Positions 1-64,000 of a stretch of 64,000 bases of DNA are shown in pieces; the first letter of the stretch is position 1; each line of letters starts with the position of its first letter. Below the pieces are notes generated by a model, which saw only the letters and a program-made list of their open reading frames with translations, did no database searches and was not told where the DNA came from. The translations under genes were made by a program, and so were the position numbers. Source of the DNA: Gemmatimonadota bacterium (GTDB lineage Bacteria > Gemmatimonadota > Gemmatimonadetes > Gemmatimonadales > Gemmatimonadaceae); the NCBI GenBank assembly GCA_025359135.1, contig JANYHJ010000003.1, positions 1 to 64,000 on the forward strand. Direction: 5' to 3'.

Positions 1-117
1 GCCCTCGAGCGTCAACGCGATGATCCCCGCGCGTTCCGACAGCACGCCGCCCGCTGCTGCGAACAGATACGGCACCGCGATGCGCATCACCTGCAGCAGA
101 ATGTCGACGGCGCTCAT
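1..117 (-). CDS. ABC transporter permease, second subunit (partial, runs off left edge)
   Basis: Only the first 39 codons are in the window. They read as the start of a BmpC/YufQ-type membrane subunit of a nucleoside or sugar importer: MSAVDILLQVMR leads into a hydrophobic segment and then GVLSERAGIIALTLEG, the conserved N-terminal signature of this permease family. Its ATG overlaps the stop codon of the upstream permease in an ATGA arrangement, so it is the last visible gene of the four-gene importer operon that starts at 3768. Nothing can be said about the C-terminus. Confidence 0.85.
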   Translation of the reverse strand, partial: MSAVDILLQVMRIAVPYLFAAAGGVLSERAGIIALTLEG

Positions 118-1172
118 GCGTTGGTCTTGGCCGAGGCGCGCAGCACGCGCTTCACTTCAGGTGCGCTGACCGCGACTGCGAGAATCACCACGGCCTGCAG
201 CACTTCCATCATCTGCTTGGGCACGATCGCGTTGACCGCGAGCCCGCCCTGCGAGAGCGTCGCGAAGAGCAGCGCCGAGAGCACGATGCCTGCCGGATGG
301 TTGCGTCCCACCAGCGCCACGGCGATGCCCATGTAGCCGGTGCCGGATCCGAAGCCCTCTTCGTAATAGTGCTTGTAGCCGAGCACGTAGTTGATGCCGC
401 CGACCCCCGCGAGCGCGCCGCCGATCAGCATCGCGCGGAACCAGGTGCGCCCGAGTGGAATGCCGCCGTTCTCCGCGGCCTCGGGTTGCAACCCCACGGC
501 GCGCAGTTCGTAGCCGCCCTTGGTGCGGAAAAGAAACCACCAGCATGCTGCCGCGAGCGTGAGCGCGACGAGCAGCGTGAGGTTGGCCGCTGAGCCGCGG
601 AACGCCAGCGTGAAGTCCGCGAAGCGCGGAATGCCGCCCGCTGCGATCTCTGCGGTGTGCAACGAGTCGGGCACGTGCAGCTTGGCCGCGACGATCCAGT
701 TGAGGAAGGCGAGCACGACGAAGTTGAGCATGATCGTCACGATCACTTCGCTCGCGCCGAACTTCGCCTTGAGTGCGCCCGGCACCGCGCCCACCAACCC
801 ACCACCGATCGCGGCCGCCACAAGGCAGACGAGCGCGGCGAGCGGCCACGGCATCCCGGCTGGCAGCACGATGCCGGCCACCCCAGCCGCGAACCCGCCC
901 GCCGCCAACTGCGACTCGGCGCCGATGTTGAACAGCCCAGCGCGCAATGGGATCGCGACCGCAAGTCCCGTGCAAACGAGCGTCGTCGCCTTGTAGAGCG
1001 TCTGCCCGAATCCGTACGCATTGCCCCACGTACCCTCGAGCAGGATGCCGAAGACGTGGCCGGGGCTCTGCCCGAAAGCGAGGATCAACACGTCGCCTAC
1101 CACCAGCGCGATCGCGAGCGCCATGGCCGGCGGCAGCAGCGCTTCGTCCCAACGCACGGCGCGGTCGCTCAT
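114..1172 (-). CDS. ABC transporter permease, first subunit (BMP-type nucleoside/sugar importer)
   Basis: This is a 352-residue integral membrane permease of the branched-chain/ribose-type family that pairs with BMP substrate-binding proteins. It has about eight to ten hydrophobic segments and the family signature PLRAGLFNIGAESQLAAGG near residue 80, followed by FGASEVIVTIMLNFV. I chose the ATG giving MSDRAVRW because it overlaps the ATPase stop codon (ATGA at 1169-1172). A longer reading frame to 1235 exists, but its extra residues are arginine-rich and do not look real. It should form the heterodimeric membrane channel with the downstream permease. Confidence 0.9.
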   Translation of the reverse strand: MSDRAVRWDEALLPPAMALAIALVVGDVLILAFGQSPGHVFGILLEGTWGNAYGFGQTLYKATTLVCTGLAVAIPLRAGLFNIGAESQLAAGGFAAGVAGIVLPAGMPWPLAALVCLVAAAIGGGLVGAVPGALKAKFGASEVIVTIMLNFVVLAFLNWIVAAKLHVPDSLHTAEIAAGGIPRFADFTLAFRGSAANLTLLVALTLAAACWWFLFRTKGGYELRAVGLQPEAAENGGIPLGRTWFRAMLIGGALAGVGGINYVLGYKHYYEEGFGSGTGYMGIAVALVGRNHPAGIVLSALLFATLSQGGLAVNAIVPKQMMEVLQAVVILAVAVSAPEVKRVLRASAKTNA

Positions 1173-2734
1173 GCGGCGCCTGCCGTCGCGGTGCCCGCCT
1201 TCGCATCGCCCGACTTGATCGCGCCCGTCATCCACGGGCCGAGCGCGAGCGGTGTCGCGTCGTCGCCATTCACGATCGTGACGAACGTGCCGCCGTACAT
1301 CACCGCCACGCGCGTCGAAAGCGCGATCACTTCGCCCAGGTCCGCCGACACCAGCACGACGGCGGCGCCCGCATCGCGCGCGGCGCGCAGTCGAGCGTGG
1401 ATGAATTCGATCGCTCCGACATCCACGCCGCGCGTCGGTTGCGACGCGAGGATCACCGACGGCCAGCGCTCACCGCCCAGTTCGCGCGCGATCACGATCT
1501 TCTGCTGGTTGCCGCCCGAGAGGGCGCGCGCGGGCAACGTGGCATCGGCTGGACGGATGTCGAACTTCGCCACCTGCGCGCCGGCATTGGCGGCCACGCG
1601 CGCGCCGTCGAGCGACCAGGCGCCCGCGTACTGGTGCTGCCGCCCCATGATCAGGTTGTCGGCAATCGAGTAGTCGAGCACGAGCCCGCGCAGGTGACGG
1701 TCCTCGGGGATGTGTGCGAGTCCCAGGTCGATGCGCTCGCTCACCACGCACGACTGGATTGCGCGGCCGTCGAGCAGGATGCTGCCGCTCTCGCACGACC
1801 TGAGCCCCGCCAGCGCCTCGATCAGCTCCGTCTGGCCGTTCCCCTCGACCCCCGCGATGCCGAAGATCTCGCCCGCCTGCACGGTGAACGAGACGTGGTC
1901 CACGGCCCGCGCGCGCGTCGGTCCGCGCACCGAGAGGTCGCGCACCTCGAAGCGCGGCGTCGCCTGCGGCGGCACCACGACGCCGCTCGCCACGCGCTTC
2001 GCGAGCGACACCTCGCGTCCCACCATCGCGCGCGCGATGTCGGACGGCGTCGTGCCCGCGGTCGCCATCCGTCCCACCGTCTCGCCCGCCCGCATCACGG
2101 TGATCGTGTCCGAAATGTCGATCACTTCGTCGAGCTTGTGCGTGATCAGCACCACCGTGCCGCCGTTCGCGCGCAACGTGCGCAGCACGCGCCACAACTC
2201 CTGCACCTCAGGCGGCGAGAGCACGGCCGTCGGCTCGTCGAGAATCAGGATGCGTGCACCACGGAACAGCACCTTGAGGATCTCGACGCGCTGCGCTTCT
2301 CCCACGCTCAAGTCCGCCACCCTGCGCGCAGGATCGACCGCGAGCCCCGTCCGTTCGCAGAGCGCACGCACGGCATCCTCCGCGCCGGCGCGGTCGAGCG
2401 ACACGCCCTTCGTCATCTCGCGGCCAAGCATGACGTTCTCGGCCACCGTCAGCGTCGGCACGAGCATGAAGTGCTGGTGCACCATGCCGACCCCCGCGGC
2501 GATCGCGGCCTTCGTGTCCCATCCCGTCACGTCGCGGCCCTCGACGTGTGCGCTGCCTCCGTCCGGCGTGAACATGCCGGCCAGCACGCGCATCAACGTG
2601 CTCTTGCCCGCGCCGTTTTCCCCCATGAGGGCGTGGATCTCGCTGTTCGCGATGGTCAGTGACGCGTTGCGGATCGCCTGCACCGGGCCGAACGACTTCG
2701 CGATCCCTGAGAGCGCGATGGCGGGCTCGTTCAT
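1169..2734 (-). CDS. ABC transporter ATP-binding protein with two fused nucleotide-binding domains
   Basis: The 521-residue protein carries two ATPase domains in tandem, as in the RbsA/YufO family. Domain 1 has a Walker A GENGAGKST at residues 38-46, signature LSVGEAQRVEILK and Walker B ILILDEPTAVL. Domain 2 has the degenerate P-loop GVEGNGQTEL, signature LSGGNQQKIVIARE and SQPTRGVDVGAIE, a weak Walker B typical of the catalytically reduced second half in this family. It energises uptake by the neighbouring permeases. Its start overlaps the end of the binding-protein gene by 4 bp, implying translational coupling. Confidence 0.95.
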   Translation of the reverse strand: MNEPAIALSGIAKSFGPVQAIRNASLTIANSEIHALMGENGAGKSTLMRVLAGMFTPDGGSAHVEGRDVTGWDTKAAIAAGVGMVHQHFMLVPTLTVAENVMLGREMTKGVSLDRAGAEDAVRALCERTGLAVDPARRVADLSVGEAQRVEILKVLFRGARILILDEPTAVLSPPEVQELWRVLRTLRANGGTVVLITHKLDEVIDISDTITVMRAGETVGRMATAGTTPSDIARAMVGREVSLAKRVASGVVVPPQATPRFEVRDLSVRGPTRARAVDHVSFTVQAGEIFGIAGVEGNGQTELIEALAGLRSCESGSILLDGRAIQSCVVSERIDLGLAHIPEDRHLRGLVLDYSIADNLIMGRQHQYAGAWSLDGARVAANAGAQVAKFDIRPADATLPARALSGGNQQKIVIARELGGERWPSVILASQPTRGVDVGAIEFIHARLRAARDAGAAVVLVSADLGEVIALSTRVAVMYGGTFVTIVNGDDATPLALGPWMTGAIKSGDAKAGTATAGAA

Positions 2735-3768
2735 GTGGTGCTCGGCACCTTGATCGTGCCGGCGATGATCTCGCGCTTGAGCGCCTCGACGCGCGCACGC
2801 ACCGCATCGGAAATGAGCGCCTTGTTGTTCGCGTCGTAGACGTAGCCCACGCCGTCTTCCGCGAGGCCGAAGCCGATCACGCCGCCCTGGAAGCTGCCCG
2901 ACTGCACGCGCTTGATCGCGTCGAACACCGACGCGTCGATCCCTTTCACCATCGAGGTCAACACGTGGCCGGGCGCCTCGCGGAACTGGTCCGCGTCCAC
3001 GCCGATCGCGAGCGCGTCCATCGTGCGTGCAGCCTCGAACACGCCGAGCCCCGTTGAGCCCGACGCGTGGAAGATCACCTTCACGCCGCCCTGGTACTGC
3101 GCGAGCGCGAGCTCCTTGCCGCGGCTCGGATTGCGGAAGGCCACGGGCGTGACGCCCGCGTACTGCGCAATCACCTCGCAGTCGGGACAGACGTGCTTCA
3201 CGCCGGCCGTGTAGCCCGCCTCGAACTTGCGGATGAGCGGCGAGTCCATGCCGCCAATGAAGCCGAGCTTCTTCGAGCCACCGGAGAGCGCCGCGATCGC
3301 GCCCACGAGAAACGAGCCCTCCTCCTCGCGGAACTTGAGCGCGGCCAGGTTGGCCGGTGGCGGAATCACCTTGCCATCCTTGTCGCTGCCCACCGCGTAG
3401 TCCACGCCGCCGAACTTCGTGTTCGGATACTCGGCGGCGAGCTTGTTGAGGTCGTCGGTGAAGATGAAGCCGACGCCGATGACGAGATCGTTGCCCTCGG
3501 CGGCCAGCAGGCGCAATCCCGGCTCACGATCACTGCCGTCGCCGGGCTCGATGAAGGTGACGTTGGCGCCGAGCTCCTTGCGGGCGCGCTCGCCGCCGAG
3601 GTAGGCGCCGTCGTTGAACGACTTGTCGCCGCGGCCGCCCAAGTCGAAGACGATGCCGATGCGGACACGCTTCGCCGTCGGCGCCACCGCGGCACCGGCA
3701 GGCCGAACCAGGAGCAGGGCCACGTGCACCAACAGGAGGGCCCCGAGAACGGCCAGCAGCTTCCGCAT
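2731..3768 (-). CDS. BMP-family ABC transporter substrate-binding protein
   Basis: This 345-residue exported protein starts with a signal peptide (MRKLLAVLGALLLVHVALLL...) and no obvious lipobox cysteine, unlike many BMP lipoproteins. The mature part has the hallmarks of the basic membrane protein/PnrA family: VRIGIVFDLGGRGDKSFNDGAY, then GFIGGMDSPLIRKFEAGYTAG and HASGSTGLGVFEAA. The family binds nucleosides and is inferred to do so here; the ligand is not provable from sequence. It is the first gene of a tightly overlapped four-gene minus-strand operon and faces the divergent gene at 3832 across 63 bp, which must hold both promoters. Confidence 0.92.
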   Translation of the reverse strand: MRKLLAVLGALLLVHVALLLVRPAGAAVAPTAKRVRIGIVFDLGGRGDKSFNDGAYLGGERARKELGANVTFIEPGDGSDREPGLRLLAAEGNDLVIGVGFIFTDDLNKLAAEYPNTKFGGVDYAVGSDKDGKVIPPPANLAALKFREEEGSFLVGAIAALSGGSKKLGFIGGMDSPLIRKFEAGYTAGVKHVCPDCEVIAQYAGVTPVAFRNPSRGKELALAQYQGGVKVIFHASGSTGLGVFEAARTMDALAIGVDADQFREAPGHVLTSMVKGIDASVFDAIKRVQSGSFQGGVIGFGLAEDGVGYVYDANNKALISDAVRARVEALKREIIAGTIKVPSTT

Positions 3769-3831
3769 GAGGGGGGAAAGCTCGCCCCGGGGCCGTTGCC
3801 GCTCAAGGCGTCGAGGCGTCCTTGTTCACCC

Positions 3832-4410
3832 ATGTCTGATGCGAAGCAGAGCAGTGCCGAATGGGCCGAAGGCCGCTCATGGCTCCCACGCGCGCTCATC
3901 CTCGCGTGGGTGGGCTGGATGGCGGTCACCGCACTGCGCGACCCCGACTACCAGAGCGTCTTTCGCGGCGTGAACTTCGGCATCCACGAGTTCGGCCACA
4001 TCGCGTTCGGTGGCTTCGGCCTGTTCGTCGGTGTGCTCGGCGGCAGCCTGATGCAGCTGCTGGTGCCCGCGCTCGCGGGTCTCGCGATTTTCCTGACGCA
4101 ACGCGACTGGTTCGCGCTGTCGGTGTGTGGCGCCTGGTTCGCGGGCTCGCTCGCGGAGCTGTCGCGTTACATCGGCGACGCGCGAGCGCTCGAGATGGAC
4201 TTGGTCTCGCTCGGCGAGGACGACGGCTCCAGCGAATTCACCGGCCACGACTGGAACTACCTGCTCTACAAGACCGGTCACCTGCAGGATGACCTCAAGA
4301 TCGCGGCGTTCTGCCGGTTCGTCGCCGCCGTGATTCTCTTCGTGAGCGTGTTGCACGCGCTTCGGTTGTTCTGGCTGATGGCGACGGCGAAGAAAGCGGA
4401 CGCCAAGTAG
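3832..4410 (+). CDS. Membrane protein with an HExxH (HEFGH) motif, possible intramembrane metalloprotease
   Basis: This 192-residue protein of unknown function has about four hydrophobic segments (roughly 20-35, 58-72, 75-90 and 165-182). It carries IHEFGHIAFGGFG at residues 51-63, an HExxH zinc-protease-like motif at the edge of a membrane segment, and later the conserved-looking GHDWNYLL, whose histidine and aspartate could complete a metal site. That is a guess from motifs; no named family was recognised with certainty. The start ATG at 3832 was chosen over longer frames that run through the divergent promoter. It lies 9 bp upstream of nadB and is probably co-transcribed with it. Confidence 0.7.
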   Translation: MSDAKQSSAEWAEGRSWLPRALILAWVGWMAVTALRDPDYQSVFRGVNFGIHEFGHIAFGGFGLFVGVLGGSLMQLLVPALAGLAIFLTQRDWFALSVCGAWFAGSLAELSRYIGDARALEMDLVSLGEDDGSSEFTGHDWNYLLYKTGHLQDDLKIAAFCRFVAAVILFVSVLHALRLFWLMATAKKADAK

Positions 4411-4419
4411 CTTTGCTTC

Positions 4420-5931
4420 ATGGCTGATCGCATCCGCACGCGCTTCCTCGTCATCGGAAGCGGTGTCGCCGGGCTCCACTCCGCCTGGCGCGCTTCGCAG
4501 GACGGCGACGTCATGGTGCTCACCAAGCGCGCGCTCTTCGACAGCGCCACCGCGTGGGCCCAGGGCGGCATTGCCGCCGCGCTCGGCGCCGGTGATTCAC
4601 CCGAGCTGCATCGCGACGACACGCTCGCCGCAGGCGCCGCGCTCTGTGACGCCGCCGCTGTCGAGGTGCTCGTCGAGGAAGGCCCGGCGCGCGTGCGCGA
4701 ACTGCAGACCGCCGGCGCGCGCTTCGACCTCGACCCGCGCGGCCGCCTCAAGCTTGGCAAGGAAGCCGCGCACTCGCGCTCGCGCATCGTTCATGCACAG
4801 GGTGACCAGACCGGCGCCGAGATCCAGCGCACGCTCATGGCGCGCGTGCGAGAGTCGAAGCGCATCGAGGTCGTGGAATTCGCGCGCGTACTCGACCTGA
4901 TCGTCAGCGATGGCGTCTGCGTCGGCGTGCGCGCGTCGGTGGGCGGCCGGGCCGTCGAGATCATCGCCGATGCCACCGTGCTCGCGGCCGGCGGCTGCGG
5001 CCAGCTCTATCGCTACACGACCAATCCCGTGGTCGCCACGGGTGACGGCTACGCGATCGCGCATCGCGCCGGCGCGAAGCTCGCCGACATGGAGTTCGTG
5101 CAGTTCCATCCCACCGCGCTCGAGACGCCCGAGAATCCGCTCGCGCTCATCTCCGAGGCGGTTCGTGGCGAGGGTGCCCGGCTCGTCAACGATCGTGGCC
5201 AGCGCTTCATGTCGGGCAAGCATCGCCTCGCGGAACTCGCGCCGCGCGACATCGTCGCCCGCGCGATCTTCCGCCAGCAGCAGGACGGCCATCGTGTCTT
5301 CCTCGACGCGCGCAAGCTCGGTCGCGGCTTCCAGCGCCGGTTCCCGGGCATCTTCACGATCTGTCGCGCACGCGGCGTCGATCCCGCCACGGACCTGATT
5401 CCCGTCACCCCCGCGGCGCACTACATGATGGGCGGCGTCGTGGTGGACCTGACAGGTCGTTCGAGCATGCCGCGCCTCTATGCGGTGGGCGAGGTCTCGC
5501 GCACGGGCGTGCACGGCGCCAACCGGCTCGCGTCCAATTCGCTGCTCGAGGGGCTGGTGTTCGCGGAGCGCGTCGCGCGTGACATCTCCAACACGCCGAA
5601 GCTCACCGCGCTACCCCGCAAGGGCAGCTGGACGGTGCCATCCCTCACGGATCGCGGCGCGGCACAGGTGGCCGCCGATCGCGTGCGCCAGCTCATGTGG
5701 GAGCACGCCGGCATCGATCGGTCGGCGCGCGGACTGCGCGAGGCGCTCGAGCAGCTCGAGGAGGTCGATGACCGGTTGCCCGTCGGCGCCACCGAGGAAG
5801 CCAACATGATCGAAACGGCGCGTCTGATCGCGACCGGCGCGCTGATGCGGAAGGAGAGCCGCGGCGGGCACTACCGCAGCGACTTCCCGCACCAGAAGCG
5901 GAAGTGGAAGGGGAAGCACATCGAGTGGTAG
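4420..5931 (+). CDS. nadB: L-aspartate oxidase
   Basis: NadB oxidises L-aspartate to iminoaspartate with FAD, the first step of de novo NAD synthesis. The 503-residue protein has an N-terminal dinucleotide-binding GSGVAGLHSA, the FAD-contacting ATAWAQGGIAAALG segment, HPTALETPE, SEAVRGEGARLVND and the diagnostic GVHGANRLASNSLLEGLVF. The C-terminal helical domain is complete and ends with HYRSDFP. Succinate dehydrogenase flavoproteins are similar, but the overall length, the absence of a histidyl-FAD HTS motif and nearby nadA/nadC favour NadB. The partner genes are displaced about 4 kb downstream. Confidence 0.95.
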   Translation: MADRIRTRFLVIGSGVAGLHSAWRASQDGDVMVLTKRALFDSATAWAQGGIAAALGAGDSPELHRDDTLAAGAALCDAAAVEVLVEEGPARVRELQTAGARFDLDPRGRLKLGKEAAHSRSRIVHAQGDQTGAEIQRTLMARVRESKRIEVVEFARVLDLIVSDGVCVGVRASVGGRAVEIIADATVLAAGGCGQLYRYTTNPVVATGDGYAIAHRAGAKLADMEFVQFHPTALETPENPLALISEAVRGEGARLVNDRGQRFMSGKHRLAELAPRDIVARAIFRQQQDGHRVFLDARKLGRGFQRRFPGIFTICRARGVDPATDLIPVTPAAHYMMGGVVVDLTGRSSMPRLYAVGEVSRTGVHGANRLASNSLLEGLVFAERVARDISNTPKLTALPRKGSWTVPSLTDRGAAQVAADRVRQLMWEHAGIDRSARGLREALEQLEEVDDRLPVGATEEANMIETARLIATGALMRKESRGGHYRSDFPHQKRKWKGKHIEW

Positions 5932-6109
5932 GCGCGTGACCATCGCGGGCCGCGTGCCCGTTCGAGCGGCAAGCAGTGCACCCCGTTCCCCCTGACGGGC
6001 CGCGTGCAACGCCCGTATCGTCTCGCGCGTTCACCGACACGAGCCATTCGCGAGCGTCGCTCGGCTGCGCAGCAGTTCGTGCGATCATCCACACTGTTCT
6101 GAGGCGTTG

Positions 6110-7702
6110 ATGTCAACGAATCGTCGGGACTTCGTACGCGCAGGAGCCGCAGCCGCGGCGGGCGCGCTCCTCCTGCCGCGCGGACTGGGCGCCCAGCCGG
6201 CCAAGCGGCTCATCGCCACGCCCACCGAAATCTTCGAGGGCGAGATCGCGCTCGAGGCGCTCAACGCCGCGCGCGACGCCGGTGCGCAGTACGCCGACGC
6301 GCGCGTCGGACGCTACCGCCGCCAGGCCCTCAATACGCGCGAGCGCCAGATCACCTCGGTCTCCGACGCCGAGTCGTACGGCATCGGCGTCCGCGCCCTT
6401 GTCGACGGCTCATGGGGCTTCGCGTCGACGGCCACCATGACCAAGGATGCGGTGGTGCAGTGTGCGCGCACCGCCGTGCGCCTCGCGCGCGCCGCCCGCA
6501 CGACGCAACGCCGACCCGTCGAGCTTGCGCCCGTGGCGCCGGTCAAGGGCACGTGGATCACGCCGATCGTCAAGGATCCCATCGAGGTGCCGATCGAGGA
6601 AAAGGTCGCGCTCCTCTTCGCCACCAACGAGGCCGCGCTCAAGGTGCCGAAGATCCGCTTCTGCACGTCGGGGCTGCAGCTGCTGCGCGAAGTCAAGACG
6701 CTCGCCACCACCGAAGGCACGCTCATCACGCAGACCTTCATCCGCTCGGAAGCGAGCTTCAGCGCCACCGCCGCCGGCGACGGTCTCGTCGAGACCTTCA
6801 GCGAGGAGCTTCCTCCGCGCAGCGAGGGCTGGGAGTACATCGAATCGCTCGACATGCCCGCGCACGCCGCCGAGTGGGCGCAGGTGGCGGTCGAGAAGCT
6901 CTCCGCGCGCACGGTCGATGCCGGACGCTACGACCTCATCCTCCAGCCGACCAACCTCTGGCTCACGATCCATGAGTCGATCGGCCACCCGACGGAACTC
7001 GACCGCGCCATGGGCTTCGAGGCCAACTTCGCCGGCACGAGCTTCGTCTCGCCGCCGGAGAAGATGATCAACAAGCTCAAGTACGGCCCGTCGCTCATGA
7101 ACATCCAGGGTGATCGCACGCAGGAACACTCGGTGGGCCTCTGCGCGTGGGACGACGAGGGCGTGCCCGCCGACAAGTGGCTCATCATCGACAAGGGCAT
7201 GTTCAAGGAATACCAGACCACGCGCGAACAGGCCGCCTGGGTCTCCAAGCTCTCGGGGACGAAGCGCTCGCACGGCTGCTCGTACGCCGACTCGTGGGAC
7301 ACGGTGCAGTTCCAGCGCATGCCCAACGTCTCGCTGCTGCCGGCCGAGAAGGACGTCACGCTCAACGACATCGTCGCGGCCACCGATCGCGGCGTCATGA
7401 TCCGCAATCGCGGCTCGTGGTCGATCGATCACCAGCGCTACAACTTCTCGTTCTCGGGACAGGCGTTCTACGAGGTCAAGGGCGGCAAGGTCGTCGGCAT
7501 GCTCAAGGACGTCGCCTACCAGGCCAACACCCCCGTCTTCTGGAACTCGATGGACATGATCGGTGGCAAGTCGAGCTACTGGCTGGGCGGCACCTTCTCC
7601 GACGGCAAGGGCGAGCCACCGCAATCGAACTCGATCAGTCACGGCTGTCCGCCCGCGCGCTTCCGCAACGTCAACATCGTCAATACGGGGAGGGCGGTCT
7701 GA
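6110..7702 (+). CDS. TldD-like zinc metalloprotease with a twin-arginine signal
   Basis: This 530-residue member of the TldD/PmbA (peptidase U62) family has the zinc motif HESIGH at residues 288-293 followed by PTELDRAMGFEANFAGTSF. TldD-PmbA complexes are known to cleave unfolded peptides and leader peptides in the cytoplasm. Here the N-terminus reads NRRDFVRAGAAAAAGALLLP followed by GLGAQ, a twin-arginine export signal with a plausible cleavage site, so this protein may be periplasmic. The ATG at 6110 is chosen over a TTG one codon upstream. It overlaps the downstream partner gene (TGATG), indicating a heterodimer pair. Confidence 0.92.
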   Translation: MSTNRRDFVRAGAAAAAGALLLPRGLGAQPAKRLIATPTEIFEGEIALEALNAARDAGAQYADARVGRYRRQALNTRERQITSVSDAESYGIGVRALVDGSWGFASTATMTKDAVVQCARTAVRLARAARTTQRRPVELAPVAPVKGTWITPIVKDPIEVPIEEKVALLFATNEAALKVPKIRFCTSGLQLLREVKTLATTEGTLITQTFIRSEASFSATAAGDGLVETFSEELPPRSEGWEYIESLDMPAHAAEWAQVAVEKLSARTVDAGRYDLILQPTNLWLTIHESIGHPTELDRAMGFEANFAGTSFVSPPEKMINKLKYGPSLMNIQGDRTQEHSVGLCAWDDEGVPADKWLIIDKGMFKEYQTTREQAAWVSKLSGTKRSHGCSYADSWDTVQFQRMPNVSLLPAEKDVTLNDIVAATDRGVMIRNRGSWSIDHQRYNFSFSGQAFYEVKGGKVVGMLKDVAYQANTPVFWNSMDMIGGKSSYWLGGTFSDGKGEPPQSNSISHGCPPARFRNVNIVNTGRAV

Positions 7703-9120
7703 TGTCACCCAAGTCCCTCTTCGACCAGGCCGGCGCCCAGTTCCTCTCGCGCGAAGACGCCAAGGCACTCACCGACAAGATCCTCGCGTTCTCCAAGGCC
7801 GACGAGACGCGCGTCAATGTGCGGAGCGGCTGGCAGGGCAACACGCGCTTTGCGGGCGGACAGGTCACCACGTCCGGCAACGGCTCCAACACGGTCGTCA
7901 CGGTGCAGAGCACCATCGGCCGCAAGCGCGCATCGGCCACGACCAACGTGCTCGACACCGACTCGCTCCGCCGCACGGTGGAACTCGCCGAGCGTCTCGC
8001 CAAGCTTTCGCCGGACGATCCGGAGCTGATGCCCGAGCTCGGACCGCAGAGCTATCCCGAGATCAAGAACTACTTCGACTCGACCGCGAACCTCACCCCT
8101 GAGCAGGGCGCGGCCACTGCGCACAAGGCCATCCAGACGGCCGAGGGCGTGTGGAAGGAATCGAAGGGCAGCGGTGATCTCTTCATGGCGGGCTTCCTCG
8201 ACGCGGACGCCAGCGCTGCGGTCGTCGCCACGAGCCGTGGACTGTTCGCGTATCACCGCTCGAGCAACGTGCGCATGAGCAACACCGCACGCACGCCGGA
8301 TGCCACGGGCTCGGGGTGGGCCGCGGCCAATGCGCGCGATTTCGCGATGATCGATCCGGTCTTCCTCGGCCGCCGTGCCGCGATGAAGGCGGCGCTCTCG
8401 CGCTCACCCGTGGCCGTCGAGCCCGGGCTCTACACGGTCGTACTCGAACCCGCGGCCGCAGCGCAGCTCGTGGGGCAGATCGGCGGTGCGCTCAACGCGC
8501 GCGCCGCGGAAGAAGGTCGCAACGCCTTCTCGCAGCGCGGCGGTGGCACCAAGCTCGGCCAGAAGCTCTTCGACGACCGCGTCAGCTTCTACTCCGATCC
8601 GTCCGATCCCGACATCCTCGGCGATCCGTTCGATGGCGGAGGCTTTCCTGGCAGCCGTCACGTCTGGATCGAGGGTGGCGTGCTCAAGGAGCTGCAGTAC
8701 GATCGCTTCTGGGCGCAAAAGAAGGGTGTCGCCCCGACGACGGGCGGCGGTGGTGGGCGCTTCGGCGGTGGTGGCGGCTTCGGATTCGGCGGCGGCGTGC
8801 GCATGGTCGGTGGCACCAAGTCGCTCGACGATCTGATCGCCGGCACCACGCGCGGCATTCTCTGCACCCACTTCTTCTACACGAACGTGCTCGACCCGCG
8901 CTCCATGATGCTCACCGGCCTCACGCGCGACGGCACCTTCCTCATCGAGCAGGGGAAGATCGTGCGGCCGGTCAAGAACTTCCGCTTCAACCAGAGCATC
9001 ATGCAGATGCTCAACAACATCGAGGAGATCGGGAAGTCCGATCGCGCGGAGAGCGGCAGCCCCGCGCCGCCGATGCGCGTGCGGGACTTCACCTTCGCGA
9101 GCCTCTCGGACGCGGTGTAG
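7702..9120 (+). CDS. PmbA/TldD-family partner protein with a glycine-rich insertion
   Basis: This 472-residue TldD/PmbA family member lacks the HExxxH zinc motif and is therefore the non-metal partner (PmbA/TldE-like) of the upstream gene. The C-terminal half retains the family fold, with FLIEQGKIVRPVKNFRFNQS and MLNNIEEIGKSDR. Around residues 345-370 it carries a strongly glycine-rich stretch (GGGGGRFGGGGGFGFGGG) that is not usual for the family and looks like a flexible surface loop. No signal peptide is present, in contrast with the Tat signal of its partner. Its ATG overlaps the upstream TGA. Confidence 0.9.
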   Translation: MSPKSLFDQAGAQFLSREDAKALTDKILAFSKADETRVNVRSGWQGNTRFAGGQVTTSGNGSNTVVTVQSTIGRKRASATTNVLDTDSLRRTVELAERLAKLSPDDPELMPELGPQSYPEIKNYFDSTANLTPEQGAATAHKAIQTAEGVWKESKGSGDLFMAGFLDADASAAVVATSRGLFAYHRSSNVRMSNTARTPDATGSGWAAANARDFAMIDPVFLGRRAAMKAALSRSPVAVEPGLYTVVLEPAAAAQLVGQIGGALNARAAEEGRNAFSQRGGGTKLGQKLFDDRVSFYSDPSDPDILGDPFDGGGFPGSRHVWIEGGVLKELQYDRFWAQKKGVAPTTGGGGGRFGGGGGFGFGGGVRMVGGTKSLDDLIAGTTRGILCTHFFYTNVLDPRSMMLTGLTRDGTFLIEQGKIVRPVKNFRFNQSIMQMLNNIEEIGKSDRAESGSPAPPMRVRDFTFASLSDAV

Positions 9121-9162
9121 GCGAGGGTTGTCGGGCGCGGGCCGGAGTTGACTACTTGACCA

Positions 9163-9190
9163 CGGTTGACCAACTTACATTGGTCAACCG
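9163..9190. promoter_or_regulatory. Palindromic operator in the toxin-antitoxin promoter
   Basis: There is a perfect inverted repeat with 11-bp arms, CGGTTGACCAA (9163-9173) and TTGGTCAACCG (9180-9190), separated by 6 bp and ending 8 bp before the antitoxin ATG. Two further TTGAC copies lie just upstream (9148-9152 and 9156-9160). VapB/Phd-type antitoxins normally repress their own promoter by binding such palindromes, so this is the likely autoregulatory site; binding is inferred. Confidence 0.75.
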
Positions 9191-9198
9191 GAGGTTCC

Positions 9199-9432
9199 AT
9201 GGGACGCTACACGATTCTCAAGGCCAAGACGCAGTTCTCGGCCCTGGTCCACAAGGCGCAGGCCGGCGGCGAGGTCATCATCCTCCGCGGTGACGAACCG
9301 GTCGCACGCCTCGTGCCCTACGATGCCCCCGCGGGGCCGCGACAGTTCGGCGTGCTCAAGGGGCTCGTGCGCGTGGATGACGCCTTCTTCGAACCACTCG
9401 CGGGCGACGAACTCGACGCGTGGGGGCAGTAG
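9199..9432 (+). CDS. Phd/YefM-type antitoxin
   Basis: The 77-residue protein is an antitoxin of the Phd/YefM fold: MGRYTILKAKTQFSALVHKA, then GGEVIILRGDEPVARLVPYD, the typical DNA-binding dimer domain, followed by a variable toxin-neutralising tail ending DELDAWGQ. It precedes the PIN-domain toxin by 3 bp. I start it at ATG 9199, preceded by GGAGG, a strong ribosome-binding site; the longer frame would translate through the palindromic operator. The antitoxin is expected to bind that palindrome alone or with the toxin. Confidence 0.9.
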   Translation: MGRYTILKAKTQFSALVHKAQAGGEVIILRGDEPVARLVPYDAPAGPRQFGVLKGLVRVDDAFFEPLAGDELDAWGQ

Positions 9433-9435
9433 CGG

Positions 9436-9822
9436 GTGCGCCTCCTCCTCGACACGCACGCGCTGCTCTGGTTCGCCGCCGGCGATGCGGCGCTTCCGCG
9501 ACGCGTGCGGGCCCTGCTCGAGTCGTCCGCGCATGACATCGTCGTCAGCGCCGGCTCCGCGTGGGAGATCGCCACCAAGCATCGCCTCGGCAAACTGCCG
9601 GGCGCCGGACCCTTCGCCGCAGACTTCGAGGGCACTGCCGCTGCCCTCGGACTCGAGGTGCTCGTCATCACCGGACGACATGCACAGCTCGCAGGACAGC
9701 TCGCCGTGGCGCATCGCGATCCGTTCGATCGCATGCTCGTGGCGCAGGCGCAGCTTGATCAACGGCAGCTGGTCTCGGGTGATCGCGCCCTCGACGCATT
9801 CGGTATCGAGCGGGTCTGGTAG
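9436..9822 (+). CDS. VapC-type PIN-domain ribonuclease toxin
   Basis: This 128-residue PIN-domain protein starts from GTG. The acidic metal-binding residues of the family are visible: D in LLLDTHALLWF, E in SAWEIATKHRLGKL, D in HRDPFDRMLVAQA and D in VSGDRALDAFG. VapC toxins cleave specific tRNAs or rRNA; the target here is unknown. The subtype with DTHALLWF and KHRLGKL is often paired with Phd-like antitoxins, as found here. The pair sits between pmbA and nadA, an insertion-like position in the NAD locus. Confidence 0.92.
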   Translation: MRLLLDTHALLWFAAGDAALPRRVRALLESSAHDIVVSAGSAWEIATKHRLGKLPGAGPFAADFEGTAAALGLEVLVITGRHAQLAGQLAVAHRDPFDRMLVAQAQLDQRQLVSGDRALDAFGIERVW

Positions 9823-9838
9823 GCGCGTCATCATGCCG

Positions 9839-9855
9839 TTCGCACACGGTGCGAA
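9839..9855. promoter_or_regulatory. Small perfect inverted repeat upstream of nadA
   Basis: TTCGCAC and GTGCGAA are perfect 7-bp arms around a 3-bp centre, placed 17 bp after the toxin stop codon and about 100 bp before nadA. It could be a terminator-like hairpin for the toxin-antitoxin operon or an operator for nadA-nadC. No T-run follows, so the role is open. Confidence 0.4.
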
Positions 9856-9951
9856 TCAGGACTGATCGCTCCATCTGGATGGGCAGTGCGTGCGGGCGTT
9901 GCCGCGGACCTCGTCGGTGTGGCCTTGACCAACAGGCGCTAGAATTCCTGC

Positions 9952-10959
9952 ATGGCCACCACCACCGCCCCCGCGGGCGTCGCCGAGCTCCAGCAGGCGA
10001 TCCGCGCCCTCGCCAAGGACAAGCGCGCCGTAATCCTCGCGCACAACTACGAGCGCGCGGTGGTCCAGGACGTCGCCGACTATGTCGGCGATTCGCTCGG
10101 ACTCTCGCGAGAGGCCGCGAAGACCACGGCCGATGTCATCGTCTTCTGCGGCGTGCACTTCATGGCGGAGACAGCCGCCATTTTGTCGCCGACGAAGACC
10201 GTCTTGCTTCCTGACTTGGCCGCCGGCTGCTCGCTCGCCGACACGGTCACCGCTGATCAGCTGAAAGCGTGGAAAGCCGAGCACCCGGGCGCCGTCGTCG
10301 TGTCGTACGTGAACACGACCGCCGCGGTCAAAGCCGAGAGCGACTGGTGCTGCACGTCGGGCAATGCGGTCGAGGTCATCAACGCCATCCCGGCCGACAA
10401 GGAGATCCTCTTCCTGCCCGACATGTTCCTGGGCGCGCATGTCCGCCGCATCACCGGGCGCGACAACATCCATGTCTGGATGGGCGAGTGTCACGTGCAT
10501 GCGGGCATCGACCCCGAGCACATCAACCGCCAGCGCGCGGCGCATCCGGGCGCGGAATTTCTCATCCATCCGGAATGCGGCTGCGCGACGCCGGCACTCG
10601 AGGCGGTGAGCGCCGGCGCCATTTCGGCTGAGGGCGTGCAGATCCTCTCCACCGAGGGGATGATCCAGCGTCCGGGAAAATCCACCAACGACACCTTCAT
10701 CGTCGCCACCGAAGTCGGCATCCTGCATCGGCTGCGCAAGGCCAACCCGACCAAGACGTTCATCGCCGCGAGCGAGCAGGCCGTCTGCGGCTTCATGAAG
10801 GTCACGACGCTGCTCAAGGTCCAGCATGCGCTCGAGACGATGACGCATCGCGTCACGGTGCCGGCCGATGTCGCGACGCGTGCACGACAAGCGCTGGATC
10901 GCATGGTCTCGGTCGGCGCGTCGAAGGCTGCGCCGCCACCGCGCGACCCTGGCGAGTAG
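9952..10959 (+). CDS. nadA: Quinolinate synthase
   Basis: NadA condenses iminoaspartate with dihydroxyacetone phosphate to quinolinate using a [4Fe-4S] cluster. The 335-residue protein shows ILAHNYERAVVQDVADYVGD near the N-terminus, a cysteine in VIVFCGVHFMAETA (about residue 66), WCCTSGNAVEVI, the MGECHVHAGI segment, HPECGC and the late cysteine in ASEQAVCGFMKV, covering the three cluster ligands. It is followed 25 bp later by nadC. The start ATG lies directly after a TAGAATTC stretch that may be part of the promoter. Confidence 0.96.
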   Translation: MATTTAPAGVAELQQAIRALAKDKRAVILAHNYERAVVQDVADYVGDSLGLSREAAKTTADVIVFCGVHFMAETAAILSPTKTVLLPDLAAGCSLADTVTADQLKAWKAEHPGAVVVSYVNTTAAVKAESDWCCTSGNAVEVINAIPADKEILFLPDMFLGAHVRRITGRDNIHVWMGECHVHAGIDPEHINRQRAAHPGAEFLIHPECGCATPALEAVSAGAISAEGVQILSTEGMIQRPGKSTNDTFIVATEVGILHRLRKANPTKTFIAASEQAVCGFMKVTTLLKVQHALETMTHRVTVPADVATRARQALDRMVSVGASKAAPPPRDPGE

Positions 10960-10984
10960 GACGACCCGCACCGGAGTCCTTCGG

Positions 10985-11908
10985 ATGAGCGACGACGCCC
11001 CACGCCGCATCTCGCGCGCCATCACGCCGCTCTCGACGCCGGCCGTGGACGTCAACGCCGTCCTGCGCTTCCCGCTCAAGCCCGACGCCACCACGGCGCT
11101 CGTGCGCGCCGCTCTCGATGAGGACCAGGCGCACCAGGACATCACGTCGATCGCCACGATCGCGAAGGAAGCGCGTGTGCGCGCCAAGCTTGTTGCGCGC
11201 GCGCCTGGCGTGCTCGCGGGCGTCGCGCTCGCCATCGAGGCCTTCCGCCAGCTCGACCCGAAGGTCACGCTGCGCATCGACGCGGAAGATGGCACGCGCC
11301 TCGCACGTGGCACCGAGATCCTCTTCGTCAGCGGTCACGCGCGCGGCATCCTCGGCGCCGAACGTGTTGCCCTCAACTACCTGCAGCGACTCTCGGGCGT
11401 CGCGAGTCTCACGGCCAGGTACGTGGACGCGGTGCAGGGCACGGGCGCGCGCATCCTCGACACCCGCAAGACGACGCCGGGCTGGCGTCACCTCGAGAAG
11501 TACGCCGTGCGCTGCGGCGGCGGCACGAACCATCGCATGGATCTCGCGGCCGCGGTGCTCATCAAGGACAACCACCTCGCCGCCTTGGGTGGTGACGTGA
11601 AGGCCGCCGTCGATCGCGCGCGCGCCCTCGCACCCGCAGGCACCACCGTGGAGCTCGAGTGCGACACCCTTGCACAGGTGGAGTCGGGACTCGCTGCGGG
11701 CGCCGACATCCTGCTCCTCGACAACATGACCCTCGACGAAATGCGCGACGCCGTCCAGCGCATCGGCACGCGGGCGCAGACCGAGGCGTCCGGCGGCGTC
11801 CGGCTCGACACCGTGCGTGCGATCGCCGAAACTGGCGTGACCTTCGTGTCGGTCGGAGCGCTCACCCACTCGGCGAGCGCCCTCGACCTGGCACTCGACT
11901 TCGAGTAG
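10985..11908 (+). CDS. nadC: Nicotinate-nucleotide pyrophosphorylase (carboxylating)
   Basis: NadC converts quinolinate and PRPP into nicotinate mononucleotide. The 307-residue protein has the N-terminal EDQAHQDITSIATI, ERVALNYLQRLSGVAS, the substrate-binding LDTRKTTPGWRHLEKYAV with GGGTNHRMDL, and LLDNMTLDEMRDAV and FVSVGALTHSA near the end. The ATG at 10985 follows the sequence GGAGTCCTTCGG. It forms an operon with nadA upstream; the PagL-like gene starts 15 bp downstream and may be in the same transcript. Confidence 0.96.
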   Translation: MSDDAPRRISRAITPLSTPAVDVNAVLRFPLKPDATTALVRAALDEDQAHQDITSIATIAKEARVRAKLVARAPGVLAGVALAIEAFRQLDPKVTLRIDAEDGTRLARGTEILFVSGHARGILGAERVALNYLQRLSGVASLTARYVDAVQGTGARILDTRKTTPGWRHLEKYAVRCGGGTNHRMDLAAAVLIKDNHLAALGGDVKAAVDRARALAPAGTTVELECDTLAQVESGLAAGADILLLDNMTLDEMRDAVQRIGTRAQTEASGGVRLDTVRAIAETGVTFVSVGALTHSASALDLALDFE

Positions 11909-11923
11909 CGGGTACTCCGCGGG

Positions 11924-13159
11924 ATGCGCCGCACCTTTTCCGCCGTTCCGCTGCTGCTCGCCCTCGTGAGTGCGCAGGCGCACGCGCAGGGCGACACGCT
12001 GCAGACGCGTGCGCTCGCGTGGAGCGTCGACTTCTCCGCGGGCCCCGTGCCATTGGCCGGCATCTCGACGCAGGGATCCTTCAACAGCATCAGCGTGCGC
12101 TGGGAGCGCACGATCGCGCGACTCGGTTCGCTGGACGTGCGATATGCGCCGGAGCTGATGCCATACGCGACGCTACGCGATGGCCTCAGCTTGACCAACT
12201 CTGGATTCGGGTGCAGCTCGGTCCAGTTCTGCATCAACGAAGGCTTCATCGTGCGGACCAACGCCGTCGGCATCGGCGCGGCGCCGATTGCGCTCCGCGC
12301 GAGTTGGCCGATCGGCTCTCGCGTGTCGATCGCCGCGGGAACGCGCATCGCCGCCCTTTTTCTCGATGAGTACGCGCCGTTCGGCAACCAGCGCGGCCCC
12401 ACGTGGGTCCTCGACGGCAGCGTGGGACTGCGCGTCGCGCTCACCGACGTCACGAGCCTGTCGGTCGACTGGGTGCGCACCTCACTCGCCAACGGCGCCT
12501 TCGTGCTCGATGACCGCGCCATGAAGACGTCCGGCGTTCGCATCGGCCTCTCGCGAGAGCATCGCGCGCCCTTCCCACGTGTCGCCACAGATTCGGCGGG
12601 CTCGGTCTCGCAAGGCTGGACGCTCTCCGCAGGCGCGGGGTCGTTCAGTCCACTCCGCGGGTTCGAGAACAACGCGCAGCTCTCCACGATCGCCTGGCAC
12701 TGGGAGCGCGTCATCGCTGGTGACGGTGATTTCGCACTCTCGGCCGGCGCCGAGGTGATCCCGCTCGTGCTCGCGCGCGCCGACAAGCTCGTGCTGCCCG
12801 CGCGCGCTCGCTGCGCAGTCGGGCCGTGCCCCGTCATCGACAGCTACGCCACGCCTGCCATCGGCGCCGGACTCGCGCCGCTCACGCTCCGCTTCCACGG
12901 CAGCGTCGCACCGCGCCTCCAGCTCTGGGGCGACGCGTCGGCTGGTGGTGTCGCCTTCGACCGCGAGTATCCGGTGCGCGACTCGAACCGGCTCAACTTC
13001 CTGCTCGGCGCAGGCGCGGGCGTCTCGTTCACCCTCTCGAAGTCGCGAGCGCTCGCCGTCGGTTACCGCTTGCAACATCTCTCCAACGGGTTCACCGCGG
13101 ATCGCAATCCTGGCGTCAACTACCACGCGCTGACCATCGCGCTGCAGCACGTACGCTGA
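11924..13159 (+). CDS. Tandem PagL-like (lipid A deacylase-type) outer-membrane protein
   Basis: This 411-residue exported protein has a signal peptide ending near SAQAHAQG and two homologous halves. Half 1 (about 25-215) contains FSAGPVPLAGIS and SVRWERTIA. Half 2 (about 222-411) contains LSAGAGSFSPLRG and AWHWERVIA and ends with YRLQHLSNGFTADRNPGVN, which matches the acyloxyacyl hydrolase/PagL active-site region (His-x-Ser-Asn, residues 385-388). The equivalent part of half 1 reads WVRTSLANG, without the histidine. PagL removes an acyl chain from lipid A in the outer membrane. The catalytic glutamate expected after the His-x-Ser is not evident, so activity is uncertain. Confidence 0.7.
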   Translation: MRRTFSAVPLLLALVSAQAHAQGDTLQTRALAWSVDFSAGPVPLAGISTQGSFNSISVRWERTIARLGSLDVRYAPELMPYATLRDGLSLTNSGFGCSSVQFCINEGFIVRTNAVGIGAAPIALRASWPIGSRVSIAAGTRIAALFLDEYAPFGNQRGPTWVLDGSVGLRVALTDVTSLSVDWVRTSLANGAFVLDDRAMKTSGVRIGLSREHRAPFPRVATDSAGSVSQGWTLSAGAGSFSPLRGFENNAQLSTIAWHWERVIAGDGDFALSAGAEVIPLVLARADKLVLPARARCAVGPCPVIDSYATPAIGAGLAPLTLRFHGSVAPRLQLWGDASAGGVAFDREYPVRDSNRLNFLLGAGAGVSFTLSKSRALAVGYRLQHLSNGFTADRNPGVNYHALTIALQHVR

Positions 13160-13218
13160 CGTCGATTCGGGTGCACGTCGTCGCGCGTTAGCTTTCCCGC
13201 GACCTTTCGGCCATCCGA

Positions 13219-14634
13219 ATGCCAGATCTCCTCGCGGCGCGCGCCCAGATGGCGATGTCGCTCGCCTTCCACATCCTCTTCGCCTGCATCGGCATCGCCA
13301 TGCCGGTGCTGATGGTCATCGCCGAGTGGCGCTGGATGCGCACCGGCGACGCGATCCAGCTCGCGCTCGCGAAACGATGGTCCAAGGGGACCGCGATCCT
13401 CTTCGCCGTCGGCGCCGTGTCCGGCACCGTGCTCTCGTTCGAGCTCGGCCTGCTCTGGCCGGGCTTCATGGAGTTCGCCGGCGCCATCATCGGCATGCCG
13501 TTCTCGCTCGAGGGTTTTGCATTCTTCACGGAAGCGATCTTCCTCGGCATCTATCTGTACGGATGGAACCGGATCTCGGCCGGAGCCCACCTCGCCTCGG
13601 GAGTGCTCGTCGCCATCTCGGGAATCGCGAGCGGCATCTTCGTCGTCATCGCGAACGCGTGGATGAACGCGCCGGTCGGTTTCGAGCTGCTCGCGGGACG
13701 TCCGGTCAACATCGATCCGATCGCGGCGATGATGACCCCCGCGGCGATCCCCGAGGCGCTGCACATGACCATCGCCGCGTTTGCCGCGACCGGGTTCGCG
13801 GTGGCGGGCATCCACGCCTGGTTCGTGCTCAAGGAACCGGACAATCCGTTCCATCGTCGTGCACTGCCGATCGCGCTCTGGATCGCGATTCCCGCGGGAT
13901 TGCTCCAGCCGTTCTCGGGACACCTGAGCGCGGCATTCGTGGCGCGCAATCAACCCGCGAAACTCGCGGCCATGGAAGCGCTCTTCACGACACAGCGCGG
14001 CGCGCCGCTCCGCATCGGCGGGTGGCCCGATCCCGATACGCGAACGGTGCGCCTTGGCCTCGAGCTGCCGCGCGGCCTCTCGTTCCTCGCCTTCGAGGAC
14101 TTCGATGCGGAAGTGACGGGACTGGACCGTGTGCCGCGCGAAAATTGGCCCGACGTACGCGTGGTGCACGTCGCCTTCCAGGTCATGGTCGCGCTCGGCA
14201 GCTACATGGCGCTGGTCGCGCTCTGGCCGCTCACGCTCCAGCTGCGCGGCCGGCCCGTCAACGAGTCGCGCTGGCTGCTGCGCGCGCTCGTCCTCGCTGC
14301 GCCGATGGGCTTCATCGCCGTCGAAGCGGGCTGGACGGTGACCGAAGTCGGCCGGCAACCGTGGATCGTGAACGGCGTCGTGCGCACCGCGCAGGTGGTC
14401 ACCCCGATGCCTGGACTCGTCATCCCGTTCGCGGTCTTCACGTTGCTCTACTGCTTCCTCGGCGTCGTCGTGGCCGTGCTGCTCTACCGGCAGATCGTGC
14501 GCACCACACCGATGGGCGAGTTCGTGTCGACCACGGAGTTCAAGACGGTGACCGTCGACGGACGCCCCTCCGGCGGCATGCCGCCCGTGCGCCCATCGCG
14601 CCGCTCGCGCGCCTTCGGGGAGCTGGGCGAGTGA
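13219..14634 (+). CDS. cydA: Cytochrome bd ubiquinol oxidase subunit I
   Basis: CydA is the haem- and quinol-binding subunit of the high-affinity terminal oxidase. The 471-residue multi-span protein has haem-ligand histidines in MSLAFHILFACIG (H18) and AVAGIHAWFVLK, and the diagnostic GRQPWIVNGVVRT near residue 378. The Q-loop is of the short type, as expected for a protein of under 500 residues. It overlaps cydB in GTGA at 14631-14634, so the two are translated as a unit. No cydX-like micropeptide or cydDC is visible nearby. Confidence 0.95.
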   Translation: MPDLLAARAQMAMSLAFHILFACIGIAMPVLMVIAEWRWMRTGDAIQLALAKRWSKGTAILFAVGAVSGTVLSFELGLLWPGFMEFAGAIIGMPFSLEGFAFFTEAIFLGIYLYGWNRISAGAHLASGVLVAISGIASGIFVVIANAWMNAPVGFELLAGRPVNIDPIAAMMTPAAIPEALHMTIAAFAATGFAVAGIHAWFVLKEPDNPFHRRALPIALWIAIPAGLLQPFSGHLSAAFVARNQPAKLAAMEALFTTQRGAPLRIGGWPDPDTRTVRLGLELPRGLSFLAFEDFDAEVTGLDRVPRENWPDVRVVHVAFQVMVALGSYMALVALWPLTLQLRGRPVNESRWLLRALVLAAPMGFIAVEAGWTVTEVGRQPWIVNGVVRTAQVVTPMPGLVIPFAVFTLLYCFLGVVVAVLLYRQIVRTTPMGEFVSTTEFKTVTVDGRPSGGMPPVRPSRRSRAFGELGE

Positions 14635-15656
14635 ACGGACTCGGCCTCCCCGACGTGCTCGCCGGTCTCATGGTCGTCGCGCTCACGATGTACGTGCTGC
14701 TCGGTGGCGCGGACTTCGGCGGTGGCGTCTGGGACCTGCTCGCGCGTGGGCCACGCAAGGCGGCGCAGCGCGAACTCGTGGCCGATGCCATCGGCCCGAT
14801 CTGGGAAGCCAACCACGTCTGGCTGATTCTCGTCGTCGTCATGCTCTTCTCCTGTTTCCCTCCCGCGTTCGCGCGCTTCGCCACGCTCCTGCATGTGCCG
14901 CTCGTCGTCATGCTCGTCGGCATCGTGTTGCGCGGCTCCGCGTTCACCTTCCGCACCTACGACAGCCAGCGCGACGACGTCCAGGTGCGCTGGGGTCGCA
15001 CCTTCGCGATCGCGAGCACGCTCACCCCCGTCATGCTCGGCGTCTGCGTCGGCGCGACCATTTCCGGCGACCTGGGTGCGGTGCGCATCGACGCGAGCGC
15101 GTACGACATCTTCATCGCGCCGTGGTGCACGCCCTTCGCGTTCGCGGTCGGCGTCCTCACGCTCGCGCTCTTCGCCTTTCTCGCCGCGGTCTATCTCACG
15201 GTCGAGGCACTCGACGACGCGCTACGCGACGACTTCCGCGTGCGCGCGCTCTGGGCGGGCGCCGCAGTCGGGCTCTGCGCGTTCGCAGTGCTCGCGCTCG
15301 CGCGCACGTCGGCGCCCTTTCTCTGGACGCGCCTCGCCGAAGAACGCTGGGCGTTGCCGCTGCACGGCCTCGCCGCGCTCGCCGCGATCACGGGCTTCGT
15401 CGCCCTGATCACGCGACGCTTCCGCCTCGCGCGCTTCGCGGCCGCGTTGCAGGCGACCTGTCTCGTCTGGGGTTGGGCGTGGGCGCAGTTCCCGTACCTG
15501 CTGCCGCCCGGCATGACCATCAGCGACGCCGCCGCGCCGGAAGCCACGCTCCGTCTCGTGCTCATCGGACTCGCGGTGGGCCTCGTCGTGCTGGTGCCGA
15601 GCTTCTGGTACCTCTTCCGCGTCTTCAAGCGCGCCCCTGGCGCGGTCCATCACTAG
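14631..15656 (+). CDS. cydB: Cytochrome bd ubiquinol oxidase subunit II
   Basis: The 341-residue membrane protein has about eight or nine hydrophobic helices. It starts from GTG with LPDVLAGLMVVALTMYVLLG and continues GADFGGGVWDLLARGP and IGPIWEANHVWLILVVVM, the strongly conserved CydB N-terminal signature. It partners CydA in the oxidase complex at the cytoplasmic membrane. The end at 15656 is followed by a short 63-bp gap before an unrelated membrane protein. Confidence 0.95.
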   Translation: MNGLGLPDVLAGLMVVALTMYVLLGGADFGGGVWDLLARGPRKAAQRELVADAIGPIWEANHVWLILVVVMLFSCFPPAFARFATLLHVPLVVMLVGIVLRGSAFTFRTYDSQRDDVQVRWGRTFAIASTLTPVMLGVCVGATISGDLGAVRIDASAYDIFIAPWCTPFAFAVGVLTLALFAFLAAVYLTVEALDDALRDDFRVRALWAGAAVGLCAFAVLALARTSAPFLWTRLAEERWALPLHGLAALAAITGFVALITRRFRLARFAAALQATCLVWGWAWAQFPYLLPPGMTISDAAAPEATLRLVLIGLAVGLVVLVPSFWYLFRVFKRAPGAVHH

Positions 15657-15719
15657 AAAGTCGTTGACACCGATTCATCCCGGGTTGCGACGGGGCGTGG
15701 TGGGCAGCACAATTCCCGC

Positions 15720-16379
15720 ATGACGACGCCCAGGGCCTCCGACCCGCTGCTCAACCTCAACGCGCTCTCCGAAGATCCCCTCATCCGGGACCAGATCGAG
15801 CGCGGGCTCGCCGACGTCATGGCGGAGCAGCACGCGCAGGAGACGGCCAAGGGCGAGAAGAAGAAGGACAAGGACAAGAGCGCGAAGGAGGGTCGCAAGA
15901 ACGATCTCCTCAAGCTCATCCACGAGTACCAGCGCCGCTGCATCGAGTTCGCCGATCGCAAGGCCACCTTCATCGTCTTCGGTGCGAACGCCTTCGCCTC
16001 GTTCCTCGATCGCTCGAAGGGACTCAAGGACGTGCGCGAGACGCCGATGGCGGAGTGGACCGCGAAGATGATCACGGGTGAAATCGCGATCGCGGTCCTC
16101 GCGCTCGCGGGCTTCACCGCGCTCTGGGTCATCATCCCGCGCATCGCGCGCAAGGTGCCCAAGGGCGCGATCTACTGGGAAGCGATCCGCAAGTACGAGA
16201 CGCAGGACGACTGGGTCAAGGCGATGGCGGACTTCACCGAGGAAGACACGCAGCGCATCGTGCTGCGCGGCATCTATGACCTCGCCGGCATCAACGTGCG
16301 CAAGTACCGCATGCTGCAGGTGGCCACCTGGATCGGGGGCATCGGCATGGGCATGGCGCTCGCCCACATCGCGCTCTAG
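15720..16379 (+). CDS. Orphan DUF5706/PycTM-like membrane protein
   Basis: The 219-residue protein starts with a charged, lysine-rich segment (about 35-65), then EYQRRCIEFADRKATFIVFG, a hydrophobic span, a second span near 121-142, IPRIARKVPKGAIYWEAIRK, a helical region ending IYDLAGINVRKYRMLQVATW, and a last hydrophobic span. The AD-x-KA motif before the first span, the P..G.I.W segment and the terminal KY.ML helix match my recollection of the DUF5706 family, which includes the transmembrane effector of Pycsar anti-phage systems. No cyclase gene is adjacent. Family assignment is by eye and needs a profile search. Confidence 0.6.
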   Translation: MTTPRASDPLLNLNALSEDPLIRDQIERGLADVMAEQHAQETAKGEKKKDKDKSAKEGRKNDLLKLIHEYQRRCIEFADRKATFIVFGANAFASFLDRSKGLKDVRETPMAEWTAKMITGEIAIAVLALAGFTALWVIIPRIARKVPKGAIYWEAIRKYETQDDWVKAMADFTEEDTQRIVLRGIYDLAGINVRKYRMLQVATWIGGIGMGMALAHIAL

Positions 16380-16382
16380 CCG

Positions 16383-16410
16383 GCGTCCTGAGCGTAGCGA
16401 AGGGCCTGCC
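16383..16410. repeat. REP-like element, copy A (degenerate)
   Basis: The segment reads as the repeat found at three other places (18249, 20611, 23885), with CCTGAGCGTAGCGAAGGGCC differing by two bases from the core CCTGAGCGCAGCGAAGGACC. It lies in the 39-bp gap between two convergent genes and has no visible opposing arm. Confidence 0.7.
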
Positions 16411-16418
16411 TGTGCCCT

Positions 16419-18238
16419 TCACCCCGTCATCGCCCGCTTCGCCAACTCGCGCCGCTCGTCGATCGTGCCGCGCGGCTCGTCCATGATCGGGTCCGTCACC
16501 CAGTAGCCAGCCTCCGCGCGCACGATGGCGGCGATGTCCTTCCGCCGCGCGTCCACTTCCTCCTCGCGCGCGTCGAGCGCGTTCCGCGCATGGCGGAACC
16601 AGCGCCCCGCCTGCACGCAGAAGAGGTCGGCGAGCGCGAGCTCCCGCTCGCACTGCTCCACGCCGCGCTCCGCGATCAGCGCCTGCGTCCGGCTCAGCAC
16701 CGCCGACGTCGCGAAGAGCTGGATCGCCATCTCCGCCAGCCGCTCCACCACCAGCTGTCGCTCGATGATCTGCTTCTTGTACTTCATGATCATCTCGTCG
16801 GTGGCGCGCTTGAGGTCGGCCACGTGCTTCTCGAGGTACTTGCGGTGCTCCTGCAGCCGCGGGTGGAGCGGCGTGTCCACGCCGTCGCTCACGCCGAGCA
16901 CCTCGCGCACGCGGTCAGCCGCGAATCCGCTCACGAGCCCGAAGTTCTTCACCGGCGCCCGCATCGCGCTGCCGATCTGCGCCAGTCGCTCGGCGGGGCC
17001 CTGGATGCCCGTCAGTCCGATGAAGAGGCGCAGCACCTCGTTCGCCCCCTCGAAGATCCGCTGGATGCGCGCGTCGCGCAGCCAGCGCTCGTACGGCTGC
17101 GGCTGGCAGTAGCCGCGTCCGCCCGCCACCTGCACCATCTCGTCGCTCGCGCGCCAGATCAGCTCGCTCGCGAACACCTTGCAGATCGCCGCCTCGAGCG
17201 CCCAGTCGTGCGTGTCGGCGTCGATGCCATGCGCGAGGATCCCGAGCATCGCCTCGCTCGCGTACGTCTCCGCCGCGAGATGCGCCATCTTCCGCTGCGT
17301 GATCTCGAAGTTGGCCAGCGGCTGACCGAACTGCACGCGCTGCTCCGCATAGCGCGCCATCTCGCCGAGCAACTCCTTCGCGCCTCCCGTGCATCCGGCC
17401 GCGAGCGTGAGCCGTCCCCCATTCAGCACGTTGACGGCCACGGCAAAGCCCTTGCCCACCTCGCCCAACACGTGATCGGCCGGCACCTGCAGGTTGTCGT
17501 AGACGAGATCGGCCTGCGTGCTCCCCTTGATGCCGAGCTTCTTGAACGTGCCCACGACCTTGAAGCCCGGCATGTCGGGACGGATGATGAACGCCGTCGG
17601 CCGCTTCTTCTTCACGCCGCCCTTCATCACCTCGGTCTGCGCGAACGTCGCGATCACGCCGGCCCGGTGCCCGTTGCCGATCCAGATCTTCCGCCCGTTC
17701 AGGCTCCACGAACCGTCCGCATTCTCCGAAGCATGCGACACGATGTTCTGCGCGTCGCTGCCCGTCTCCGGCTCCGTGTCGCGTAGGCCGCCAGCATCTT
17801 CCCCTTGGCCAGGTCGGGTAGGTAGCGCGCCTTCTGCGCATCGTTGCCGAACAGCACGATCGCCTTGGAGCCGAGCCCGCAGTGCACGCCCACAAGCACG
17901 CCGAGCGACGCATCGATGCTCGCCAGCGTCGCAAACACCCGCGCGTACGCCGTCGCGGACAACCCGAGCCCGCCGTACTCCTTCGGAATCGACAGCCCCA
18001 GCATCCCCATCTCGCCGAAGGCCGTGATCACCGCCTCCGGCACCTTCTCTTCGCTGTCGATCTGCTCGTTGATGATCAGGTCGCCGTGCAGTGCGCGCAG
18101 TCCCGTGATCAGGCGACGCACCACGGCGGCCTCGCCCGCGTCACGCTGTTCGAGCGTGGGTGGATACGGGAAAATCGCGGCGTCGAAGATCGCGCCGGCG
18201 TAGAGGCCGCGCGTGAAGGAGGGCTTGGTGTCGGTCAT
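16419..18238 (-). pseudogene. Very-long-chain acyl-CoA dehydrogenase, split by a frameshift
   Basis: The N-terminal part (18238 down to about 17778) and C-terminal part (about 17777 down to 16419) together form one acyl-CoA dehydrogenase of about 605 residues, the length of VLCAD/ACAD9-type enzymes. The N-part has MGMLGLSIPKEYGGLGLSAT. The C-part has NGRKIWIGNGHRAG, GGRGYCQPQPYERWLRDARI and RIFEGANEVLRLFIGLTGIQ, which contains the catalytic glutamate. At 17777-17783 the reading AAYA jumps to TEPETGSDAQN: one base is missing where ALTEPETGSDA is expected. The rest is undegraded, so this is either a recent mutation or a sequence error. It would catalyse the first oxidation of fatty acid beta-oxidation. 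Confidence 0.85.
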
Positions 18239-18248
18239 GCTCAAATAT

Positions 18249-18335
18249 GTCGTCCTGAGCGCAGCGAAGGACCTGCTTGTCCTGGTCCGCGCTGTTGGTC
18301 CCGGAAAGCCGACCCTTCACTCCGCTCACGACGAC
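18249..18335. repeat. REP-like hairpin element, copy B
   Basis: The left arm (18249-18278) contains the exact core CCTGAGCGCAGCGAAGGACC. A diverged opposing arm lies at 18310-18335 and reads as its reverse complement with several changes. The element spans the gap between two minus-strand genes and reaches into the 3' end of the thioesterase gene, whose TGA stop (18326-18328) is the TGA of the right arm. Confidence 0.75.
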
Positions 18336-18838
18336 ACGAGCACCGGCCCTTCGCTCCACCACGTCACGACCGCCGGCTTCTCGAACGGTGGCACTGCCGG
18401 CAACCCCGGCATCGTGCTCGCCGGCGCGATGCGCTCCTTGCCACGGTACAGCGCGCCGCGAGAGTAACACACTGCGTTCACCGTCTCACCCTGCGTCATG
18501 CGGTGCTCGAAGTACAACAGCTTCTCGTCCCACCAGACTGCGCGCGTCGTCACCGTCACCACCGAAAACAGGCGCGCGGCGCGCTTGAACTGCATCATCT
18601 CGCTGTGCGTGAGCGGAATCCAACGTTCCCGGACCACCGTCAGCCAGCTCACGTTGTGCAGCACCATGCACCACCGGCCCAGCCCCGCCCACGCGAAGTA
18701 GCTGTGCGAGGCCGCACGCGTCAGCTCCACGTCGAACGGAGTCACGAGCACCCGGAACGAACGTGGCGCGAGCGCGTCGGGCGCGGAGCGGGAGAACAGC
18801 GCCTGCAGGATGATCTTGAGCAGCCGGAACTTGTGCAT
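18326..18838 (-). CDS. Hotdog-fold acyl-CoA thioesterase family protein (THEM6-like)
   Basis: This 170-residue protein starts MHKFRLLKIILQALFSR, an amphipathic/hydrophobic N-terminus, then has FRVLVTPFDVELTRAASHSYFAWAGLGRW, which resembles the thioesterase THEM6/4HBT layout where an Asp precedes a helix. It continues with a strand-rich core VVTVTTRAVWWDEKLLYFEH and AVCYSRGALYRGKERIAPA. The expected asparagine-rich NNAxY helix motif is replaced by SHSYF, so catalytic competence is unsure. The stop codon lies inside a REP-like repeat. It lies downstream of a 112-bp gap shared with the divergent M28 peptidase. Confidence 0.6.
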   Translation of the reverse strand: MHKFRLLKIILQALFSRSAPDALAPRSFRVLVTPFDVELTRAASHSYFAWAGLGRWCMVLHNVSWLTVVRERWIPLTHSEMMQFKRAARLFSVVTVTTRAVWWDEKLLYFEHRMTQGETVNAVCYSRGALYRGKERIAPASTMPGLPAVPPFEKPAVVTWWSEGPVLVSS

Positions 18839-18950
18839 GGATCGATGTGGTGGCGTGGCGCGAGGCCGAAATATGTGCCATCGCACGAGCGCCGCGTTAT
18901 CGTTGCCATGCCCCACGCTCGACCGCTCTGCCTCCCTCGCCGCTCATCGC

Positions 18951-20489
18951 ATGCCCCGCCGCCCGCTCGTCCCGCTCGCCCTCGCGTTCGCCCTCCTGCT
19001 CCCGACGGCGACCACCGCCCAGCGCGCTCCCGCACCACGCGAGGTCCCGGCCGCCATGCGCGAAGTGCGCGAAGCCGACCTCAAGCGCGACCTCTACGCC
19101 ATGGCCTCCGACGGCATGCGTGGCCGCGAAGGTGGCACCATCGACGAACTGCGCGCCTCGATCTGGGTGGCCGAGCAGTATCGCAAGATCGGCCTCGCCC
19201 CCAAGGGCGACGACGGTACGTACTTCCAGTGGTTCAACATGGTGCGCACGCGCGTCTCGACCACCATGAGCCGCGTCATGATCGGGGGCCAGTCCTTCGC
19301 GCTCTTCACCGACGTCACCGCCCCGGGCGTCGTGCCCATCGAGGCCATCGGCGCCATCACCTGGCTCGCCGACCTCGCCGACACCACCGTGGACGTCCGC
19401 GGCAAGATCGTGGCCGCGATGCTCCCGGCGCCCAACCCCGCCAGCATCCGCCCCAACAGCTATCCACTCAACGTCCGCTACGTGGATGCCGCCATCGCCG
19501 CGATGAACGCGCGCTTTGCGCGCCGCGGCGCCCTCGCCATCCTGCTCGTCGCCGATGCGCGCACCGACGCGGCATTCGGTCCGTTCGCGACCATGCGCAT
19601 CCGCGGCCTCTACGATGTCGACCGCGGCGTGCCGCGCTTCAACGGCGGCTCTGATCGCCTCGCGCCGATGCCGCAGCTCGGCCAAGGCGCGCCGCCCATC
19701 CTCCTCGTGCGCGCGAGCATGGCCGCCACCCTGCAGGCGCAGCCCACGGCCGAGATCGCCGTCCGCCTCGAGCGCTTCGAGACGCCCTGCGTGAATGTCA
19801 TCGCGGAGCTCGAGGGCACCGATGCGAAACTCCGAAACGAATACGTGCTCTACTCCTCGCACCAGGACGCCAACGGCACGCGCTACGTCATCGACGGCGA
19901 TTCGGTCTGGGCCGGGGCCGACGACAACGGTTCCGTATCCGTAGCCCAGTTCGCCGCGGCGCGCGCCTTCGTCAAGAAGCCGGGCAAGCGCTCGGTGCTC
20001 TTCGTGCACCACGGCTCCGAGGAACGTGGCCTCATCGGCTCGCGCTGGCATGCTGCCCACCCGGTCGTGCCCATCGCCCAGATCGTCGCCGTCATCAACG
20101 GCGACATGATCGGTCGCAACCACCCCGACTCCGCGAGTCTCCTCGGCGCGCAACCGCCCCATCGCAACTCCCCGGAGTTCGTGGCCATGGCGCTCAAGGC
20201 CAACGCGCTCACGGGCAAGTTCACGCTCGATTCGCTCTGGGATCGCCCCACGCATCCGGAAGGCTGGTACTTCCGCTCGGATCACGTCCCCTACGCGCGG
20301 GTCGGCGTGCCGTCGCTCATGTGGACCACCAACCTCCACGACGACTACCACACACCCAAAGACAACCCGCAGCGCATCGACTATCCCAAGCTCACGCGCA
20401 TGGCGCAGTGGATGTATCTGACCGGTTGGTTCGTGGCCAACGCGGACAAACGTCCGGCGCTCGATCCCGCGTTCAAGCTGGAGCGCTAG
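18951..20489 (+). CDS. Secreted M28-family zinc peptidase
   Basis: This 512-residue exported metallopeptidase has signal peptide MPRRPLVPLALAFALLLP and a likely cut after TTAQ. A PA-like domain lies at about 100-260. The M28 catalytic domain shows YSSHQDANG, GADDNGS, VHHGSEERGLIGS, INGDMIGRN and HDDYHTPKD, so the zinc ligands and the catalytic glutamate pair are all present. M28 enzymes are aminopeptidases or carboxypeptidases of the periplasm. The start at 18951 gives a clean signal peptide; the longer frame upstream would prepend a cysteine-rich stretch that I reject. Confidence 0.93.
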   Translation: MPRRPLVPLALAFALLLPTATTAQRAPAPREVPAAMREVREADLKRDLYAMASDGMRGREGGTIDELRASIWVAEQYRKIGLAPKGDDGTYFQWFNMVRTRVSTTMSRVMIGGQSFALFTDVTAPGVVPIEAIGAITWLADLADTTVDVRGKIVAAMLPAPNPASIRPNSYPLNVRYVDAAIAAMNARFARRGALAILLVADARTDAAFGPFATMRIRGLYDVDRGVPRFNGGSDRLAPMPQLGQGAPPILLVRASMAATLQAQPTAEIAVRLERFETPCVNVIAELEGTDAKLRNEYVLYSSHQDANGTRYVIDGDSVWAGADDNGSVSVAQFAAARAFVKKPGKRSVLFVHHGSEERGLIGSRWHAAHPVVPIAQIVAVINGDMIGRNHPDSASLLGAQPPHRNSPEFVAMALKANALTGKFTLDSLWDRPTHPEGWYFRSDHVPYARVGVPSLMWTTNLHDDYHTPKDNPQRIDYPKLTRMAQWMYLTGWFVANADKRPALDPAFKLER

Positions 20490-20610
20490 GCGGGCCTCAC
20501 GGCTATCTCGCTCCTCCGAAGCGGGTGTACGGCAAAATCGCGTCGCGCTGCGCGGTTGAGCTTACCCGTCTACAAGGGCAACTTATCCGAGAACATCTTG
20601 TGCGCGGCGT

Positions 20611-20640
20611 GTCGTCCCTGAGCGCAGCGAAGGACCTGCT
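20611..20640. repeat. REP-like element, copy C, next to a translation start
   Basis: The core CCTGAGCGCAGCGAAGGACC is present intact, with an extra C before it. The element ends two bases before the putative TTG start of the PHP-domain gene at 20643, and its GAAGGA lies at a ribosome-binding-site distance from that TTG. Confidence 0.8.
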
Positions 20641-20642
20641 CT

Positions 20643-22124
20643 TTGGCAGTTGTGGTTGCAGTTGTGGTTGCAGGTGTGGTTGCAGTTGTGGTTGCAGTTG
20701 TGGTTGCAGTGGTGGTTCCACCCGCACCTCCCTCCGCACCCTCCGTGCCCGCCGCGCCTCGCTTCACCACTCGCAATACCCCCACGGCCGGCGACGGACT
20801 CCCGGGCGCGCCCACCTTCCTGCCCAACCCTCGGCGCATCCTCTGGCCGACGGTCCTCACGGTGGTGCTGCTCCTCCCCGGCATCTATCCGCTCCCCGCG
20901 CTTCGCGATTCCCTCAACGGACTTGGCTTCGACGGCGGACGACTCGTCGTCAGCACCGGGTACCTCCGCTTCGCCCCGATCTTCAACGTCCTCGACGCGC
21001 TCTCGCTGCTCACCCTCCAGCAGCACTATGGCGTCATCGGCACCGTGCTCCTCTGGTGGCTCTATCGGCGCACCATGGCGCGCCTCCGCACCACCACGCC
21101 GCCGAACCTCCTCTGGGAATTCGCCGGCCTGCTGGGCGTCACGGCCGCCATCGTCGCTGTCTATGCCGCCGGTATCCTCCTGCCGCGCCCGATGGCGAAG
21201 CTGCAGGTCTTCGACTCCGAGCTCGTCGCCGTCGACTTCCACTCGCATACGCTCGCGTCGCACGACGGTCGGCCCGGCTTCGACGCCGAGATGAATCGCG
21301 CCTGGCACCAGCAGGCCGGCTATCACGTCAGCTACATCACCGACCACCTCGCGCCCGAGGGCGCGTCGAGCTGGTCGGAGGTCGAGAGAGGGATCGCGAA
21401 CAACCCGGTGCGCGCCGGCGAGGGCACGATCATCGCCGCCGGCATCGAGGCGCACTCCAACGGCACGCATGTCAACGTGCTCGGCGCACGCGCGCGCGAC
21501 CTCGGCATCTTCGGCCCGGCCGATCACCTCAAGGCGAAGGCGAAGCTCGCCAATGGCCTCACGCCGGTGGTGCTCCAGACCATCCCGGCCGATCTCGCGA
21601 ACTTTGCGCGTGAAAGCGTGGACTCCGTCACGCCGAGCATCGGCATCGAGGTCAATGACGCCGCACCGCGCGGCCTCGCGCAGAACCTCCGCGATCGTCC
21701 GCTCATCCTGCGCATGGTCGATTCGCTCAACCTCGCCCCCGTGGCCGCGAGCGACAATCACGGATGGGGACGCACCGCCGCCGCCTGGAGCCTCGTGCGC
21801 ATTCCCGGCTGGCGTCACCTGCCGACGGACACCATCATCGCCCGCATCGAAGAAACGCTGCGCACCCGCCGGCGATTCGCCGTGCGCACCATCGAGCGCC
21901 GCACCCCGCAGGTTGGACCGCCCGTGAGCGAACTGTTCTTCACCGTGCCGGCCATGCTCTACGACCTCAACGCCAGCATCTCCGCGATGGAACGGCTCTC
22001 GTGGATCATCTGGCTCTGGGGCATGGCGTTCATCGGGCCGTGGTTGCGCTTCGTCTTCGTGCGACGACTCGCCATCCGGCGCATCGCCCGCGACGCCGCC
22101 GCCGCCGCACGGGAGCCCACATGA
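20643..22124 (+). CDS. Membrane-anchored PHP-domain metal-dependent phosphoesterase
   Basis: This is a protein of about 493 residues. It starts with an AVVV-repeat segment encoded by a 12-bp tandem repeat, then has membrane spans near 68-85, 130-145 and 165-190. A PHP domain follows: DFHSHTLASHDGRPGF at about 197, HVSYITDHLAPEG, AAGIEAHSNGTHVNVLG and VAASDNHGWGRT, so the HxH, DH, E, H and D-x-H metal ligands of the fold are present. A final membrane span is near 455-475. The substrate is unknown. The true start is unclear: TTG 20643 or one of several in-frame GTG codons inside the repeat. It overlaps crcB by 4 bp. Confidence 0.75.
   Translation: MAVVVAVVVAGVVAVVVAVVVAVVVPPAPPSAPSVPAAPRFTTRNTPTAGDGLPGAPTFLPNPRRILWPTVLTVVLLLPGIYPLPALRDSLNGLGFDGGRLVVSTGYLRFAPIFNVLDALSLLTLQQHYGVIGTVLLWWLYRRTMARLRTTTPPNLLWEFAGLLGVTAAIVAVYAAGILLPRPMAKLQVFDSELVAVDFHSHTLASHDGRPGFDAEMNRAWHQQAGYHVSYITDHLAPEGASSWSEVERGIANNPVRAGEGTIIAAGIEAHSNGTHVNVLGARARDLGIFGPADHLKAKAKLANGLTPVVLQTIPADLANFARESVDSVTPSIGIEVNDAAPRGLAQNLRDRPLILRMVDSLNLAPVAASDNHGWGRTAAAWSLVRIPGWRHLPTDTIIARIEETLRTRRRFAVRTIERRTPQVGPPVSELFFTVPAMLYDLNASISAMERLSWIIWLWGMAFIGPWLRFVFVRRLAIRRIARDAAAAAREPT
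20647..20718. repeat. 12-bp tandem repeat, six units, in frame
   Basis: Six consecutive 12-bp units of CAGTTGTGGTTG run from 20647 to 20718, with a base change in unit 3 and two in unit 6. Each unit adds four codons, giving AVVV repeats in the PHP-domain protein, so copy-number change would lengthen or shorten a hydrophobic segment without a frameshift. Confidence 0.9.
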
Positions 22125-22498
22125 TGCCGTGGTTCGCCATCGCGCTCGGCGGCGCATTCGGTTCGGTGCTGCGTCACGCCGTCGGCCTCTGGGTCCAGCG
22201 CGGCGTGCCCGGCTTCCCGTGGGGCACCTTCGTCATCAACGTCACCGGCTCGTGTCTCCTCGGCTTTCTCGCCAAGGCGCTCGGCGGCGACACCGTCAAT
22301 CCGTCGCTGCGCGCCGCGCTCACCATCGGCCTCTGCGGCGGCTACACCACGTTCTCCACCTTCAGCTTCGAGACGATGCGCCTCATCGACGATGGCTTCG
22401 CCGCGCGCGCGGCCACCTACGTCGCCGCCTCGGTGCTCCTTTCCCTCGCGGCCATCTTCGCCGGTGCGGCGCTCGCCCGCACGGTTGTCGGCCGCTAA
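22121..22498 (+). CDS. crcB: Fluoride efflux channel
   Basis: CrcB (Fluc) proteins are dual-topology dimeric fluoride channels. This 125-residue, four-helix protein has GGAFGSVLRHAVG near the start, WGTFVINVTGSCLLGFL and GGYTTFSTFSFET, which hold the conserved asparagine and the phenylalanine/threonine pore residues. Its ATG overlaps the TGA of the PHP gene (ATGA), so it is translated with that gene; there is therefore no room for a dedicated fluoride riboswitch directly upstream, and none was seen. Confidence 0.93.
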   Translation: MMPWFAIALGGAFGSVLRHAVGLWVQRGVPGFPWGTFVINVTGSCLLGFLAKALGGDTVNPSLRAALTIGLCGGYTTFSTFSFETMRLIDDGFAARAATYVAASVLLSLAAIFAGAALARTVVGR

Positions 22499-22508
22499 GC
22501 CAAATCAC

Positions 22509-23894
22509 ATGACCGCCACCGTTCCCGCCGACCTCGCGTCGTTTCTCGACGTGCACGACGCGCGCATCCAGCGCGAACTCGACGCCTTCCTGCGCATTCC
22601 CTCGGTGAGCGCCCGTTCGGAGCATGACGCCGACACGCGTCGCGCCGCCGACTGGCTTGCCGCGGAATGCACGCGCATCGGCCTCACCACCGAGATCATT
22701 CCCACCGCGGGCCATCCGATCGTGCTCGCCGAGTGGCGCGGCGCGCCGGGCAAGCCGACCGTGCTCGTCTATGGCCACTACGACGTGCAGCCCGCCGAAC
22801 CGCTCGAGCTCTGGACGTCACCGCCCTTCGAACCGCAGGTGCGCGACGGCAAGCTGTACGCGCGCGGTTCCGTCGACGACAAGGGCCAGCTCTACCTGCA
22901 CGTCAAGGCGCTCGAGGCGCATCTCGCCGTGCGCGGTGCGCTGCCGGTGAACGTGATCCTGCTCGCGGAAGGCGAAGAGGAAGTCGGCAGCGAACACCTC
23001 GCGCCGTTCGTCGAGCAGCACGCCAAACGCCTCGCGTGCGACGCCTGCGTCATCTCCGACTCGGCCATGTTCGCGCCCGGGCTGCCGTCGCTGCTCTTCG
23101 CGTTGCGCGGACTCGCGTATTTCCAGATTGACATCGACGGCCCTGCGCAGGACCTGCACTCCGGCTCGTACGGTGGCGCGGTCATCAATCCCGCGATGGC
23201 GCTCGCGCGCATCCTCGCCACGTTCCACGACGCGGACGGACGCGTGGCCGTGCCCGGCTTCTACGACAACGTCAAGACGTGGGAAGACCGCGTGCGCGAC
23301 CGTATCCGCGCGCTGCCGTTCAGCGACGAGCACTTCCGTGCCGAAGTCGGTGCTCCCGCACTCGGCGGCGAAAAGGGGTTCAGCACGCTCGAGCGCATCT
23401 GGACGCGTCCCACCTGTGAAGTGAACGGCCTCCTGAGCGGTTACACCGGCGAAGGCGCCAAGACGGTGCTGCCCGCCAAGGCCATGGCCAAGGTGAGTTG
23501 CCGCTTGGTGCCCGACCAGACGCCCGCCGAGATCGAGCAGTTGATGCAGGCGCACGTCGAGCGCATCGCGCCCAAGGGCGTCAACGTGAAGGTCACGCAC
23601 CTGCATGGCGGCAATCCGTGGCGCGGCGAACCCGAGGGACCGTTCTTCCACGCAGCGGCCAACGCGCTCGAGGCCGCCTTCGGCAAGGCGCCCGTGCTCA
23701 CGGGCGAAGGCGGCTCCATTCCGGTGGTCGGCGACTTCCAGCGGATCCTCGGCGTGCCTGTGATTCTCATGGGCTTCGGCCTGCCTGGCGAGAACGCGCA
23801 CGCCCCCGATGAGTGGATCAGCGTGGGCAACTTCACCACCGGCATGCGCGCCGTCGCCGCGTTCTGGGACGAAGCCGGTCGCCTGTCATCCTGA
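22509..23894 (+). CDS. M20-family dipeptidase
   Basis: This 461-residue cytoplasmic dinuclear zinc peptidase resembles carnosinase/DUG1-type dipeptidases. Metal ligands are visible in VYGHYDVQPAEP, ARGSVDDKGQLY (bridging Asp), LLAEGEEEVGSEH (catalytic Glu and metal Glu), SDSAMFAPG and GENAHAPDEW. The dimerisation lid is between about 200 and 330 with DLHSGSYGGAV. It lies 10 bp after crcB, probably co-transcribed. The last codons (Ser-Ser-TGA) are provided by the REP-like element that starts at 23885. Confidence 0.92.
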   Translation: MTATVPADLASFLDVHDARIQRELDAFLRIPSVSARSEHDADTRRAADWLAAECTRIGLTTEIIPTAGHPIVLAEWRGAPGKPTVLVYGHYDVQPAEPLELWTSPPFEPQVRDGKLYARGSVDDKGQLYLHVKALEAHLAVRGALPVNVILLAEGEEEVGSEHLAPFVEQHAKRLACDACVISDSAMFAPGLPSLLFALRGLAYFQIDIDGPAQDLHSGSYGGAVINPAMALARILATFHDADGRVAVPGFYDNVKTWEDRVRDRIRALPFSDEHFRAEVGAPALGGEKGFSTLERIWTRPTCEVNGLLSGYTGEGAKTVLPAKAMAKVSCRLVPDQTPAEIEQLMQAHVERIAPKGVNVKVTHLHGGNPWRGEPEGPFFHAAANALEAAFGKAPVLTGEGGSIPVVGDFQRILGVPVILMGFGLPGENAHAPDEWISVGNFTTGMRAVAAFWDEAGRLSS

Positions 23895-23960
23895 GCGCAG
23901 CGAAGGACCTGCTTCGTCGCAATGCGACACAAGCAGGTCCTTCGCCGCGATCAGGACGAC
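23885..23960. repeat. REP-like hairpin, copy D, between convergent genes
   Basis: Two 30-bp arms (23885-23914 and 23931-23960) are nearly perfect reverse complements around a 16-base loop; each contains the core seen in the other copies. The stem would form a long hairpin in RNA from either strand, in the gap between the convergent M20 and rho genes, and could act as a bidirectional terminator. The TGA of the M20 gene is inside the left arm. Confidence 0.9.
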
Positions 23961-23963
23961 GGC

Positions 23964-25520
23964 CTACAACCCGTCGAGCAATCCGTCGTTGTTCGTCGTG
24001 TTCGCGATGCGCTTGATCAGCCACTCCATCGCGGCCTGCGGCGGCATCTGACCCAAGCCGCGGCGCAGCATGTGCACGTGTTCGAGCTGGTCGGGACGGA
24101 AGAGCTTGTCCTCGCGCCGCGTGCCGCTCGTCGCGACGTCGATCGCCGGGAAGATGCGCTTTTCCGCGAGCGAGCGATCGAGCTTGATCTCGCAGTTGCC
24201 GGTGCCCTTGAACTCCTCGAAGATCACGTCGTCCATGCGCGAGCCCGTTTCGACGAGCGCCGTCGCGATGATCGTGAGCGAGCCGCCGCCGTTCGCGTCC
24301 GCCACGGCACGCGCCGAGCCGAAGAACGCCTTCGGCTTGGACATCGCCGTCGCATCGAGGCCACCCGACATCGTGCGCCCGGTGCCGCGTTCGGCCGTGT
24401 TGTGGGCGCGCGCCATGCGCGTGAGTGAATCGAGCACGATGATCACGTCGCGGCCGAGCTCCACGAGGCGGCGCGCGCGCTCGAGCACCATCTCCGTGAC
24501 TTCGACGTGGCGCTTGGCGGGCTGGTCGAAGCTTGAGGCGATCACTTCTCCCACGTTCCACGAGATCGCCTCGCTCACTTCCTCTGGACGCTCGTCCACC
24601 AGCAGGATGAGCAGCACCGCCTCGGGGTGATTCATCGTGATCCCCTCGGTGATGGCGTGCATCAGCATGGTCTTGCCGGCACGCGCCGGCGCCACGATGA
24701 GCGCGCGCTGCCCGTAGCCGATCGGCGCAATCAGGTCGATCGCTCGGCGCGTGAGCTCGGGCCCGACCTTCGCAGGACGTCCCGTTTCGAGAATCAGCTT
24801 CCGGTCGGGATAGCTCGCCACGAGCGTCTGGAAGTCGGCGCGCTTGAGGCTCTCGCCGGGCTCCCGGTCGTTGATTGCGGTCACGTCCACCACCACCGTG
24901 CGGCCGCGGAAGTCGCGTCCGGTCGTGGCGGCAATCTTGTCGCTCTTGCGGAGCCCGAGCTGGCGTAGCTGCCACGCCGCAATCCACGGGTCCGTCGGTT
25001 CTGCGAGGTAGCTCGAACCCGCGCGGCGCACGAATCCGCCGTCACGCGAGGGGTCGAACCATCCGGTCACTTCGCCATCGGCGACGACCGGTTGCTGCTG
25101 CTGCTGGTTGTTGCCACCCTGCGGCTGTCCACCACCGCCTTGGCTCTGGTTCTCGCCGCCCTCACGACCTTGCCGGTCGCGGAAGCGTCCGCGTCGTCCG
25201 CGTCGTCCATTGCGACGTCCGCCGGCGCCCTGCTGCCACGGCGCGCCGCCCTGCTGTCCACCACCGCCACTTTGCGTGGGTGTCTCGCTGCGTGGAGCGC
25301 TGTCACCACCGCCTTCTCCACTCGCGGCCTCACTCGGAGCCGCTGGCGCGTCGGACGCGCCTCCATCGCCGTCGCTCACGGATGGCGATCCGCTGGATGA
25401 TGCGTCAGCATCATTCACCGGCGCGTCAGTGTCACGGTACGGGTTGTCCTGGTTGGCGTCACCCTCGGGGCGTTTGCCCGTGGTGCGCCGGCGACGATAG
25501 GGACGTCGACGTTCGGTCAT
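23964..25520 (-). CDS. rho: Transcription termination factor Rho with a long disordered N-terminus
   Basis: Rho is the hexameric RNA-dependent ATPase that ends transcription. The 518-residue protein has the primary RNA-binding cold-shock-like fold from about 149 (GEVTGWFDPSRDGGFVRR), Walker A APARAGKTMLMHAI, LLVDERPEEVSE, LDSLTRMARAHN with the Q/R-loop segment and a complete C-terminus ending NTTNNDGLLDGL. Residues 1-148 are an arginine-, glycine-, serine- and glutamine-rich tail, and I see no canonical N-terminal helix bundle. Long charged inserts are known in Rho of some phyla; here the insert replaces the N-domain. ATG 25520 is the natural start. Confidence 0.95.
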   Translation of the reverse strand: MTERRRPYRRRRTTGKRPEGDANQDNPYRDTDAPVNDADASSSGSPSVSDGDGGASDAPAAPSEAASGEGGGDSAPRSETPTQSGGGGQQGGAPWQQGAGGRRNGRRGRRGRFRDRQGREGGENQSQGGGGQPQGGNNQQQQQPVVADGEVTGWFDPSRDGGFVRRAGSSYLAEPTDPWIAAWQLRQLGLRKSDKIAATTGRDFRGRTVVVDVTAINDREPGESLKRADFQTLVASYPDRKLILETGRPAKVGPELTRRAIDLIAPIGYGQRALIVAPARAGKTMLMHAITEGITMNHPEAVLLILLVDERPEEVSEAISWNVGEVIASSFDQPAKRHVEVTEMVLERARRLVELGRDVIIVLDSLTRMARAHNTAERGTGRTMSGGLDATAMSKPKAFFGSARAVADANGGGSLTIIATALVETGSRMDDVIFEEFKGTGNCEIKLDRSLAEKRIFPAIDVATSGTRREDKLFRPDQLEHVHMLRRGLGQMPPQAAMEWLIKRIANTTNNDGLLDGL

Positions 25521-25931
25521 GTCTGGATGTGTCAGGTCAGGCGCGCCCCGGTCGGCCGGAATGGCCCCGGCGGGCGCGGTAAAACGATTGGAGTCTGTCC
25601 CGGTATCCACGCAGCTTCGTTCTCGTGCCTGGAGTGCCCAATCCGTTGGGCGGCACGAGTACGCTGATGGGCCGGGGGCCTTGGCACGCGCCGAAAGTGG
25701 CACGTCTCGAAATGGCGGTCGCGCGTGGGATACACACCAAGGCGACCCTTCACCGAGTGTACGAGGCCGGTCGATGGCGACCACTGCGCGGCGTACAGAA
25801 CGTTCGGTGAGTCCTTCGTACAACAAGGGACCATGGCCCCCCGCACGACCCTAATGTGGTGAGGCTCGTAAGCCCGCGCAACCCGTCGGGGACGATAGCT
25901 TCCGCCCTTCTTCGTCTTTTTCGCTCACGCT
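25521..25931. other. 411-bp divergent intergenic region between rho and a TPR gene
   Basis: This is the longest gene-free stretch of the window. It must hold the rho leader and promoter on the minus strand and the promoter of the TPR gene on the plus strand. Apart from the hairpin at 25622-25659 I see no recognisable RNA family, tRNA or convincing coding frame; the short open frames here have no start signals or family resemblance. Confidence 0.6.
25622..25659 (-). promoter_or_regulatory. Bulged hairpin in the rho leader
   Basis: CTCGTGCC and GCCCAA pair with TTGGGC and GGCACGAG around a TCCG loop, giving 14 perfect base pairs interrupted only by a 6-nt bulge (25630-25635). It lies about 100 nt upstream of the rho start codon. 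rho is autoregulated through its leader in several bacteria, so this may be part of such control; that function is inferred. Confidence 0.5.
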
Positions 25932-26519
25932 ATGTCGACTCAGGAACTCTCCCAGCACCTCGCCGCCGCGGTCACGACGTTCCGCGCCGAGGGCGACATG
26001 GGAGCCTTGCAGGAATCGCTCGCTCATCTCGTGCGTGATCATCCGGCCGCAGAACTCGCCGCCGCCGCAGAGCCGTACCGTACCATGCCAGAGGTCGCCG
26101 GCCCGATCTTCGAGAAGGTTGTGGAGGCGGACCCCGACAATGCACGAGCGCTCGTCGCGCTCGCCAACGCCTACTGGCTCGCTGGTCGCGGACCGGAGAA
26201 AGTCGGCGAGCTCGCCAGCCGCGCCATCGCCGCCGACCCCGAGAATCGGGCTGGCTGGCACCTCTGGTGCCTCTCCGAAAGCGACCCGCGCGAGCGCACC
26301 ATTCGCTGGCGCCAAGTCGTCGCGCGCTTCGCCGACGACGATCTGGCGCGCGCGACGCTGGCTGACAGCGCCGCCTCGCTTGCCGGCGCCGAGCGCGACC
26401 CGGATGCACTCGCGCTCGCCATAGGCGAGTACGAGATCCTGCGAGCGCGGGCGGCACGACCGGAGCAGCGCGAGGCACTCGACAAAGCGCTCATCACGCT
26501 ACGCGCCTGGTCGCTCTGA
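25932..26519 (+). CDS. Small TPR-like helical protein
   Basis: This 195-residue soluble protein is almost entirely alpha-helical. Residues 55-110 read as tetratricopeptide units: PIFEKVVEADPDNARALVAL followed by GELASRAIAADPENRAGWHL. There is no signal peptide, membrane span or catalytic motif. It begins a plus-strand group with a second, larger TPR protein 189 bp downstream. A scaffold role is all that can be suggested. Confidence 0.7.
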   Translation: MSTQELSQHLAAAVTTFRAEGDMGALQESLAHLVRDHPAAELAAAAEPYRTMPEVAGPIFEKVVEADPDNARALVALANAYWLAGRGPEKVGELASRAIAADPENRAGWHLWCLSESDPRERTIRWRQVVARFADDDLARATLADSAASLAGAERDPDALALAIGEYEILRARAARPEQREALDKALITLRAWSL

Positions 26520-26525
26520 GCTAGG

Positions 26526-26534
26526 CAAAATGTC
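26526..26534 (+). promoter_or_regulatory. CAAAATGTC motif, copy 1
   Basis: This 9-bp motif recurs at 26588 and, inverted, at 28179-28187, in three intergenic positions around the TPR and AraC-type regulator genes. The first two copies are each preceded by CTAG. It may be a binding site for a regulator encoded here. Confidence 0.4.
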
Positions 26535-26587
26535 CGGTATATCGGCACGCCCGTCACAAAAAGGGCGGTAATGTCGTGAACTAGCAC

Positions 26588-26596
26588 CAAAATGTC
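26588..26596 (+). promoter_or_regulatory. CAAAATGTC motif, copy 2
   Basis: The second copy lies about 110 bp upstream of the 408-residue TPR protein, in a 189-bp gap (26520-26708) that is distinctly richer in A and T than the flanking genes and probably holds that gene's promoter. Confidence 0.4.
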
Positions 26597-26708
26597 GCAA
26601 ACTCGCCCTCCGCGTAGGGATTGGCCTGCCGAGACTTGGTGAAGCGGGCGGCCAGTCCCGGGCGCCGCCCGTCAGACTCGTCCTGCCCGGACCGAGCGGC
26701 GAGAGCGC

Positions 26709-27935
26709 ATGAGACAACCTGAGCTTCTTCGTCACCAGGCCTTTTTTGACCGTCTGGCCGACCTGCAGGAGCAAGATCCGACCTGGCCCACCCTCTCGGC
26801 GGGCCTGCTGGTGTTACGCCAGCTGGACGACCGGCTGAGGGACGGCCTCCGTCCAGACCCCAGATCCACAGCCTTCACGCTCGACGCCGCGCGTGCTGTG
26901 CTCCTCACCGACCCCACACGCCGCATTCTCGTCGGTCTCGCCGAGTTGGCGGTCGAAGCCGAGCCGTCGCGACATGCGCTCGCCGTGCAGCTGTTCGCGT
27001 GGGCGCGTGCCCTCGAGAACAACGCTGCGTGGGCGCTGGCGCAGGATGTCTACCGCGCCGTCACGGAATTCATCCCCGCCGATGATGATCTCGAAATCGT
27101 CACCGACGCGTGGATGCGACGCGCGTACGTCGCCCGCATGATGGCGGCATACGCCGACGCCGAATTCGCCATTGAGCGCGGTCGGGAGTTCGCCGCGCGC
27201 CTGGGTGACGCGTCGCGCCTTCTGCGACTGCGCATGGCGAGCGCGAACGTGGCCGTCGATCGCCACCAGCCCGAGCTCGCCGAACACATCATCGCCGAGA
27301 CCGTGGCGCTGGCCGCGCCGCTCGGCGGACCGGTCTACAGCGAGGCACTGCATGGTCGCGGCAACGTGGCACGCATGCGCGGCGACAATATCAGTGCGCT
27401 GCAATTCTATCATCGAGCGCTCGAAGGCTCGCCGTCGGACATCGGACGCGAACGTCTGCTGCTGACGATCTCCGCGGTCAGCATCGACGTGGGTGCACGC
27501 AGCATGGCGCGTGATGCGCTGCTCGTTCTCGCGGTCACGGCGCAGACGCGCAACACGCGCTGGCTGGCCGTGGTCAACCTGCTCGAGATTGCCGTGCTCG
27601 ATCGCAACGAGATCAGCTTCGAGTCGTATCGTCGTGAACTCGCGGCCGAGCCGCTCAGTCCGATTGCGGCCGGCTACTTCGCACTGTACGAGGGCCACGG
27701 TCACCGTGCGTTCGGGCGGCCCGACCTCGCCGCGGCGTGTTATGAGCGGGCTCTCCAGAACGCACACGACCACCAACTTGGAAAGCTGGTGGTCGAAGCT
27801 GAAGCCGCTATGGCGGGCCTCAGTGAGTTGGACGAGATGCCTCGGCCAGGTGCCGAGTCGCCCGTTCCCAGTGCGCTGGAACCCTTGGCGCGCCGCGTGA
27901 GGGCGATGCGCGAGTGTCTGCCCGGTGAAGGGTGA
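26709..27935 (+). CDS. TPR-repeat protein
   Basis: This 408-residue soluble helical protein shows several tetratricopeptide-like units, including WALAQDVYRAVTEFIPADDD, YSEALHGRGNVARMRGDNIS with ALQFYHRALEGSPS, and GHGHRAFGRPDLAAACYERA. The N-terminal 100 residues resemble the start of transcription-regulator-associated TPR proteins, but no DNA-binding domain is visible. No signal peptide is present. It precedes a convergent micro-lipoprotein gene and a regulator gene, and shares an upstream motif with the regulator promoter. Its partner and role are unknown. Confidence 0.75.
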   Translation: MRQPELLRHQAFFDRLADLQEQDPTWPTLSAGLLVLRQLDDRLRDGLRPDPRSTAFTLDAARAVLLTDPTRRILVGLAELAVEAEPSRHALAVQLFAWARALENNAAWALAQDVYRAVTEFIPADDDLEIVTDAWMRRAYVARMMAAYADAEFAIERGREFAARLGDASRLLRLRMASANVAVDRHQPELAEHIIAETVALAAPLGGPVYSEALHGRGNVARMRGDNISALQFYHRALEGSPSDIGRERLLLTISAVSIDVGARSMARDALLVLAVTAQTRNTRWLAVVNLLEIAVLDRNEISFESYRRELAAEPLSPIAAGYFALYEGHGHRAFGRPDLAAACYERALQNAHDHQLGKLVVEAEAAMAGLSELDEMPRPGAESPVPSALEPLARRVRAMRECLPGEG

Positions 27936-27965
27936 CGCTCGCGGCGCCTCTGGCGCCGCCAGGGC

Positions 27966-28076
27966 TCAGTGGCCGTTGCTCTCCGTGACGCCGTCGTTGC
28001 GCGGAGCGGTCGGCGACGTGCAGGCGGCCATGGAAATGGTCGCGAGGGCGATCAGGGCAAGGGCGATGCGGCGCAT
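27966..28076 (-). CDS. 36-residue lipoprotein (micro-gene)
   Basis: The minus strand encodes MRRIALALIALATISMAAC followed by a 17-residue tail TSPTAPRNDGVTESNGH and TGA. It has a positive n-region, a hydrophobic core and a lipobox SMAAC, so it is a complete lipoprotein precursor. GAGG lies 5 bases before the ATG. It is divergent from the AraC-type regulator gene and convergent with the TPR gene. The mature peptide would be a short lipid-anchored tail; function unknown. It could be a chance frame, but the fit of the signal, lipobox and ribosome-binding site argues against that. Confidence 0.7.
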   Translation of the reverse strand: MRRIALALIALATISMAACTSPTAPRNDGVTESNGH

Positions 28077-28110
28077 GGAAGCCTCAGAGGTGGGGGGTGG
28101 GTTAACTCTG

Positions 28111-28187
28111 GACATGAATGTCTATTGTCTGCCCCCTGTCGGAAATGCGGCATTTGCGACAGAATGGTGCAGATTTCTGACATTTTG
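28111..28187. promoter_or_regulatory. Cluster of palindromes in the divergent regulator/lipoprotein promoter
   Basis: Three sites share the ATGTC/GACAT theme: GACATGAATGTC (28111-28122), the near-perfect inverted repeat GTCGGAAATGC / GCATTTGCGAC (28138-28160, one mismatch, 1-bp centre), and GACATTTTG (28179-28187). The stretch is A/T-rich for this genome and separates the micro-lipoprotein from the regulator. It is a good candidate for autoregulation by the AraC-type protein. Confidence 0.55.
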
Positions 28188-28198
28188 CATCTTTTCCA

Positions 28199-29017
28199 TT
28201 GCACGTTCTGGCCGTTTTGCCTCCTCCACAGCTCACGCACCTGCGCGCCGTGCTCGAACCGGCGCACCGGGTGACAGCGGTCGCCTCTTCGGTCGAAATG
28301 ACCGAGGTGGCCAGGCAGAAGGCGTTCGACGTCGTACTCATCGATCCGTCGATGAGCGCCCTCATCTCGGTCGCCGAGATCATCCGCTTCCGGCGTTCCT
28401 TCCCGTCGCTGCCCGTCATCCCGTACACGTCGATGTCAGCGTCGGCGATGCGCGCGATCGCGGAGCTTGCTCCGCACGGGATCTCGCGAGTGATCCTGCA
28501 TCGCGTCGACGACTCACCGCAGCGGTTACTCGACATGCTGCGGGCGCGGCCGACGGATGCGCTGACGCCGCGCGTCCTGCAGTTGCTCGATCCGGAGCTC
28601 TCCCGGCTCACGCAACGGGTGCGCGCTGGTGTGCTGCGACTCTTCGACGAACCACAAGCGTTCTACGGTGTGAGCGATCTGGCGCGAGCGGCGGGAGTGA
28701 ATCCTCGCACACTCTACCGGCAGTTCGAGACGGCCGGACTCGCGCCGGCGCGTCGCATGGTGCTGGGCGCGCGCCTCTTGCGCGCGTACGTCTGGTTACG
28801 CGATCCGGCCAACTCCGCGCAGGACGTCGTGCGGAAGTTGGGCTTCTCGTCCCGGCAGCAGTTCGGCCGGCAGCTCACCCGGGCCACGGGGGCGAGTCCG
28901 CGCGTCGTGCGCAGCCTCTCCTCGGACGACCTGATAGTGGAACGTCTTGTCGCGCTCATGCGCGACTCACCGGAGGGCGTGCAGGATGAGACGCCCGACG
29001 ACCCCAGCGAGAACTGA
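28199..29017 (+). CDS. Receiver-like plus AraC-type helix-turn-helix regulator
   Basis: This 272-residue protein starts from TTG. The N-terminal 120 residues resemble a response-regulator receiver fold: FDVVLIDPSMSALISVAEII at about 39-58 has the aspartate at the phosphorylation position, and LPVIPYTSMSASAM follows. The C-terminal part (about 160-245) is an AraC-type DNA-binding domain: YGVSDLARAAGVNPRTLYRQ as the first helix-turn-helix and SAQDVVRKLGFSSRQQFGRQ as the second. The typical acidic pair at the start of a receiver is missing, so it may be an unphosphorylated pseudo-receiver. It precedes a lone receiver gene by 3 bp. Confidence 0.8.
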   Translation: MHVLAVLPPPQLTHLRAVLEPAHRVTAVASSVEMTEVARQKAFDVVLIDPSMSALISVAEIIRFRRSFPSLPVIPYTSMSASAMRAIAELAPHGISRVILHRVDDSPQRLLDMLRARPTDALTPRVLQLLDPELSRLTQRVRAGVLRLFDEPQAFYGVSDLARAAGVNPRTLYRQFETAGLAPARRMVLGARLLRAYVWLRDPANSAQDVVRKLGFSSRQQFGRQLTRATGASPRVVRSLSSDDLIVERLVALMRDSPEGVQDETPDDPSEN

Positions 29018-29020
29018 ACC

Positions 29021-29443
29021 ATGGGCCGCATCCTTCCTCCAGCGCCGTCGTCGCTGATGCCGCGCTGCTTGATCGTGGACGACGAACCGGCCATCGGCCG
29101 CGCCCTCTCCCTCGCGCTCGCGCGGGACGGGTGGAGCTGCGTGCATGCGACCTCCGCCGAACAGGCGCAGGCGTGCCTGCGCGACCAGCCGTTCGATGCC
29201 ATGGTCGTCGACCTGCGCCTCAACGACATGCGCGGCGACGTCTTCCTGCACGTCGCCTGCGCACTGCAGCCGTCGCTCGCCAGCGCCACGCTCTTCATGA
29301 CGGGCGACATCAGCCCGAAGGCCGACGCGCTCCTCGCCGCGACGCGCTGCCCGGCCGTGCACAAGCCGTTCGATCTCTTCGAAGTCACCGCGCAGATGCG
29401 ACGCTTCCTGCCGCAGCGCAACACGGGCACCGCGACGGGCTGA
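29021..29443 (+). CDS. Stand-alone response-regulator receiver protein
   Basis: The 140-residue protein is a receiver domain with no output domain: CLIVDDEPAIGRALSLALAR (acidic pair), MVVDLRLNDMRGD (phospho-acceptor Asp), ATLFMTGDIS (conserved Thr) and VHKPFDLFEV (conserved Lys). The ATG at 29021 is 3 bp after the AraC-type gene, so they are co-transcribed; an internal ATG at 29057 would also give a complete domain. Such proteins act as phosphate relays or bind partners directly. The cognate kinase is not identified; the hybrid kinase at 36716 is a distant candidate. Confidence 0.88.
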   Translation: MGRILPPAPSSLMPRCLIVDDEPAIGRALSLALARDGWSCVHATSAEQAQACLRDQPFDAMVVDLRLNDMRGDVFLHVACALQPSLASATLFMTGDISPKADALLAATRCPAVHKPFDLFEVTAQMRRFLPQRNTGTATG

Positions 29444-29464
29444 GCCAGCGCCTCCCGCCGGCCC

Positions 29465-30448
29465 CTACTTGGCCGGTCCCACCACGAGGCGCGTCGCCTC
29501 GTTGCGATCGAGCAGTCGCACGAGCGCATCGCCGAGCACCTGCTGCCGGTTGAGTGAGCGCTTGTTGAAGCCCGGGCTGAAGGGTCCTGGCGTGGGTCGT
29601 CCGCTGACCTCGAGCACCGCGTCGAACCCGTATTTCACCGTCTTGCCTGTACGCGGATCGGTCCAGCTACCGGCAACGGCCAGCGCGCGATTCTTCGGCC
29701 AGAGTCCGAGCGGCAGCGCGAAGGTGCGCACCCGGTAGCCCGACACGGCAGAGTCGATCGCCATCACGCCGCGCGCGATCTGCTCCTGCACCATGCGATC
29801 GTCGTACTTGTTGAGCTGCGCATGCCACAACGTGTGGTTGCAGAGCTCGAAGCCGTGCTCGGCCAGGAACTTCACCTTCTGGAAACGCCACGCCGTCTTC
29901 TGCCCGTCGATCCCCTTGTCACCGAAGAAGGCATGGCCGGCGGTGGCCGCAGGGAGCATGCAGAAGGTCGCCTTGTTGCGCCAATCGGGATGCGCCTTCG
30001 AGAAGGCGAGCCAGATGCCCACGGCGCTCTCGGGATCGATCTCGAGCTGTCCGTTCTTCTCGAGGTAGCGGAACTGGCCGGGTGAGGCGTCGTCGAAGGT
30101 GAAGACGATGGGCGACATGCCCGCCGGAAGGTCGAGCACGCCATCGACCAGCTCGCCGACGGTCACGGGACGATAGCCGCGCGCGTACAACAGCTCGAGG
30201 TCCTTGCGGAAGCTTGCCGTCGATCGCGTCCAGCGCGCGTCCTCGCCGCCGATCTGGTGGTATTCGAGAATGGGAACGGTGCCGTCGCGCCGCGCCGCGC
30301 GCGTCGTCTGGGCGCCGAGTAGGCCGGGAAGGGCAGCGCCCAGCGCGATGAGCAGGGTCGCGAGCGCGCGCCGGGAGCAATCTGCAACGCGCGCCGCGAC
30401 GATGTGCTCGCTGCGGCGCGCGTGCGTGGATGAGCACGTACGAGTCAT
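29465..30448 (-). CDS. Exported polysaccharide deacetylase (NodB-fold)
   Basis: This 327-residue protein has a hydrophobic signal segment ALATLLIALGAALPGLLGAQ after a long basic n-region. The NodB-type deacetylase core follows: VPILEYHQIGG, SPIVFTFDDASPGQF (catalytic Asp pair, position of TFDDG), and the zinc-binding histidines in ELCNHTLWHAQL. It is likely to remove acetyl groups from an envelope polysaccharide; the substrate is unknown. Start is at ATG 30448; a GTG at 30466 is possible. It is 76 bp downstream of the DUF1501 gene on the same strand. Confidence 0.85.
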   Translation of the reverse strand: MTRTCSSTHARRSEHIVAARVADCSRRALATLLIALGAALPGLLGAQTTRAARRDGTVPILEYHQIGGEDARWTRSTASFRKDLELLYARGYRPVTVGELVDGVLDLPAGMSPIVFTFDDASPGQFRYLEKNGQLEIDPESAVGIWLAFSKAHPDWRNKATFCMLPAATAGHAFFGDKGIDGQKTAWRFQKVKFLAEHGFELCNHTLWHAQLNKYDDRMVQEQIARGVMAIDSAVSGYRVRTFALPLGLWPKNRALAVAGSWTDPRTGKTVKYGFDAVLEVSGRPTPGPFSPGFNKRSLNRQQVLGDALVRLLDRNEATRLVVGPAK

Positions 30449-30524
30449 GCCGCAAATTATCGGCACGCATCACGCGCGAGGGAGGGCGCGGCCGTCATGC
30501 CATCGGCGCCGAAGCGCACGGGTG

Positions 30525-31790
30525 CTACGCGATACCGAGCCAGCCAGCGCTCGACGTGTTGAACCCCGGGAAGACCGCATCGAGCGCGGTGGCGCCGAGC
30601 CGGCGCGACGCGACTTCGGCGAACACCGCGCGGAAGTCGGTCGTGAGCGCGAGGTCGCGTCCTTCGTAGAGCAGCTCGGGCGCGAGGCCCGGCCAGCGTC
30701 CATGCACCTTGCCGCCCTTGAGCCCGTCGCCGATGACGAACATCGTCGTCGCGTGACCGTGATCAGTGCCGCCATTGCCGTTCTGCCGCACCGTGCGCCC
30801 GAACTCCGACATCGTGAGCACCGTGACGTCGCCCATCTTGTCGCCCAGATCCTGCACGAAGGCGGCGATCGCCTTCGCGAACTCATCGAGTCGATTGGCG
30901 AGCTGCCCGGTGGCGCCGCCCTGGTTCACGTGCGTGTCCCAGCCGCCGACATCTGCAAACGCGAGCTCGAGCCCCACATCGGCCCGGATGAGCTGTGCAA
31001 TCTGACGCAGCTTCTGCGCGAAGGGCCCGGCCGGATACTGCGCGCCGTTGCGCGGGGCGTACTGCTGCGGGTTGGCGGCGCGCAGCATCTTCATCGCCTC
31101 GAACATCTCGTTGCCGCTCGCGTGCACCACGTCGGCCTGACCGGTCCGGTAAAGCGCCTCGATCCGCGCCGCGGCGTCGGGATTGCTCGCGCGCAGGGCG
31201 AACGCGTCGAGTCCGTCCATCGCCACCGTCGCCGCCGGTCCCTCGAGAATGCGCGGGGTCTGCGCCGTGAGCGCCACGGCGCGGAACGCCGACGGCTTGC
31301 CGTTCACCAGGCACTCCTCGCATGTCCCCTTGGCCGCGAGGTAGCGGTTGAGCCATCCGCTCGTCGTGCCCTTCACGTCGGGCGTGGCCGTCTCCATGTA
31401 GTCCTGCGCATCGAAGTGCGAGCGCGTGTTGCTCGGACTCCCCACGGCTGCCACCGGCGCGAGGAGCCCGCGCTGGTACAGCGGCACGAGCGGCGCCATG
31501 CTCGGATGCAAGCCGAAGAATCCATCGAGATCGAGGGCCACGTTGGCAGCGCCTGCCTTTGGCGCGGGCACCGCGATGCCGGGACGCGCCTGGTAGTACG
31601 CGCGCTCGCCGAACGGCACGAGCACGTTGAGCGCATCGGCGGCGCAGCGCTGGAAAAGGCACACGAGCACGCGTCCCTTGCCCGCCGGGCCGCGCGCCAT
31701 GGCATAGGCACTGCGGCGGAGGAAGCTCGGGCTCAACCCCATCGTCACGAGCGAGAGGGCGCCCGCCTTCATGAAAACACGACGACGCAT
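30525..31790 (-). CDS. DUF1501 protein with an export signal
   Basis: The 421-residue protein begins MRRRVFMKAGALSLVTMGLS, a Tat-like leader, and has the DUF1501 hallmarks: LVCLFQRCAADALNVLVPFG, HPSMAPLVPLYQRGLL, VGSPSNTRSHFDAQDYMET, DVGGWDTHVNQGG and LTMSEFGRTVRQNGNGGTDH. The family shares the alkaline-phosphatase-like fold of sulfatases and is usually encoded with DUF1800, as here (11 bp apart). Its biochemical role is unknown. Confidence 0.9.
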   Translation of the reverse strand: MRRRVFMKAGALSLVTMGLSPSFLRRSAYAMARGPAGKGRVLVCLFQRCAADALNVLVPFGERAYYQARPGIAVPAPKAGAANVALDLDGFFGLHPSMAPLVPLYQRGLLAPVAAVGSPSNTRSHFDAQDYMETATPDVKGTTSGWLNRYLAAKGTCEECLVNGKPSAFRAVALTAQTPRILEGPAATVAMDGLDAFALRASNPDAAARIEALYRTGQADVVHASGNEMFEAMKMLRAANPQQYAPRNGAQYPAGPFAQKLRQIAQLIRADVGLELAFADVGGWDTHVNQGGATGQLANRLDEFAKAIAAFVQDLGDKMGDVTVLTMSEFGRTVRQNGNGGTDHGHATTMFVIGDGLKGGKVHGRWPGLAPELLYEGRDLALTTDFRAVFAEVASRRLGATALDAVFPGFNTSSAGWLGIA

Positions 31791-31801
31791 CGAATGCTCC
31801 G

Positions 31802-33676
31802 CTAGCGACGCTGGAATTCGGGCGAGCCGATCGCCAGGGCGACGATCTGGGGAAGCCCGCTGAGGGGCGGTAACGCACGGAAGAGCTGCGCACCGGCGCG
31901 TCCAACGGGCCCTGCTGCCGGACGCGGCGGCGCAGTGCCATTCCGCATCGGCATCGGATCCGCGTTCACGCTCACGTTCGCGTTCGCGTTCATGACGGTC
32001 GTGTCGGCACGAGGCGCGGGCGCGGACGCCTGCTGCGCGGCCGCATCGCCCAGCGGATGCGCACCGGTGTTGAGGATCTCGCGCGTATCCGGTGACACAT
32101 CGCCGCCGAGCAGCTCGAGCACGACCCGATCGACCTGCGCCGCGCGTGGTGACTGCGCGATCTCGCGAGCGACGGCCCAGTTCGTGGTGCTGGCACCCGG
32201 CAACCGGTTGGCGCCGACGGCGAAACCGAAGTTGATGCGATTGAGGATCGCGCCGGTGTTCATCCAGTCACGCGCCTGGTCGGGCCAGCCGTTCGGCGCC
32301 ATGTGCCCCCAGAGCGGCTGGCCCAGCTGCGCCACCGCGGCCGCCGAACGCGGCGTCGTATCCACCGGCGCACCCATCGCACGCGCGGCGCTCACGACCA
32401 CCTCGAACGGCGTCTTGACCTTGGCGCGCCACGCCGTGCGTGCGAAGAACTCGGGACTCAACACGAGTGTGCGCACGACTTCGCGCAGGTCGCCATGGGT
32501 GCGGCGCCACGTCGTGATGGCACGCGCCACGAGCGCTTCGCTCGGGCTGTCACTGACGAGGCGCACGGCCAGCTTGCGCACGATGAAGCGCGCCGTGGCC
32601 GGGTGGTCGCTCACGATGTCGAGCACCTCTTCGCCGTCCTCGATGCCGCGTCCGGGTGGCAGCAGCTGGCCGAGCACCTGCTTGGCGTCCGCATCATGCA
32701 TGCCGGGCCGGAAGAGGAACGGTCCACCCTTGGCGGGTTGATCCACCGTCCACCCGGTGAAGGCGCGCGCCACGTTGATCACGTCCTGCTGCGTGTAGCC
32801 GCCGTCGACGCCGAGGGTGTGGAGCTCGAGCAGCTCGCGCCCGTAGTTCTCGTTGAGGCCCGCGCGCCGGCGCGGCGCGGGGCGCCCCAAGGCATTCGGC
32901 CGTGCGCGCATCTCGAGCTGCGTGAGGTGCGTGCTGTCGGCCATGCTCTGCGCGTTGTCGAGGTAGATCATCATCGCCGGACTGTGCGCCACCGCGCCCA
33001 GCAGGTCGCGGAAGCGTCCGAACACGTGCGGACGGATCACGTCGCGCTCGTAAGAGGCGAGATAGTGGCGCATGGTCGGACCCTTCTGGATGAACACGTT
33101 GAAGTGGTTCAGCCAGAACTCCGTCATGACCGCTTCGAGCTGCCGCTCGGTGCCGACCGCGCGCGCGACGCGCGATGCCTGCAACTGCGCGACCATCTGT
33201 CCCTGCGTGCGCTGCATCTCGCGGTAGCGCGCCGAATCGTCCATGGTGGGCACGTCACCGGCGCGCTGCATCTGTCGCGCGACGATGGCCGGCGGCGGAG
33301 AGCGTTCCATCAGCTCAGCGGGCGAGCCCGCCAACAGCGCAAAGGCGGCTTCCGTGCGTGCTGCGCTGGTGTCGGCCATCGACTCCGGCTGCAGCTGCTG
33401 CTCGATCCAGCGATCGACACCCACGGCCCGCACCGCGGCCACGTCACCTGGGCGCGGCCCGAAGGCGAGTCGGTTGAGCACCTGCAGCGCCTGCTGGTCC
33501 TCGGTGAGGTCGCGAGGGAGCGCGGCCACCGCTTCGACTTCGGGACTCGGAGCAAGCCGTGGTACGCCACCTGCGCCACCCGCACAGCCCGCAAGCGCCA
33601 CGCAGCACGCTGCCACGACGGCGGTCCTGCGACGTCGCACGACGAGGTGACTCACGATGGTCGAAGGGAAGTGCAT
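31802..33676 (-). CDS. DUF1800 lipoprotein
   Basis: This 624-residue secreted protein has a lipobox ALAGC at about residue 34 and the DUF1800 signature LNRLAFGPRPGDVAAVRAVG, ERDVIRPHVFGRFRDLLGAV, NENYGRELLELHTLGVDGGY and GWTVDQPAKGGPF. It contains a low-complexity insert rich in Asn, Ala and Val (ANANVSVNADPMPMRNG) near the C-terminus. It is paired with the DUF1501 gene, 11 bp downstream. The start at 33676 gives the signal peptide; longer frames upstream overlap the divergent gene's promoter. Confidence 0.88.
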   Translation of the reverse strand: MHFPSTIVSHLVVRRRRTAVVAACCVALAGCAGGAGGVPRLAPSPEVEAVAALPRDLTEDQQALQVLNRLAFGPRPGDVAAVRAVGVDRWIEQQLQPESMADTSAARTEAAFALLAGSPAELMERSPPPAIVARQMQRAGDVPTMDDSARYREMQRTQGQMVAQLQASRVARAVGTERQLEAVMTEFWLNHFNVFIQKGPTMRHYLASYERDVIRPHVFGRFRDLLGAVAHSPAMMIYLDNAQSMADSTHLTQLEMRARPNALGRPAPRRRAGLNENYGRELLELHTLGVDGGYTQQDVINVARAFTGWTVDQPAKGGPFLFRPGMHDADAKQVLGQLLPPGRGIEDGEEVLDIVSDHPATARFIVRKLAVRLVSDSPSEALVARAITTWRRTHGDLREVVRTLVLSPEFFARTAWRAKVKTPFEVVVSAARAMGAPVDTTPRSAAAVAQLGQPLWGHMAPNGWPDQARDWMNTGAILNRINFGFAVGANRLPGASTTNWAVAREIAQSPRAAQVDRVVLELLGGDVSPDTREILNTGAHPLGDAAAQQASAPAPRADTTVMNANANVSVNADPMPMRNGTAPPRPAAGPVGRAGAQLFRALPPLSGLPQIVALAIGSPEFQRR

Positions 33677-33807
33677 GATCACGCCAAGGGGACGAGGTGG
33701 CATCATCGACGTTAAGCCTGTGCCGCGGGTGTCTTCACTCGAATTGCACAAAGGAATGTCGCCGTCCCCCCTTGAGCGGTGACCTATCGCACGGATTGAT
33801 TCCACGC

Positions 33808-34236
33808 ATGACCGTGACACGCACTGATATCGCGCTGGCCTCCGGCATTACGGCGAGCGCCGCAACCCTTGGCTTGGTGATTGGACTGGGCCGATCGTCG
33901 GCCGACCCGTGGGTGGCGCTCGAAGCCGGGGGTCACCTCTGGATGGGCTCACCGGTGCGCGCGCTCTGGCCATACGTCGTCGTGGGCGCGACGCGTCACC
34001 TGCTGCTCGTCACACCGCTCGGCGCGCTCATGGCGTGGGCACCCGCGACTCGGCGCCATCCAGGATGGACAGCACTCGTCGTCGCCGCGTTGGCGGTGCT
34101 CGTGGCGCCGGTCCTGCCCGACCTGCTTCGCCCGTTGGCCTTGGATCTCGCACCGGCAGAGCGTGTGGTGGCCTGGCTCGTGCTGGCCGGCGGCCTGGCG
34201 CTCGGCGCTCGGTTGACCCCCGAGCAGACGACGTAA
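33808..34236 (+). CDS. Small hypothetical membrane protein
   Basis: The 142-residue protein has about four hydrophobic segments (12-26, 50-75, 88-105, 118-135) and short polar loops with no recognised motif. I choose ATG 33808, which follows the sequence GGATTGATTCC. It is divergent from the DUF1800 gene and precedes a hairpin (34249-34265) and a small soluble gene. No function can be suggested. Confidence 0.6.
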   Translation: MTVTRTDIALASGITASAATLGLVIGLGRSSADPWVALEAGGHLWMGSPVRALWPYVVVGATRHLLLVTPLGALMAWAPATRRHPGWTALVVAALAVLVAPVLPDLLRPLALDLAPAERVVAWLVLAGGLALGARLTPEQTT

Positions 34237-34248
34237 CCGTGCCGGTCT

Positions 34249-34265
34249 CCCGACGTGAAGTCGGG
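34249..34265 (+). terminator. Small hairpin after the membrane protein gene
   Basis: CCCGAC and GTCGGG form a 6-bp stem with a 5-base loop, 13 bp after the stop codon. There is no clear T-run, so it is a weak terminator candidate. Confidence 0.35.
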
Positions 34266-34321
34266 CGGAGCACTCTTGACGCCTTGCGGGTCCGGAGCGA
34301 GCATCGAGCGGAGGAGACCAC

Positions 34322-34588
34322 ATGCCCAGACCCAGCGTCGTACAACCGCAGCCTCGCCCCAGTCAGGGCGACCGGGTCGTGTCCGATGACGCGGGTTACC
34401 TGTGGAGCGCGACCCTGGTCGAGGATCAGGGCGAGGTGTTGGTGATCTTCAGTTGCATCACCGACGCTCGACGCTCCGGCCGCATCTCGTGCCTCGCCGC
34501 CGATCCCGGCATTCCATTCGCCGACCTCCCCGACGAGACCCTGCGCGACTGGCTCCGTCACGCGCCGCCGATCGGGCGGCTTCAATGA
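34322..34588 (+). CDS. Small hypothetical soluble protein
   Basis: This 88-residue protein has GDRVVSDDAGYLWSATLVED followed by beta-strand-like VLVIFSCITDARRSGRIS and a short helix DLPDETLRDWLRHAPP. No family was recognised. It is preceded by a purine-rich GGAGGAGACC site and lies 25 bp upstream of the EF-G-like gene, so it is probably in the same operon. Confidence 0.6.
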   Translation: MPRPSVVQPQPRPSQGDRVVSDDAGYLWSATLVEDQGEVLVIFSCITDARRSGRISCLAADPGIPFADLPDETLRDWLRHAPPIGRLQ

Positions 34589-34613
34589 CCCGCGGGGAGC
34601 GGGAGGAGGTGGC

Positions 34614-36719
34614 ATGCGCGAGTATGGCTCGAAGGAGATTCGCAACGTGGCTGTAGTGGGACACGGCGCGAGTGGCAAGACCACCCTGGTGGATGCCCTC
34701 GCGTTCGTGTCCGGAGCCAGCAAGCGACACGGCAATATCAGCGATGGGACGGCGTTGACCGACTATGCGCCGGAAGAGATCGAGCATCAGTACTCCATCA
34801 ACCTTGGCTGCGCACACGCCGAGTGGATGGACTCCAAGATCAACCTGCTCGACACGCCGGGCTTCCTCGATTTCCAGGGCGACACCATCGCGGGACTGAC
34901 CGCGGCAGACGGTGCGCTCCTCTGCATCAGCGCCGCAGCCGGGGTGGAGGTCGGCGCCGAGAAGATGTTCCGCGCCGCAGTCGCGCGCCACGATCCGGTG
35001 CTCTTCGTCGTGACGATGCTCGACAAGGATCATGCGAGCTTCGAGCGCACCTTCGAGCAGATCAAGGAGCGGCTCACGACGCGCGTGATCCCGGTCGAGG
35101 TGCCGCTGGGCGAGGGCCCCGCGTTTCACGGACTGCTCAACCTCTTCGAGAAGACGGCCCGCACCTTCGTGAAGGGCACGAAGAGCGGCGAGTACATCGA
35201 GGGCGCGGTGCCCGCCGACGCGCAGGCCACCTTCGACCGCTACTACGGCGAGCTGATCGAGACGATCGCCGCCGGCGACGACTCGTTGCTCGAGCGCTAC
35301 CTCGAGGGCGCGGAGCTCTCGCGCGAGGAAGCGATGGCGGCGATGAAGGAGGCGATGAAGCGCGGCGAGGTCTTCCCGCTCTTCTGCTGCGCGGCCGGCC
35401 TCACCTACGGCACGCGCGAGCTCCTCACCAAGATCGTCGAGCTCATGCCCACGGCGTACGAGATGGAGGAGCTGCACGCCTTCACCGGCGCCGAGGGCAA
35501 CAAGACCGTCGAGATCCACGCGCAGCCCGACGCACCGCTCACGGCGCTCGTCTTCAAGACGGTGGCCGAGCCGCACGTGGGCGACGTGTCGTACTTCCGC
35601 GTCTTCTCCGGCACGGTGGCCTCGGGCCAGGAGGTCTACAACGCGACGCGCGACCACGTCGAGAAGATGGGTCACCTGGCGGTGCCTCAGGGACGCGAGC
35701 GCATCGAGGTGCCGCGACTGCAGCCGGGCGACATCGGCTGCGTGGCCAAGCTGCGCAACACGCACACCAACGACACGCTCTCGACGCGCGACCACCCGGT
35801 GCGCTTGCCCGGCATCGAGTTCCCCGAGCCGGTGGTGCACTTCGCGGTGCACGCGGCCACGCGAGCCGACGAGGACAAGCTGCAGGCGGGGCTCCACCGG
35901 TTGCACGACGAGGACCCGACCTTCGAGATGCACTACAACAACGAGACCCACGAGACGATCGTCGCCGGCATGGGAGAGCGACACCTCGAGGTCTCGATGG
36001 GGCGCCTGACGCGGAAGTTCGGCGTGCTCGCGGAGCTGACGCCGCCGCGCATCGCGTACCGCGAGACGATCACCGCCACCGCGAGCGGGCAGGGCCGGCA
36101 CAAGAAGCAGAGCGGCGGTCGCGGACAGTTCGGCGACTGCTGGGTGCGCCTCTCACCTCGCTCGCGGGGCGCCGGCTATCGGTTCGACAATGCCATCGTC
36201 GGCGGCTCGATTCCCGGCAAGTTCATTCCGGCCGTGGACCGGGGCGTGCAGGAAGCGTCGGTTCGCGGCGTGCTCGCCGGCTATCCGATGGTCGACTTCG
36301 CCTGCGAGTGCTACGACGGATCGTCGCACTCGGTGGACTCGAACGAAATGTCGTTCAAGATGTCGGGGATCCTCGCCTTCAAGAACGTGGCGCCGCAGTG
36401 CCGCCCCGTGGTGCTCGAGCCGGTGGATCACGTGGTCGTCACGACGCCGGACCAGTACCTCGGTGACGTGCTCGTCGACCTCTCGGGTCGTCGCGGTGGA
36501 ATCGTGGGCACCGAGCCGGCCGCGGAGGGGCTGGGCACGTGCATCCGGGCGGTCGTCCCGCATGCGGAGCTCCACCTGTACGCCACGCACCTCTCGTCGC
36601 TGACGCACGGTCGCGGCACGCTCTCGCGACGGTTCGAGGGCTACGAGCTGATGCCGACGGAAGCCGCGCAGAAGCTCATCGCGACGTCGAAGCGTGCGGA
36701 GGAACCCGTCGAGGCGTGA
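34614..36719 (+). CDS. EF-G-like translational GTPase (EF-G2 type) with atypical G motifs
   Basis: This 701-residue protein has the full five-domain EF-G layout. G1 is GHGASGKTT at 16-24. G3 reads DTPGF at 80-84, where canonical EF-G has DTPGH with the catalytic histidine. G4 reads TMLD at 134-137 in place of NKxD. Domain II (about 290-390), domain III, domain IV with KKQSGGRGQFGDCWVRL, and domain V with RRGGIVGTEPAAEGLG are complete. EF-G2 paralogues are known to differ at the G3 histidine, but loss of the G4 Asn-Lys is unusual. It overlaps the downstream kinase gene by 4 bp (GTGA). A non-canonical ribosome-linked function is likely. Confidence 0.88.
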   Translation: MREYGSKEIRNVAVVGHGASGKTTLVDALAFVSGASKRHGNISDGTALTDYAPEEIEHQYSINLGCAHAEWMDSKINLLDTPGFLDFQGDTIAGLTAADGALLCISAAAGVEVGAEKMFRAAVARHDPVLFVVTMLDKDHASFERTFEQIKERLTTRVIPVEVPLGEGPAFHGLLNLFEKTARTFVKGTKSGEYIEGAVPADAQATFDRYYGELIETIAAGDDSLLERYLEGAELSREEAMAAMKEAMKRGEVFPLFCCAAGLTYGTRELLTKIVELMPTAYEMEELHAFTGAEGNKTVEIHAQPDAPLTALVFKTVAEPHVGDVSYFRVFSGTVASGQEVYNATRDHVEKMGHLAVPQGRERIEVPRLQPGDIGCVAKLRNTHTNDTLSTRDHPVRLPGIEFPEPVVHFAVHAATRADEDKLQAGLHRLHDEDPTFEMHYNNETHETIVAGMGERHLEVSMGRLTRKFGVLAELTPPRIAYRETITATASGQGRHKKQSGGRGQFGDCWVRLSPRSRGAGYRFDNAIVGGSIPGKFIPAVDRGVQEASVRGVLAGYPMVDFACECYDGSSHSVDSNEMSFKMSGILAFKNVAPQCRPVVLEPVDHVVVTTPDQYLGDVLVDLSGRRGGIVGTEPAAEGLGTCIRAVVPHAELHLYATHLSSLTHGRGTLSRRFEGYELMPTEAAQKLIATSKRAEEPVEA

Positions 36720-39160
36720 GTCCCGCGTCGGAGAGGCCGGATGCAGTCCCGCCGCCGGTGACCGTCAAGGTTCCGGCGGCCTTCGCGCCGGTATTCGAGG
36801 CGGCGGAAGCGTTCGTGGCGCAGTATTTCGCCGATCGCGTGGAAGATCCCGCGCACGGCACGCTCTCGATATCCGGTGAGCGCTACATCCTCGTGCGCGC
36901 CGCGTCGATGTCGGTCGAGTTCTTCGACCTCGTGCGTTCCCTCTACGCCGATCGTGGCCCCGACGAAGCCGCGGGCGTCGCGTCCAACCTGCTGTACGAC
37001 GTCGCGCACGCGATCGGGAAGGCCGATGCGCGCGCCTTCCATGCGCGCACGGGTGTCCACGATCCGATCGCGCGACTCTCCGCCGGACCGGTGCACTTCT
37101 CGTACAGCGGCTGGGCGTTCGTGGACATCGACGCCCAGTCGTCGCCGTCACCGGACGAGCAGTACCTGCTGGTCTACGACCATCCGTACGCCTTCGAGTC
37201 CGACGCCTGGCTGCGGCAGGGACGACTGAGCGACTTTCCCGTCTGCGTGATGAACGCGGGGTATTCGTCGGGATGGTGTTCGGAGAGCTTCGGCCTCGAC
37301 CTCGTGTCAGCCGAGATCACCTGCCGCGCGCGTGGCGACGAGCGCTGCCGCTTCGTGATGGCGCCGACGACGCGCATCGAGGCGCGCGTGGCGGAGGTGT
37401 TGGCCCACACCCCCGACGCGATGGCACCCGTGGCGATTCCGGCCTTCTTCCGTCGCAAGCACACCGAAGAAGAGCTGCGTCGCGCGAACGAGGCGCTCGA
37501 ACAGCGCGTGCGCGACCGCACCGAGGCGCTGCAGCGCGCCAACGCCGAGCTCGCGGCGCAAGTCGATGCGCGCACGCGCTCCGAGGCAGCGGTGGCCGAG
37601 CGCGAGCGTCGCATGGAGCAGTCGCTGCAATCGGTCAAGGCGGGCGCGTGGCACTGGGACCTCGAGCGCGACGTCGTGGATTTCAGCGCCTCGTTCGCTC
37701 CGCTCGTGTCGCTCAAGTCGCCCGCGGCGGGGGCCGCCGTGCGCGCCAGCATCCTCGGTCGCCTGCACCCCGACGATCGCGCGCAATTCCTGCGCGAGGG
37801 TTCGCGGCTCGCCGCGCGGGTGGGCGAAGTGCAACGCGAAGTGCGCGTGCGATGGCACGAGACCGACAGCGAGTGGCGCTGGGTCTCGGTGCAGGCCAAG
37901 TTCGAGCCTGGTGATGACGGTCGTCCGGTGCGCGCACTCGGTGTCGTGGTGGATATCACCGACCGGATGGCTGCGGCGGCGGAGCGCGAAGAGCTCGAGC
38001 GGAGCATGGCGCAGGCGCAGAAGCTCGAGTCGCTCGGCGTGCTGGCCGGCGGCATCGCGCACGACTTCAACAACCTGCTCGTCGGCATCCTCGGCAACGC
38101 CGAGCTCGCACAGGCGGAACTGCCGGAGGGGAGCGAGGCGGGCGATCTCGTGCGGCAGATCGAGCACGCGGCCACGCGCGCGGCGGATCTGACGCGCCAG
38201 ATGCTCGCCTATGCCGGCCGCGCGCGCTTCGTCGTCGAGCCCATCGACATCAACCGCATGATCTCCGACGTCATCGACCTCGTGTCGGCGGCGATCTCGA
38301 AGAAGGCGACGCTCCAGTTCGATTTCGCCGACGCCCTCTCGCTGATCGACGCTGATCCGACGCAGCTGCGACAGGTGCTGATGAACCTGCTGGTGAACGC
38401 GAGCGACGCCCTCGAGGATGGCGCCGGCACGATCTCGGTGGCGACGCGTCCGGTGAGCGCCGATCGGGCGCTGCTGCGCTCGCTCGTGCTCGGCGCGGAC
38501 CTGCCCGAGGGCTCGTACGTGCGGCTCGTGGTGCGCGATACCGGCGGCGGGATGTCGAGCGAAACGATGGCGCGCGTCTTCGAGCCCTTCTTTTCCACCA
38601 AGTTCGCGGGACGCGGCCTCGGTCTCGCGGCGGTGCTCGGCATCATGCGCTCGCACAAGGGCGCGATCGGCCTCGACAGCGAGCCCGGGCGGGGCACGAC
38701 GTTCACGCTGCTCTTTCCGGCGTCGCAGCGGAGTCGCGCCGACGCGTTCCTGACGCCCCACGCCGGCACGCCATTGGCCGTGGCGGGGAAGGGTGGCACG
38801 GTGCTCGTCGTGGACGATGACGAGACGGTGCGAGAAGTGGCGCACCAGATCCTCAAGCGCGCCGGCTTTCGCGTGCTGCGGGCGGCCGATGGACAGGCCG
38901 CGCTGCAGATCATGCGGACGGAGCCGCAGGTGGATCTCGTGCTGCTCGACGCCTCGATGCCGGTCATGAGCGGACCGGAAACCATTGCGGCGTTGCGTCA
39001 GTCCGGCTGGCCGGGCCCCGTGGTGGTCATGAGTGGGCACGCGATGGAGGAAGCCGTTGCGCTTTTCGCGACGTGGGGCGCGAACGGCTTCGTGCACAAG
39101 CCGTTCCGCCGTGCCGAACTCGTGGGCACCGTGCTGGCGCGCATTTCAGCGCCCGCGTAA
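36716..39160 (+). CDS. Hybrid sensor histidine kinase with V4R and PAS input domains
   Basis: The 814-residue soluble protein starts from GTG overlapping the EF-G-like gene. Residues about 20-215 form an aromatic-activator/4-vinyl-reductase (V4R) sensor with GYSSGWCSESFGLDLVSAEI and CRARGDERCRFVMAP; cysteines there could bind metal. A coiled coil (about 245-295), a PAS domain (about 300-425), HisKA with ESLGVLAGGIAHDFNNLL (His at about 449), HATPase (NLLVNASDALEDG, DTGGGMSSETMARVFEPFFS) and a C-terminal receiver with VLLDASMPVMSG (Asp at about 745) follow. V4R domains bind small hydrophobic molecules in related regulators; the ligand is unknown. A terminator lies downstream. Confidence 0.9.
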   Translation: MSPASERPDAVPPPVTVKVPAAFAPVFEAAEAFVAQYFADRVEDPAHGTLSISGERYILVRAASMSVEFFDLVRSLYADRGPDEAAGVASNLLYDVAHAIGKADARAFHARTGVHDPIARLSAGPVHFSYSGWAFVDIDAQSSPSPDEQYLLVYDHPYAFESDAWLRQGRLSDFPVCVMNAGYSSGWCSESFGLDLVSAEITCRARGDERCRFVMAPTTRIEARVAEVLAHTPDAMAPVAIPAFFRRKHTEEELRRANEALEQRVRDRTEALQRANAELAAQVDARTRSEAAVAERERRMEQSLQSVKAGAWHWDLERDVVDFSASFAPLVSLKSPAAGAAVRASILGRLHPDDRAQFLREGSRLAARVGEVQREVRVRWHETDSEWRWVSVQAKFEPGDDGRPVRALGVVVDITDRMAAAAEREELERSMAQAQKLESLGVLAGGIAHDFNNLLVGILGNAELAQAELPEGSEAGDLVRQIEHAATRAADLTRQMLAYAGRARFVVEPIDINRMISDVIDLVSAAISKKATLQFDFADALSLIDADPTQLRQVLMNLLVNASDALEDGAGTISVATRPVSADRALLRSLVLGADLPEGSYVRLVVRDTGGGMSSETMARVFEPFFSTKFAGRGLGLAAVLGIMRSHKGAIGLDSEPGRGTTFTLLFPASQRSRADAFLTPHAGTPLAVAGKGGTVLVVDDDETVREVAHQILKRAGFRVLRAADGQAALQIMRTEPQVDLVLLDASMPVMSGPETIAALRQSGWPGPVVVMSGHAMEEAVALFATWGANGFVHKPFRRAELVGTVLARISAPA

Positions 39161-39431
39161 ACGAGGCGCTAAGACGGTGTGAAGTCCAGCGCCACGGGCG
39201 CCGATACCAGCCTCAGGACGCGAGTTCGGGAGCTTCGCCTAACGATTTGGCGAGTCGTGCGTATCCATGAGTGGAGAGGCTGGAACCTGCAGAATCGACC
39301 GCGGGTATCACGCCTTGCAGGACTCCCCAGGGGTGGGGACGCACGGAGGGTGTCGGCAGAATATCGCCGCACCCTCCGTGTGCTTTTCAGGTCACTCGCC
39401 TGCAGACGCAGCGGCGGCGCCCAATCCCGCT
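39161..39431. other. 271-bp gap between kinase and thyX ends
   Basis: This is a convergent intergenic region holding a good terminator hairpin at 39342-39387. I looked for tRNA-like cloverleafs and coding frames; short open frames on both strands lack start signals. Nothing else is recognised. Confidence 0.55.
39342..39387 (+). terminator. Rho-independent terminator after the hybrid kinase
   Basis: CACGGAGGGTG (39342-39352) pairs with CACCCTCCGTG (39370-39380) in a perfect 11-bp stem, followed closely by TTTT on the plus strand. It should end the EF-G-like/kinase transcript; the stem also works from the opposite strand for thyX. Confidence 0.8.
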
Positions 39432-40181
39432 TCAGACCTTGTGGAACGAGATCCGCGCTGCCTCACGACGATCGTTCGACTGATAGATCTCGAAGTCGGA
39501 GAAGAAAGCCGGGGCTTCGGCCTGCAGCAGGCGCAGCGTGGCCACGGCACAGCGGCGGATTTCGAGTTCCGCTGCCTCGCTCGACCGCAGTTCGAGCATC
39601 GTGCGCCAGGCACGGGCGTTGCCGGTGACGACGATCTTGGTTTCCGTCGAGTTGGGCAGGACGCCACGCGCGGCCTCGCGGGCCATCTTGCGGCGGTGGA
39701 CCTTGTCGTCGACCCACGAGTAGCGCGCCATCAACTGATCGACGAGCGCGACGTAGGCCGCCTGCGCACCCGTCACCTGCGCCTTCCACGCCGTCTCGAG
39801 CGCGTCGTCGCCGATCATGGCCGGCGGCACCACGAACTCCGCCTGTGATTCGTCGACGTAGCGCTGCGAGAGCTGCGAATACGCGAAGCCGGCGCGATGA
39901 CGCACCAGCTCGTGCGTGAGCGAGCGACTGACCCCTTCGAGCAGCAACGAGTAGTTGGCGTGCTCGAGCACCGAGCCATGTCCCTGCTTCTTGATGTTCT
40001 CGAGGTAATCGCGCGTGGTGCGGCTGGCAGGGTTCTTCTGGCTCATGTAGCAGAGCCGTCCCGCGAACTCCGCCAGTCGCTCGCCATCGGTGCTCTCACC
40101 GATCCACTGCACGGGGAGGTGCGCAGGTTCCGCAAAGAGCGGGCGCGACAGGACGGTGATGCGGGGCTCGGTATGAAACAC
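39432..40181 (-). CDS. thyX: Flavin-dependent thymidylate synthase
   Basis: ThyX makes dTMP from dUMP with methylene-tetrahydrofolate and FAD, replacing ThyA. The 249-residue protein has the signature RHRAGFAYSQLSQRY near residue 105, preceded by GHGSVLEHANYSLLLEGVSR and followed by KMAREAARGVLPNSTETKIV and ARAWRTMLELRSSEAAELEI. The only plausible initiation codon in frame before the conserved start is GTG 40181; upstream residues are arginine-rich and unlike the family. It is separated by 44 bp from the flavin oxidase gene upstream. Confidence 0.93.
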   Translation of the reverse strand: MFHTEPRITVLSRPLFAEPAHLPVQWIGESTDGERLAEFAGRLCYMSQKNPASRTTRDYLENIKKQGHGSVLEHANYSLLLEGVSRSLTHELVRHRAGFAYSQLSQRYVDESQAEFVVPPAMIGDDALETAWKAQVTGAQAAYVALVDQLMARYSWVDDKVHRRKMAREAARGVLPNSTETKIVVTGNARAWRTMLELRSSEAAELEIRRCAVATLRLLQAEAPAFFSDFEIYQSNDRREAARISFHKV

Positions 40182-40225
40182 GATGCTCGGATGGGGGAAG
40201 GCGGACGCGATGCGCCGCCGGGAAA

Positions 40226-41902
40226 TTACCGCAGCCGCCGCGCGTCCACCAACTCCAACCGCGCACGCTGCCACGAGCGCGTGCGCGCGATCTCGTCCAG
40301 GGCGGCCCGTGCCGCACCGGGCAGTGGCGGCAGCGCGGGATCGTACTTGATGTCGCGTAGTGCCCGCTGCCCCTCGAGGGGGATGATGACGCCCGGATTC
40401 AGCCGGCCATCGGGGTCGGCGGCCGCCTTCACCTCCGCCCACGCCTCCACCACAGCGCTGCCCCAGTGCGCCCGGTTGAGCGGCGCGCGCAGGCGGCCGT
40501 CGCCGTGCTCGCCCGAGAGCGTCCCGCCCAGTCGTGCGGTGAGCGCAACGACGTCAGCCAGCAGCGCGTCGAGTCGCACGCGCCAGTCGCCCTCGCGCAG
40601 GTCCACGAGCGGGTTCACGTGCACGTGTGCGTCGCCGGCGTGTCCGAAGATGACGCCGCGAAAGTGGTGCTGGTCGAGCGCGGCGCGCACACCGCGCACG
40701 TACTCCACGAGCTGGTCGGGCGGCACGCATCCGTCCTCGATGACCTGCACCGAGGCGATCGCCGGATCGAGCGCAGCGAGCATCGGGCTCGCGGCGTGTC
40801 GCAACTCCCACAGCGCGTGCTCCGTGTCCTTGGTCAGGCCCAGCGTCACGTCGCGCGCGCCATCGGCGTGCAGCCGAGCCTCGAGCGCGGCGGCCGCGGC
40901 CGCGGCTTCCGCCGGCGTCGCATGTTCGAGTCCGATGAGCAGCACGGCCTCGGCGTCACCGGCCACGGGCAGTGCGCGTGTCCCCGTGCGCGCGAGGTCG
41001 AGCAAGGTGCGGTCGAGCAACTCGCATGTGGAGACACGCGCATCGCGCGCGGTGGCCGCGCCCGCGGCGGCGCCCTCGAGCGTGGTGAACGCCGCGAGCA
41101 CGGTGGCGGTCGCGGCGGGCCGTGGTTCGAGCGCGAGTTCGAGGGCGGTGAAGAGTGCGAGGGTTCCCTCGCTGCCGACCAGCAGGTCCACGAGTTCACC
41201 CGACACGTGCCAAGGTCCGAGCGCGTAACCGCTCGAGTCCTTGCGCACGTCGCGCGCACCTGACGCAGCGGCGGCAGCGCCACGCGCCGTCGCCCACGAC
41301 ACGAGCCGTTCGATGACCGGCAACTTTGGCAGCGGCGCACCGCGCCGGATCCAGCCGCGCGTACCATCGGCAAAGACGCACTCGATGCCGTTCACCCACG
41401 CACGCATCGCACCGCGCGAGAGCGTGTGCGGGCCGGCCGCGTTGGTGGCGGCCATGCCGCCCACGGTGGCGAAGGCGCGCGAACTCGGATCGATCGGAAA
41501 GCGCAGTCCCCGTTCCGCGGCCGCGCGTTCCACCGCCGCGCAGAGCGCGCCCGGTCCGACGACGATCGTGTGGGTCGCGGTCGCGCCCAGTCCGCGCGGC
41601 GGCGCACCCGCGAGTGGTTCGATGGTCCCGATCGCGTCGATGCGCGACAGGTCGACAATCACGCCGTCGCCGACGGCACCGCCCGCCATCGACGAGCCCG
41701 ATCCGCGCGGAATGAGCGGTTGACGCGTGGTGGCCGCCCACTGCACCAGCGTGGCCACCGCGTCCGCGTCGGCGGGCACCGCGACGGCGCGCGGCCATGC
41801 CTGCGCCACGCCGGCCGCCTCACTGTACGCGGCGCGCGCGAGTTCGTCGGAACGGAAGATGCCGCGGAAGTTGCGCGGCGCAGGCGTCGAGGGGCTGCGC
41901 AT
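40226..41902 (-). CDS. FAD-linked oxidase of the GlcD/D-lactate dehydrogenase family
   Basis: This 558-residue flavoprotein has an FAD_binding_4 domain (PRGSGSSMAGGAVGDGVIVD, VGGMAATNAAGPHTLSRGAM, LLVGSEGTLALFTALEL) and a FAD-oxidase C-terminal domain with FGHAGDAHVHVNPLVDL and GGTLSGEHGDGRLR. Members oxidise 2-hydroxy acids such as glycolate or D-lactate. There is no C-terminal iron-sulfur cluster region like that of the large Dld fusions. No glcE/glcF genes are adjacent, so it probably works alone. It starts 20 bp after the stop of the cupin gene in the reverse order and is likely in one operon. Confidence 0.88.
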   Translation of the reverse strand: MRSPSTPAPRNFRGIFRSDELARAAYSEAAGVAQAWPRAVAVPADADAVATLVQWAATTRQPLIPRGSGSSMAGGAVGDGVIVDLSRIDAIGTIEPLAGAPPRGLGATATHTIVVGPGALCAAVERAAAERGLRFPIDPSSRAFATVGGMAATNAAGPHTLSRGAMRAWVNGIECVFADGTRGWIRRGAPLPKLPVIERLVSWATARGAAAAASGARDVRKDSSGYALGPWHVSGELVDLLVGSEGTLALFTALELALEPRPAATATVLAAFTTLEGAAAGAATARDARVSTCELLDRTLLDLARTGTRALPVAGDAEAVLLIGLEHATPAEAAAAAAALEARLHADGARDVTLGLTKDTEHALWELRHAASPMLAALDPAIASVQVIEDGCVPPDQLVEYVRGVRAALDQHHFRGVIFGHAGDAHVHVNPLVDLREGDWRVRLDALLADVVALTARLGGTLSGEHGDGRLRAPLNRAHWGSAVVEAWAEVKAAADPDGRLNPGVIIPLEGQRALRDIKYDPALPPLPGAARAALDEIARTRSWQRARLELVDARRLR

Positions 41903-41922
41903 GCGACCTGAGCCGGCGCTCG

Positions 41923-42423
41923 TCAGCGACGTTCGGGTGGCTTGGTCGCGCGTCGCGGCGTGCTGTCGCGCGCAGCGGCGGGCCGCTCACCCGGATTGAC
42001 GATGGTCGTCGCGAAGGGACCGACGCCCGTCACCTGCTCGATCGTGTCCTCGTCGAACCACTCGTAGTGCGGCACGCCGGCCGGCAGCACGATGTACCCG
42101 CCCGCCTTGACGCGGATCACCTGGCTCGAGTCCACCACGGTGCCGAACCCGACGGTGAACTCACCCGAAATGATCGTCACGTAGCCGTCGATCGTGTGCG
42201 TGTGGGATGGCGCGCGGAAGCCCTTCGGAAACTTGACGCGCTCGATGAAGAGTCCCGGGTTCCGCTTGTCGCCGAGCAACTTCTGGCTCGCGCGCCCGGG
42301 TTGGCCTGGCGCCGGCACCCATGGGGCGATGCCGGTGTCGAGGGGCACCGGGTTCTGCGCCGCAACGGTCGCGGCGCTCCCCAGCGCGAGCAGCGCCCAG
42401 AGGGAGATCGTCAGGCGGATCAT
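41923..42423 (-). CDS. Exported single-domain cupin protein
   Basis: The 166-residue protein has a signal peptide MIRLTISLWALLALGSAATV with cleavage after VAAQ. A cupin core follows: PKGFRAPSHTHTIDGYVTII (His-x-His), GEFTVGFG and YIVLPAGVPHYEWFDED (His). These three His residues form the usual metal site, with Glu less clear. The tail is Arg/Pro rich. The substrate is unknown; periplasmic cupins of this type often have oxidase- or isomerase-like roles. Confidence 0.85.
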   Translation of the reverse strand: MIRLTISLWALLALGSAATVAAQNPVPLDTGIAPWVPAPGQPGRASQKLLGDKRNPGLFIERVKFPKGFRAPSHTHTIDGYVTIISGEFTVGFGTVVDSSQVIRVKAGGYIVLPAGVPHYEWFDEDTIEQVTGVGPFATTIVNPGERPAAARDSTPRRATKPPERR

Positions 42424-42460
42424 GCCGCAACCTACCGCGCGCAGCGCGGGGTGTGACGGG

Positions 42461-43561
42461 TCAGCCTGCGGCTACCGGCTGCACCACCGGCACACTCGCG
42501 CCCAGCGTGAACGGCGCCTGGCGCACCTTGCTCACGAGCCAGCGCAGTCCCGCGTTGCTCCAGATGAGCATCGGGCCGACGATGAGCAGCACCTTCACCT
42601 CGGCGCGCGAGATCTTCACCTGCCCGCCGCGCTTGAGCATTGCGCGGCTCGCCATCAGGTCGCGCAGCGTCGCGTGCGCGAAGAGCAGCGGCAGGATGCA
42701 GAAGACGCGGATGGCGAGCGCGCGCCGCGGAATCGTCAGCGTGTACTCGAGCGCTTCGTCGAGGTCGCGACTCGCCATCGTGATGAAGTCGGCGATGACC
42801 GCATGATTGGCCGCCTGCCGCTCCGGCGCCGGCGAGAGGATCTCCTCGTGGCTCGAGCCCAGTGCGCGCAACGCCTGTCCCGGGATGTAGATCGCGTTCT
42901 CGTGCTCGGCGTCCCAGGCGATGTCCTTGAGAATGTTGACCGTCTGCAGCGCTTCGCCGAACTCGCGACACTTGGCGCGCAGCGCCTCGTAGCGCGCGCG
43001 TCCGATCGTGAGCGGCCGGTGCTCGTGCCAGAGATCCGTGAGCATGTGGCCCACCGTGCCGGCCACGTAGTAGCAGTACTCCTTGTACTCCGCCACGGTC
43101 TCGATGCGGATGCCGCGCGGATAGAGCTGCACGAACTTCTTCATGCCCACGACCATCTCGGTCACCCAACGGCGCACGTGGGCCTGCGACGCGGCCGGGA
43201 GCGAACGAAAGAGGACGAAGACGCGGCTCGTGTTGCGCAGCAGCTCGATGTGGGCGGCCTCGCCCTGGATGTCCGCCGCCTCGGCGTCATAGGCATCGGC
43301 CACGCGCGGATCCTCGAAGCTCTCGAGCAGCCGGTCGAGCAGGTGCGCCTTGCGCGTCATGTCGGCGGCGGCGTCGTCTTCCACCGTGTCGGCGATCCGG
43401 CATAGCAGGTAGGCCGCGAGCACGGATCGACCGAGCGGTCCCGGCAGCCACTTGATCGAGATCGCGAAGGTGCGCGACACCCGGGGCAGGATGGCCGTCG
43501 AGAAGCGCCCGGCTTCCTTGAGCCGGTGGCGGTCCTCAGCATGGAACGACGCAGCGGTCAT
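42461..43561 (-). CDS. Squalene/phytoene synthase family protein
   Basis: This 366-residue prenyl-condensing enzyme has the first aspartate-rich motif in LLCRIADTVEDDAAAD (about 52-67), then YCYYVAGTVGHMLTDLW, and the second motif NILKDIAWDAEHENAIYIP (about 205-224). The family joins two C15 or C20 diphosphates head-to-head. Eukaryote-type squalene synthases share the YVAGTVG pattern, so a squalene synthase role (hopanoid or sterol-like precursor) is favoured over phytoene synthase. The hydrophobic C-terminus may touch the membrane. hemH is divergent across about 135 bp. Confidence 0.85.
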   Translation of the reverse strand: MTAASFHAEDRHRLKEAGRFSTAILPRVSRTFAISIKWLPGPLGRSVLAAYLLCRIADTVEDDAAADMTRKAHLLDRLLESFEDPRVADAYDAEAADIQGEAAHIELLRNTSRVFVLFRSLPAASQAHVRRWVTEMVVGMKKFVQLYPRGIRIETVAEYKEYCYYVAGTVGHMLTDLWHEHRPLTIGRARYEALRAKCREFGEALQTVNILKDIAWDAEHENAIYIPGQALRALGSSHEEILSPAPERQAANHAVIADFITMASRDLDEALEYTLTIPRRALAIRVFCILPLLFAHATLRDLMASRAMLKRGGQVKISRAEVKVLLIVGPMLIWSNAGLRWLVSKVRQAPFTLGASVPVVQPVAAG

Positions 43562-43696
43562 GCAGATTTAGTGAAAGCGGCGGTCCGGGAACGGCTGACG
43601 GAAGTCCCGCAACCTCCTAAACTTAGCCGTTTCCGGGAGTTGGCGGGAACCGCGCCAGACCCGCCTTCTCACCCGACGACGTTCCCGAATTCGCCC

Positions 43697-44815
43697 GTGG
43701 CTCCTGTCACGCCCGTCACGCCGCTCAAGACCGCCGCCGGTCGCGCCCCGACCGGCGTTGTTTTCCTCAACCTCGGCGGTCCGGAGACACTCGACCAGGT
43801 GGAGCCATTCCTGCTCGCGCTGTTCGATGATCGCGAGATCATCAAGCTGCCCGTGCAGTCGATCCTTGGTCCATTCATCGCCAGGCGACGCGCCCCGATG
43901 GTGCGCGAGAACTACCGCAAGATCGGCGGCGGCTCGCCGATCCTGCGGCACACGCGCTCGCAGGCCGCGGGCCTGATCGAGCGCCTCGACGCCCGCTTTC
44001 CCAACAACGCGCCGCACAAGTCGTACGTGGCCTTCCGCTACGTCACCCCTACCGCCGACGACGCGCTCAAGCAGATGGCGGCCGATGGCGTGCGCCGTGC
44101 GGTCGCGTTCTCGCAGTATCCGCAGTTCTCGTGCACGACCACGGGTTCGTCGCTCAACGAATTGTGGCGCGCCGAGAAGCGCCTCGGCCTCGAGGGGCAG
44201 TTCGACTGGTCGATCATCGATCGGTGGCCGACGCATCCGGGCTTCATCAGGGCCATGGCCAACACGGTGCGTGATGCCGTCCTCACGCTGCCGGAACACC
44301 AGCGCGAAACGGCAACCATCCTCTTCAGCGCACACTCGCTGCCCCTCTCGGTCATCGACAAGGGCGACCACTATCCGCAGGAGATGGGCGCGACGGTCGC
44401 GGCGGTGATCAGTGAGCTCAAGCTCAAGAACCCGTACCTGCTATCGTACCAGAGCGAAGTCGGGCCGGTGAAGTGGCTGGGGCCCAGCACCGAGCGCGTC
44501 ATCAAGGAGCTCCCGCAGCAGGGCGTGCGCGACTTGATCGTGGTGCCGATCGCGTTCACCAGCGACCACATCGAGACGCTCAGCGAACTCGACCTCGAGT
44601 ACGGTGACCTCGCGAAACAGGTGGGCTACCGCAACTACATTCGTGCCGCCGCGCTCAACGATCGTCCCGACTTCCTCGACGCGCTCGGCGAGATCGTCGC
44701 CGAACACCTGATCTCGGGCGACCGGTGCAGCGTGCGCTACGCCCTCAAGTGTCCCGGATGCACCAACGCCGGCTGTCGTACGATGCCGCAACCCGTGGGC
44801 GTCGTCGCGGGCTGA
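43697..44815 (+). CDS. hemH: Ferrochelatase with a probable [2Fe-2S] cluster
   Basis: HemH inserts iron into a porphyrin as a late haem-synthesis step. The protein, 372 residues from GTG 43697, has VVFLNLGGPETLDQVEPFLL, NYRKIGGGSPI, FSQYPQFSCTTTGSSLNELW, ILFSAHSLPLSVIDKGDHYP (active-site His) and SDHIETLSELD. The Cys in QFSCTTTGSS and three more in KCPGCTNAGC match the four [2Fe-2S] cysteines of animal and some bacterial ferrochelatases. A longer frame to 43526 overlaps the divergent synthase start and is rejected. Confidence 0.93.
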   Translation: MAPVTPVTPLKTAAGRAPTGVVFLNLGGPETLDQVEPFLLALFDDREIIKLPVQSILGPFIARRRAPMVRENYRKIGGGSPILRHTRSQAAGLIERLDARFPNNAPHKSYVAFRYVTPTADDALKQMAADGVRRAVAFSQYPQFSCTTTGSSLNELWRAEKRLGLEGQFDWSIIDRWPTHPGFIRAMANTVRDAVLTLPEHQRETATILFSAHSLPLSVIDKGDHYPQEMGATVAAVISELKLKNPYLLSYQSEVGPVKWLGPSTERVIKELPQQGVRDLIVVPIAFTSDHIETLSELDLEYGDLAKQVGYRNYIRAAALNDRPDFLDALGEIVAEHLISGDRCSVRYALKCPGCTNAGCRTMPQPVGVVAG

Positions 44816-44832
44816 GCCGGGCGCACCCGCCG

Positions 44833-44856
44833 GGTAACAGCGACGCGCGCGTTACC
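44833..44856. terminator. Hairpin between convergent hemH and the next gene
   Basis: GGTAAC (44833-44838) and GTTACC (44851-44856) are perfect 6-bp arms around a 12-base loop. The TAA stop of the minus-strand gene lies in the right arm. It is a possible bidirectional terminator, without a T-run. Confidence 0.4.
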
Positions 44857-45655
44857 GGGGCGGCGTGCCCGCCGCGAGCAGGTCCAGCAGCGACGGCGAC
44901 TTGCGCGTGTCGCCGTATTCGAGGCGATCGAGGTAGTGATCGAGCATCACCTGCGCGCGCGCGACGGGCTCGCGGAAGCTGCGCGCCACGAACACCGAAA
45001 TCACCGCGCTTGCCACGGCCGGCACGACCCAGAATGGCGGCAACACGTGCAGGACGCCGAGGATGGCGCTCGCCACGACGCCCGAAGAGAGCGCCCCCGC
45101 CGCACCGCCGACGCGCTGTGTGCGAAGTCCCACGAGGTTCGCGTCGAGGCGCACGAGCGTGCGTCCACCGTCGAGTGCCTGCACGGTGGCGGCCACTTCG
45201 CTCGCGCGACCGAGCGCGTAGCCACGTCCGCCGAGCTGGAAGGCGCGCTGCATGCTGCCGAAGAAATCCTGGCGCGGCTCCCAGACGAGCCGTGTGGGCG
45301 CGCGGCGCTGCACGGCGAGCGATTCCTCGCGATTGAACCAGCTGTCAAGCGTGGCCAAGACGTCGGCGGGTGCGCCAGGCACCGTGCGCGAGGCATTGAC
45401 CGTGGCGCCGCCGAGCAGGCGCGCCGACCAGCCCGTGTCCGCCGGCGCGAGCGAACGCGTGCGTTCCTCGGCCAACGCGAGTCGCATGTGATCGGAGGAA
45501 AGTCCGACTTCCGAACCCAGTGACATGAGTTCCGACTCGGTGAGCGAGTCGGGCGCGTCGGAGGAGCGCGCCTGCAGTTCGGCCGCGCGTGCCAGCACGC
45601 GCTCGAGCGCGCCGCGGTCGAGCGGTTGTCCTGGAGGAGTGGGAGTGTCAGCCAT
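44852..45655 (-). CDS. Hypothetical membrane protein
   Basis: The 267-residue protein has a helical N-terminal domain (LERVLARAAELQARSS to SSDHMRLALAEERTRS), a beta-rich central region (about 85-175, SRTVPGAPADVLATLDSW and VQALDGGRTLVRLDANL) resembling a lipid-binding START-like fold, and two hydrophobic segments near 185-230. No named family was recognised. It is the last gene of a long minus-strand run, 2 bp after the lipoprotein gene. Confidence 0.65.
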   Translation of the reverse strand: MADTPTPPGQPLDRGALERVLARAAELQARSSDAPDSLTESELMSLGSEVGLSSDHMRLALAEERTRSLAPADTGWSARLLGGATVNASRTVPGAPADVLATLDSWFNREESLAVQRRAPTRLVWEPRQDFFGSMQRAFQLGGRGYALGRASEVAATVQALDGGRTLVRLDANLVGLRTQRVGGAAGALSSGVVASAILGVLHVLPPFWVVPAVASAVISVFVARSFREPVARAQVMLDHYLDRLEYGDTRKSPSLLDLLAAGTPPR

Positions 45656-45657
45656 GG

Positions 45658-46746
45658 TCAGATGCCGCCCAGCAGGATCTCGACCTGCTTCTTCATGCCG
45701 TCGCGGATCGCATCGGGAATCGGGAAGGTCGCCTCGAAGAGTGTGTTGACGTCGCTCCCTGTCGTGTTGGCGCCGACCACGCGCAGGTAGAAGCGCTGGT
45801 ACGCCGCGACCTGGTCCGGCGCGGCCGCAGCGAGCAGCAGCGCACCACCGCGCACGGTGGCCATCGCCATGAGCTTTTCGGCCAGTCCGCTGCGCTTGTC
45901 GGCGGGCGAGGTCTGGTCGCCGACCTGGCCCTCGGCCACCGCGCCCATCGCTTCGTGCACGAACGCGAAGAGGGCCTCGTTGCCCTGCGCGGCGGTGGTG
46001 GGAAAGGTCACGGCCACGACCTGTTGGTTGCCCTCCCTCACCGTGCGCCCTTCACCCTCGAGTGGAAGCGAGAGCAGGAAGTCGCCCGTGGGTTGCTTGG
46101 TGCCCGAGAGGAACGCCTGCAGTTTCGGGCGCAGGGCGAGCCACGAGGCGTCGGCTGCCGCCAGCGCCGCGCCGCGATCGCGCTGCTGCGCGGTCCAGTA
46201 CTCGTGGTAGAACTTGAGCTGCTCGTCGTTCAGCGCATCGACAAACTGCCGGAACCACTCGCGATCGGGCTTGTTGGGAAAGAAGCCGTTGAAGAGGGTG
46301 AAGATGGCCTGTGCTTCGCGCGAGGTCGCCTTGCGCGGGTCGCCGTCCATCGTGACGGCGAGCTGCGCGGCGGTCATGAGCTCGTTGAGGGAGCCGAAGT
46401 AGAGCGCGGCGAACTGTGCGCCCTGATAGGCCGGGTTGGCCATGTAGCGACGCGAGAGCTCGGCGCGTCCCTCGTCGAGCTTGGTGAAGATCGAGCGCGA
46501 GTTCTTCGCGACCGTCATCGCGTCGCGGTATCCGCGTGCGAAGAGCGGCACCTTGGCGTGGTCTTCGGTGAGCATCGCGAAGCCGTGCAACCAGAGGTCC
46601 ACGTGTTCGCGGGTCTTGATCGGCCACGGGCGCACCGGCAGCTGCGCGGCGGCCATGGGGGCCGGAGGATTGGCGGGACGGGCCGGACCGCACGCGGCAA
46701 GGACCGCGAGGCAGGCGAGGGTGAAGCGGATGGCGAAGCGCGACAC
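45658..46746 (-). CDS. Hypothetical lipoprotein
   Basis: This protein of about 362 residues has a lipoprotein signal (FTLACLAVLAACGPA), then a helix-rich domain with REHVDLWLHGFAMLTEDHAK, ALYFGSLNELMTAAQLAVTM and AFVHEAMGAVAEGQVGDQTS. The last segment has a His-Glu pair but not a HExxH motif. No family is recognised. I start at GTG 46746 because it gives a compact lipoprotein signal; GTG 46773 or TTG 46806 are possible. Downstream it is spaced 2 bp from the membrane-protein gene. Confidence 0.65.
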   Translation of the reverse strand: MSRFAIRFTLACLAVLAACGPARPANPPAPMAAAQLPVRPWPIKTREHVDLWLHGFAMLTEDHAKVPLFARGYRDAMTVAKNSRSIFTKLDEGRAELSRRYMANPAYQGAQFAALYFGSLNELMTAAQLAVTMDGDPRKATSREAQAIFTLFNGFFPNKPDREWFRQFVDALNDEQLKFYHEYWTAQQRDRGAALAAADASWLALRPKLQAFLSGTKQPTGDFLLSLPLEGEGRTVREGNQQVVAVTFPTTAAQGNEALFAFVHEAMGAVAEGQVGDQTSPADKRSGLAEKLMAMATVRGGALLLAAAAPDQVAAYQRFYLRVVGANTTGSDVNTLFEATFPIPDAIRDGMKKQVEILLGGI

Positions 46747-46854
46747 GCGCGGAACGTTCGAGGTGAGGGACACGCAGGGGAGGTCGCTGGAGGCGGCCCC
46801 GTTCAACGGGCATCCCGTACACCAGCGGGGGACGGGCAGGTCCGACGCTGAACC

Positions 46855-47592
46855 TTACGGCCCGGACTGCGCTTTGGTGTCCGTGGCGGTCGTGCCGGTC
46901 GTCGTGCGTCCGGTCATGGTGCGGCCGCAGGTCACGCAGAATTTCCAGCCGAGCTCGAGTTCGGTGGAGCAGGCCGGGCACTGCGTCATCGTGAGGTCGT
47001 TTCCGCAGAACGGGCAGAAGACGATCTTGCGGCCGTCGGGGAGCGTGGCGGCGCAGTAGCGGCACTTGCCGCCCACGGCCTGCGCGGTGACGGAGCGGAT
47101 CGGGGCAACAGCCATGTCGGCCTCGGTGTCGGGAGTCGGGTCCACGTCAGCGAAGGCGGCGGTCACGGCCGACACGCGTCGCGGCGCGACGTCGGGTGCG
47201 GCCACGGCAACTGGCGCCTGCGCGGTGGAGCCCACGTCGAAATTATCGGCAGCGGCCAGTCCGGCGTCGGTGAGCGCCACGTGGTTGCGTGCGAACTCGC
47301 GGAAGAGCGCCGTGTCGGGATTCTTCGCGGCGAGTTCCTCGGTGAGCACCTGCTGCATGCGGTCGTCGCCGCGGAGGTAGCCGCGTTCGCCGCTCAGCAG
47401 CCGCGTGAGCGCGTGCTCGTAGTCCTCGTTGGTGTCGAAGCCGCCCTCGCGTCGGAGCAGGCGATAGGGAATCACGTCCTGCGCGAGTTCCAGCACTTCG
47501 CAGGGGCGCGAGAGGTCAGCTGCCTCGCGCGCGCGCAGGGCGCGCACGAGGCGGAGCAGCATCCGGTCGAGATCATCGGCGATCGGCGGCAC
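46855..47592 (-). CDS. Double zinc-ribbon protein
   Basis: The 245-residue protein starts from GTG. An N-terminal helical part (RMLLRLVRALRAREAADLSR) and a low-complexity linker precede a C-terminal pair of zinc ribbons: KCRYCAATLPDGRKIVFCPF with CGNDL, then QCPACSTELELGWKFCVTCG. Such ribbons bind structural zinc and mediate protein or nucleic-acid contacts. The gene is 2 bp downstream of the small membrane-protein gene. Function unknown. Confidence 0.75.
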   Translation of the reverse strand: MPPIADDLDRMLLRLVRALRAREAADLSRPCEVLELAQDVIPYRLLRREGGFDTNEDYEHALTRLLSGERGYLRGDDRMQQVLTEELAAKNPDTALFREFARNHVALTDAGLAAADNFDVGSTAQAPVAVAAPDVAPRRVSAVTAAFADVDPTPDTEADMAVAPIRSVTAQAVGGKCRYCAATLPDGRKIVFCPFCGNDLTMTQCPACSTELELGWKFCVTCGRTMTGRTTTGTTATDTKAQSGP

Positions 47593-47594
47593 GA

Positions 47595-47786
47595 TCAGTG
47601 CTTGGTCGCGGGATCAGCGGTGGCATTGGCCAGCGAATCGGCGTCGTTCTTGAGCTTGTCGCGCGTGGTGCCACCGGCGCGCTCGACGAGGCGCTGGACG
47701 ATGTGCTTCTGGTTCGACTTGGCGTCGTTCCACCCGATGAAGTAGCCGGCGCCAAGTCCGATGATGAGGGCGAAGATGAAGCGCAT
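47595..47786 (-). CDS. 63-residue single-span membrane protein
   Basis: MRFIFALIIGLGAGYFIGW is one membrane span with a glycine zipper, followed by a charged helical tail KHIVQRLVERAGGTTRDKLK. It resembles YtxH-like small anchor proteins. It sits between rnhA-like and zinc-ribbon genes on the same strand. Confidence 0.65.
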   Translation of the reverse strand: MRFIFALIIGLGAGYFIGWNDAKSNQKHIVQRLVERAGGTTRDKLKNDADSLANATADPATKH

Positions 47787-47822
47787 GCGAGAACCTCCCC
47801 GGTAGAGCGTGCGGGTGCCCGA

Positions 47823-48440
47823 TCAGGGACGGCCCGGCGGCGGCGCAGGTAACGGCTTGGCGGCGCGAAAATCACGCGGAAACAGCTCCGGCGCCGACAC
47901 TTTGGCGCCAGTGCGCGCGGCGATCCAGTCGTCGAAGCCGCTCGCCACCCAGCCCTCACTCGCGATCTGCTCCTTGGCCGCACGCACCGCGAGGTCGTTC
48001 ACGTACTCGTTCTGCGCATGTCCATCGTGGCCCCGCACCCAGCGCCAGTCCACGGCACTGCCGTTGACCGCGCGGATCGCCTGCCACCAGAGCTCGAGAT
48101 TCTCGATCGGGCCCGCGGTGCGCGACCAGCCCCGGCGCGCCCAGCCATGCAGCCACTCGCGCATGCCGTCGATCAGGTAGCGCGAGTCGCTCGTGAAGGT
48201 GACGCGGAACCGGCTCCCCTTGGTGTGGAGCGCGTCGAAGCTCGCGATCACGGACATGAGCGCCATGCGGTTGTTGGTTGTGCCCGGCGCGCTGACCCAG
48301 ACGTCGCGCCGCACGAGCGCGCCATCCTCGCGCGAAAACTCGAGCATCGCGCCTGCGCCGCCAGGGTTGTCGCCGTCACGTCCGTTGCCCAGGCAGGACT
48401 CGTCGGCGTAGATGGCCACGTGGGCCGGCGCGTCGCTCAC
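47823..48440 (-). CDS. RNase HI-family protein with altered active-site residues
   Basis: This 205-residue protein has the RNase H fold: IYADESCLGN (D13, equivalent of E. coli D10), TTNNRMALM (A60 where E. coli has E48), FTSDSRYLIDG (D85, equivalent of D70) and WRWVRGHDGHAQNEYVNDLA (N148 at the D134 position, with an Asp next to it). Two of the four metal-binding residues therefore differ; E14 next to D13 and D149 may compensate, as in a DES-type subfamily I believe exists. RNase HI degrades RNA in RNA-DNA hybrids. A C-terminal extension of about 50 residues is unexplained. GTG start overlaps the upstream stop. Confidence 0.85.
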   Translation of the reverse strand: MSDAPAHVAIYADESCLGNGRDGDNPGGAGAMLEFSREDGALVRRDVWVSAPGTTNNRMALMSVIASFDALHTKGSRFRVTFTSDSRYLIDGMREWLHGWARRGWSRTAGPIENLELWWQAIRAVNGSAVDWRWVRGHDGHAQNEYVNDLAVRAAKEQIASEGWVASGFDDWIAARTGAKVSAPELFPRDFRAAKPLPAPPPGRP

Positions 48441-48652
48441 GTCACCACGTCCCAGCGGTCGAGTTCGTCGATCCAGAAACGGATCGCGTCGCCAGTGGTC
48501 GGGTGCGTCGCGTCGAGCGCCTCGCGTCCGGCCACGAGACGGATCGCCGCCGGCACGACCAGGTACTCGGTGCCGCGCCGGCGGATCGAGACGCGACGTC
48601 CGCGATCGATTGCGCTCTCGAGCCGGTCGTAGTCACCTGTCGAGAAGGTCAC
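48437..48652 (-). CDS. 71-residue hypothetical protein
   Basis: The small protein begins VTFSTGDYDRLESAIDRGRR and continues EYLVVPAAIRLVAGREALDA, a mix of helix and strand with no named family. It starts from GTG, overlapping the M20 gene stop (GTGA), and its stop overlaps the RNase H start (GTGA), so the three genes are translated in sequence. This tight packing is the best evidence that it is real. Confidence 0.7.
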   Translation of the reverse strand: MTFSTGDYDRLESAIDRGRRVSIRRRGTEYLVVPAAIRLVAGREALDATHPTTGDAIRFWIDELDRWDVVT

Positions 48653-49803
48653 GCGCGCCCCCACGCGCGCACGAGCGACTCGAGGATGTCGGTGGCGAGG
48701 TCGATCTCGTGGACGGGCACGTACTCTTCGGCGGCGTGCGCCAGCATGATGTCGCCGGGGCCGAAGCAGATGGCTGGAATCCCGGCATCGTTGAAGAGCG
48801 ACGCATCGGTCCACGCCGTCATGCCCTCGACGCGCACCGCCTGGCCGCGCGCCGTGACCGCTCGTGCGAGCGCCTGCACGACGGGCGCATCGGTGGCCAC
48901 GTCGCTCGGGCTCTGCGCGAGTTCGAGCGTGGCCGTGGCCGAGAGCCCCGGCGTGGCGGACACGACGCGCGCGCACACCGACTCGACTTCCGCGAGCACA
49001 TCCGCCGGGCGCTCGCCGGGCAGCGTGCGGCGCTCGAGCTTGAGCGTGCAGTGGTCGGGGTACGTGGACCAGCCGATGCCGCCCTCGATCGTCGACGCAT
49101 GGAGCGAGGCGTGCCCCAGCAGCGCGTGCGTGCGTCCGGTGAGGGTCGTCGCCTCGAACTGGTCGAGCGCACCGAGGATGGCGGCGGCGCCCTTGATGGC
49201 ATCGATCCCGATGTCATAGCGCGATCCGTGCGCGGCGCGTCCACCGACCTGCACCGTGATCCAGGCGAAGCCGCGGTGCGCCGGCATGATCGCGAGCGAC
49301 GTCGGTTCGGTGATGATGGCCGCATCAGCCCGCAGCCCGCGCGCGAGCAACGTGCGCGTGCCCGCGCTCGCGAACTCCTCGTCCGCGACGGCGGCAATGA
49401 TCACGCGCGGCGACTCGCCGGCCCTCACGGCGCGCGCGGCGGCGGCGCACATCGCCGCCACGCCCGCCTTCATGTCGCAGCTGCCGCGACCGTACATCCT
49501 GCCGTGTCGCACGACCGGCTCGTACGGCGCATGCACCATGCCCTCGACGCCCACGGTGTCGAGATGCCCGTTGAGGATGATCGACGCGCCACCCTCGGGT
49601 CCGGCCGTGGCCAGCACCGACGGGCGTCCCGGGCTCGACTCGACGAGCTCCACGCGGAATCCCCAATCGCGGAGCACCGCGGCCAGCACCTGCGCGACCG
49701 CGGACTCCCCCGCGGCGCCGGGCGCGAGCGACGGATTGCGGGAGTCGGTCGCCACGAGCGCGGCGGTCAGCGCGCGCGCGTCGGCGAATGGAATGGCGGT
49801 CAT
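48649..49803 (-). CDS. M20-family peptidase (ArgE/DapE-like deacylase)
   Basis: The 384-residue enzyme has the M20 dizinc core: IILNGHLDTVGVEGM (first His, Asp), GRGSCDMKAGVAAM (bridging Asp), AVADEEFASAG (catalytic and ligand Glu), ITEPTSLAI and the final His in IMLAHAAEEYVPVHE. The lid domain includes GGRAAHGSRYDIGIDAI. ArgE, DapE and related N-acyl amino acid deacylases share this pattern; the substrate cannot be fixed. ATG 49803 gives the natural start. It is 49 bp after the GHMP kinase gene. Confidence 0.88.
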   Translation of the reverse strand: MTAIPFADARALTAALVATDSRNPSLAPGAAGESAVAQVLAAVLRDWGFRVELVESSPGRPSVLATAGPEGGASIILNGHLDTVGVEGMVHAPYEPVVRHGRMYGRGSCDMKAGVAAMCAAAARAVRAGESPRVIIAAVADEEFASAGTRTLLARGLRADAAIITEPTSLAIMPAHRGFAWITVQVGGRAAHGSRYDIGIDAIKGAAAILGALDQFEATTLTGRTHALLGHASLHASTIEGGIGWSTYPDHCTLKLERRTLPGERPADVLAEVESVCARVVSATPGLSATATLELAQSPSDVATDAPVVQALARAVTARGQAVRVEGMTAWTDASLFNDAGIPAICFGPGDIMLAHAAEEYVPVHEIDLATDILESLVRAWGRA

Positions 49804-49852
49804 CGGCGGGGCCTGGGAAGCGCGGGAGTCGTCGCGCGCGCAGTGGGCGCGA

Positions 49853-50794
49853 TCAACGCGCAACCGTAATCTGCACGCCCGTGCGCGCGATCGTGAATGG
49901 CAGCACCTCACCCAATCCCGCGGCGGTGCGCCGCACGGCTTGCATGTCTTCCTCGGCGGCGAGGATGAGCACGCAGCCTCCGCCTGAGGCGCCGAGCGCC
50001 TTGTACCCGCGCGCGCCGACCGCGGCCGTGGCGGTGATCAGCTCGTCGATGCGATCGGTGGTGATGTCCTCGTGCAAGGCACGCTGACGTTCCCAGTGAG
50101 CGCGCACGAGGTCGGAGAGGGTGCCGAGCTCGGCGCGCTCGAGGGCGCCTTCCATGAGCACCGCGAGTTCGCGCATGTGCGCGAGATTCGCGCGCACGTC
50201 GCCGCGACCGTCGCGCCACGCGTCCAGCACGCCGGTGATGGTGCGCGAGGACAGGCGCGACTCGCCGGTGTAGACGAGAAGGGCGCGACGCTCGAAGGCG
50301 TGCAGCAGCTCCTCCGTGACGTCGAGCGGTTGCACGGCGGGCGTGCCCGCACCGAAGCGCATGCCGAGCACGCCACCGAATGCCGCGGTGCAGTAGTCCT
50401 GCCACCCGCCGGCGACCTTGAGGTCCTCGGTCTCGACGATGCGCGCGCGAACGATGAGCTCCATCGGCTCGACGAATTCGCCGCGCCACGCGGCAATCGC
50501 GCCTTGCAGCGCGACGCCCGCCGCTGCGGACCCGCCGAGTCCGGCGCTGACAGGGAAATTCGAGTTGATGGTGGCGTGCACGCTGTGCAGGCCGACGCGG
50601 CGGAGCGCCGCGCGTGCGATTGGCTCCATGTTGAGCGCGGTGGTCGAGCCCTCGCGTTCCTCGAGGGTGACCGTGGCGTGGCGCGCGATGGCGATGGCGG
50701 TGACGGCGCCGGACTCCTCGACGCACACCGGGGGCACGTCGGTCCAGCCGCCTCCCAGATCGAGCCGGGTCGGCGCGCGCGCGATCACCCGCAT
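49853..50794 (-). CDS. GHMP-family sugar kinase (HddA/fucokinase-like)
   Basis: This 313-residue GHMP kinase has the N-terminal APTRLDLGGGWTDVPP motif, the ATP-binding PVSAGLGGSAAAGVALQGAI and the C-terminal GALGASGGGCVLIL-type motif (reads YKALGASGGGCVLI). HddA phosphorylates heptose 7-phosphate, and fucokinases use the same motifs; heptose genes are not adjacent, so the substrate is open. Start at ATG 50794 fits the family. It is between the H1-like gene and the M20 gene on the minus strand. Confidence 0.87.
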   Translation of the reverse strand: MRVIARAPTRLDLGGGWTDVPPVCVEESGAVTAIAIARHATVTLEEREGSTTALNMEPIARAALRRVGLHSVHATINSNFPVSAGLGGSAAAGVALQGAIAAWRGEFVEPMELIVRARIVETEDLKVAGGWQDYCTAAFGGVLGMRFGAGTPAVQPLDVTEELLHAFERRALLVYTGESRLSSRTITGVLDAWRDGRGDVRANLAHMRELAVLMEGALERAELGTLSDLVRAHWERQRALHEDITTDRIDELITATAAVGARGYKALGASGGGCVLILAAEEDMQAVRRTAAGLGEVLPFTIARTGVQITVAR

Positions 50795-50849
50795 GGGCAC
50801 GGGGCGACCGCACACGCGATGAGCGCGCGGCGTGCGGGCCGCATGCGAG

Positions 50850-51296
50850 CTACTTCTTTTTGGCGGTCTTCTTCGCGGCGGGCTTGGCCGCGGCCTTGGC
50901 CTTCGGCGCTGGGGCCTTGGGCTTTGCTGCGCCGGCGGACTTCTTGGCCGCGTCGGCCTTGGGCGCAGGCGCAGCCTTGACCGGACGCTTGTGCTTGGCC
51001 GCATGCTCCTCAGCTTCCCTGATGAGCTTGTCGGCTTCATCCTGCGTCATCTGTCCGCGGCGCACCATGAACTGCACGAGGTCGCGCGCGCTCTCGGCGG
51101 CGAACTGCGAGATGCCGGCGGCGGCGTGAATGACGTCGCGCATCGCGGCGGACATCTTGGAGCCCGCTTCGAGCGAGATTTCATGCGCCTTGGCGGTCAT
51201 TTCGGCGACCGCATCGCGCAGATCCTGACCGCGATGGCCAGGACCGCGTCGAGGAGCGGGCGGAGTGGTTGGCGGCGCAGCGTTCTCGGTCGTCAT
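50850..51296 (-). CDS. Phasin-like protein with a histone-H1-like Lys/Ala/Pro tail
   Basis: The 148-residue protein has a helical N-terminal part (LRDAVAEMTAKAHEISLEAG to DLVQFMVRRGQMTQDEADKL) resembling PhaF/granule-associated phasins, and a C-terminal tail (about 105-148) made of Lys, Ala and Pro (KAKAAAKPAAKKTAKKK). This combination occurs in proteins that bind polyhydroxyalkanoate granules and DNA. No PHA synthase is in the window, so the function is inferred. It is divergent from the CoA transferase across an AT-rich region. Confidence 0.7.
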   Translation of the reverse strand: MTTENAAPPTTPPAPRRGPGHRGQDLRDAVAEMTAKAHEISLEAGSKMSAAMRDVIHAAAGISQFAAESARDLVQFMVRRGQMTQDEADKLIREAEEHAAKHKRPVKAAPAPKADAAKKSAGAAKPKAPAPKAKAAAKPAAKKTAKKK

Positions 51297-51546
51297 TCGT
51301 GTAAACTCCCTGCCCACAGTCGGGCACGAGACAAAAAGGCGAGCTAGAGTGTTGTGCGGCTTGTGTTTGCGCGATTCAGCTTGCGCGCACCGTACTAGTC
51401 GGGGGGTAACTATATGATTTTCAGTCACGTACGCAAGGTGCGTCACGTGATTCGTGAAATGGTACGGATTGCGACAATTTCTGTCTTTCACACAAATATC
51501 GACTAGATCATGCAACAGTAATGAAACACAATAGCGACAATATACA
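51297..51546. promoter_or_regulatory. AT-rich divergent promoter region
   Basis: These 250 bp separate the H1-like gene and the CoA transferase and, from about 51400, are far richer in A and T than the rest of the window. Features: an inverted repeat at 51425-51450 (TCACGTACGCA against TGCGT-C-ACGTGA) and a direct repeat GCGACAAT at 51471-51478 and 51534-51541, the second just before the CoA-transferase ATG. It very likely holds both promoters. Confidence 0.65.
51425..51450. promoter_or_regulatory. Palindromic operator candidate
   Basis: TCACGTACGCA and its reverse complement TGCGT-ACGTGA (with one inserted C) are arranged around an AGG centre, an imperfect 26-bp palindrome with 11-bp arms. 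The symmetry and the position in a divergent promoter suggest a dimeric regulator site. Confidence 0.5.
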
Positions 51547-52644
51547 ATGAGTACGCTCGAAGACATCCGCGTATTCGATCTCTCTCGGGTTCTGGCCGGC
51601 CCCATGTGCACGATGACCCTTGCCGACATGGGCGCGCAGGTCATCAAGGTCGAACGACCGGGATCCGGTGATGACACCCGCACCTGGGGTCCCCCGTTCG
51701 CTGAAGACGGTGAGAGCGCGTACTACCGCTCGATCAATCGCAACAAGAAGGGAATCGCGCTCGATCTCTCCGATGCGGCCGATGTCGAACTCGCGCTCGA
51801 ATTGATCGCCAGCGCCGACGTCGTCGTCGACAACTTCCTGCCAGGCGCGCTGACGCGCCGCGGCCTCGATCCCGATCAGCTCGTGGCGCGGCACCCGGCC
51901 CTCATCTGGTGCACCATCGGTGGCTTCAAGCGCGAGCCGCATCGGCCTGGCTACGATCTCGTGGCACAGGCCGAGTCGGGGCTCATGTCCATCACGGGTG
52001 AGCCCGAGCGCACGCCGATGAAACACGGCATCGCCATCGTCGACCTCATGGCCGGCAAGGATGCCGCGATCGCCATCTGCGCCGCGCTCTCGGCGCGCGC
52101 GCGCGGCCCGCAGCCCGCGGCCGAACGTCGCATCCACGTGACGCTGCTCGAAACGGCGCTCGCGTCGCTCACCTACGCCGCGCAGAACGTGATGGTGTCC
52201 GGGCACGATGCGGGACGTGCCGGCAACGGCAATCCGAACCTGGTCCCGTACCAGCTCATCGAGGCGCGCGACCGGCCGTTCATCCTTGCCGTCGGCAACG
52301 ACCATCAATTCGCGGCGCTCTGCACGGTGCTCGAGCATCCTGCACTCGCGGTTGACGTGCGCTTCGCCACCAACGCAGGGCGCGTGATGCATCGCGACGC
52401 GCTGATCACCGAACTCACCCGCATACTCTCCGCGCGCGACGCGGCCGCCTGGATTGTCGCGCTCGAGGCGGCGCAGGTGCCGTGCGGTCGCGTGCTCTCG
52501 GTGCGCGAAGCGATTGCCGACGCGGGTGGCTCGCCGGTCACCGGAATGCCTCCGGCCGTGTCGGGAACGGTGCGGATGCCGCCGCCGCGGCTCGACGAGC
52601 ACGGCGCCGAGATCCGTGCGCGGCGCTGGGCCGCGTTTTTGTGA
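51547..52644 (+). CDS. CaiB/BaiF family (class III) CoA transferase
   Basis: This 365-residue enzyme shows the family N-terminus IRVFDLSRVLAGPMCTMTLA with DMGAQVIKVERPGSGDDTRT, YRSINRNKKGIALDLSD, DVVVDNFLPGALTRRGLD, GYDLVAQAESGLMSITGEPE and VDLMAGKDAAIAICAAL. The aspartate of DLMAGKDA corresponds to the residue that forms the acyl-anhydride intermediate. These enzymes move CoA between carboxylic acids; the substrate is unknown. The start at ATG 51547 lies in the AT-rich promoter region. Confidence 0.92.
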   Translation: MSTLEDIRVFDLSRVLAGPMCTMTLADMGAQVIKVERPGSGDDTRTWGPPFAEDGESAYYRSINRNKKGIALDLSDAADVELALELIASADVVVDNFLPGALTRRGLDPDQLVARHPALIWCTIGGFKREPHRPGYDLVAQAESGLMSITGEPERTPMKHGIAIVDLMAGKDAAIAICAALSARARGPQPAAERRIHVTLLETALASLTYAAQNVMVSGHDAGRAGNGNPNLVPYQLIEARDRPFILAVGNDHQFAALCTVLEHPALAVDVRFATNAGRVMHRDALITELTRILSARDAAAWIVALEAAQVPCGRVLSVREAIADAGGSPVTGMPPAVSGTVRMPPPRLDEHGAEIRARRWAAFL

Positions 52645-52754
52645 GGCTGGCGTGACTGCGGCTGTCGCCGTCGTCTTTCCGTGACGGGCGCCGGGCGGCC
52701 ATTTGGCCACGCGGGACTGTCCCGTGCGCGCTCGCGACGTTACACTAGTCGCGG

Positions 52755-53321
52755 ATGATGACGACGGCCCAGCCCGTAATGACCGACCCGGCCGAGGCGG
52801 ATCAGGAGCTCATCAATCGGATTCTCGCCGGGGAGTCCGAGCTCTTCTCCATCCTCATTCGCCGCTACAGCGACCCCCTCTACCGTCATGCATTGGGCAT
52901 GACCGGGTCGCCCGACGTTGCCGAGGACATCCTCCAGTCGTCCTTCATCAAGGCGTTCAACCACCTCGCGGAAGTGCGCGGGCGGTTCGACGCCTGGTTG
53001 TTCCGGATCGTTGCCAATGGGTGCAAGGACTGGCTCAAGAACATCCGGCGCACCCACCTCAGTTACGATGAGGACGATCAACCGTCTTCTTATGCGACCC
53101 CCGAGGAAGACCTCGACCGGACGGAGCTCCGGACGGATCTCGATCGGGCCCTGGCGCACCTCGCGCCAAGCCTGCGGGAAGCCTTCGTCATGAAGCACGT
53201 CGAAGGGCGGTCGTACGAAGAGATGGCGGAACTGCTGCACACGACGGTCGGAGCGCTGAAGATGCGAGTGCATCGAGCACGAGAAGCGCTGCAGGCCCTG
53301 CTGGAGGAGAAATACGCGTGA
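52755..53321 (+). CDS. ECF-type RNA polymerase sigma factor
   Basis: The 188-residue sigma-70 family protein has region 2 (ELFSILIRRYSDPLYRHALG, DVAEDILQSSFIKAFNHL, FDAWLFRIVANGCKDWLK) and region 4 (RTDLDRALAHLAPSLREAFV, GRSYEEMAELLHTTVGALKM RVHRAREAL as two helices). It lacks regions 1.1 and 3, as ECF factors do. It overlaps the next small gene in GTGA, suggesting a cognate regulator. The start could be either of two adjacent ATGs. Confidence 0.93.
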   Translation: MMTTAQPVMTDPAEADQELINRILAGESELFSILIRRYSDPLYRHALGMTGSPDVAEDILQSSFIKAFNHLAEVRGRFDAWLFRIVANGCKDWLKNIRRTHLSYDEDDQPSSYATPEEDLDRTELRTDLDRALAHLAPSLREAFVMKHVEGRSYEEMAELLHTTVGALKMRVHRAREALQALLEEKYA

Positions 53322-53626
53322 ACACGAATCGTGACCTGAATGAGGGTTCGGAGCGTCCGGCGACGCGCCCGACCACGCCCGAGACCACGCCCCGCGCCTC
53401 GCTGGCCGACGGCGACGCGCTCGAGCCGCGCTTGACGAGCCCCGCGTTGCACGCCTGGCTCGATGGCGAGATCTCGGACGCCTCGCTGGCCATCACCGAA
53501 CGGCCGCAGGTGATCGCGATGTGGAAGGCGCTGGGCAGCGATGCCGACAAGCTCCGCAACACGGCAACGCCTTCGAGTGTCGAGGCCATCGTGATGCAGA
53601 AGATCCGCGACAAGGGCCGCCCGTAG
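53318..53626 (+). CDS. Small partner of the ECF sigma factor (possible anti-sigma)
   Basis: This 102-residue acidic protein starts from GTG, overlapping the sigma factor stop. It contains SPALHAWLDGEISDASLAIT and a short helix VIAMWKALGSDADKLRNTAT with SVEAIVMQKIRDK. The middle resembles the AWLDGEL-type helix seen in anti-sigma factors, but there is no zinc-binding HxxxCxxC and no membrane span. An anti-sigma role is inferred from gene order only. Confidence 0.65.
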   Translation: MNTNRDLNEGSERPATRPTTPETTPRASLADGDALEPRLTSPALHAWLDGEISDASLAITERPQVIAMWKALGSDADKLRNTATPSSVEAIVMQKIRDKGRP

Positions 53627-53648
53627 GGGCGGGCCGGTTGCCGCGAGT

Positions 53649-55079
53649 TTACGGACGGGCCGGTGCGCGAGTACCGGCCCGTCGTGCGTCCGGGCCCCGC
53701 ATCGCGGCTTCGATCTCGCGTGCGGTATACGGCAGTCCCGACGTGAGGACCTCGCTGCCAGTCGGCGTCACGAGGATCATGTCTTCGAGGTAGAAGCCGT
53801 CGCCCTTGGCGACGAACATCAACTCGTAGGCCACCGTCATCCCGGCGCGCAGCGTGTCCGGCAGCCCCTCGGCGTCGTCGAGCCCCACGCCATGCAGCTC
53901 CCACGCCTCGGTGCCGTCGGGGCCGAGCAGCACGCTGGCCGCTTCCTTTCCCTGTGCGGTGCGGAGCGACGGTGCGCGACGGCGGATCTCGGCGAGCGCG
54001 GCCTCATAGACGGTGCGCGCGGGCACGCCGTCGCGAATGACGGCGCGCCCGGCCTGGTAGCCGGCGATGAAGAGGTCCCAAGCCTCGCGCTGGCCATCGG
54101 TGAAGCGCCCGCTCACCGGCGCCGTGCGCCCGACGTCGCCGTTGTAGTGGCCGAGCGCGCAGCCGACGTCCACGCGCACGACCTCGCCGGCCTGCATCGC
54201 GCGATCCACGTGATCGTACGCGAGGAAGGTGTCCCACAGGTTGTGGAAGTCGGCATTGCGACCGCTCATCGTCCATGGCCAGAACGACACGGAACGTGCG
54301 CCGGCATCCTGGCACGCCTGCACGACGTCGAGTTCCGCCGCGGCCTGTCGCCGGCCGGGTCGCAGCGCGCGGAGTCCAGCGAGGAAGGCGGCGTTGCTCG
54401 CGCGTGCGACCTCACGCAGCGTGTCCACTTCGGCGGGCTCCTTGATCTCACGGAGCGGACGCAGCACGGGGATCGCGCTCGACGCCGCGGTGGCGCCGAG
54501 CGGCACGAGCCACGCCGCCCAGCGCTGCACGCTCGCCGCCATGGGGAGCGGCGTGCTCACGGGCATGCGCGCATCGGTCGGGGCGACGAACGCGGCCGTG
54601 GGCGCGAGCGCCAGGCGATGACGCAGCCACGCCTCGAGCGAGTCCACCGGGGCAACGTGCGAGAGACCGAAGCGCGCAGCGCTCGCGTCGCCGATGGGCA
54701 CCACGCCGCGGCCGACGAGCGGCGCGGGCTTCTGCACGAACAGGTGCGTCGAACGATCACGCCCATCAAGCACGAGCACGGCGCCGAGCACGTCGTCGAG
54801 GCCCGTGAGGTAGTAGAAGTCAGCGGCCTGCACGAACCCCTTCTGGTCGTCGGCCAGGAACGAGGCGCGTGCGGGCACGATGACGAGGTTCGCGCCGGCG
54901 CGCTGGAGGGCGCGATTGCGGCGTGCGGCCAGGACGGACGCGGCCTGCGCGTCCAGTGCGGTCGCGGCCATCACGCTCAGGGCGGCCGCGAGCCATGCCG
55001 CGTTGAGCGCGCTGGAGAGGCGCCCGGTGCAGGCATGCGCGCGGCGCGCGTCCGTGTCACGCGGGTGCAGGACGGTCAT
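53649..55079 (-). CDS. Exported M24B aminopeptidase P-like protein
   Basis: This 476-residue protein has a signal-like segment (AAWLAAALSVMAATALDAQA) after a long n-region. The N-terminal Creatinase-like domain is at about 55-220. The M24 pita-bread domain has RVDVGCALGHYNGDVGRTAP (both Asp ligands), ELHGVGLDDAEG (His) and YELMFVAKGDGFYLEDMILV (both Glu), so all five metal ligands are present. The C-terminal tail is Ala/Arg/Pro. Aminopeptidase P removes residues before proline. A hairpin overlaps the last codons. Confidence 0.88.
   Translation of the reverse strand: MTVLHPRDTDARRAHACTGRLSSALNAAWLAAALSVMAATALDAQAASVLAARRNRALQRAGANLVIVPARASFLADDQKGFVQAADFYYLTGLDDVLGAVLVLDGRDRSTHLFVQKPAPLVGRGVVPIGDASAARFGLSHVAPVDSLEAWLRHRLALAPTAAFVAPTDARMPVSTPLPMAASVQRWAAWLVPLGATAASSAIPVLRPLREIKEPAEVDTLREVARASNAAFLAGLRALRPGRRQAAAELDVVQACQDAGARSVSFWPWTMSGRNADFHNLWDTFLAYDHVDRAMQAGEVVRVDVGCALGHYNGDVGRTAPVSGRFTDGQREAWDLFIAGYQAGRAVIRDGVPARTVYEAALAEIRRRAPSLRTAQGKEAASVLLGPDGTEAWELHGVGLDDAEGLPDTLRAGMTVAYELMFVAKGDGFYLEDMILVTPTGSEVLTSGLPYTAREIEAAMRGPDARRAGTRAPARP
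53654..53683. terminator. Perfect hairpin at the 3' end of the M24 gene
   Basis: GACGGGCCGGT (53654-53664) and ACCGGCCCGTC (53673-53683) are perfect 11-bp arms with an 8-base loop, inside the last codons of the M24 gene and 28 bp after the convergent anti-sigma-like gene. It can form in either transcript and is probably a bidirectional terminator. Confidence 0.7.
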
Positions 55080-55123
55080 GCGAGCTCCAAGGGGAGAAGT
55101 GCGGTCGGCGCCCGCGCTCAGGC

Positions 55124-55675
55124 TCACGCGCCGGGGAAGCCCGGTCGCGTGCGCAGCTCGGCGAGCTGCGCCATGTGGCGCAGACCATGCTCGGCGATCA
55201 CGATCCCCCACTGCACGCCGTCGATGTTGCCGAACGCGGGGTGCGGGTAGAGGCGAGTGCGCATCGCGTCGCCGCGCGCGCGCATGACGGCCACGAACGA
55301 TGCGCGGGCGGCGGCGACGGCGGCCATGCACTCGGCGCGCGTCGCGAAGCGGTTCTTCGGGCGCACGCCAAGCGGCGCCTCGATCTTGAACTCGCGGTTG
55401 GGCACTGCGGCGAAGAGCGTCGCGTCGCGCTTGGCGCGCTGCGCGTCGCTGAAGGTCGAGGCTTCGAGCGCGTCGAACTTCTCGTCGAAGAGCTTGGCGA
55501 TGCCGCGCTCCACCGCGCCCAGATGCTCCGAGATGTTGGCGGCGCTCCACGTCGTCTCGTCGGGCGCCCAGATCCACTGTGCGTCGCTGAGCGCGTTGAG
55601 GGTGTCGGCAACCTGGACCGACGAGGACTCGAGGCGCGCGACGATCTGTGCGGGGGTGGTGGGCGTGTCGCTCAT
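55124..55675 (-). CDS. DinB-family protein
   Basis: The 183-residue protein has the four-helix DinB fold with three metal-binding histidines in ISEHLGAVERGIAK and IAEHGLRHMAQLAEL. The central segment includes TLNALSDAQWIWAPDETTWS, a typical DinB_2 sequence. DinB-like proteins include thiol-dependent S-transferases, although most are uncharacterised. It is 44 bp upstream of the M24 gene and 84 bp after the beta-propeller gene on the same strand. Confidence 0.88.
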   Translation of the reverse strand: MSDTPTTPAQIVARLESSSVQVADTLNALSDAQWIWAPDETTWSAANISEHLGAVERGIAKLFDEKFDALEASTFSDAQRAKRDATLFAAVPNREFKIEAPLGVRPKNRFATRAECMAAVAAARASFVAVMRARGDAMRTRLYPHPAFGNIDGVQWGIVIAEHGLRHMAQLAELRTRPGFPGA

Positions 55676-55759
55676 GATCGGCGGAGCGTGATTGGGCGTG
55701 GATCGTGCGCGGCAAACGTCGCGCCGCCGCGGGGGACGGTCAAGCGCCGGCGGGCGTGA

Positions 55760-56968
55760 TCACGGACAGGGGATGGCCTGCACGACGCTCGCCGCGTTGG
55801 TGGATACGTACACGTGCGTGCCATCGCCGGCGATGGATGTGTACGACGGCAGCAGCGGGTTGCTCTGGCCGCCGTGCGTCCACTGTCCGGTGGCCGTGTT
55901 GACCGCGAAGAGGCTCTGCGGCCCCACGACGACGAGATGCGAGGGACAGGCGGCAAAGCCGGCGCCGCGCAGCGAGAAGCGGCTCTCCCACTGGATGGCG
56001 CCCGTCGCGGCGTCGAGTGCCATGATGCTGCTGTCGCGCGGCAGGATGAGGCGGTTGCCGACGAGCAGGGTGGGTGCGAACGGGATGTGCGTGATCGTGG
56101 GAAGTGTTTGGCGCCACACGACGGTGCCCGTCGTCCGGTCAATCGCGACGGCCTTGAACAACCCTGTGAGTATCAACAGGCGACCGAACACCCGCGGAGG
56201 GGAGTCGGAGCCGAGCGCATCGTCAACGGTGACGTTGGTGAACGTGCTCAGGCGGGCGCCCGTGGTGGCGTTGAGGGCGAGCAGGAAGGAGCGCAGGTGA
56301 TTGGAGGCGTCCGAAGCGGCGCCGGGGGCAAAGACCGTATCGCCTGATACCGCGAGCCCGTAGAGCTGACATGAGGGCGCGCACAGCGTGTCGTAGGGCA
56401 CGGACCATCGCTGTTGCCCGGAGCTGTCCACGGCAGAAACGGTCGAAGCGCCGTATTGGGCCGTGGAGACGAAGAGCCGGTTCGACGACGCCACGTATGA
56501 CTGTCCCAAGCCGACGGAGCCGAACGTCCACGCGACGCTGCCGTCGGCGAGATCGAAGGCGATCGCGGTCGGGCCACCAACGATGACGCGCGACCCGCCC
56601 GCGGGTACGAGCTCGCCCCGCCAAGTGAAGGGGGCGACGGGATCCACGGTCGTCCATCGAGTCGTACCGGGCGCGCCGCCCCACGGCGCCGAGCCGCCAA
56701 GGTTGATGGCGCGTGCCCCCTGCGTCGTGGTGACTATCAGCGACTGGTCAATGGCGCCGACCACCGCGTACAGGTCGGACGGCGAGCCAGTGAGGCTCCA
56801 CGCGGCGGTCGGCAGGGCGGCGCGCGAGGTCGGGTCGGTGGTTCCGTTGCAGGCACCGCCGCCGATCATGGCCGCGAGCGCGACGATGAGGGGAGTGGAC
56901 ACGAGATGCGCGTGCGCCACCTGGAGGCGCGCGAGCACGTCTCCGGGCGAGAGTGGAGCGGCGCTCAT
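55760..56968 (-). CDS. PQQ-like beta-propeller repeat protein 1
   Basis: This 402-residue protein has a hydrophobic segment ending AAMIGGGACNG (possible lipobox GGAC at about residue 39) and then PQQ-like beta-propeller blades. Repeats include VSAVDSSGQQRWSVPYD, FLLALNATTGARLSTF, AVAIDRTTGTVVWRQTLP, SIMALDAATGAIQWESRFSL and LFAVNTATGQWTHGG. No catalytic residues of a quinoprotein dehydrogenase are seen, so it is probably a structural or BamB-like surface propeller. It is a paralogue of the next gene. Confidence 0.82.
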   Translation of the reverse strand: MSAAPLSPGDVLARLQVAHAHLVSTPLIVALAAMIGGGACNGTTDPTSRAALPTAAWSLTGSPSDLYAVVGAIDQSLIVTTTQGARAINLGGSAPWGGAPGTTRWTTVDPVAPFTWRGELVPAGGSRVIVGGPTAIAFDLADGSVAWTFGSVGLGQSYVASSNRLFVSTAQYGASTVSAVDSSGQQRWSVPYDTLCAPSCQLYGLAVSGDTVFAPGAASDASNHLRSFLLALNATTGARLSTFTNVTVDDALGSDSPPRVFGRLLILTGLFKAVAIDRTTGTVVWRQTLPTITHIPFAPTLLVGNRLILPRDSSIMALDAATGAIQWESRFSLRGAGFAACPSHLVVVGPQSLFAVNTATGQWTHGGQSNPLLPSYTSIAGDGTHVYVSTNAASVVQAIPCP

Positions 56969-57006
56969 GGCGGTACCAAGGGGGTGGGGAAGGACCGGCG
57001 CCGCAG

Positions 57007-58128
57007 CTACGGGCAGGCGTACGCTGCGAGGTTGGGTCCGCTGGCGGTCGCGACATAGAGACGTCCGCCACCGACGGCGATGTCGCCCGTCCCGCTGCCG
57101 AGCGTGATGTTCTCGCGGCCGCCGATGAGCACACCAGTGACGCGGTTGACGACGATCATGCCGTTGGTCGCGGCCCACGCCACGCTCGCCGGGCAGGCCG
57201 CGACGTTCACGATCGGAACGGTCGAACCGACGGACCAGCTCGTGACGCCGCTATCCGCCGCCACCGCCTCGCCGAGGAAGAGCGACGTGAGCATGACCAG
57301 GTTGCCGGCCGCCGTCGGGCGCATCACGACGGGGTTCGCGATCGTGTTGCGCTGCCAACTCACGGCCCTGGTGCTGCGGTTGATGGCCCACGCGGTGAAT
57401 CCCGACGTGCCGACGAGCACGAGTTGCGCTCCCGCGACGGTTGGCGAGAACCGCACCGACGAATCGATGGTGGCGTCCAACCTGCGCCAGAGTTCAGCGC
57501 CGGTCAGTCGATTGAAGGCAAAAATGATCGACTGGGTGGCGGCTGCAGCCGCGATCTGCGACCCGGCGAGGAAGACGGTGTCACCGGAAACCGCCGTTCC
57601 CGCCCATCGGCAGCCGTTGGGGCAGGCGGTGGCGAGCGGTGTGGACCATCCAGCCGTGCCCGTGGGAGAAAGCTGGTCAATGCGATACGCGGGCGCCGTG
57701 CGCGCGATGTAGAGGTTGGTGCCGTCCGAGATGGGCAGCGACGACGTCGCACTGAGCGGATCGGTGAAGAGCGTGCCGCCGGCGATCGCATCGACGGACT
57801 GGATGGTGCTGCCGGCGAAGATGGCGACGTTGTTGCCCGCGTCGAAGTTGAAGCCGCCGAGCGGGAGTGTGCCGTAGGGTCGCCCCCAGCGAAAACTGCC
57901 CGAGACGCCGTTGATGGCGCGGATCGAATCGACGGTACCGACGAGGATCGCGCCGCCCGACTCGGTGAAGAGTCGCCCGATTCCGGCGCCGGTCGTGATG
58001 CTCCAGAGCGGGGTCGGAAGGGTGAGCGCCGTCGCGGCCGTCGGATCCTTGCTGATGCAGCCACCGAGGGCGGCGGCGAGAATGGCGGCGGCGAGGCGCA
58101 TGCTCGAACGAAGCTGCTGGACAACCAC
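57007..58128 (-). CDS. PQQ-like beta-propeller lipoprotein 2
   Basis: The 373-residue protein has a lipobox AALGGC (about residue 24) and the same blade pattern as its neighbour: IRAINGVSGSFRWGRP, IIFAFNRLTGAELWRRL, AWAINRSTRAVSWQRN and MIVVNRVTGVLIGGRE. I start at GTG 58128 because AGGAG lies 7 bp upstream; ATG 58101 would give a shorter signal peptide. It lies 10 bp after lpd and precedes paralogue 1 by 38 bp. The two probably arose by tandem duplication. Confidence 0.85.
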   Translation of the reverse strand: MVVQQLRSSMRLAAAILAAALGGCISKDPTAATALTLPTPLWSITTGAGIGRLFTESGGAILVGTVDSIRAINGVSGSFRWGRPYGTLPLGGFNFDAGNNVAIFAGSTIQSVDAIAGGTLFTDPLSATSSLPISDGTNLYIARTAPAYRIDQLSPTGTAGWSTPLATACPNGCRWAGTAVSGDTVFLAGSQIAAAAATQSIIFAFNRLTGAELWRRLDATIDSSVRFSPTVAGAQLVLVGTSGFTAWAINRSTRAVSWQRNTIANPVVMRPTAAGNLVMLTSLFLGEAVAADSGVTSWSVGSTVPIVNVAACPASVAWAATNGMIVVNRVTGVLIGGRENITLGSGTGDIAVGGGRLYVATASGPNLAAYACP

Positions 58129-58138
58129 GGCGGGACTC

Positions 58139-59542
58139 CTAGATGTGGATGCTGCGACCGAGGACGCCGAGGGCGGCCTCCTTCACGGTTTCGGAGAGCG
58201 TCGGATGCGAGTGCACGGTGATGCCGATGTCCTCGCTCGAACCGCGCCATTCCATCGCGAGCACGGCTTCGGTGAGCAGATCGGAGGCGTTGGCCCCGAT
58301 GATGTGACACCCGAGCAGCTCGTCTGTTGCAGCATCGGCGATGAACTTCACGAATCCCTGTGTTTCCGCCATGGTGCGGGCGCGGCCATTCGCGCTGAAC
58401 GGGAACTTGCCGACCTTGTACGCGCGTCCTTCCGCCTTGACCTCATGTTCGGCCTGGCCGCAGCTCGCGATCTCGGGCCAGGTGTAGACGACGCTCGGCA
58501 TCGTGCGGTAGTGCATCTCGCTCTTCTGCCCGGCGATGACTTCGGCCGCGACGACGCCCTCTTCTTCGGCCTTGTGCGCGAGCAGCTTGCCTCCCACGGC
58601 GTCGCCGATGGCGAAGATACCCGGCAGGTTGGTGCGCATCTGGTGGTCGACGACGATCTCGCCCCGCCGGCCGAGCGCGAGGCCGAGAGCGCCGGCGTCG
58701 ACCCCTTCGAGCGACGGCTTGCGGCCGACGGAGACGAGGACGTAGTCGGCGTCGATGGTTTGCGCGGCGCCGTTGGTGTCGACGTGGACGGATACGCCGG
58801 TCGCGGTGACGTCGGCACCGGTGACCTTGGTGCCGGTGAGGAGCGCGAGTCCCTGCTTGGCGAGGATGCGCGTCGCTTCCTTGATGATGTCCTCGTCATT
58901 GCCGGGCAGGATGGTCGGCATGAACTCGACGACGGTGACCCTGGCGCCGAGGCGCCGCCAGACGGATCCCAGCTCGAGGCCGATGACGCCGCCGCCGATG
59001 ACGACGAGGTGCTTCGGGACGTCGGGGATCTTGAGCGCGCCGACGTTCGAGCAGACGCGTTGTTCGTCGAACCTGAGGAAGGGGAGTTCGACGGGCACGG
59101 AGCCGGTAGCGAGGATGACGTGCTTGGGGGCGTACGAGGTGACGGCGCCGTCGGCGGCGATGACGTCGACGACGCGGTTGGCCTTGAGGACGCCGCGTCC
59201 CTTGGCCCACGTGACCTTGTTCTTCTTGAAGAGGAACTCGACGCCCTTGGTGTTGGCGGTGACGACGTCGTCCTTGCGCTTCATCATCGTCGGAAGGTCC
59301 AGCTCGGGCGTGACCTTCACGCCGTGTTCGGCGGCGTGGAGTCGCGCGAACTCGAAGTGCTCGGAGCTCTGCAGCAGCGCCTTGCTCGGGATGCAGCCGA
59401 CGTTGACGCAGGTGCCGCCGAGCGTCTTGTCCATCTCGACGCAGACGGTGACGAGGCCGAGCTGTGCGGCGCGGATCGCGGCGACGTAACCGCCGGGCCC
59501 GCCACCGATGATGAGGACGTCTGGGGAGAGGGAGTCAGCCAT
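58139..59542 (-). CDS. lpd: Dihydrolipoyl dehydrogenase
   Basis: This E3 subunit reoxidises dihydrolipoyl groups of 2-oxoacid dehydrogenase complexes with FAD and NAD. The 467-residue protein has FAD-binding GGGPGGYVAAIRAAQLG, the redox disulfide in GGTCVNVGCIPSKALL, NAD-binding VIGGGVIGLELGSVWRRLGA, and the C-terminal HSHPTLSETV with the active-site His-Glu pair. odhB is located about 2.3 kb upstream in the same direction; a porin gene and the inverted-repeat cassette lie between. Confidence 0.96.
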   Translation of the reverse strand: MADSLSPDVLIIGGGPGGYVAAIRAAQLGLVTVCVEMDKTLGGTCVNVGCIPSKALLQSSEHFEFARLHAAEHGVKVTPELDLPTMMKRKDDVVTANTKGVEFLFKKNKVTWAKGRGVLKANRVVDVIAADGAVTSYAPKHVILATGSVPVELPFLRFDEQRVCSNVGALKIPDVPKHLVVIGGGVIGLELGSVWRRLGARVTVVEFMPTILPGNDEDIIKEATRILAKQGLALLTGTKVTGADVTATGVSVHVDTNGAAQTIDADYVLVSVGRKPSLEGVDAGALGLALGRRGEIVVDHQMRTNLPGIFAIGDAVGGKLLAHKAEEEGVVAAEVIAGQKSEMHYRTMPSVVYTWPEIASCGQAEHEVKAEGRAYKVGKFPFSANGRARTMAETQGFVKFIADAATDELLGCHIIGANASDLLTEAVLAMEWRGSSEDIGITVHSHPTLSETVKEAALGVLGRSIHI

Positions 59543-59607
59543 GGCGTGAATCTATTTCGTGCTGCGGGCTTTGGGTGATGCTTCGCGAGGGAGGGGAACG
59601 GAGATTG

Positions 59608-59662
59608 GGAGAGGTGCGGGGTTGGGAGACACAGAGCACACAGAGGGGCACAGAGGCGTGCG
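59608..59662. repeat. Left 55-bp inverted repeat of the GxxExxY cassette
   Basis: This 55-bp segment with the theme CACAGAG-GGCACAGAGG is the reverse complement of 60170-60224 except for one base. A weaker matching extension with ACGGAGA continues outward for about 13 bp. It brackets the GxxExxY gene with 507 bp between the arms. Confidence 0.95.
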
Positions 59663-59785
59663 TCGGTCTACGAGTCCATGCGTGTACGGGTTCGTTGGAG
59701 TCGGAACAGGTGATCGCTGGCTCACCTGACCGCTCTCATCACTGAGTCAACGCACTCGTTGGTTTCCTGGAATTCATTGGGAGAA

Positions 59786-60159
59786 ATGGTCATGCTGGAT
59801 GCGCGGACAGATCGGGTGATGGGGCTGCGATCGCAGTGCACCGGGCGTTGGGGCCGGGGCTACTCGAGTCGGCGTACGCGGGAGCACTCGCTGTGGAGCT
59901 GGCGTCGCGCGCGATACCCTTTCAGCGCGAGGTGCCGTTGCCCGTGGTGTATCGCGGTCAGCCGCTCGACGTGTGCTATCGTCTCGACTTTCTCGCGCTC
60001 GAGTCGGTGGTGGTCGAGGTCAAGAGCGTGGAAGCGACGCACCGGCTGCACGTGCAGCAGACACTCACGTACATGCGACTCGGCGCGTACCCGGTCGGCC
60101 TGCTGCTCAACTTCAACGTGCCAACTTTGAAGGAGGGGATCACGCGGCTGTCGCTATGA
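59786..60159 (+). pseudogene. GxxExxY protein gene with a one-base frameshift
   Basis: The frame from ATG 59786 reads MVMLDARTDRVMG and then goes out of phase. From 59824 the other frame reads AAIAVHRALGPGLLESAYAG and continues EVPLPVVYRGQPLDVCYRLD, VVEVKSVEATHRLHVQQTLT and GLLLNFNVPTLKEGITRLSL. GLLESAY is the GxxExxY motif. One extra G in the GGGG run at 59821-59824 would give VMGAAIAVHRALG and a normal-length protein of about 124 residues. A 107-residue product from GTG 59836 is still possible. The family is small, of uncertain function, and related to a nuclease-like fold by its DF..VEVK region. Confidence 0.85.
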
Positions 60160-60169
60160 CGCGATGCAC

Positions 60170-60224
60170 CGCACGCCTCTGTGCCCCTCTGTGTGTTCTG
60201 TGTCTCCCAACCCCGCACCTCTCC
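60170..60224. repeat. Right 55-bp inverted repeat of the GxxExxY cassette
   Basis: This is the partner of 59608-59662 with a single mismatch over 55 bp. It begins 10 bp after the stop codon of the GxxExxY frame and ends 34 bp before the stop of the convergent porin gene. Confidence 0.95.
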
Positions 60225-60258
60225 TGCGTCTCCGTACCACTCCGTCGTCTACGCAAGC

Positions 60259-61683
60259 TCAGAACGTGGCGGTGACGGACCCGAACGCCCACGTGTACGG
60301 CAGCGCTGCGCCGGTTTCGGCCAGGAAGGCGCCGGGACGAAAGTGCGCGAGCCCTCCATCGAGCCGCAGGTGGGAGGTGACGCGCCACTGCGCCGTGAGG
60401 TCGACTTCCTTGCCGATCATCGCCGCGGTGCTCGTGCCGGGCGCACGCAGCACCGCACCGGTCGCATCGTAGGCGGCGTCGCCCGTGTTGGCGCGCTGGA
60501 ACGCATGCACCGATGCGCGCAAACGAAGCTGCGGCGTCGCGGCCATCTGCATCACCACGCGTTCCTCGACGACATTCTTGCGACCGAGCACGTCGGCGTA
60601 GCCCAGATACGAGTGCGCCAGCGGGAACAATTGGTCCCAGGTGTTGGCCTGCACGGTGACGCCCGCGTTCGAGCCGCTCGCGTAGGTGCCGCCGAGCGTG
60701 ACGACGGGTGAAAAGCGACCCTTCCAGCTCGCGCTGAGCTCGCCATCGAACATGACCGCCGTGACGGACGTGTTGCCGGTGGCGCCCACCTGCATGCCAC
60801 CCTCGACTTCGTACGCGAGACGCGTCTCACCGATGGGGGCAAGGGAACGAACGCCGAGGGTGGTGCGCTGCGCGAAGGGCGTCGTGCCGGACGCGTCGAT
60901 GCCGCGCACGTAGGCGAAGAGCTCCGTCACGCGCGCATGTCCCCGTTCGTTGAGCGTGAGCTCGGCGCCCCAGAACGCGGTGTGGACGTCGGGCACGTCC
61001 ATGGCGGCGGGGATCAGCGTGACCGGGTGCGTCGCGAACGCGGCGAGCATCCAGCCCTCACCATGCCCCTCGACCACGGCGCCCTGGAAGGTGCGCTTGA
61101 CGTTGGACCAGTCGGACGGGCTGACGATGCGCTCGCGTCCGAAGAGCATCTCCTGCCGTCCGACGCGAAGTGTCCAGAGCGCGTCGGCAAACGGCAGGGC
61201 GTTGAGTTCGCCGAACGCGTTGAGGAAGTCGCCGTCGTCGCGGTCCGTGATGCGGATGCCACCCGGCAGGTCGCGATCGCGCGCCGTGGCCAGCCGACCT
61301 TCCACGAAGAAGCGCAGGTGCGCGGTGGCGTGCAGGTCGGCGTGCAGGTGCGTGCGGAAGAGTTCGAAACTGTTGGTGCGCGTTCCGGCGCCGCCGCCTT
61401 GGAAGTTGTCGTCGCGCTCGACGCGACCGCGCAGGTGGCCGCCGAACGAGAGCCACGTGTCATCGGCGATGGCGATGTGCTTGAGCGGATCGAGCGGATC
61501 GCCCTGCGGAGCACGCGACCAATCTTCGCGGTAGCGCACCGACTCGAACGTCGTGCGCGGAACCGACGTGGCACTCGACTGCGCGCGCACGAGGGCCGGC
61601 GACGCGAGGGCGGCCGCGAGAACGACGACAGAGCGGACGAGACGAACGTACGGACGACGCGACGCGAACAACGCAGGAGGCAT
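60259..61683 (-). CDS. Alginate-export-family outer-membrane porin
   Basis: This 474-residue exported protein has a signal peptide (VVVLAAALASPALVRAQ) and an all-beta mature part. Early markers are FESVRYREDWSRAPQGDPLD, WLSFGGHLRGRVERDDNF and WTLRVGRQEMLFGRERIVSP followed by DWSNVKRTFQG, the signature of the alginate-export (AlgE/PF13372) barrel. Many such genes are unrelated to alginate and act as generic anion or sugar channels. The last strand ends with Phe, as in beta-barrel proteins. It lies between odhB and the inverted-repeat cassette on the same strand as odhB. Confidence 0.85.
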   Translation of the reverse strand: MPPALFASRRPYVRLVRSVVVLAAALASPALVRAQSSATSVPRTTFESVRYREDWSRAPQGDPLDPLKHIAIADDTWLSFGGHLRGRVERDDNFQGGGAGTRTNSFELFRTHLHADLHATAHLRFFVEGRLATARDRDLPGGIRITDRDDGDFLNAFGELNALPFADALWTLRVGRQEMLFGRERIVSPSDWSNVKRTFQGAVVEGHGEGWMLAAFATHPVTLIPAAMDVPDVHTAFWGAELTLNERGHARVTELFAYVRGIDASGTTPFAQRTTLGVRSLAPIGETRLAYEVEGGMQVGATGNTSVTAVMFDGELSASWKGRFSPVVTLGGTYASGSNAGVTVQANTWDQLFPLAHSYLGYADVLGRKNVVEERVVMQMAATPQLRLRASVHAFQRANTGDAAYDATGAVLRAPGTSTAAMIGKEVDLTAQWRVTSHLRLDGGLAHFRPGAFLAETGAALPYTWAFGSVTATF

Positions 61684-61778
61684 GCGACGGATTCGGGGGG
61701 GTGCGAGGCTGTCGTGCCACTACGTCGCGCGATGCTGCCCCGTTGAGCGCACGTGCCGACGGTTGGCGCCGATGTGAC

Positions 61779-61810
61779 GAGGGCCACACCGCGCCTGCGG
61801 TGTGGCCCTC
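61779..61810. terminator. Hairpin downstream of odhB
   Basis: GAGGGCCACACCGC and GCGGTGTGGCCCTC are perfect 14-bp arms around a GCCT loop, 21 bp after the odhB stop codon (minus strand). No T-run follows, so it may serve as a 3' stabiliser or a Rho-assisted stop between odhB and the porin gene. Confidence 0.65.
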
Positions 61811-61831
61811 GACGACGCGCGCGACGCGCGC

Positions 61832-63106
61832 TCAATCCACGAGCATCATGCCCGGATCTTCCATCAGTTCCTTGACCCGCACGAGGAAGAGCACGGCCTG
61901 TTGTCCGTCGATGATGCGGTGATCGTACGACAGGGCGACGTACATCATGGGGCGGATCTCGACCTTGCCGGCGATCGCGACCGGGCGGTCCTGCGTCTTG
62001 TGCAGGCCGAGGATGGCGACCTGCGGATAGTTGATGATCGGCGTCGAGACGAGCGAACCGAAGACACCACCGTTGGTGATGGTGAACGTTCCCCCGGTCA
62101 GGTCCTCCATGCCCAGCTTACCGTCGCGCGCCCGCTTGGCGAGCGCGACGATGTCGCGGCTGATGTCGAGCATGCCCTTGGCCTGCGCATCCTTGACGTT
62201 CGGCACGACGAGCCCCTGCTCGCTCGCGACCGCGATGCCGAGGTTCACGTAGTGCTTGTAGATCACCGTGTCGCCATCGATCTGCGAATTGACGGTCGGG
62301 AAGGCCTTGAGCGCCATCACCGACGCCTTCGCGAAGAAGGGCATGAAGCTGAGCTTCACGCCGTGCTCCTTCTCGGTGCGCTCCTTGAGCCGCTCGCGAA
62401 GCGCCGAGACGGCCGACATGTCGATCTCGTTGAACGTCGTGAGGTGCGCGGTGGCGTGCTGCGACTGGAGCAGGTTCTCCGCGATGCGCTTGCGCCGCGT
62501 CGTCATCTTCTCGCGCGTTTCGCGTGCGCCGCCCGAGGCCGCGGCGGGCGCGAACGCGAAGGCCGGTGCGCTCGGTGCGGGCGGCTTGCTCACAGCAGGC
62601 GCACTCGCCGCCGCCGTTGCACTGCCCGCGGCCATCACGTCACCCTTGGTGACCGCGCCGCCTCGGCCCGACCCGCTCACGGCGGCCAGGTCGACGCCGG
62701 ACTCCGCCGCGAGCTTGCGGGCGGCCGGCGCGATGGGCGCGCTCGATGCACCGGATGTGCCGGATGGGCCGGATGGGCCGGCAGGTGTGGACGCGGGCAC
62801 GTTCGTCGCGCTGGCCGCGACCGGCGCACTCGCGGCACTCGACGCTGCCACTGGCGTGGCCGCCGACGCACCGGCGCCGCCCAGTTCACCGAGCACTTCG
62901 CCCACCGCGACGACGTCGCCCTCACGCTTGGCGCGGCTCACGAGCGTCCCGGCCGCCACGGCGGGCACTTCGACCGTGATCTTGTCGGTCTCGAGCTCGA
63001 CGAGCGTGTCGCCGGCGGCGACGGCGTCGCCCTCCTTCTTGAGCCAGCGCGAAATCGTGGCCTCGACGATGGATTCGCCGAGCGGTGGCACCTTGATGGC
63101 AGTCAT
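61832..63106 (-). CDS. sucB: Dihydrolipoyllysine succinyltransferase (E2 of 2-oxoglutarate dehydrogenase)
   Basis: The 424-residue E2 has one lipoyl domain at 1-78 ([19 protein letters not shown] with the lipoylated Lys), an Ala/Pro/Ser/Gly linker, a peripheral-subunit-binding domain near 130-170 ([20 protein letters not shown]) and the catalytic domain with [20 protein letters not shown] and [17 protein letters not shown] (His-Arg and Asp-Gly). Succinyltransferase is favoured over other E2 types by [17 protein letters not shown] and [10 protein letters not shown] 9-bp tandem repeat at 62751-62786 encodes a GPS repeat in the linker. lpd lies downstream; odhA/sucA is not in the window. Confidence 0.93.
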
Positions 63107-63259
63107 CGCGAACGCGGGGCTGGATCGGGCTGGACGCGAAGCGCACGCACGGTGCGTGGACTCGACCTCCGGCAATGCGATGGAATATAGACGGCGAACC
63201 GGGGGCTGGCCGCATGCCGCGGGTGGCCCGAGTCCCGAGGGGGTTCTAGCATTCGGTCC

Positions 63260-64000
63260 ATGCGCGCACTGACCCTCGCCGGACACGGCGGACTCGAGCA
63301 GTTGCAGTTCCGCACCGACTTGCCAGATCCCGGTGCACCCGCGGCAGGCGAGGTGCGACTCCGCGTCCAGGCTGCGGCGCTCAACCACCTCGACGTGTGG
63401 CTGGTGGGCGGGCTGCCCGGCATCACGATCACGCCGTCATTCGTCGTGGCCACCGACGGTGCCGGGATCGTGGATGCGGTCGGAGCTGGCGTGACGAACG
63501 TGAAGGCGGGTGATCACGTGATCGTGAATCCTGGCGTCTCGTGTCACCAGTGCGAGTACTGCCTGAGCGGCGACCATCCACTGTGCGTGAAGTTCGCGAT
63601 TCTCGGCGAACATCGGCCGGGCTTCGCGGCGGACGTGGTGCTCGTGCCGGCGCGCAACGTGGCCGCGATTCCACGCGAGATCCCGTTCGCCGAGGCCGCG
63701 GCGTACTCGCTGGCAACGCTGACGGCCTGGCGCATGGTGGTGACGCGCGCTCAGGTGAAACCGGGCGACGAGGTGCTGATCTGGGGGATTGGCGGTGGCG
63801 TCGCGCTCGCCGCACTCGCGATTGCCAAGGCGCGCGGCGCACGCGTCTGGGTGACGTCGAGTTCCGACGACAAGCTCGCACGCGCACGTGCGCTCGGCGC
63901 CGACGTGACGATCAACCACCGCACGGACGACGTGGCCAAGGTGGTGCGCGCGCAGACGGCGAAGCGTGGCGTCGACGTCGTGATCGACTCGGTGGGCGAG
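63260..64000 (+). CDS. Zinc-type alcohol dehydrogenase/quinone reductase family (partial, runs off right edge)
   Basis: The first 247 codons, without a stop, read [72 protein letters not shown] with the four structural-zinc cysteines, and the nucleotide-binding [20 protein letters not shown]. It is a medium-chain dehydrogenase; the HLDVW motif has the usual catalytic-domain layout and an aspartate where zinc enzymes often have other ligands. It is divergent from odhB across 153 bp. The C-terminus is missing. Confidence 0.92.

Follow-up and report, generated by a model that had tools for sequence, protein, structure and literature searches.

A conserved micro-lipoprotein gene with TPR and AraC-type partners in Gemmatimonadota, a candidate precursor of heptapeptide signals

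Peptide quorum sensing in which cytosolic TPR proteins act as receptors has been described in Bacillota and their phages. Systems of this RRNPP type consist of a TPR receptor of 250–500 aa adjoining an exported propeptide of 10–100 aa, and the mature peptide of 5–10 aa is usually C-terminal and present in one to four repeats; the targets of Rap receptors are response regulators (PMC10075063; PMC11343458). By the published definition, the precursor gene is directly adjacent to the receptor gene (-60 to 400 bp), and the corresponding detector takes LIPO tags at its "relaxed" level only (PMC10075063). Lipoproteins are also the precursors of the enterococcal sex pheromones, e.g., cCF10, which are derived from the signal peptide (PMC7117660). 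Cell-cell signalling in Gemmatimonadota is essentially unknown, and the open literature yielded no earlier account of RRNPP systems or peptide quorum sensing in Gemmatimonadetes. Here, we analyzed a 64,000-nucleotide stretch of DNA from a Gemmatimonadota bacterium (the window), in which a very small lipoprotein gene lies between genes for a TPR protein and an AraC-type regulator (Table 1). Four of the five published RRNPP traits, namely a TPR receptor, its length, the adjacency and a small precursor, were found at this locus. The fifth, export by Sec and signal peptidase I, is replaced by a lipobox, which by sequence predicts signal peptidase II.

Table 1. Features of the lipoprotein locus in the window.
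Feature	Position	Strand	Remarks
Second operator-like site	26572..26601	-	One mismatch; ~107 bp upstream of the TPR gene
TPR protein, putative peptide receptor	26709..27935	+	408 aa, cytosolic; convergent with the lipoprotein gene; Pfam TPR
Micro-lipoprotein gene	27966..28076	-	36 aa, lipobox MAAC, Cys19; based on translation, relatives and purifying selection
C-terminal heptapeptide VTESNGH	27969..27989	-	Based on position and comparison with the repeat units of relatives
Shine-Dalgarno-like GAGG	28082..28085	-	5 bases before the ATG; based on sequence
Imperfect 25-bp palindrome TGTCGGAAATGCGGCATTTGCGACA	28137..28161		Overlaps the first half-site; based on sequence
Direct-repeat operator (predicted) TTTGCGACA-N12-TTTCTGACA	28153..28182	+	21-bp period; between lipoprotein and regulator genes
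AraC-family regulator	28199..29017	+	TTG start; N-terminal atypical receiver-like domain
Single-domain response regulator (receiver)	29021..29443	+	Response_reg E 8e-10

The micro-lipoprotein ORF is a real, conserved gene

Translation of the minus-strand ORF gave MRRIALALIALATISMAACTSPTAPRNDGVTESNGH, which confirmed the preliminary description of a 36-residue lipoprotein with the lipobox SMAAC and a 17-residue tail, and the GAGG motif was present where it had been placed. GGAG or GAGG is found at the same place in most of the relatives' lipoprotein genes. The gene had also been called too short for the usual gene callers, but this was overstated, as its 111 nt exceed the minimum gene length of Prodigal, 90 nt. 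The predicted product has the traits of a bacterial lipoprotein, i.e., a basic n-region, a hydrophobic core and a lipobox with the invariant Cys, and LspA is encoded in the genome. Its tail matched no Pfam or NCBIfam family over cut-off, and weak, sub-cutoff matches to LptM and lipoprotein models lay mostly over the signal peptide. No PADLOC model covers the lipoprotein, and a role in anti-phage defence was rejected for lack of a PADLOC match. A close paralog was not found elsewhere in the genome of the window.

Relatives were searched with the divergent AraC-type regulator as anchor. Regulator matches at E ≤ 1e-20 were present in 69 of the 179 genomes of the window's family, and at 68 of 81 regulator places, a divergent small lipoprotein ORF begins about 120–210 bp upstream. 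The lipoprotein was also present at 35 of 40 regulator places in two further families, one from the same order and one from elsewhere in the class. Next to regulator orthologs of four Gemmatimonadota families, lipoproteins of 36–86 aa were divergent and almost always present, and 132 tails were collected. The hosts are soil and groundwater Gemmatimonadota; the window genome is a Gemmatimonadota MAG, and its two genus mates are groundwater MAGs. A fixed ORF filter (ATG, Shine-Dalgarno motif, basic n-region, hydrophobic core, lipobox, 30–75 aa) was positive in 91 of 108 regions upstream of the regulator, compared to 3 of 2160 dinucleotide shuffles (0.14%) and, among other 400-base pieces taken from these loci, 6 of 4066 (0.15%). 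The dN/dS ratio (NG86) of the lipoprotein was 0.23 between the window and its genus mate G002 and 0.12–0.37 in five of the other six close pairs, with one pair near 0.8; by this measure, the lipoprotein is under purifying selection in close pairs. The preliminary description had made its case depend on conservation in sister genomes, and the frame, the lipobox, the tail motif and the divergent placement beside the AraC-type gene were indeed all kept, in the genus (G001 and G002), the family, another family of the same order and two additional families of the class. As judged by these comparisons, the ORF is a real and conserved gene.

Most other regulator places of the family without a scored lipoprotein are truncated by contig ends, were missed by the ORF filter or have an altered lipobox Cys. 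An apparent absence at three loci (L112, L114, L116) was rejected, as the lipoprotein is present there with a longer N-terminus and had been missed by the ORF filter. The lipobox is near-invariant across relatives, and its Cys was lost in one case seen (L091, Cys-to-Arg). At three further loci (L087, L227, L263), TPR and regulator genes were found with no lipoprotein ORF between them, and the TPR gene abuts the regulator gene in L087 and L227; in L087, the lipoprotein gene was lost. These three loci and L091 possibly represent losses or cheater-like states. L111, L121 and L122 contain the regulator but not the module. In the genera g9 (G045–G074) and g10 (G075), no regulator matched strongly (E ≤ 1e-20), and a TPR match at E ≤ 1e-50 was absent among the g9 and g10 genomes listed.

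Tail sequences and tandem heptapeptides

The tails follow a common pattern, C-x(2,4)-[TSV]-[AG]-P, then a linker that varies and a short end that is conserved. Further Cys residues come in pairs: exactly two are present in 90 of the 132 tails, none in 42 and a single one in 0 (L055 was counted by hand). In the more distant family f5, 13 of the 17 lipoproteins found end in tandem-repeat tails (HEPTAPEPTIDES), mostly of seven-residue units. The repeat tails of relatives comprise 2–8 near-identical heptapeptides whose codons differ synonymously. The f5 arrays include (HTLGSGN)6, (HTLGSGN)3, (GTLGSGN)8, (HTPDPGS)7 with one Y variant, (YTPDPGA)7, (HTPDSGS)2, (HNPDAGN)4, (YTPDGGN)4, (HGPDAGS)4, (HNPDSGN)3 and (HLPDSGT)3 plus HTPDPGT, among others. 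Over all pairs of repeat copies, 429 synonymous differences were counted versus 22 non-synonymous ones; the eight copies of GTLGSGN differ by 134 synonymous and 0 non-synonymous changes, and most arrays have 0 non-synonymous differences. The copies are thus old enough for silent drift and have been held identical as protein, and this codon comparison shows selection for exact heptapeptide units in the relatives. Metal binding by His residues of the repeat units was rejected, since the eightfold GTLGSGN array lacks His, and a copy number varying from 1 to 8 argues against a solenoid-type structural repeat.

The tails of family f2 end in ETQGSNN, present once to three times, or in a duplicated NWQGSGT or HQGSGT. 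Single-copy ends in family f1, e.g., VTVGSGG and VLVGSGN, resemble the f5 and f2 units, and the x-GS motif is enriched in f1 and f2 tails over shuffled tails. The end of the window's lipoprotein, VTESNGH, and that of G001, VTENTGN, have T2 and G6 in common with HTLGSGN. By its position and by comparison with the repeat units, VTESNGH is probably the counterpart of the tandem 7-mers of the relatives and, in the genus of the window, may be the functional unit. As it is present in a single copy, its role is argued from the homology of the module. Where several cassettes occur in one genome (four in one case), their tails differ, and orthologous cassettes of two genomes have matching tails, the tail type following TPR orthology. 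The loci L117 and L119, for example, have SDGVLVGSGN in common behind diverged linkers, and their TPR proteins are 78% identical.

A fixed three-gene module with a conserved operator

The lipoprotein and TPR genes are separated by about 30 bp, and their adjacency is conserved across loci. Wherever the lipoprotein locus is intact and the available sequence extends far enough, a TPR ortholog was found beside it, including at the extra cassettes within one genome, and strong TPR matches genome-wide fall largely in genomes carrying the regulator. The triad recurs in family f5, with E-values down to 4e-60 for the TPR profile and down to 2e-30 for the regulator profile. As judged by this synteny, the genes for the lipoprotein, the TPR protein and the AraC-type regulator form a fixed module. 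The pair of lipoprotein and AraC-type regulator proposed in the preliminary description thus stands, but its obligate third gene had been missed. Syntenic neighbours of the module in many of the family's genomes are rho and a second, small TPR gene, located at 23964–26519 in the window.

The AlphaFold (AF2) model of the TPR protein is a confidently predicted all-helical superhelix (pLDDT 94.4, pTM 0.88). The top TM-scores among the PDB hits listed by Foldseek were obtained for two receptors of peptide pheromones, NprR (5dbk, 0.55/0.62) and Rap (8rsv, 0.55/0.60); Foldseek E-values were better for generic TPR proteins such as LGN and designed TPRs, and TPR folds are generic. A profile search of PDB sequences for homology to RRNPPA receptors such as Rap, NprR, PlcR, Rgg, PrgX or AimR gave only other TPR proteins among the 60 matches listed.

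The regulator matched HTH_18 (PF12833), the double HTH of AraC/XylS regulators, over cut-off (E 2.2e-13), and its match to Response_reg was weak. In 27 aligned regulators, D49 is invariant and the acidic pair and the Lys are absent, so that these proteins depart from canonical response regulators, whose receivers combine an acidic pair, a phospho-Asp, a Thr/Ser and a Lys. The AF2 model (pLDDT 92.3) had receiver-type response regulators among its fold matches, and in this model the fold of the N-terminal domain is that of a receiver. The adjoining single-domain receiver gene is an accessory that is often present but that some module copies lack. Related receiver-AraC regulators also occur without an adjoining TPR or lipoprotein gene (L243, L244, L246, L253), and this type of regulator is therefore wider than the module.

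Paired TTTNNGNCA half-sites exactly 21 bp apart were found between the lipoprotein and regulator genes in 80 of 105 loci, with a value of 0.0 for shuffles, and comparison across these loci shows that the predicted operator is conserved. The site in the window is the only exact match to TTTNNGNCA-N12-TTTNNGNCA in the whole window genome (G000). The second operator-like site, before the TPR gene, is oriented to its target in the same way as the site at the lipoprotein. Several genera have related sites about 100–130 bp ahead of the TPR gene, with 11 of the 13 best sites inverted, and four genomes of one genus have a second exact match, which in L061 lies upstream of the TPR gene. The positions of these sites point to a local regulon that would comprise the genes for the lipoprotein, the TPR protein and, judging by location, the regulator itself. 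A regulon search with a period of 20, which served as negative control, gave only scattered matches at chance level. The 21-bp operator is absent from the f5 loci. At the f5 loci L296–L314, GGGTATGTCTTTTTCGAAGATcATG is instead conserved at the start of the regulator, and in some of them CTTGAACTTTCGAA is conserved upstream, which suggests a different binding site in this family.

The divergent promoter had been described as full of palindromes. A 25-bp palindrome is indeed present, but the element conserved in the family is the direct repeat. The palindrome occurs in the window and G002 and is degenerate in G001; being imperfect and weak beyond the window and G002, it was rejected as the key promoter element. 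A scan for sigma70 and terminator consensus sequences gave nothing useful.

Proposed function and comparison with known systems

The properties of the cassette suggest a previously unrecognised peptide-signalling system. We slightly favour a function of the lipoprotein as an exported precursor of a heptapeptide signal, which would be sensed by the TPR protein and drive an autoregulated AraC circuit. Sec and signal peptidase II would turn the ORF product into a lipoprotein whose active unit would be the C-terminal seven or so residues, VTESNGH in the window and one to eight tandem 7-mers in relatives. This unit would be released or displayed outside the cytoplasm, re-enter the cell, e.g., through an Opp-type importer, and bind to the neighbouring cytosolic TPR protein, which in turn would control the AraC-type regulator through its receiver-like domain. 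This last step would parallel the action of Rap proteins on response regulators (PMC11343458). Binding of the regulator to the direct repeat in the intergenic region and to the related site before the TPR gene would close an autoregulated peptide circuit. We infer the processing, uptake, TPR–peptide binding, TPR–regulator contact and regulator–operator binding, as well as the sign of regulation. Three LspA matches (C155:12413-13379, C173:13507-13932), two of them in tandem, and three OppA-type (SBP_bac_5) proteins are encoded in the window genome, which makes the processing and import steps possible. Release and re-import of a peptide would be complicated by the lipid anchor and by the outer membrane. 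The generic nature of TPR folds, the Cys pairs in two thirds of the tails and the absence of the 21-bp operator from the f5 loci also speak against the model. For the earlier idea that tiny lipoproteins can act as signals, the tandem heptapeptides and the TPR neighbour provide strong, indirect support.

The near-invariant lipobox, with the Cys lost only in L091 among the cases seen, would also fit a lipid-anchored ligand that stays uncleaved and is displayed in the envelope for an envelope partner, the TPR protein and the regulator merely setting its expression. Exact tandem units agree with multivalent binding as well as with processing, and Cys residues that occur as a pair or not at all fit a disulfide-closed loop outside the cytoplasm. 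However, no conserved gene for an envelope protein adjoins the module, and the sole constant partner is a cytosolic protein with a fold of the peptide-binding type, so that we consider such a ligand rather unlikely. The lipoprotein may also be an adapter, the other option of the preliminary description, or more generally a small envelope effector, comparable to LptM or entericidin, under the control of a cytosolic stress sensor formed by the TPR protein and the AraC-type regulator. Small lipoproteins of similar size with such roles exist, and the sub-cutoff LptM and lipoprotein-model matches point in the same direction. Against this, the tail itself has no family match over cut-off, an adapter surface would not be expected to consist of exactly repeated 7-mers, most arrays of which show 0 non-synonymous changes, and several cassettes with different tails occur per genome; we regard an effector or adapter role as clearly improbable. 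Multi-copy cores also occur in some RiPPs, but a multi-core, RiPP-like precursor, with the tail serving as an antimicrobial or as a core peptide that is modified, is very improbable, as no modification enzyme or transporter recurs among the commonest neighbours, the leader is of the lipoprotein type and the gene is tightly coupled to a TPR protein and a transcriptional regulator. A chance ORF, for which the short length would speak, can practically be dismissed in view of the filter counts in real and shuffled regions, the dN/dS values below 1 and the conservation in four families.

We see an even chance of class-wide peptide signalling in Gemmatimonadota, of a kind not described from diderm bacteria, with lipoprotein-borne heptapeptides in one to eight exact copies per precursor, a cytosolic TPR receptor that reads them and acts on an AraC-type regulator with a pseudo-receiver, and several mutually distinct cassettes per genome. 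If true, peptide communication of the TPR type would be extended to a poorly cultured diderm phylum, lipoproteins would serve as carriers for multi-copy signal peptides, and an ORF of 36 aa may be a key piece of a system that family databases miss. HTLGSGN, GTLGSGN, HTPDPGS and ETQGSNN, for example, would then be ready test peptides for the phylum.

Several known systems have individual features in common with the module. LptM/YifL and the entericidins are likewise small and carry a lipobox, but the module's tail differs by having no family match, by its tandem heptapeptides and by the fixed TPR and AraC-type partners. The divergent promoter, a direct-repeat operator spanning two turns and the geometry of autoregulation are as in divergent pairs of AraC-type regulators and their targets, whereas a receiver-like N-terminal domain and a micro-lipoprotein and a TPR gene as targets are not typical of such pairs. 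The enterococcal pheromones resemble the proposed signal in lipoprotein biogenesis (Lgt, signal peptidase II) and in a length of about seven residues; however, they are the signal-peptide end of a larger lipoprotein and their receptor gene is on a plasmid, whereas the module's conserved or repeated unit lies in the tail after the lipobox and its TPR gene is adjacent. With RRNPPA systems, especially Bacillus Rap-Phr, the module has in common a TPR protein of about 400 aa adjoining a small exported precursor with a C-terminal unit of about seven residues, tandem identical units, a partner of the response-regulator type and several cassettes per genome. In contrast to Rap-Phr, which belongs to Bacillota and uses a signal peptidase I precursor, it occurs in diderm Gemmatimonadota with a predicted signal peptidase II lipoprotein as precursor. 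Up to eight repeat copies occur instead of the one to four of RRNPPA, two thirds of the tails contain a Cys pair unlike the known linear pheromones, and the TPR protein lacks an HTH, a separate AraC-type regulator with an atypical receiver being present instead. By analogy, the module probably works like RRNPPA systems, and we do not file it as a member of that family.
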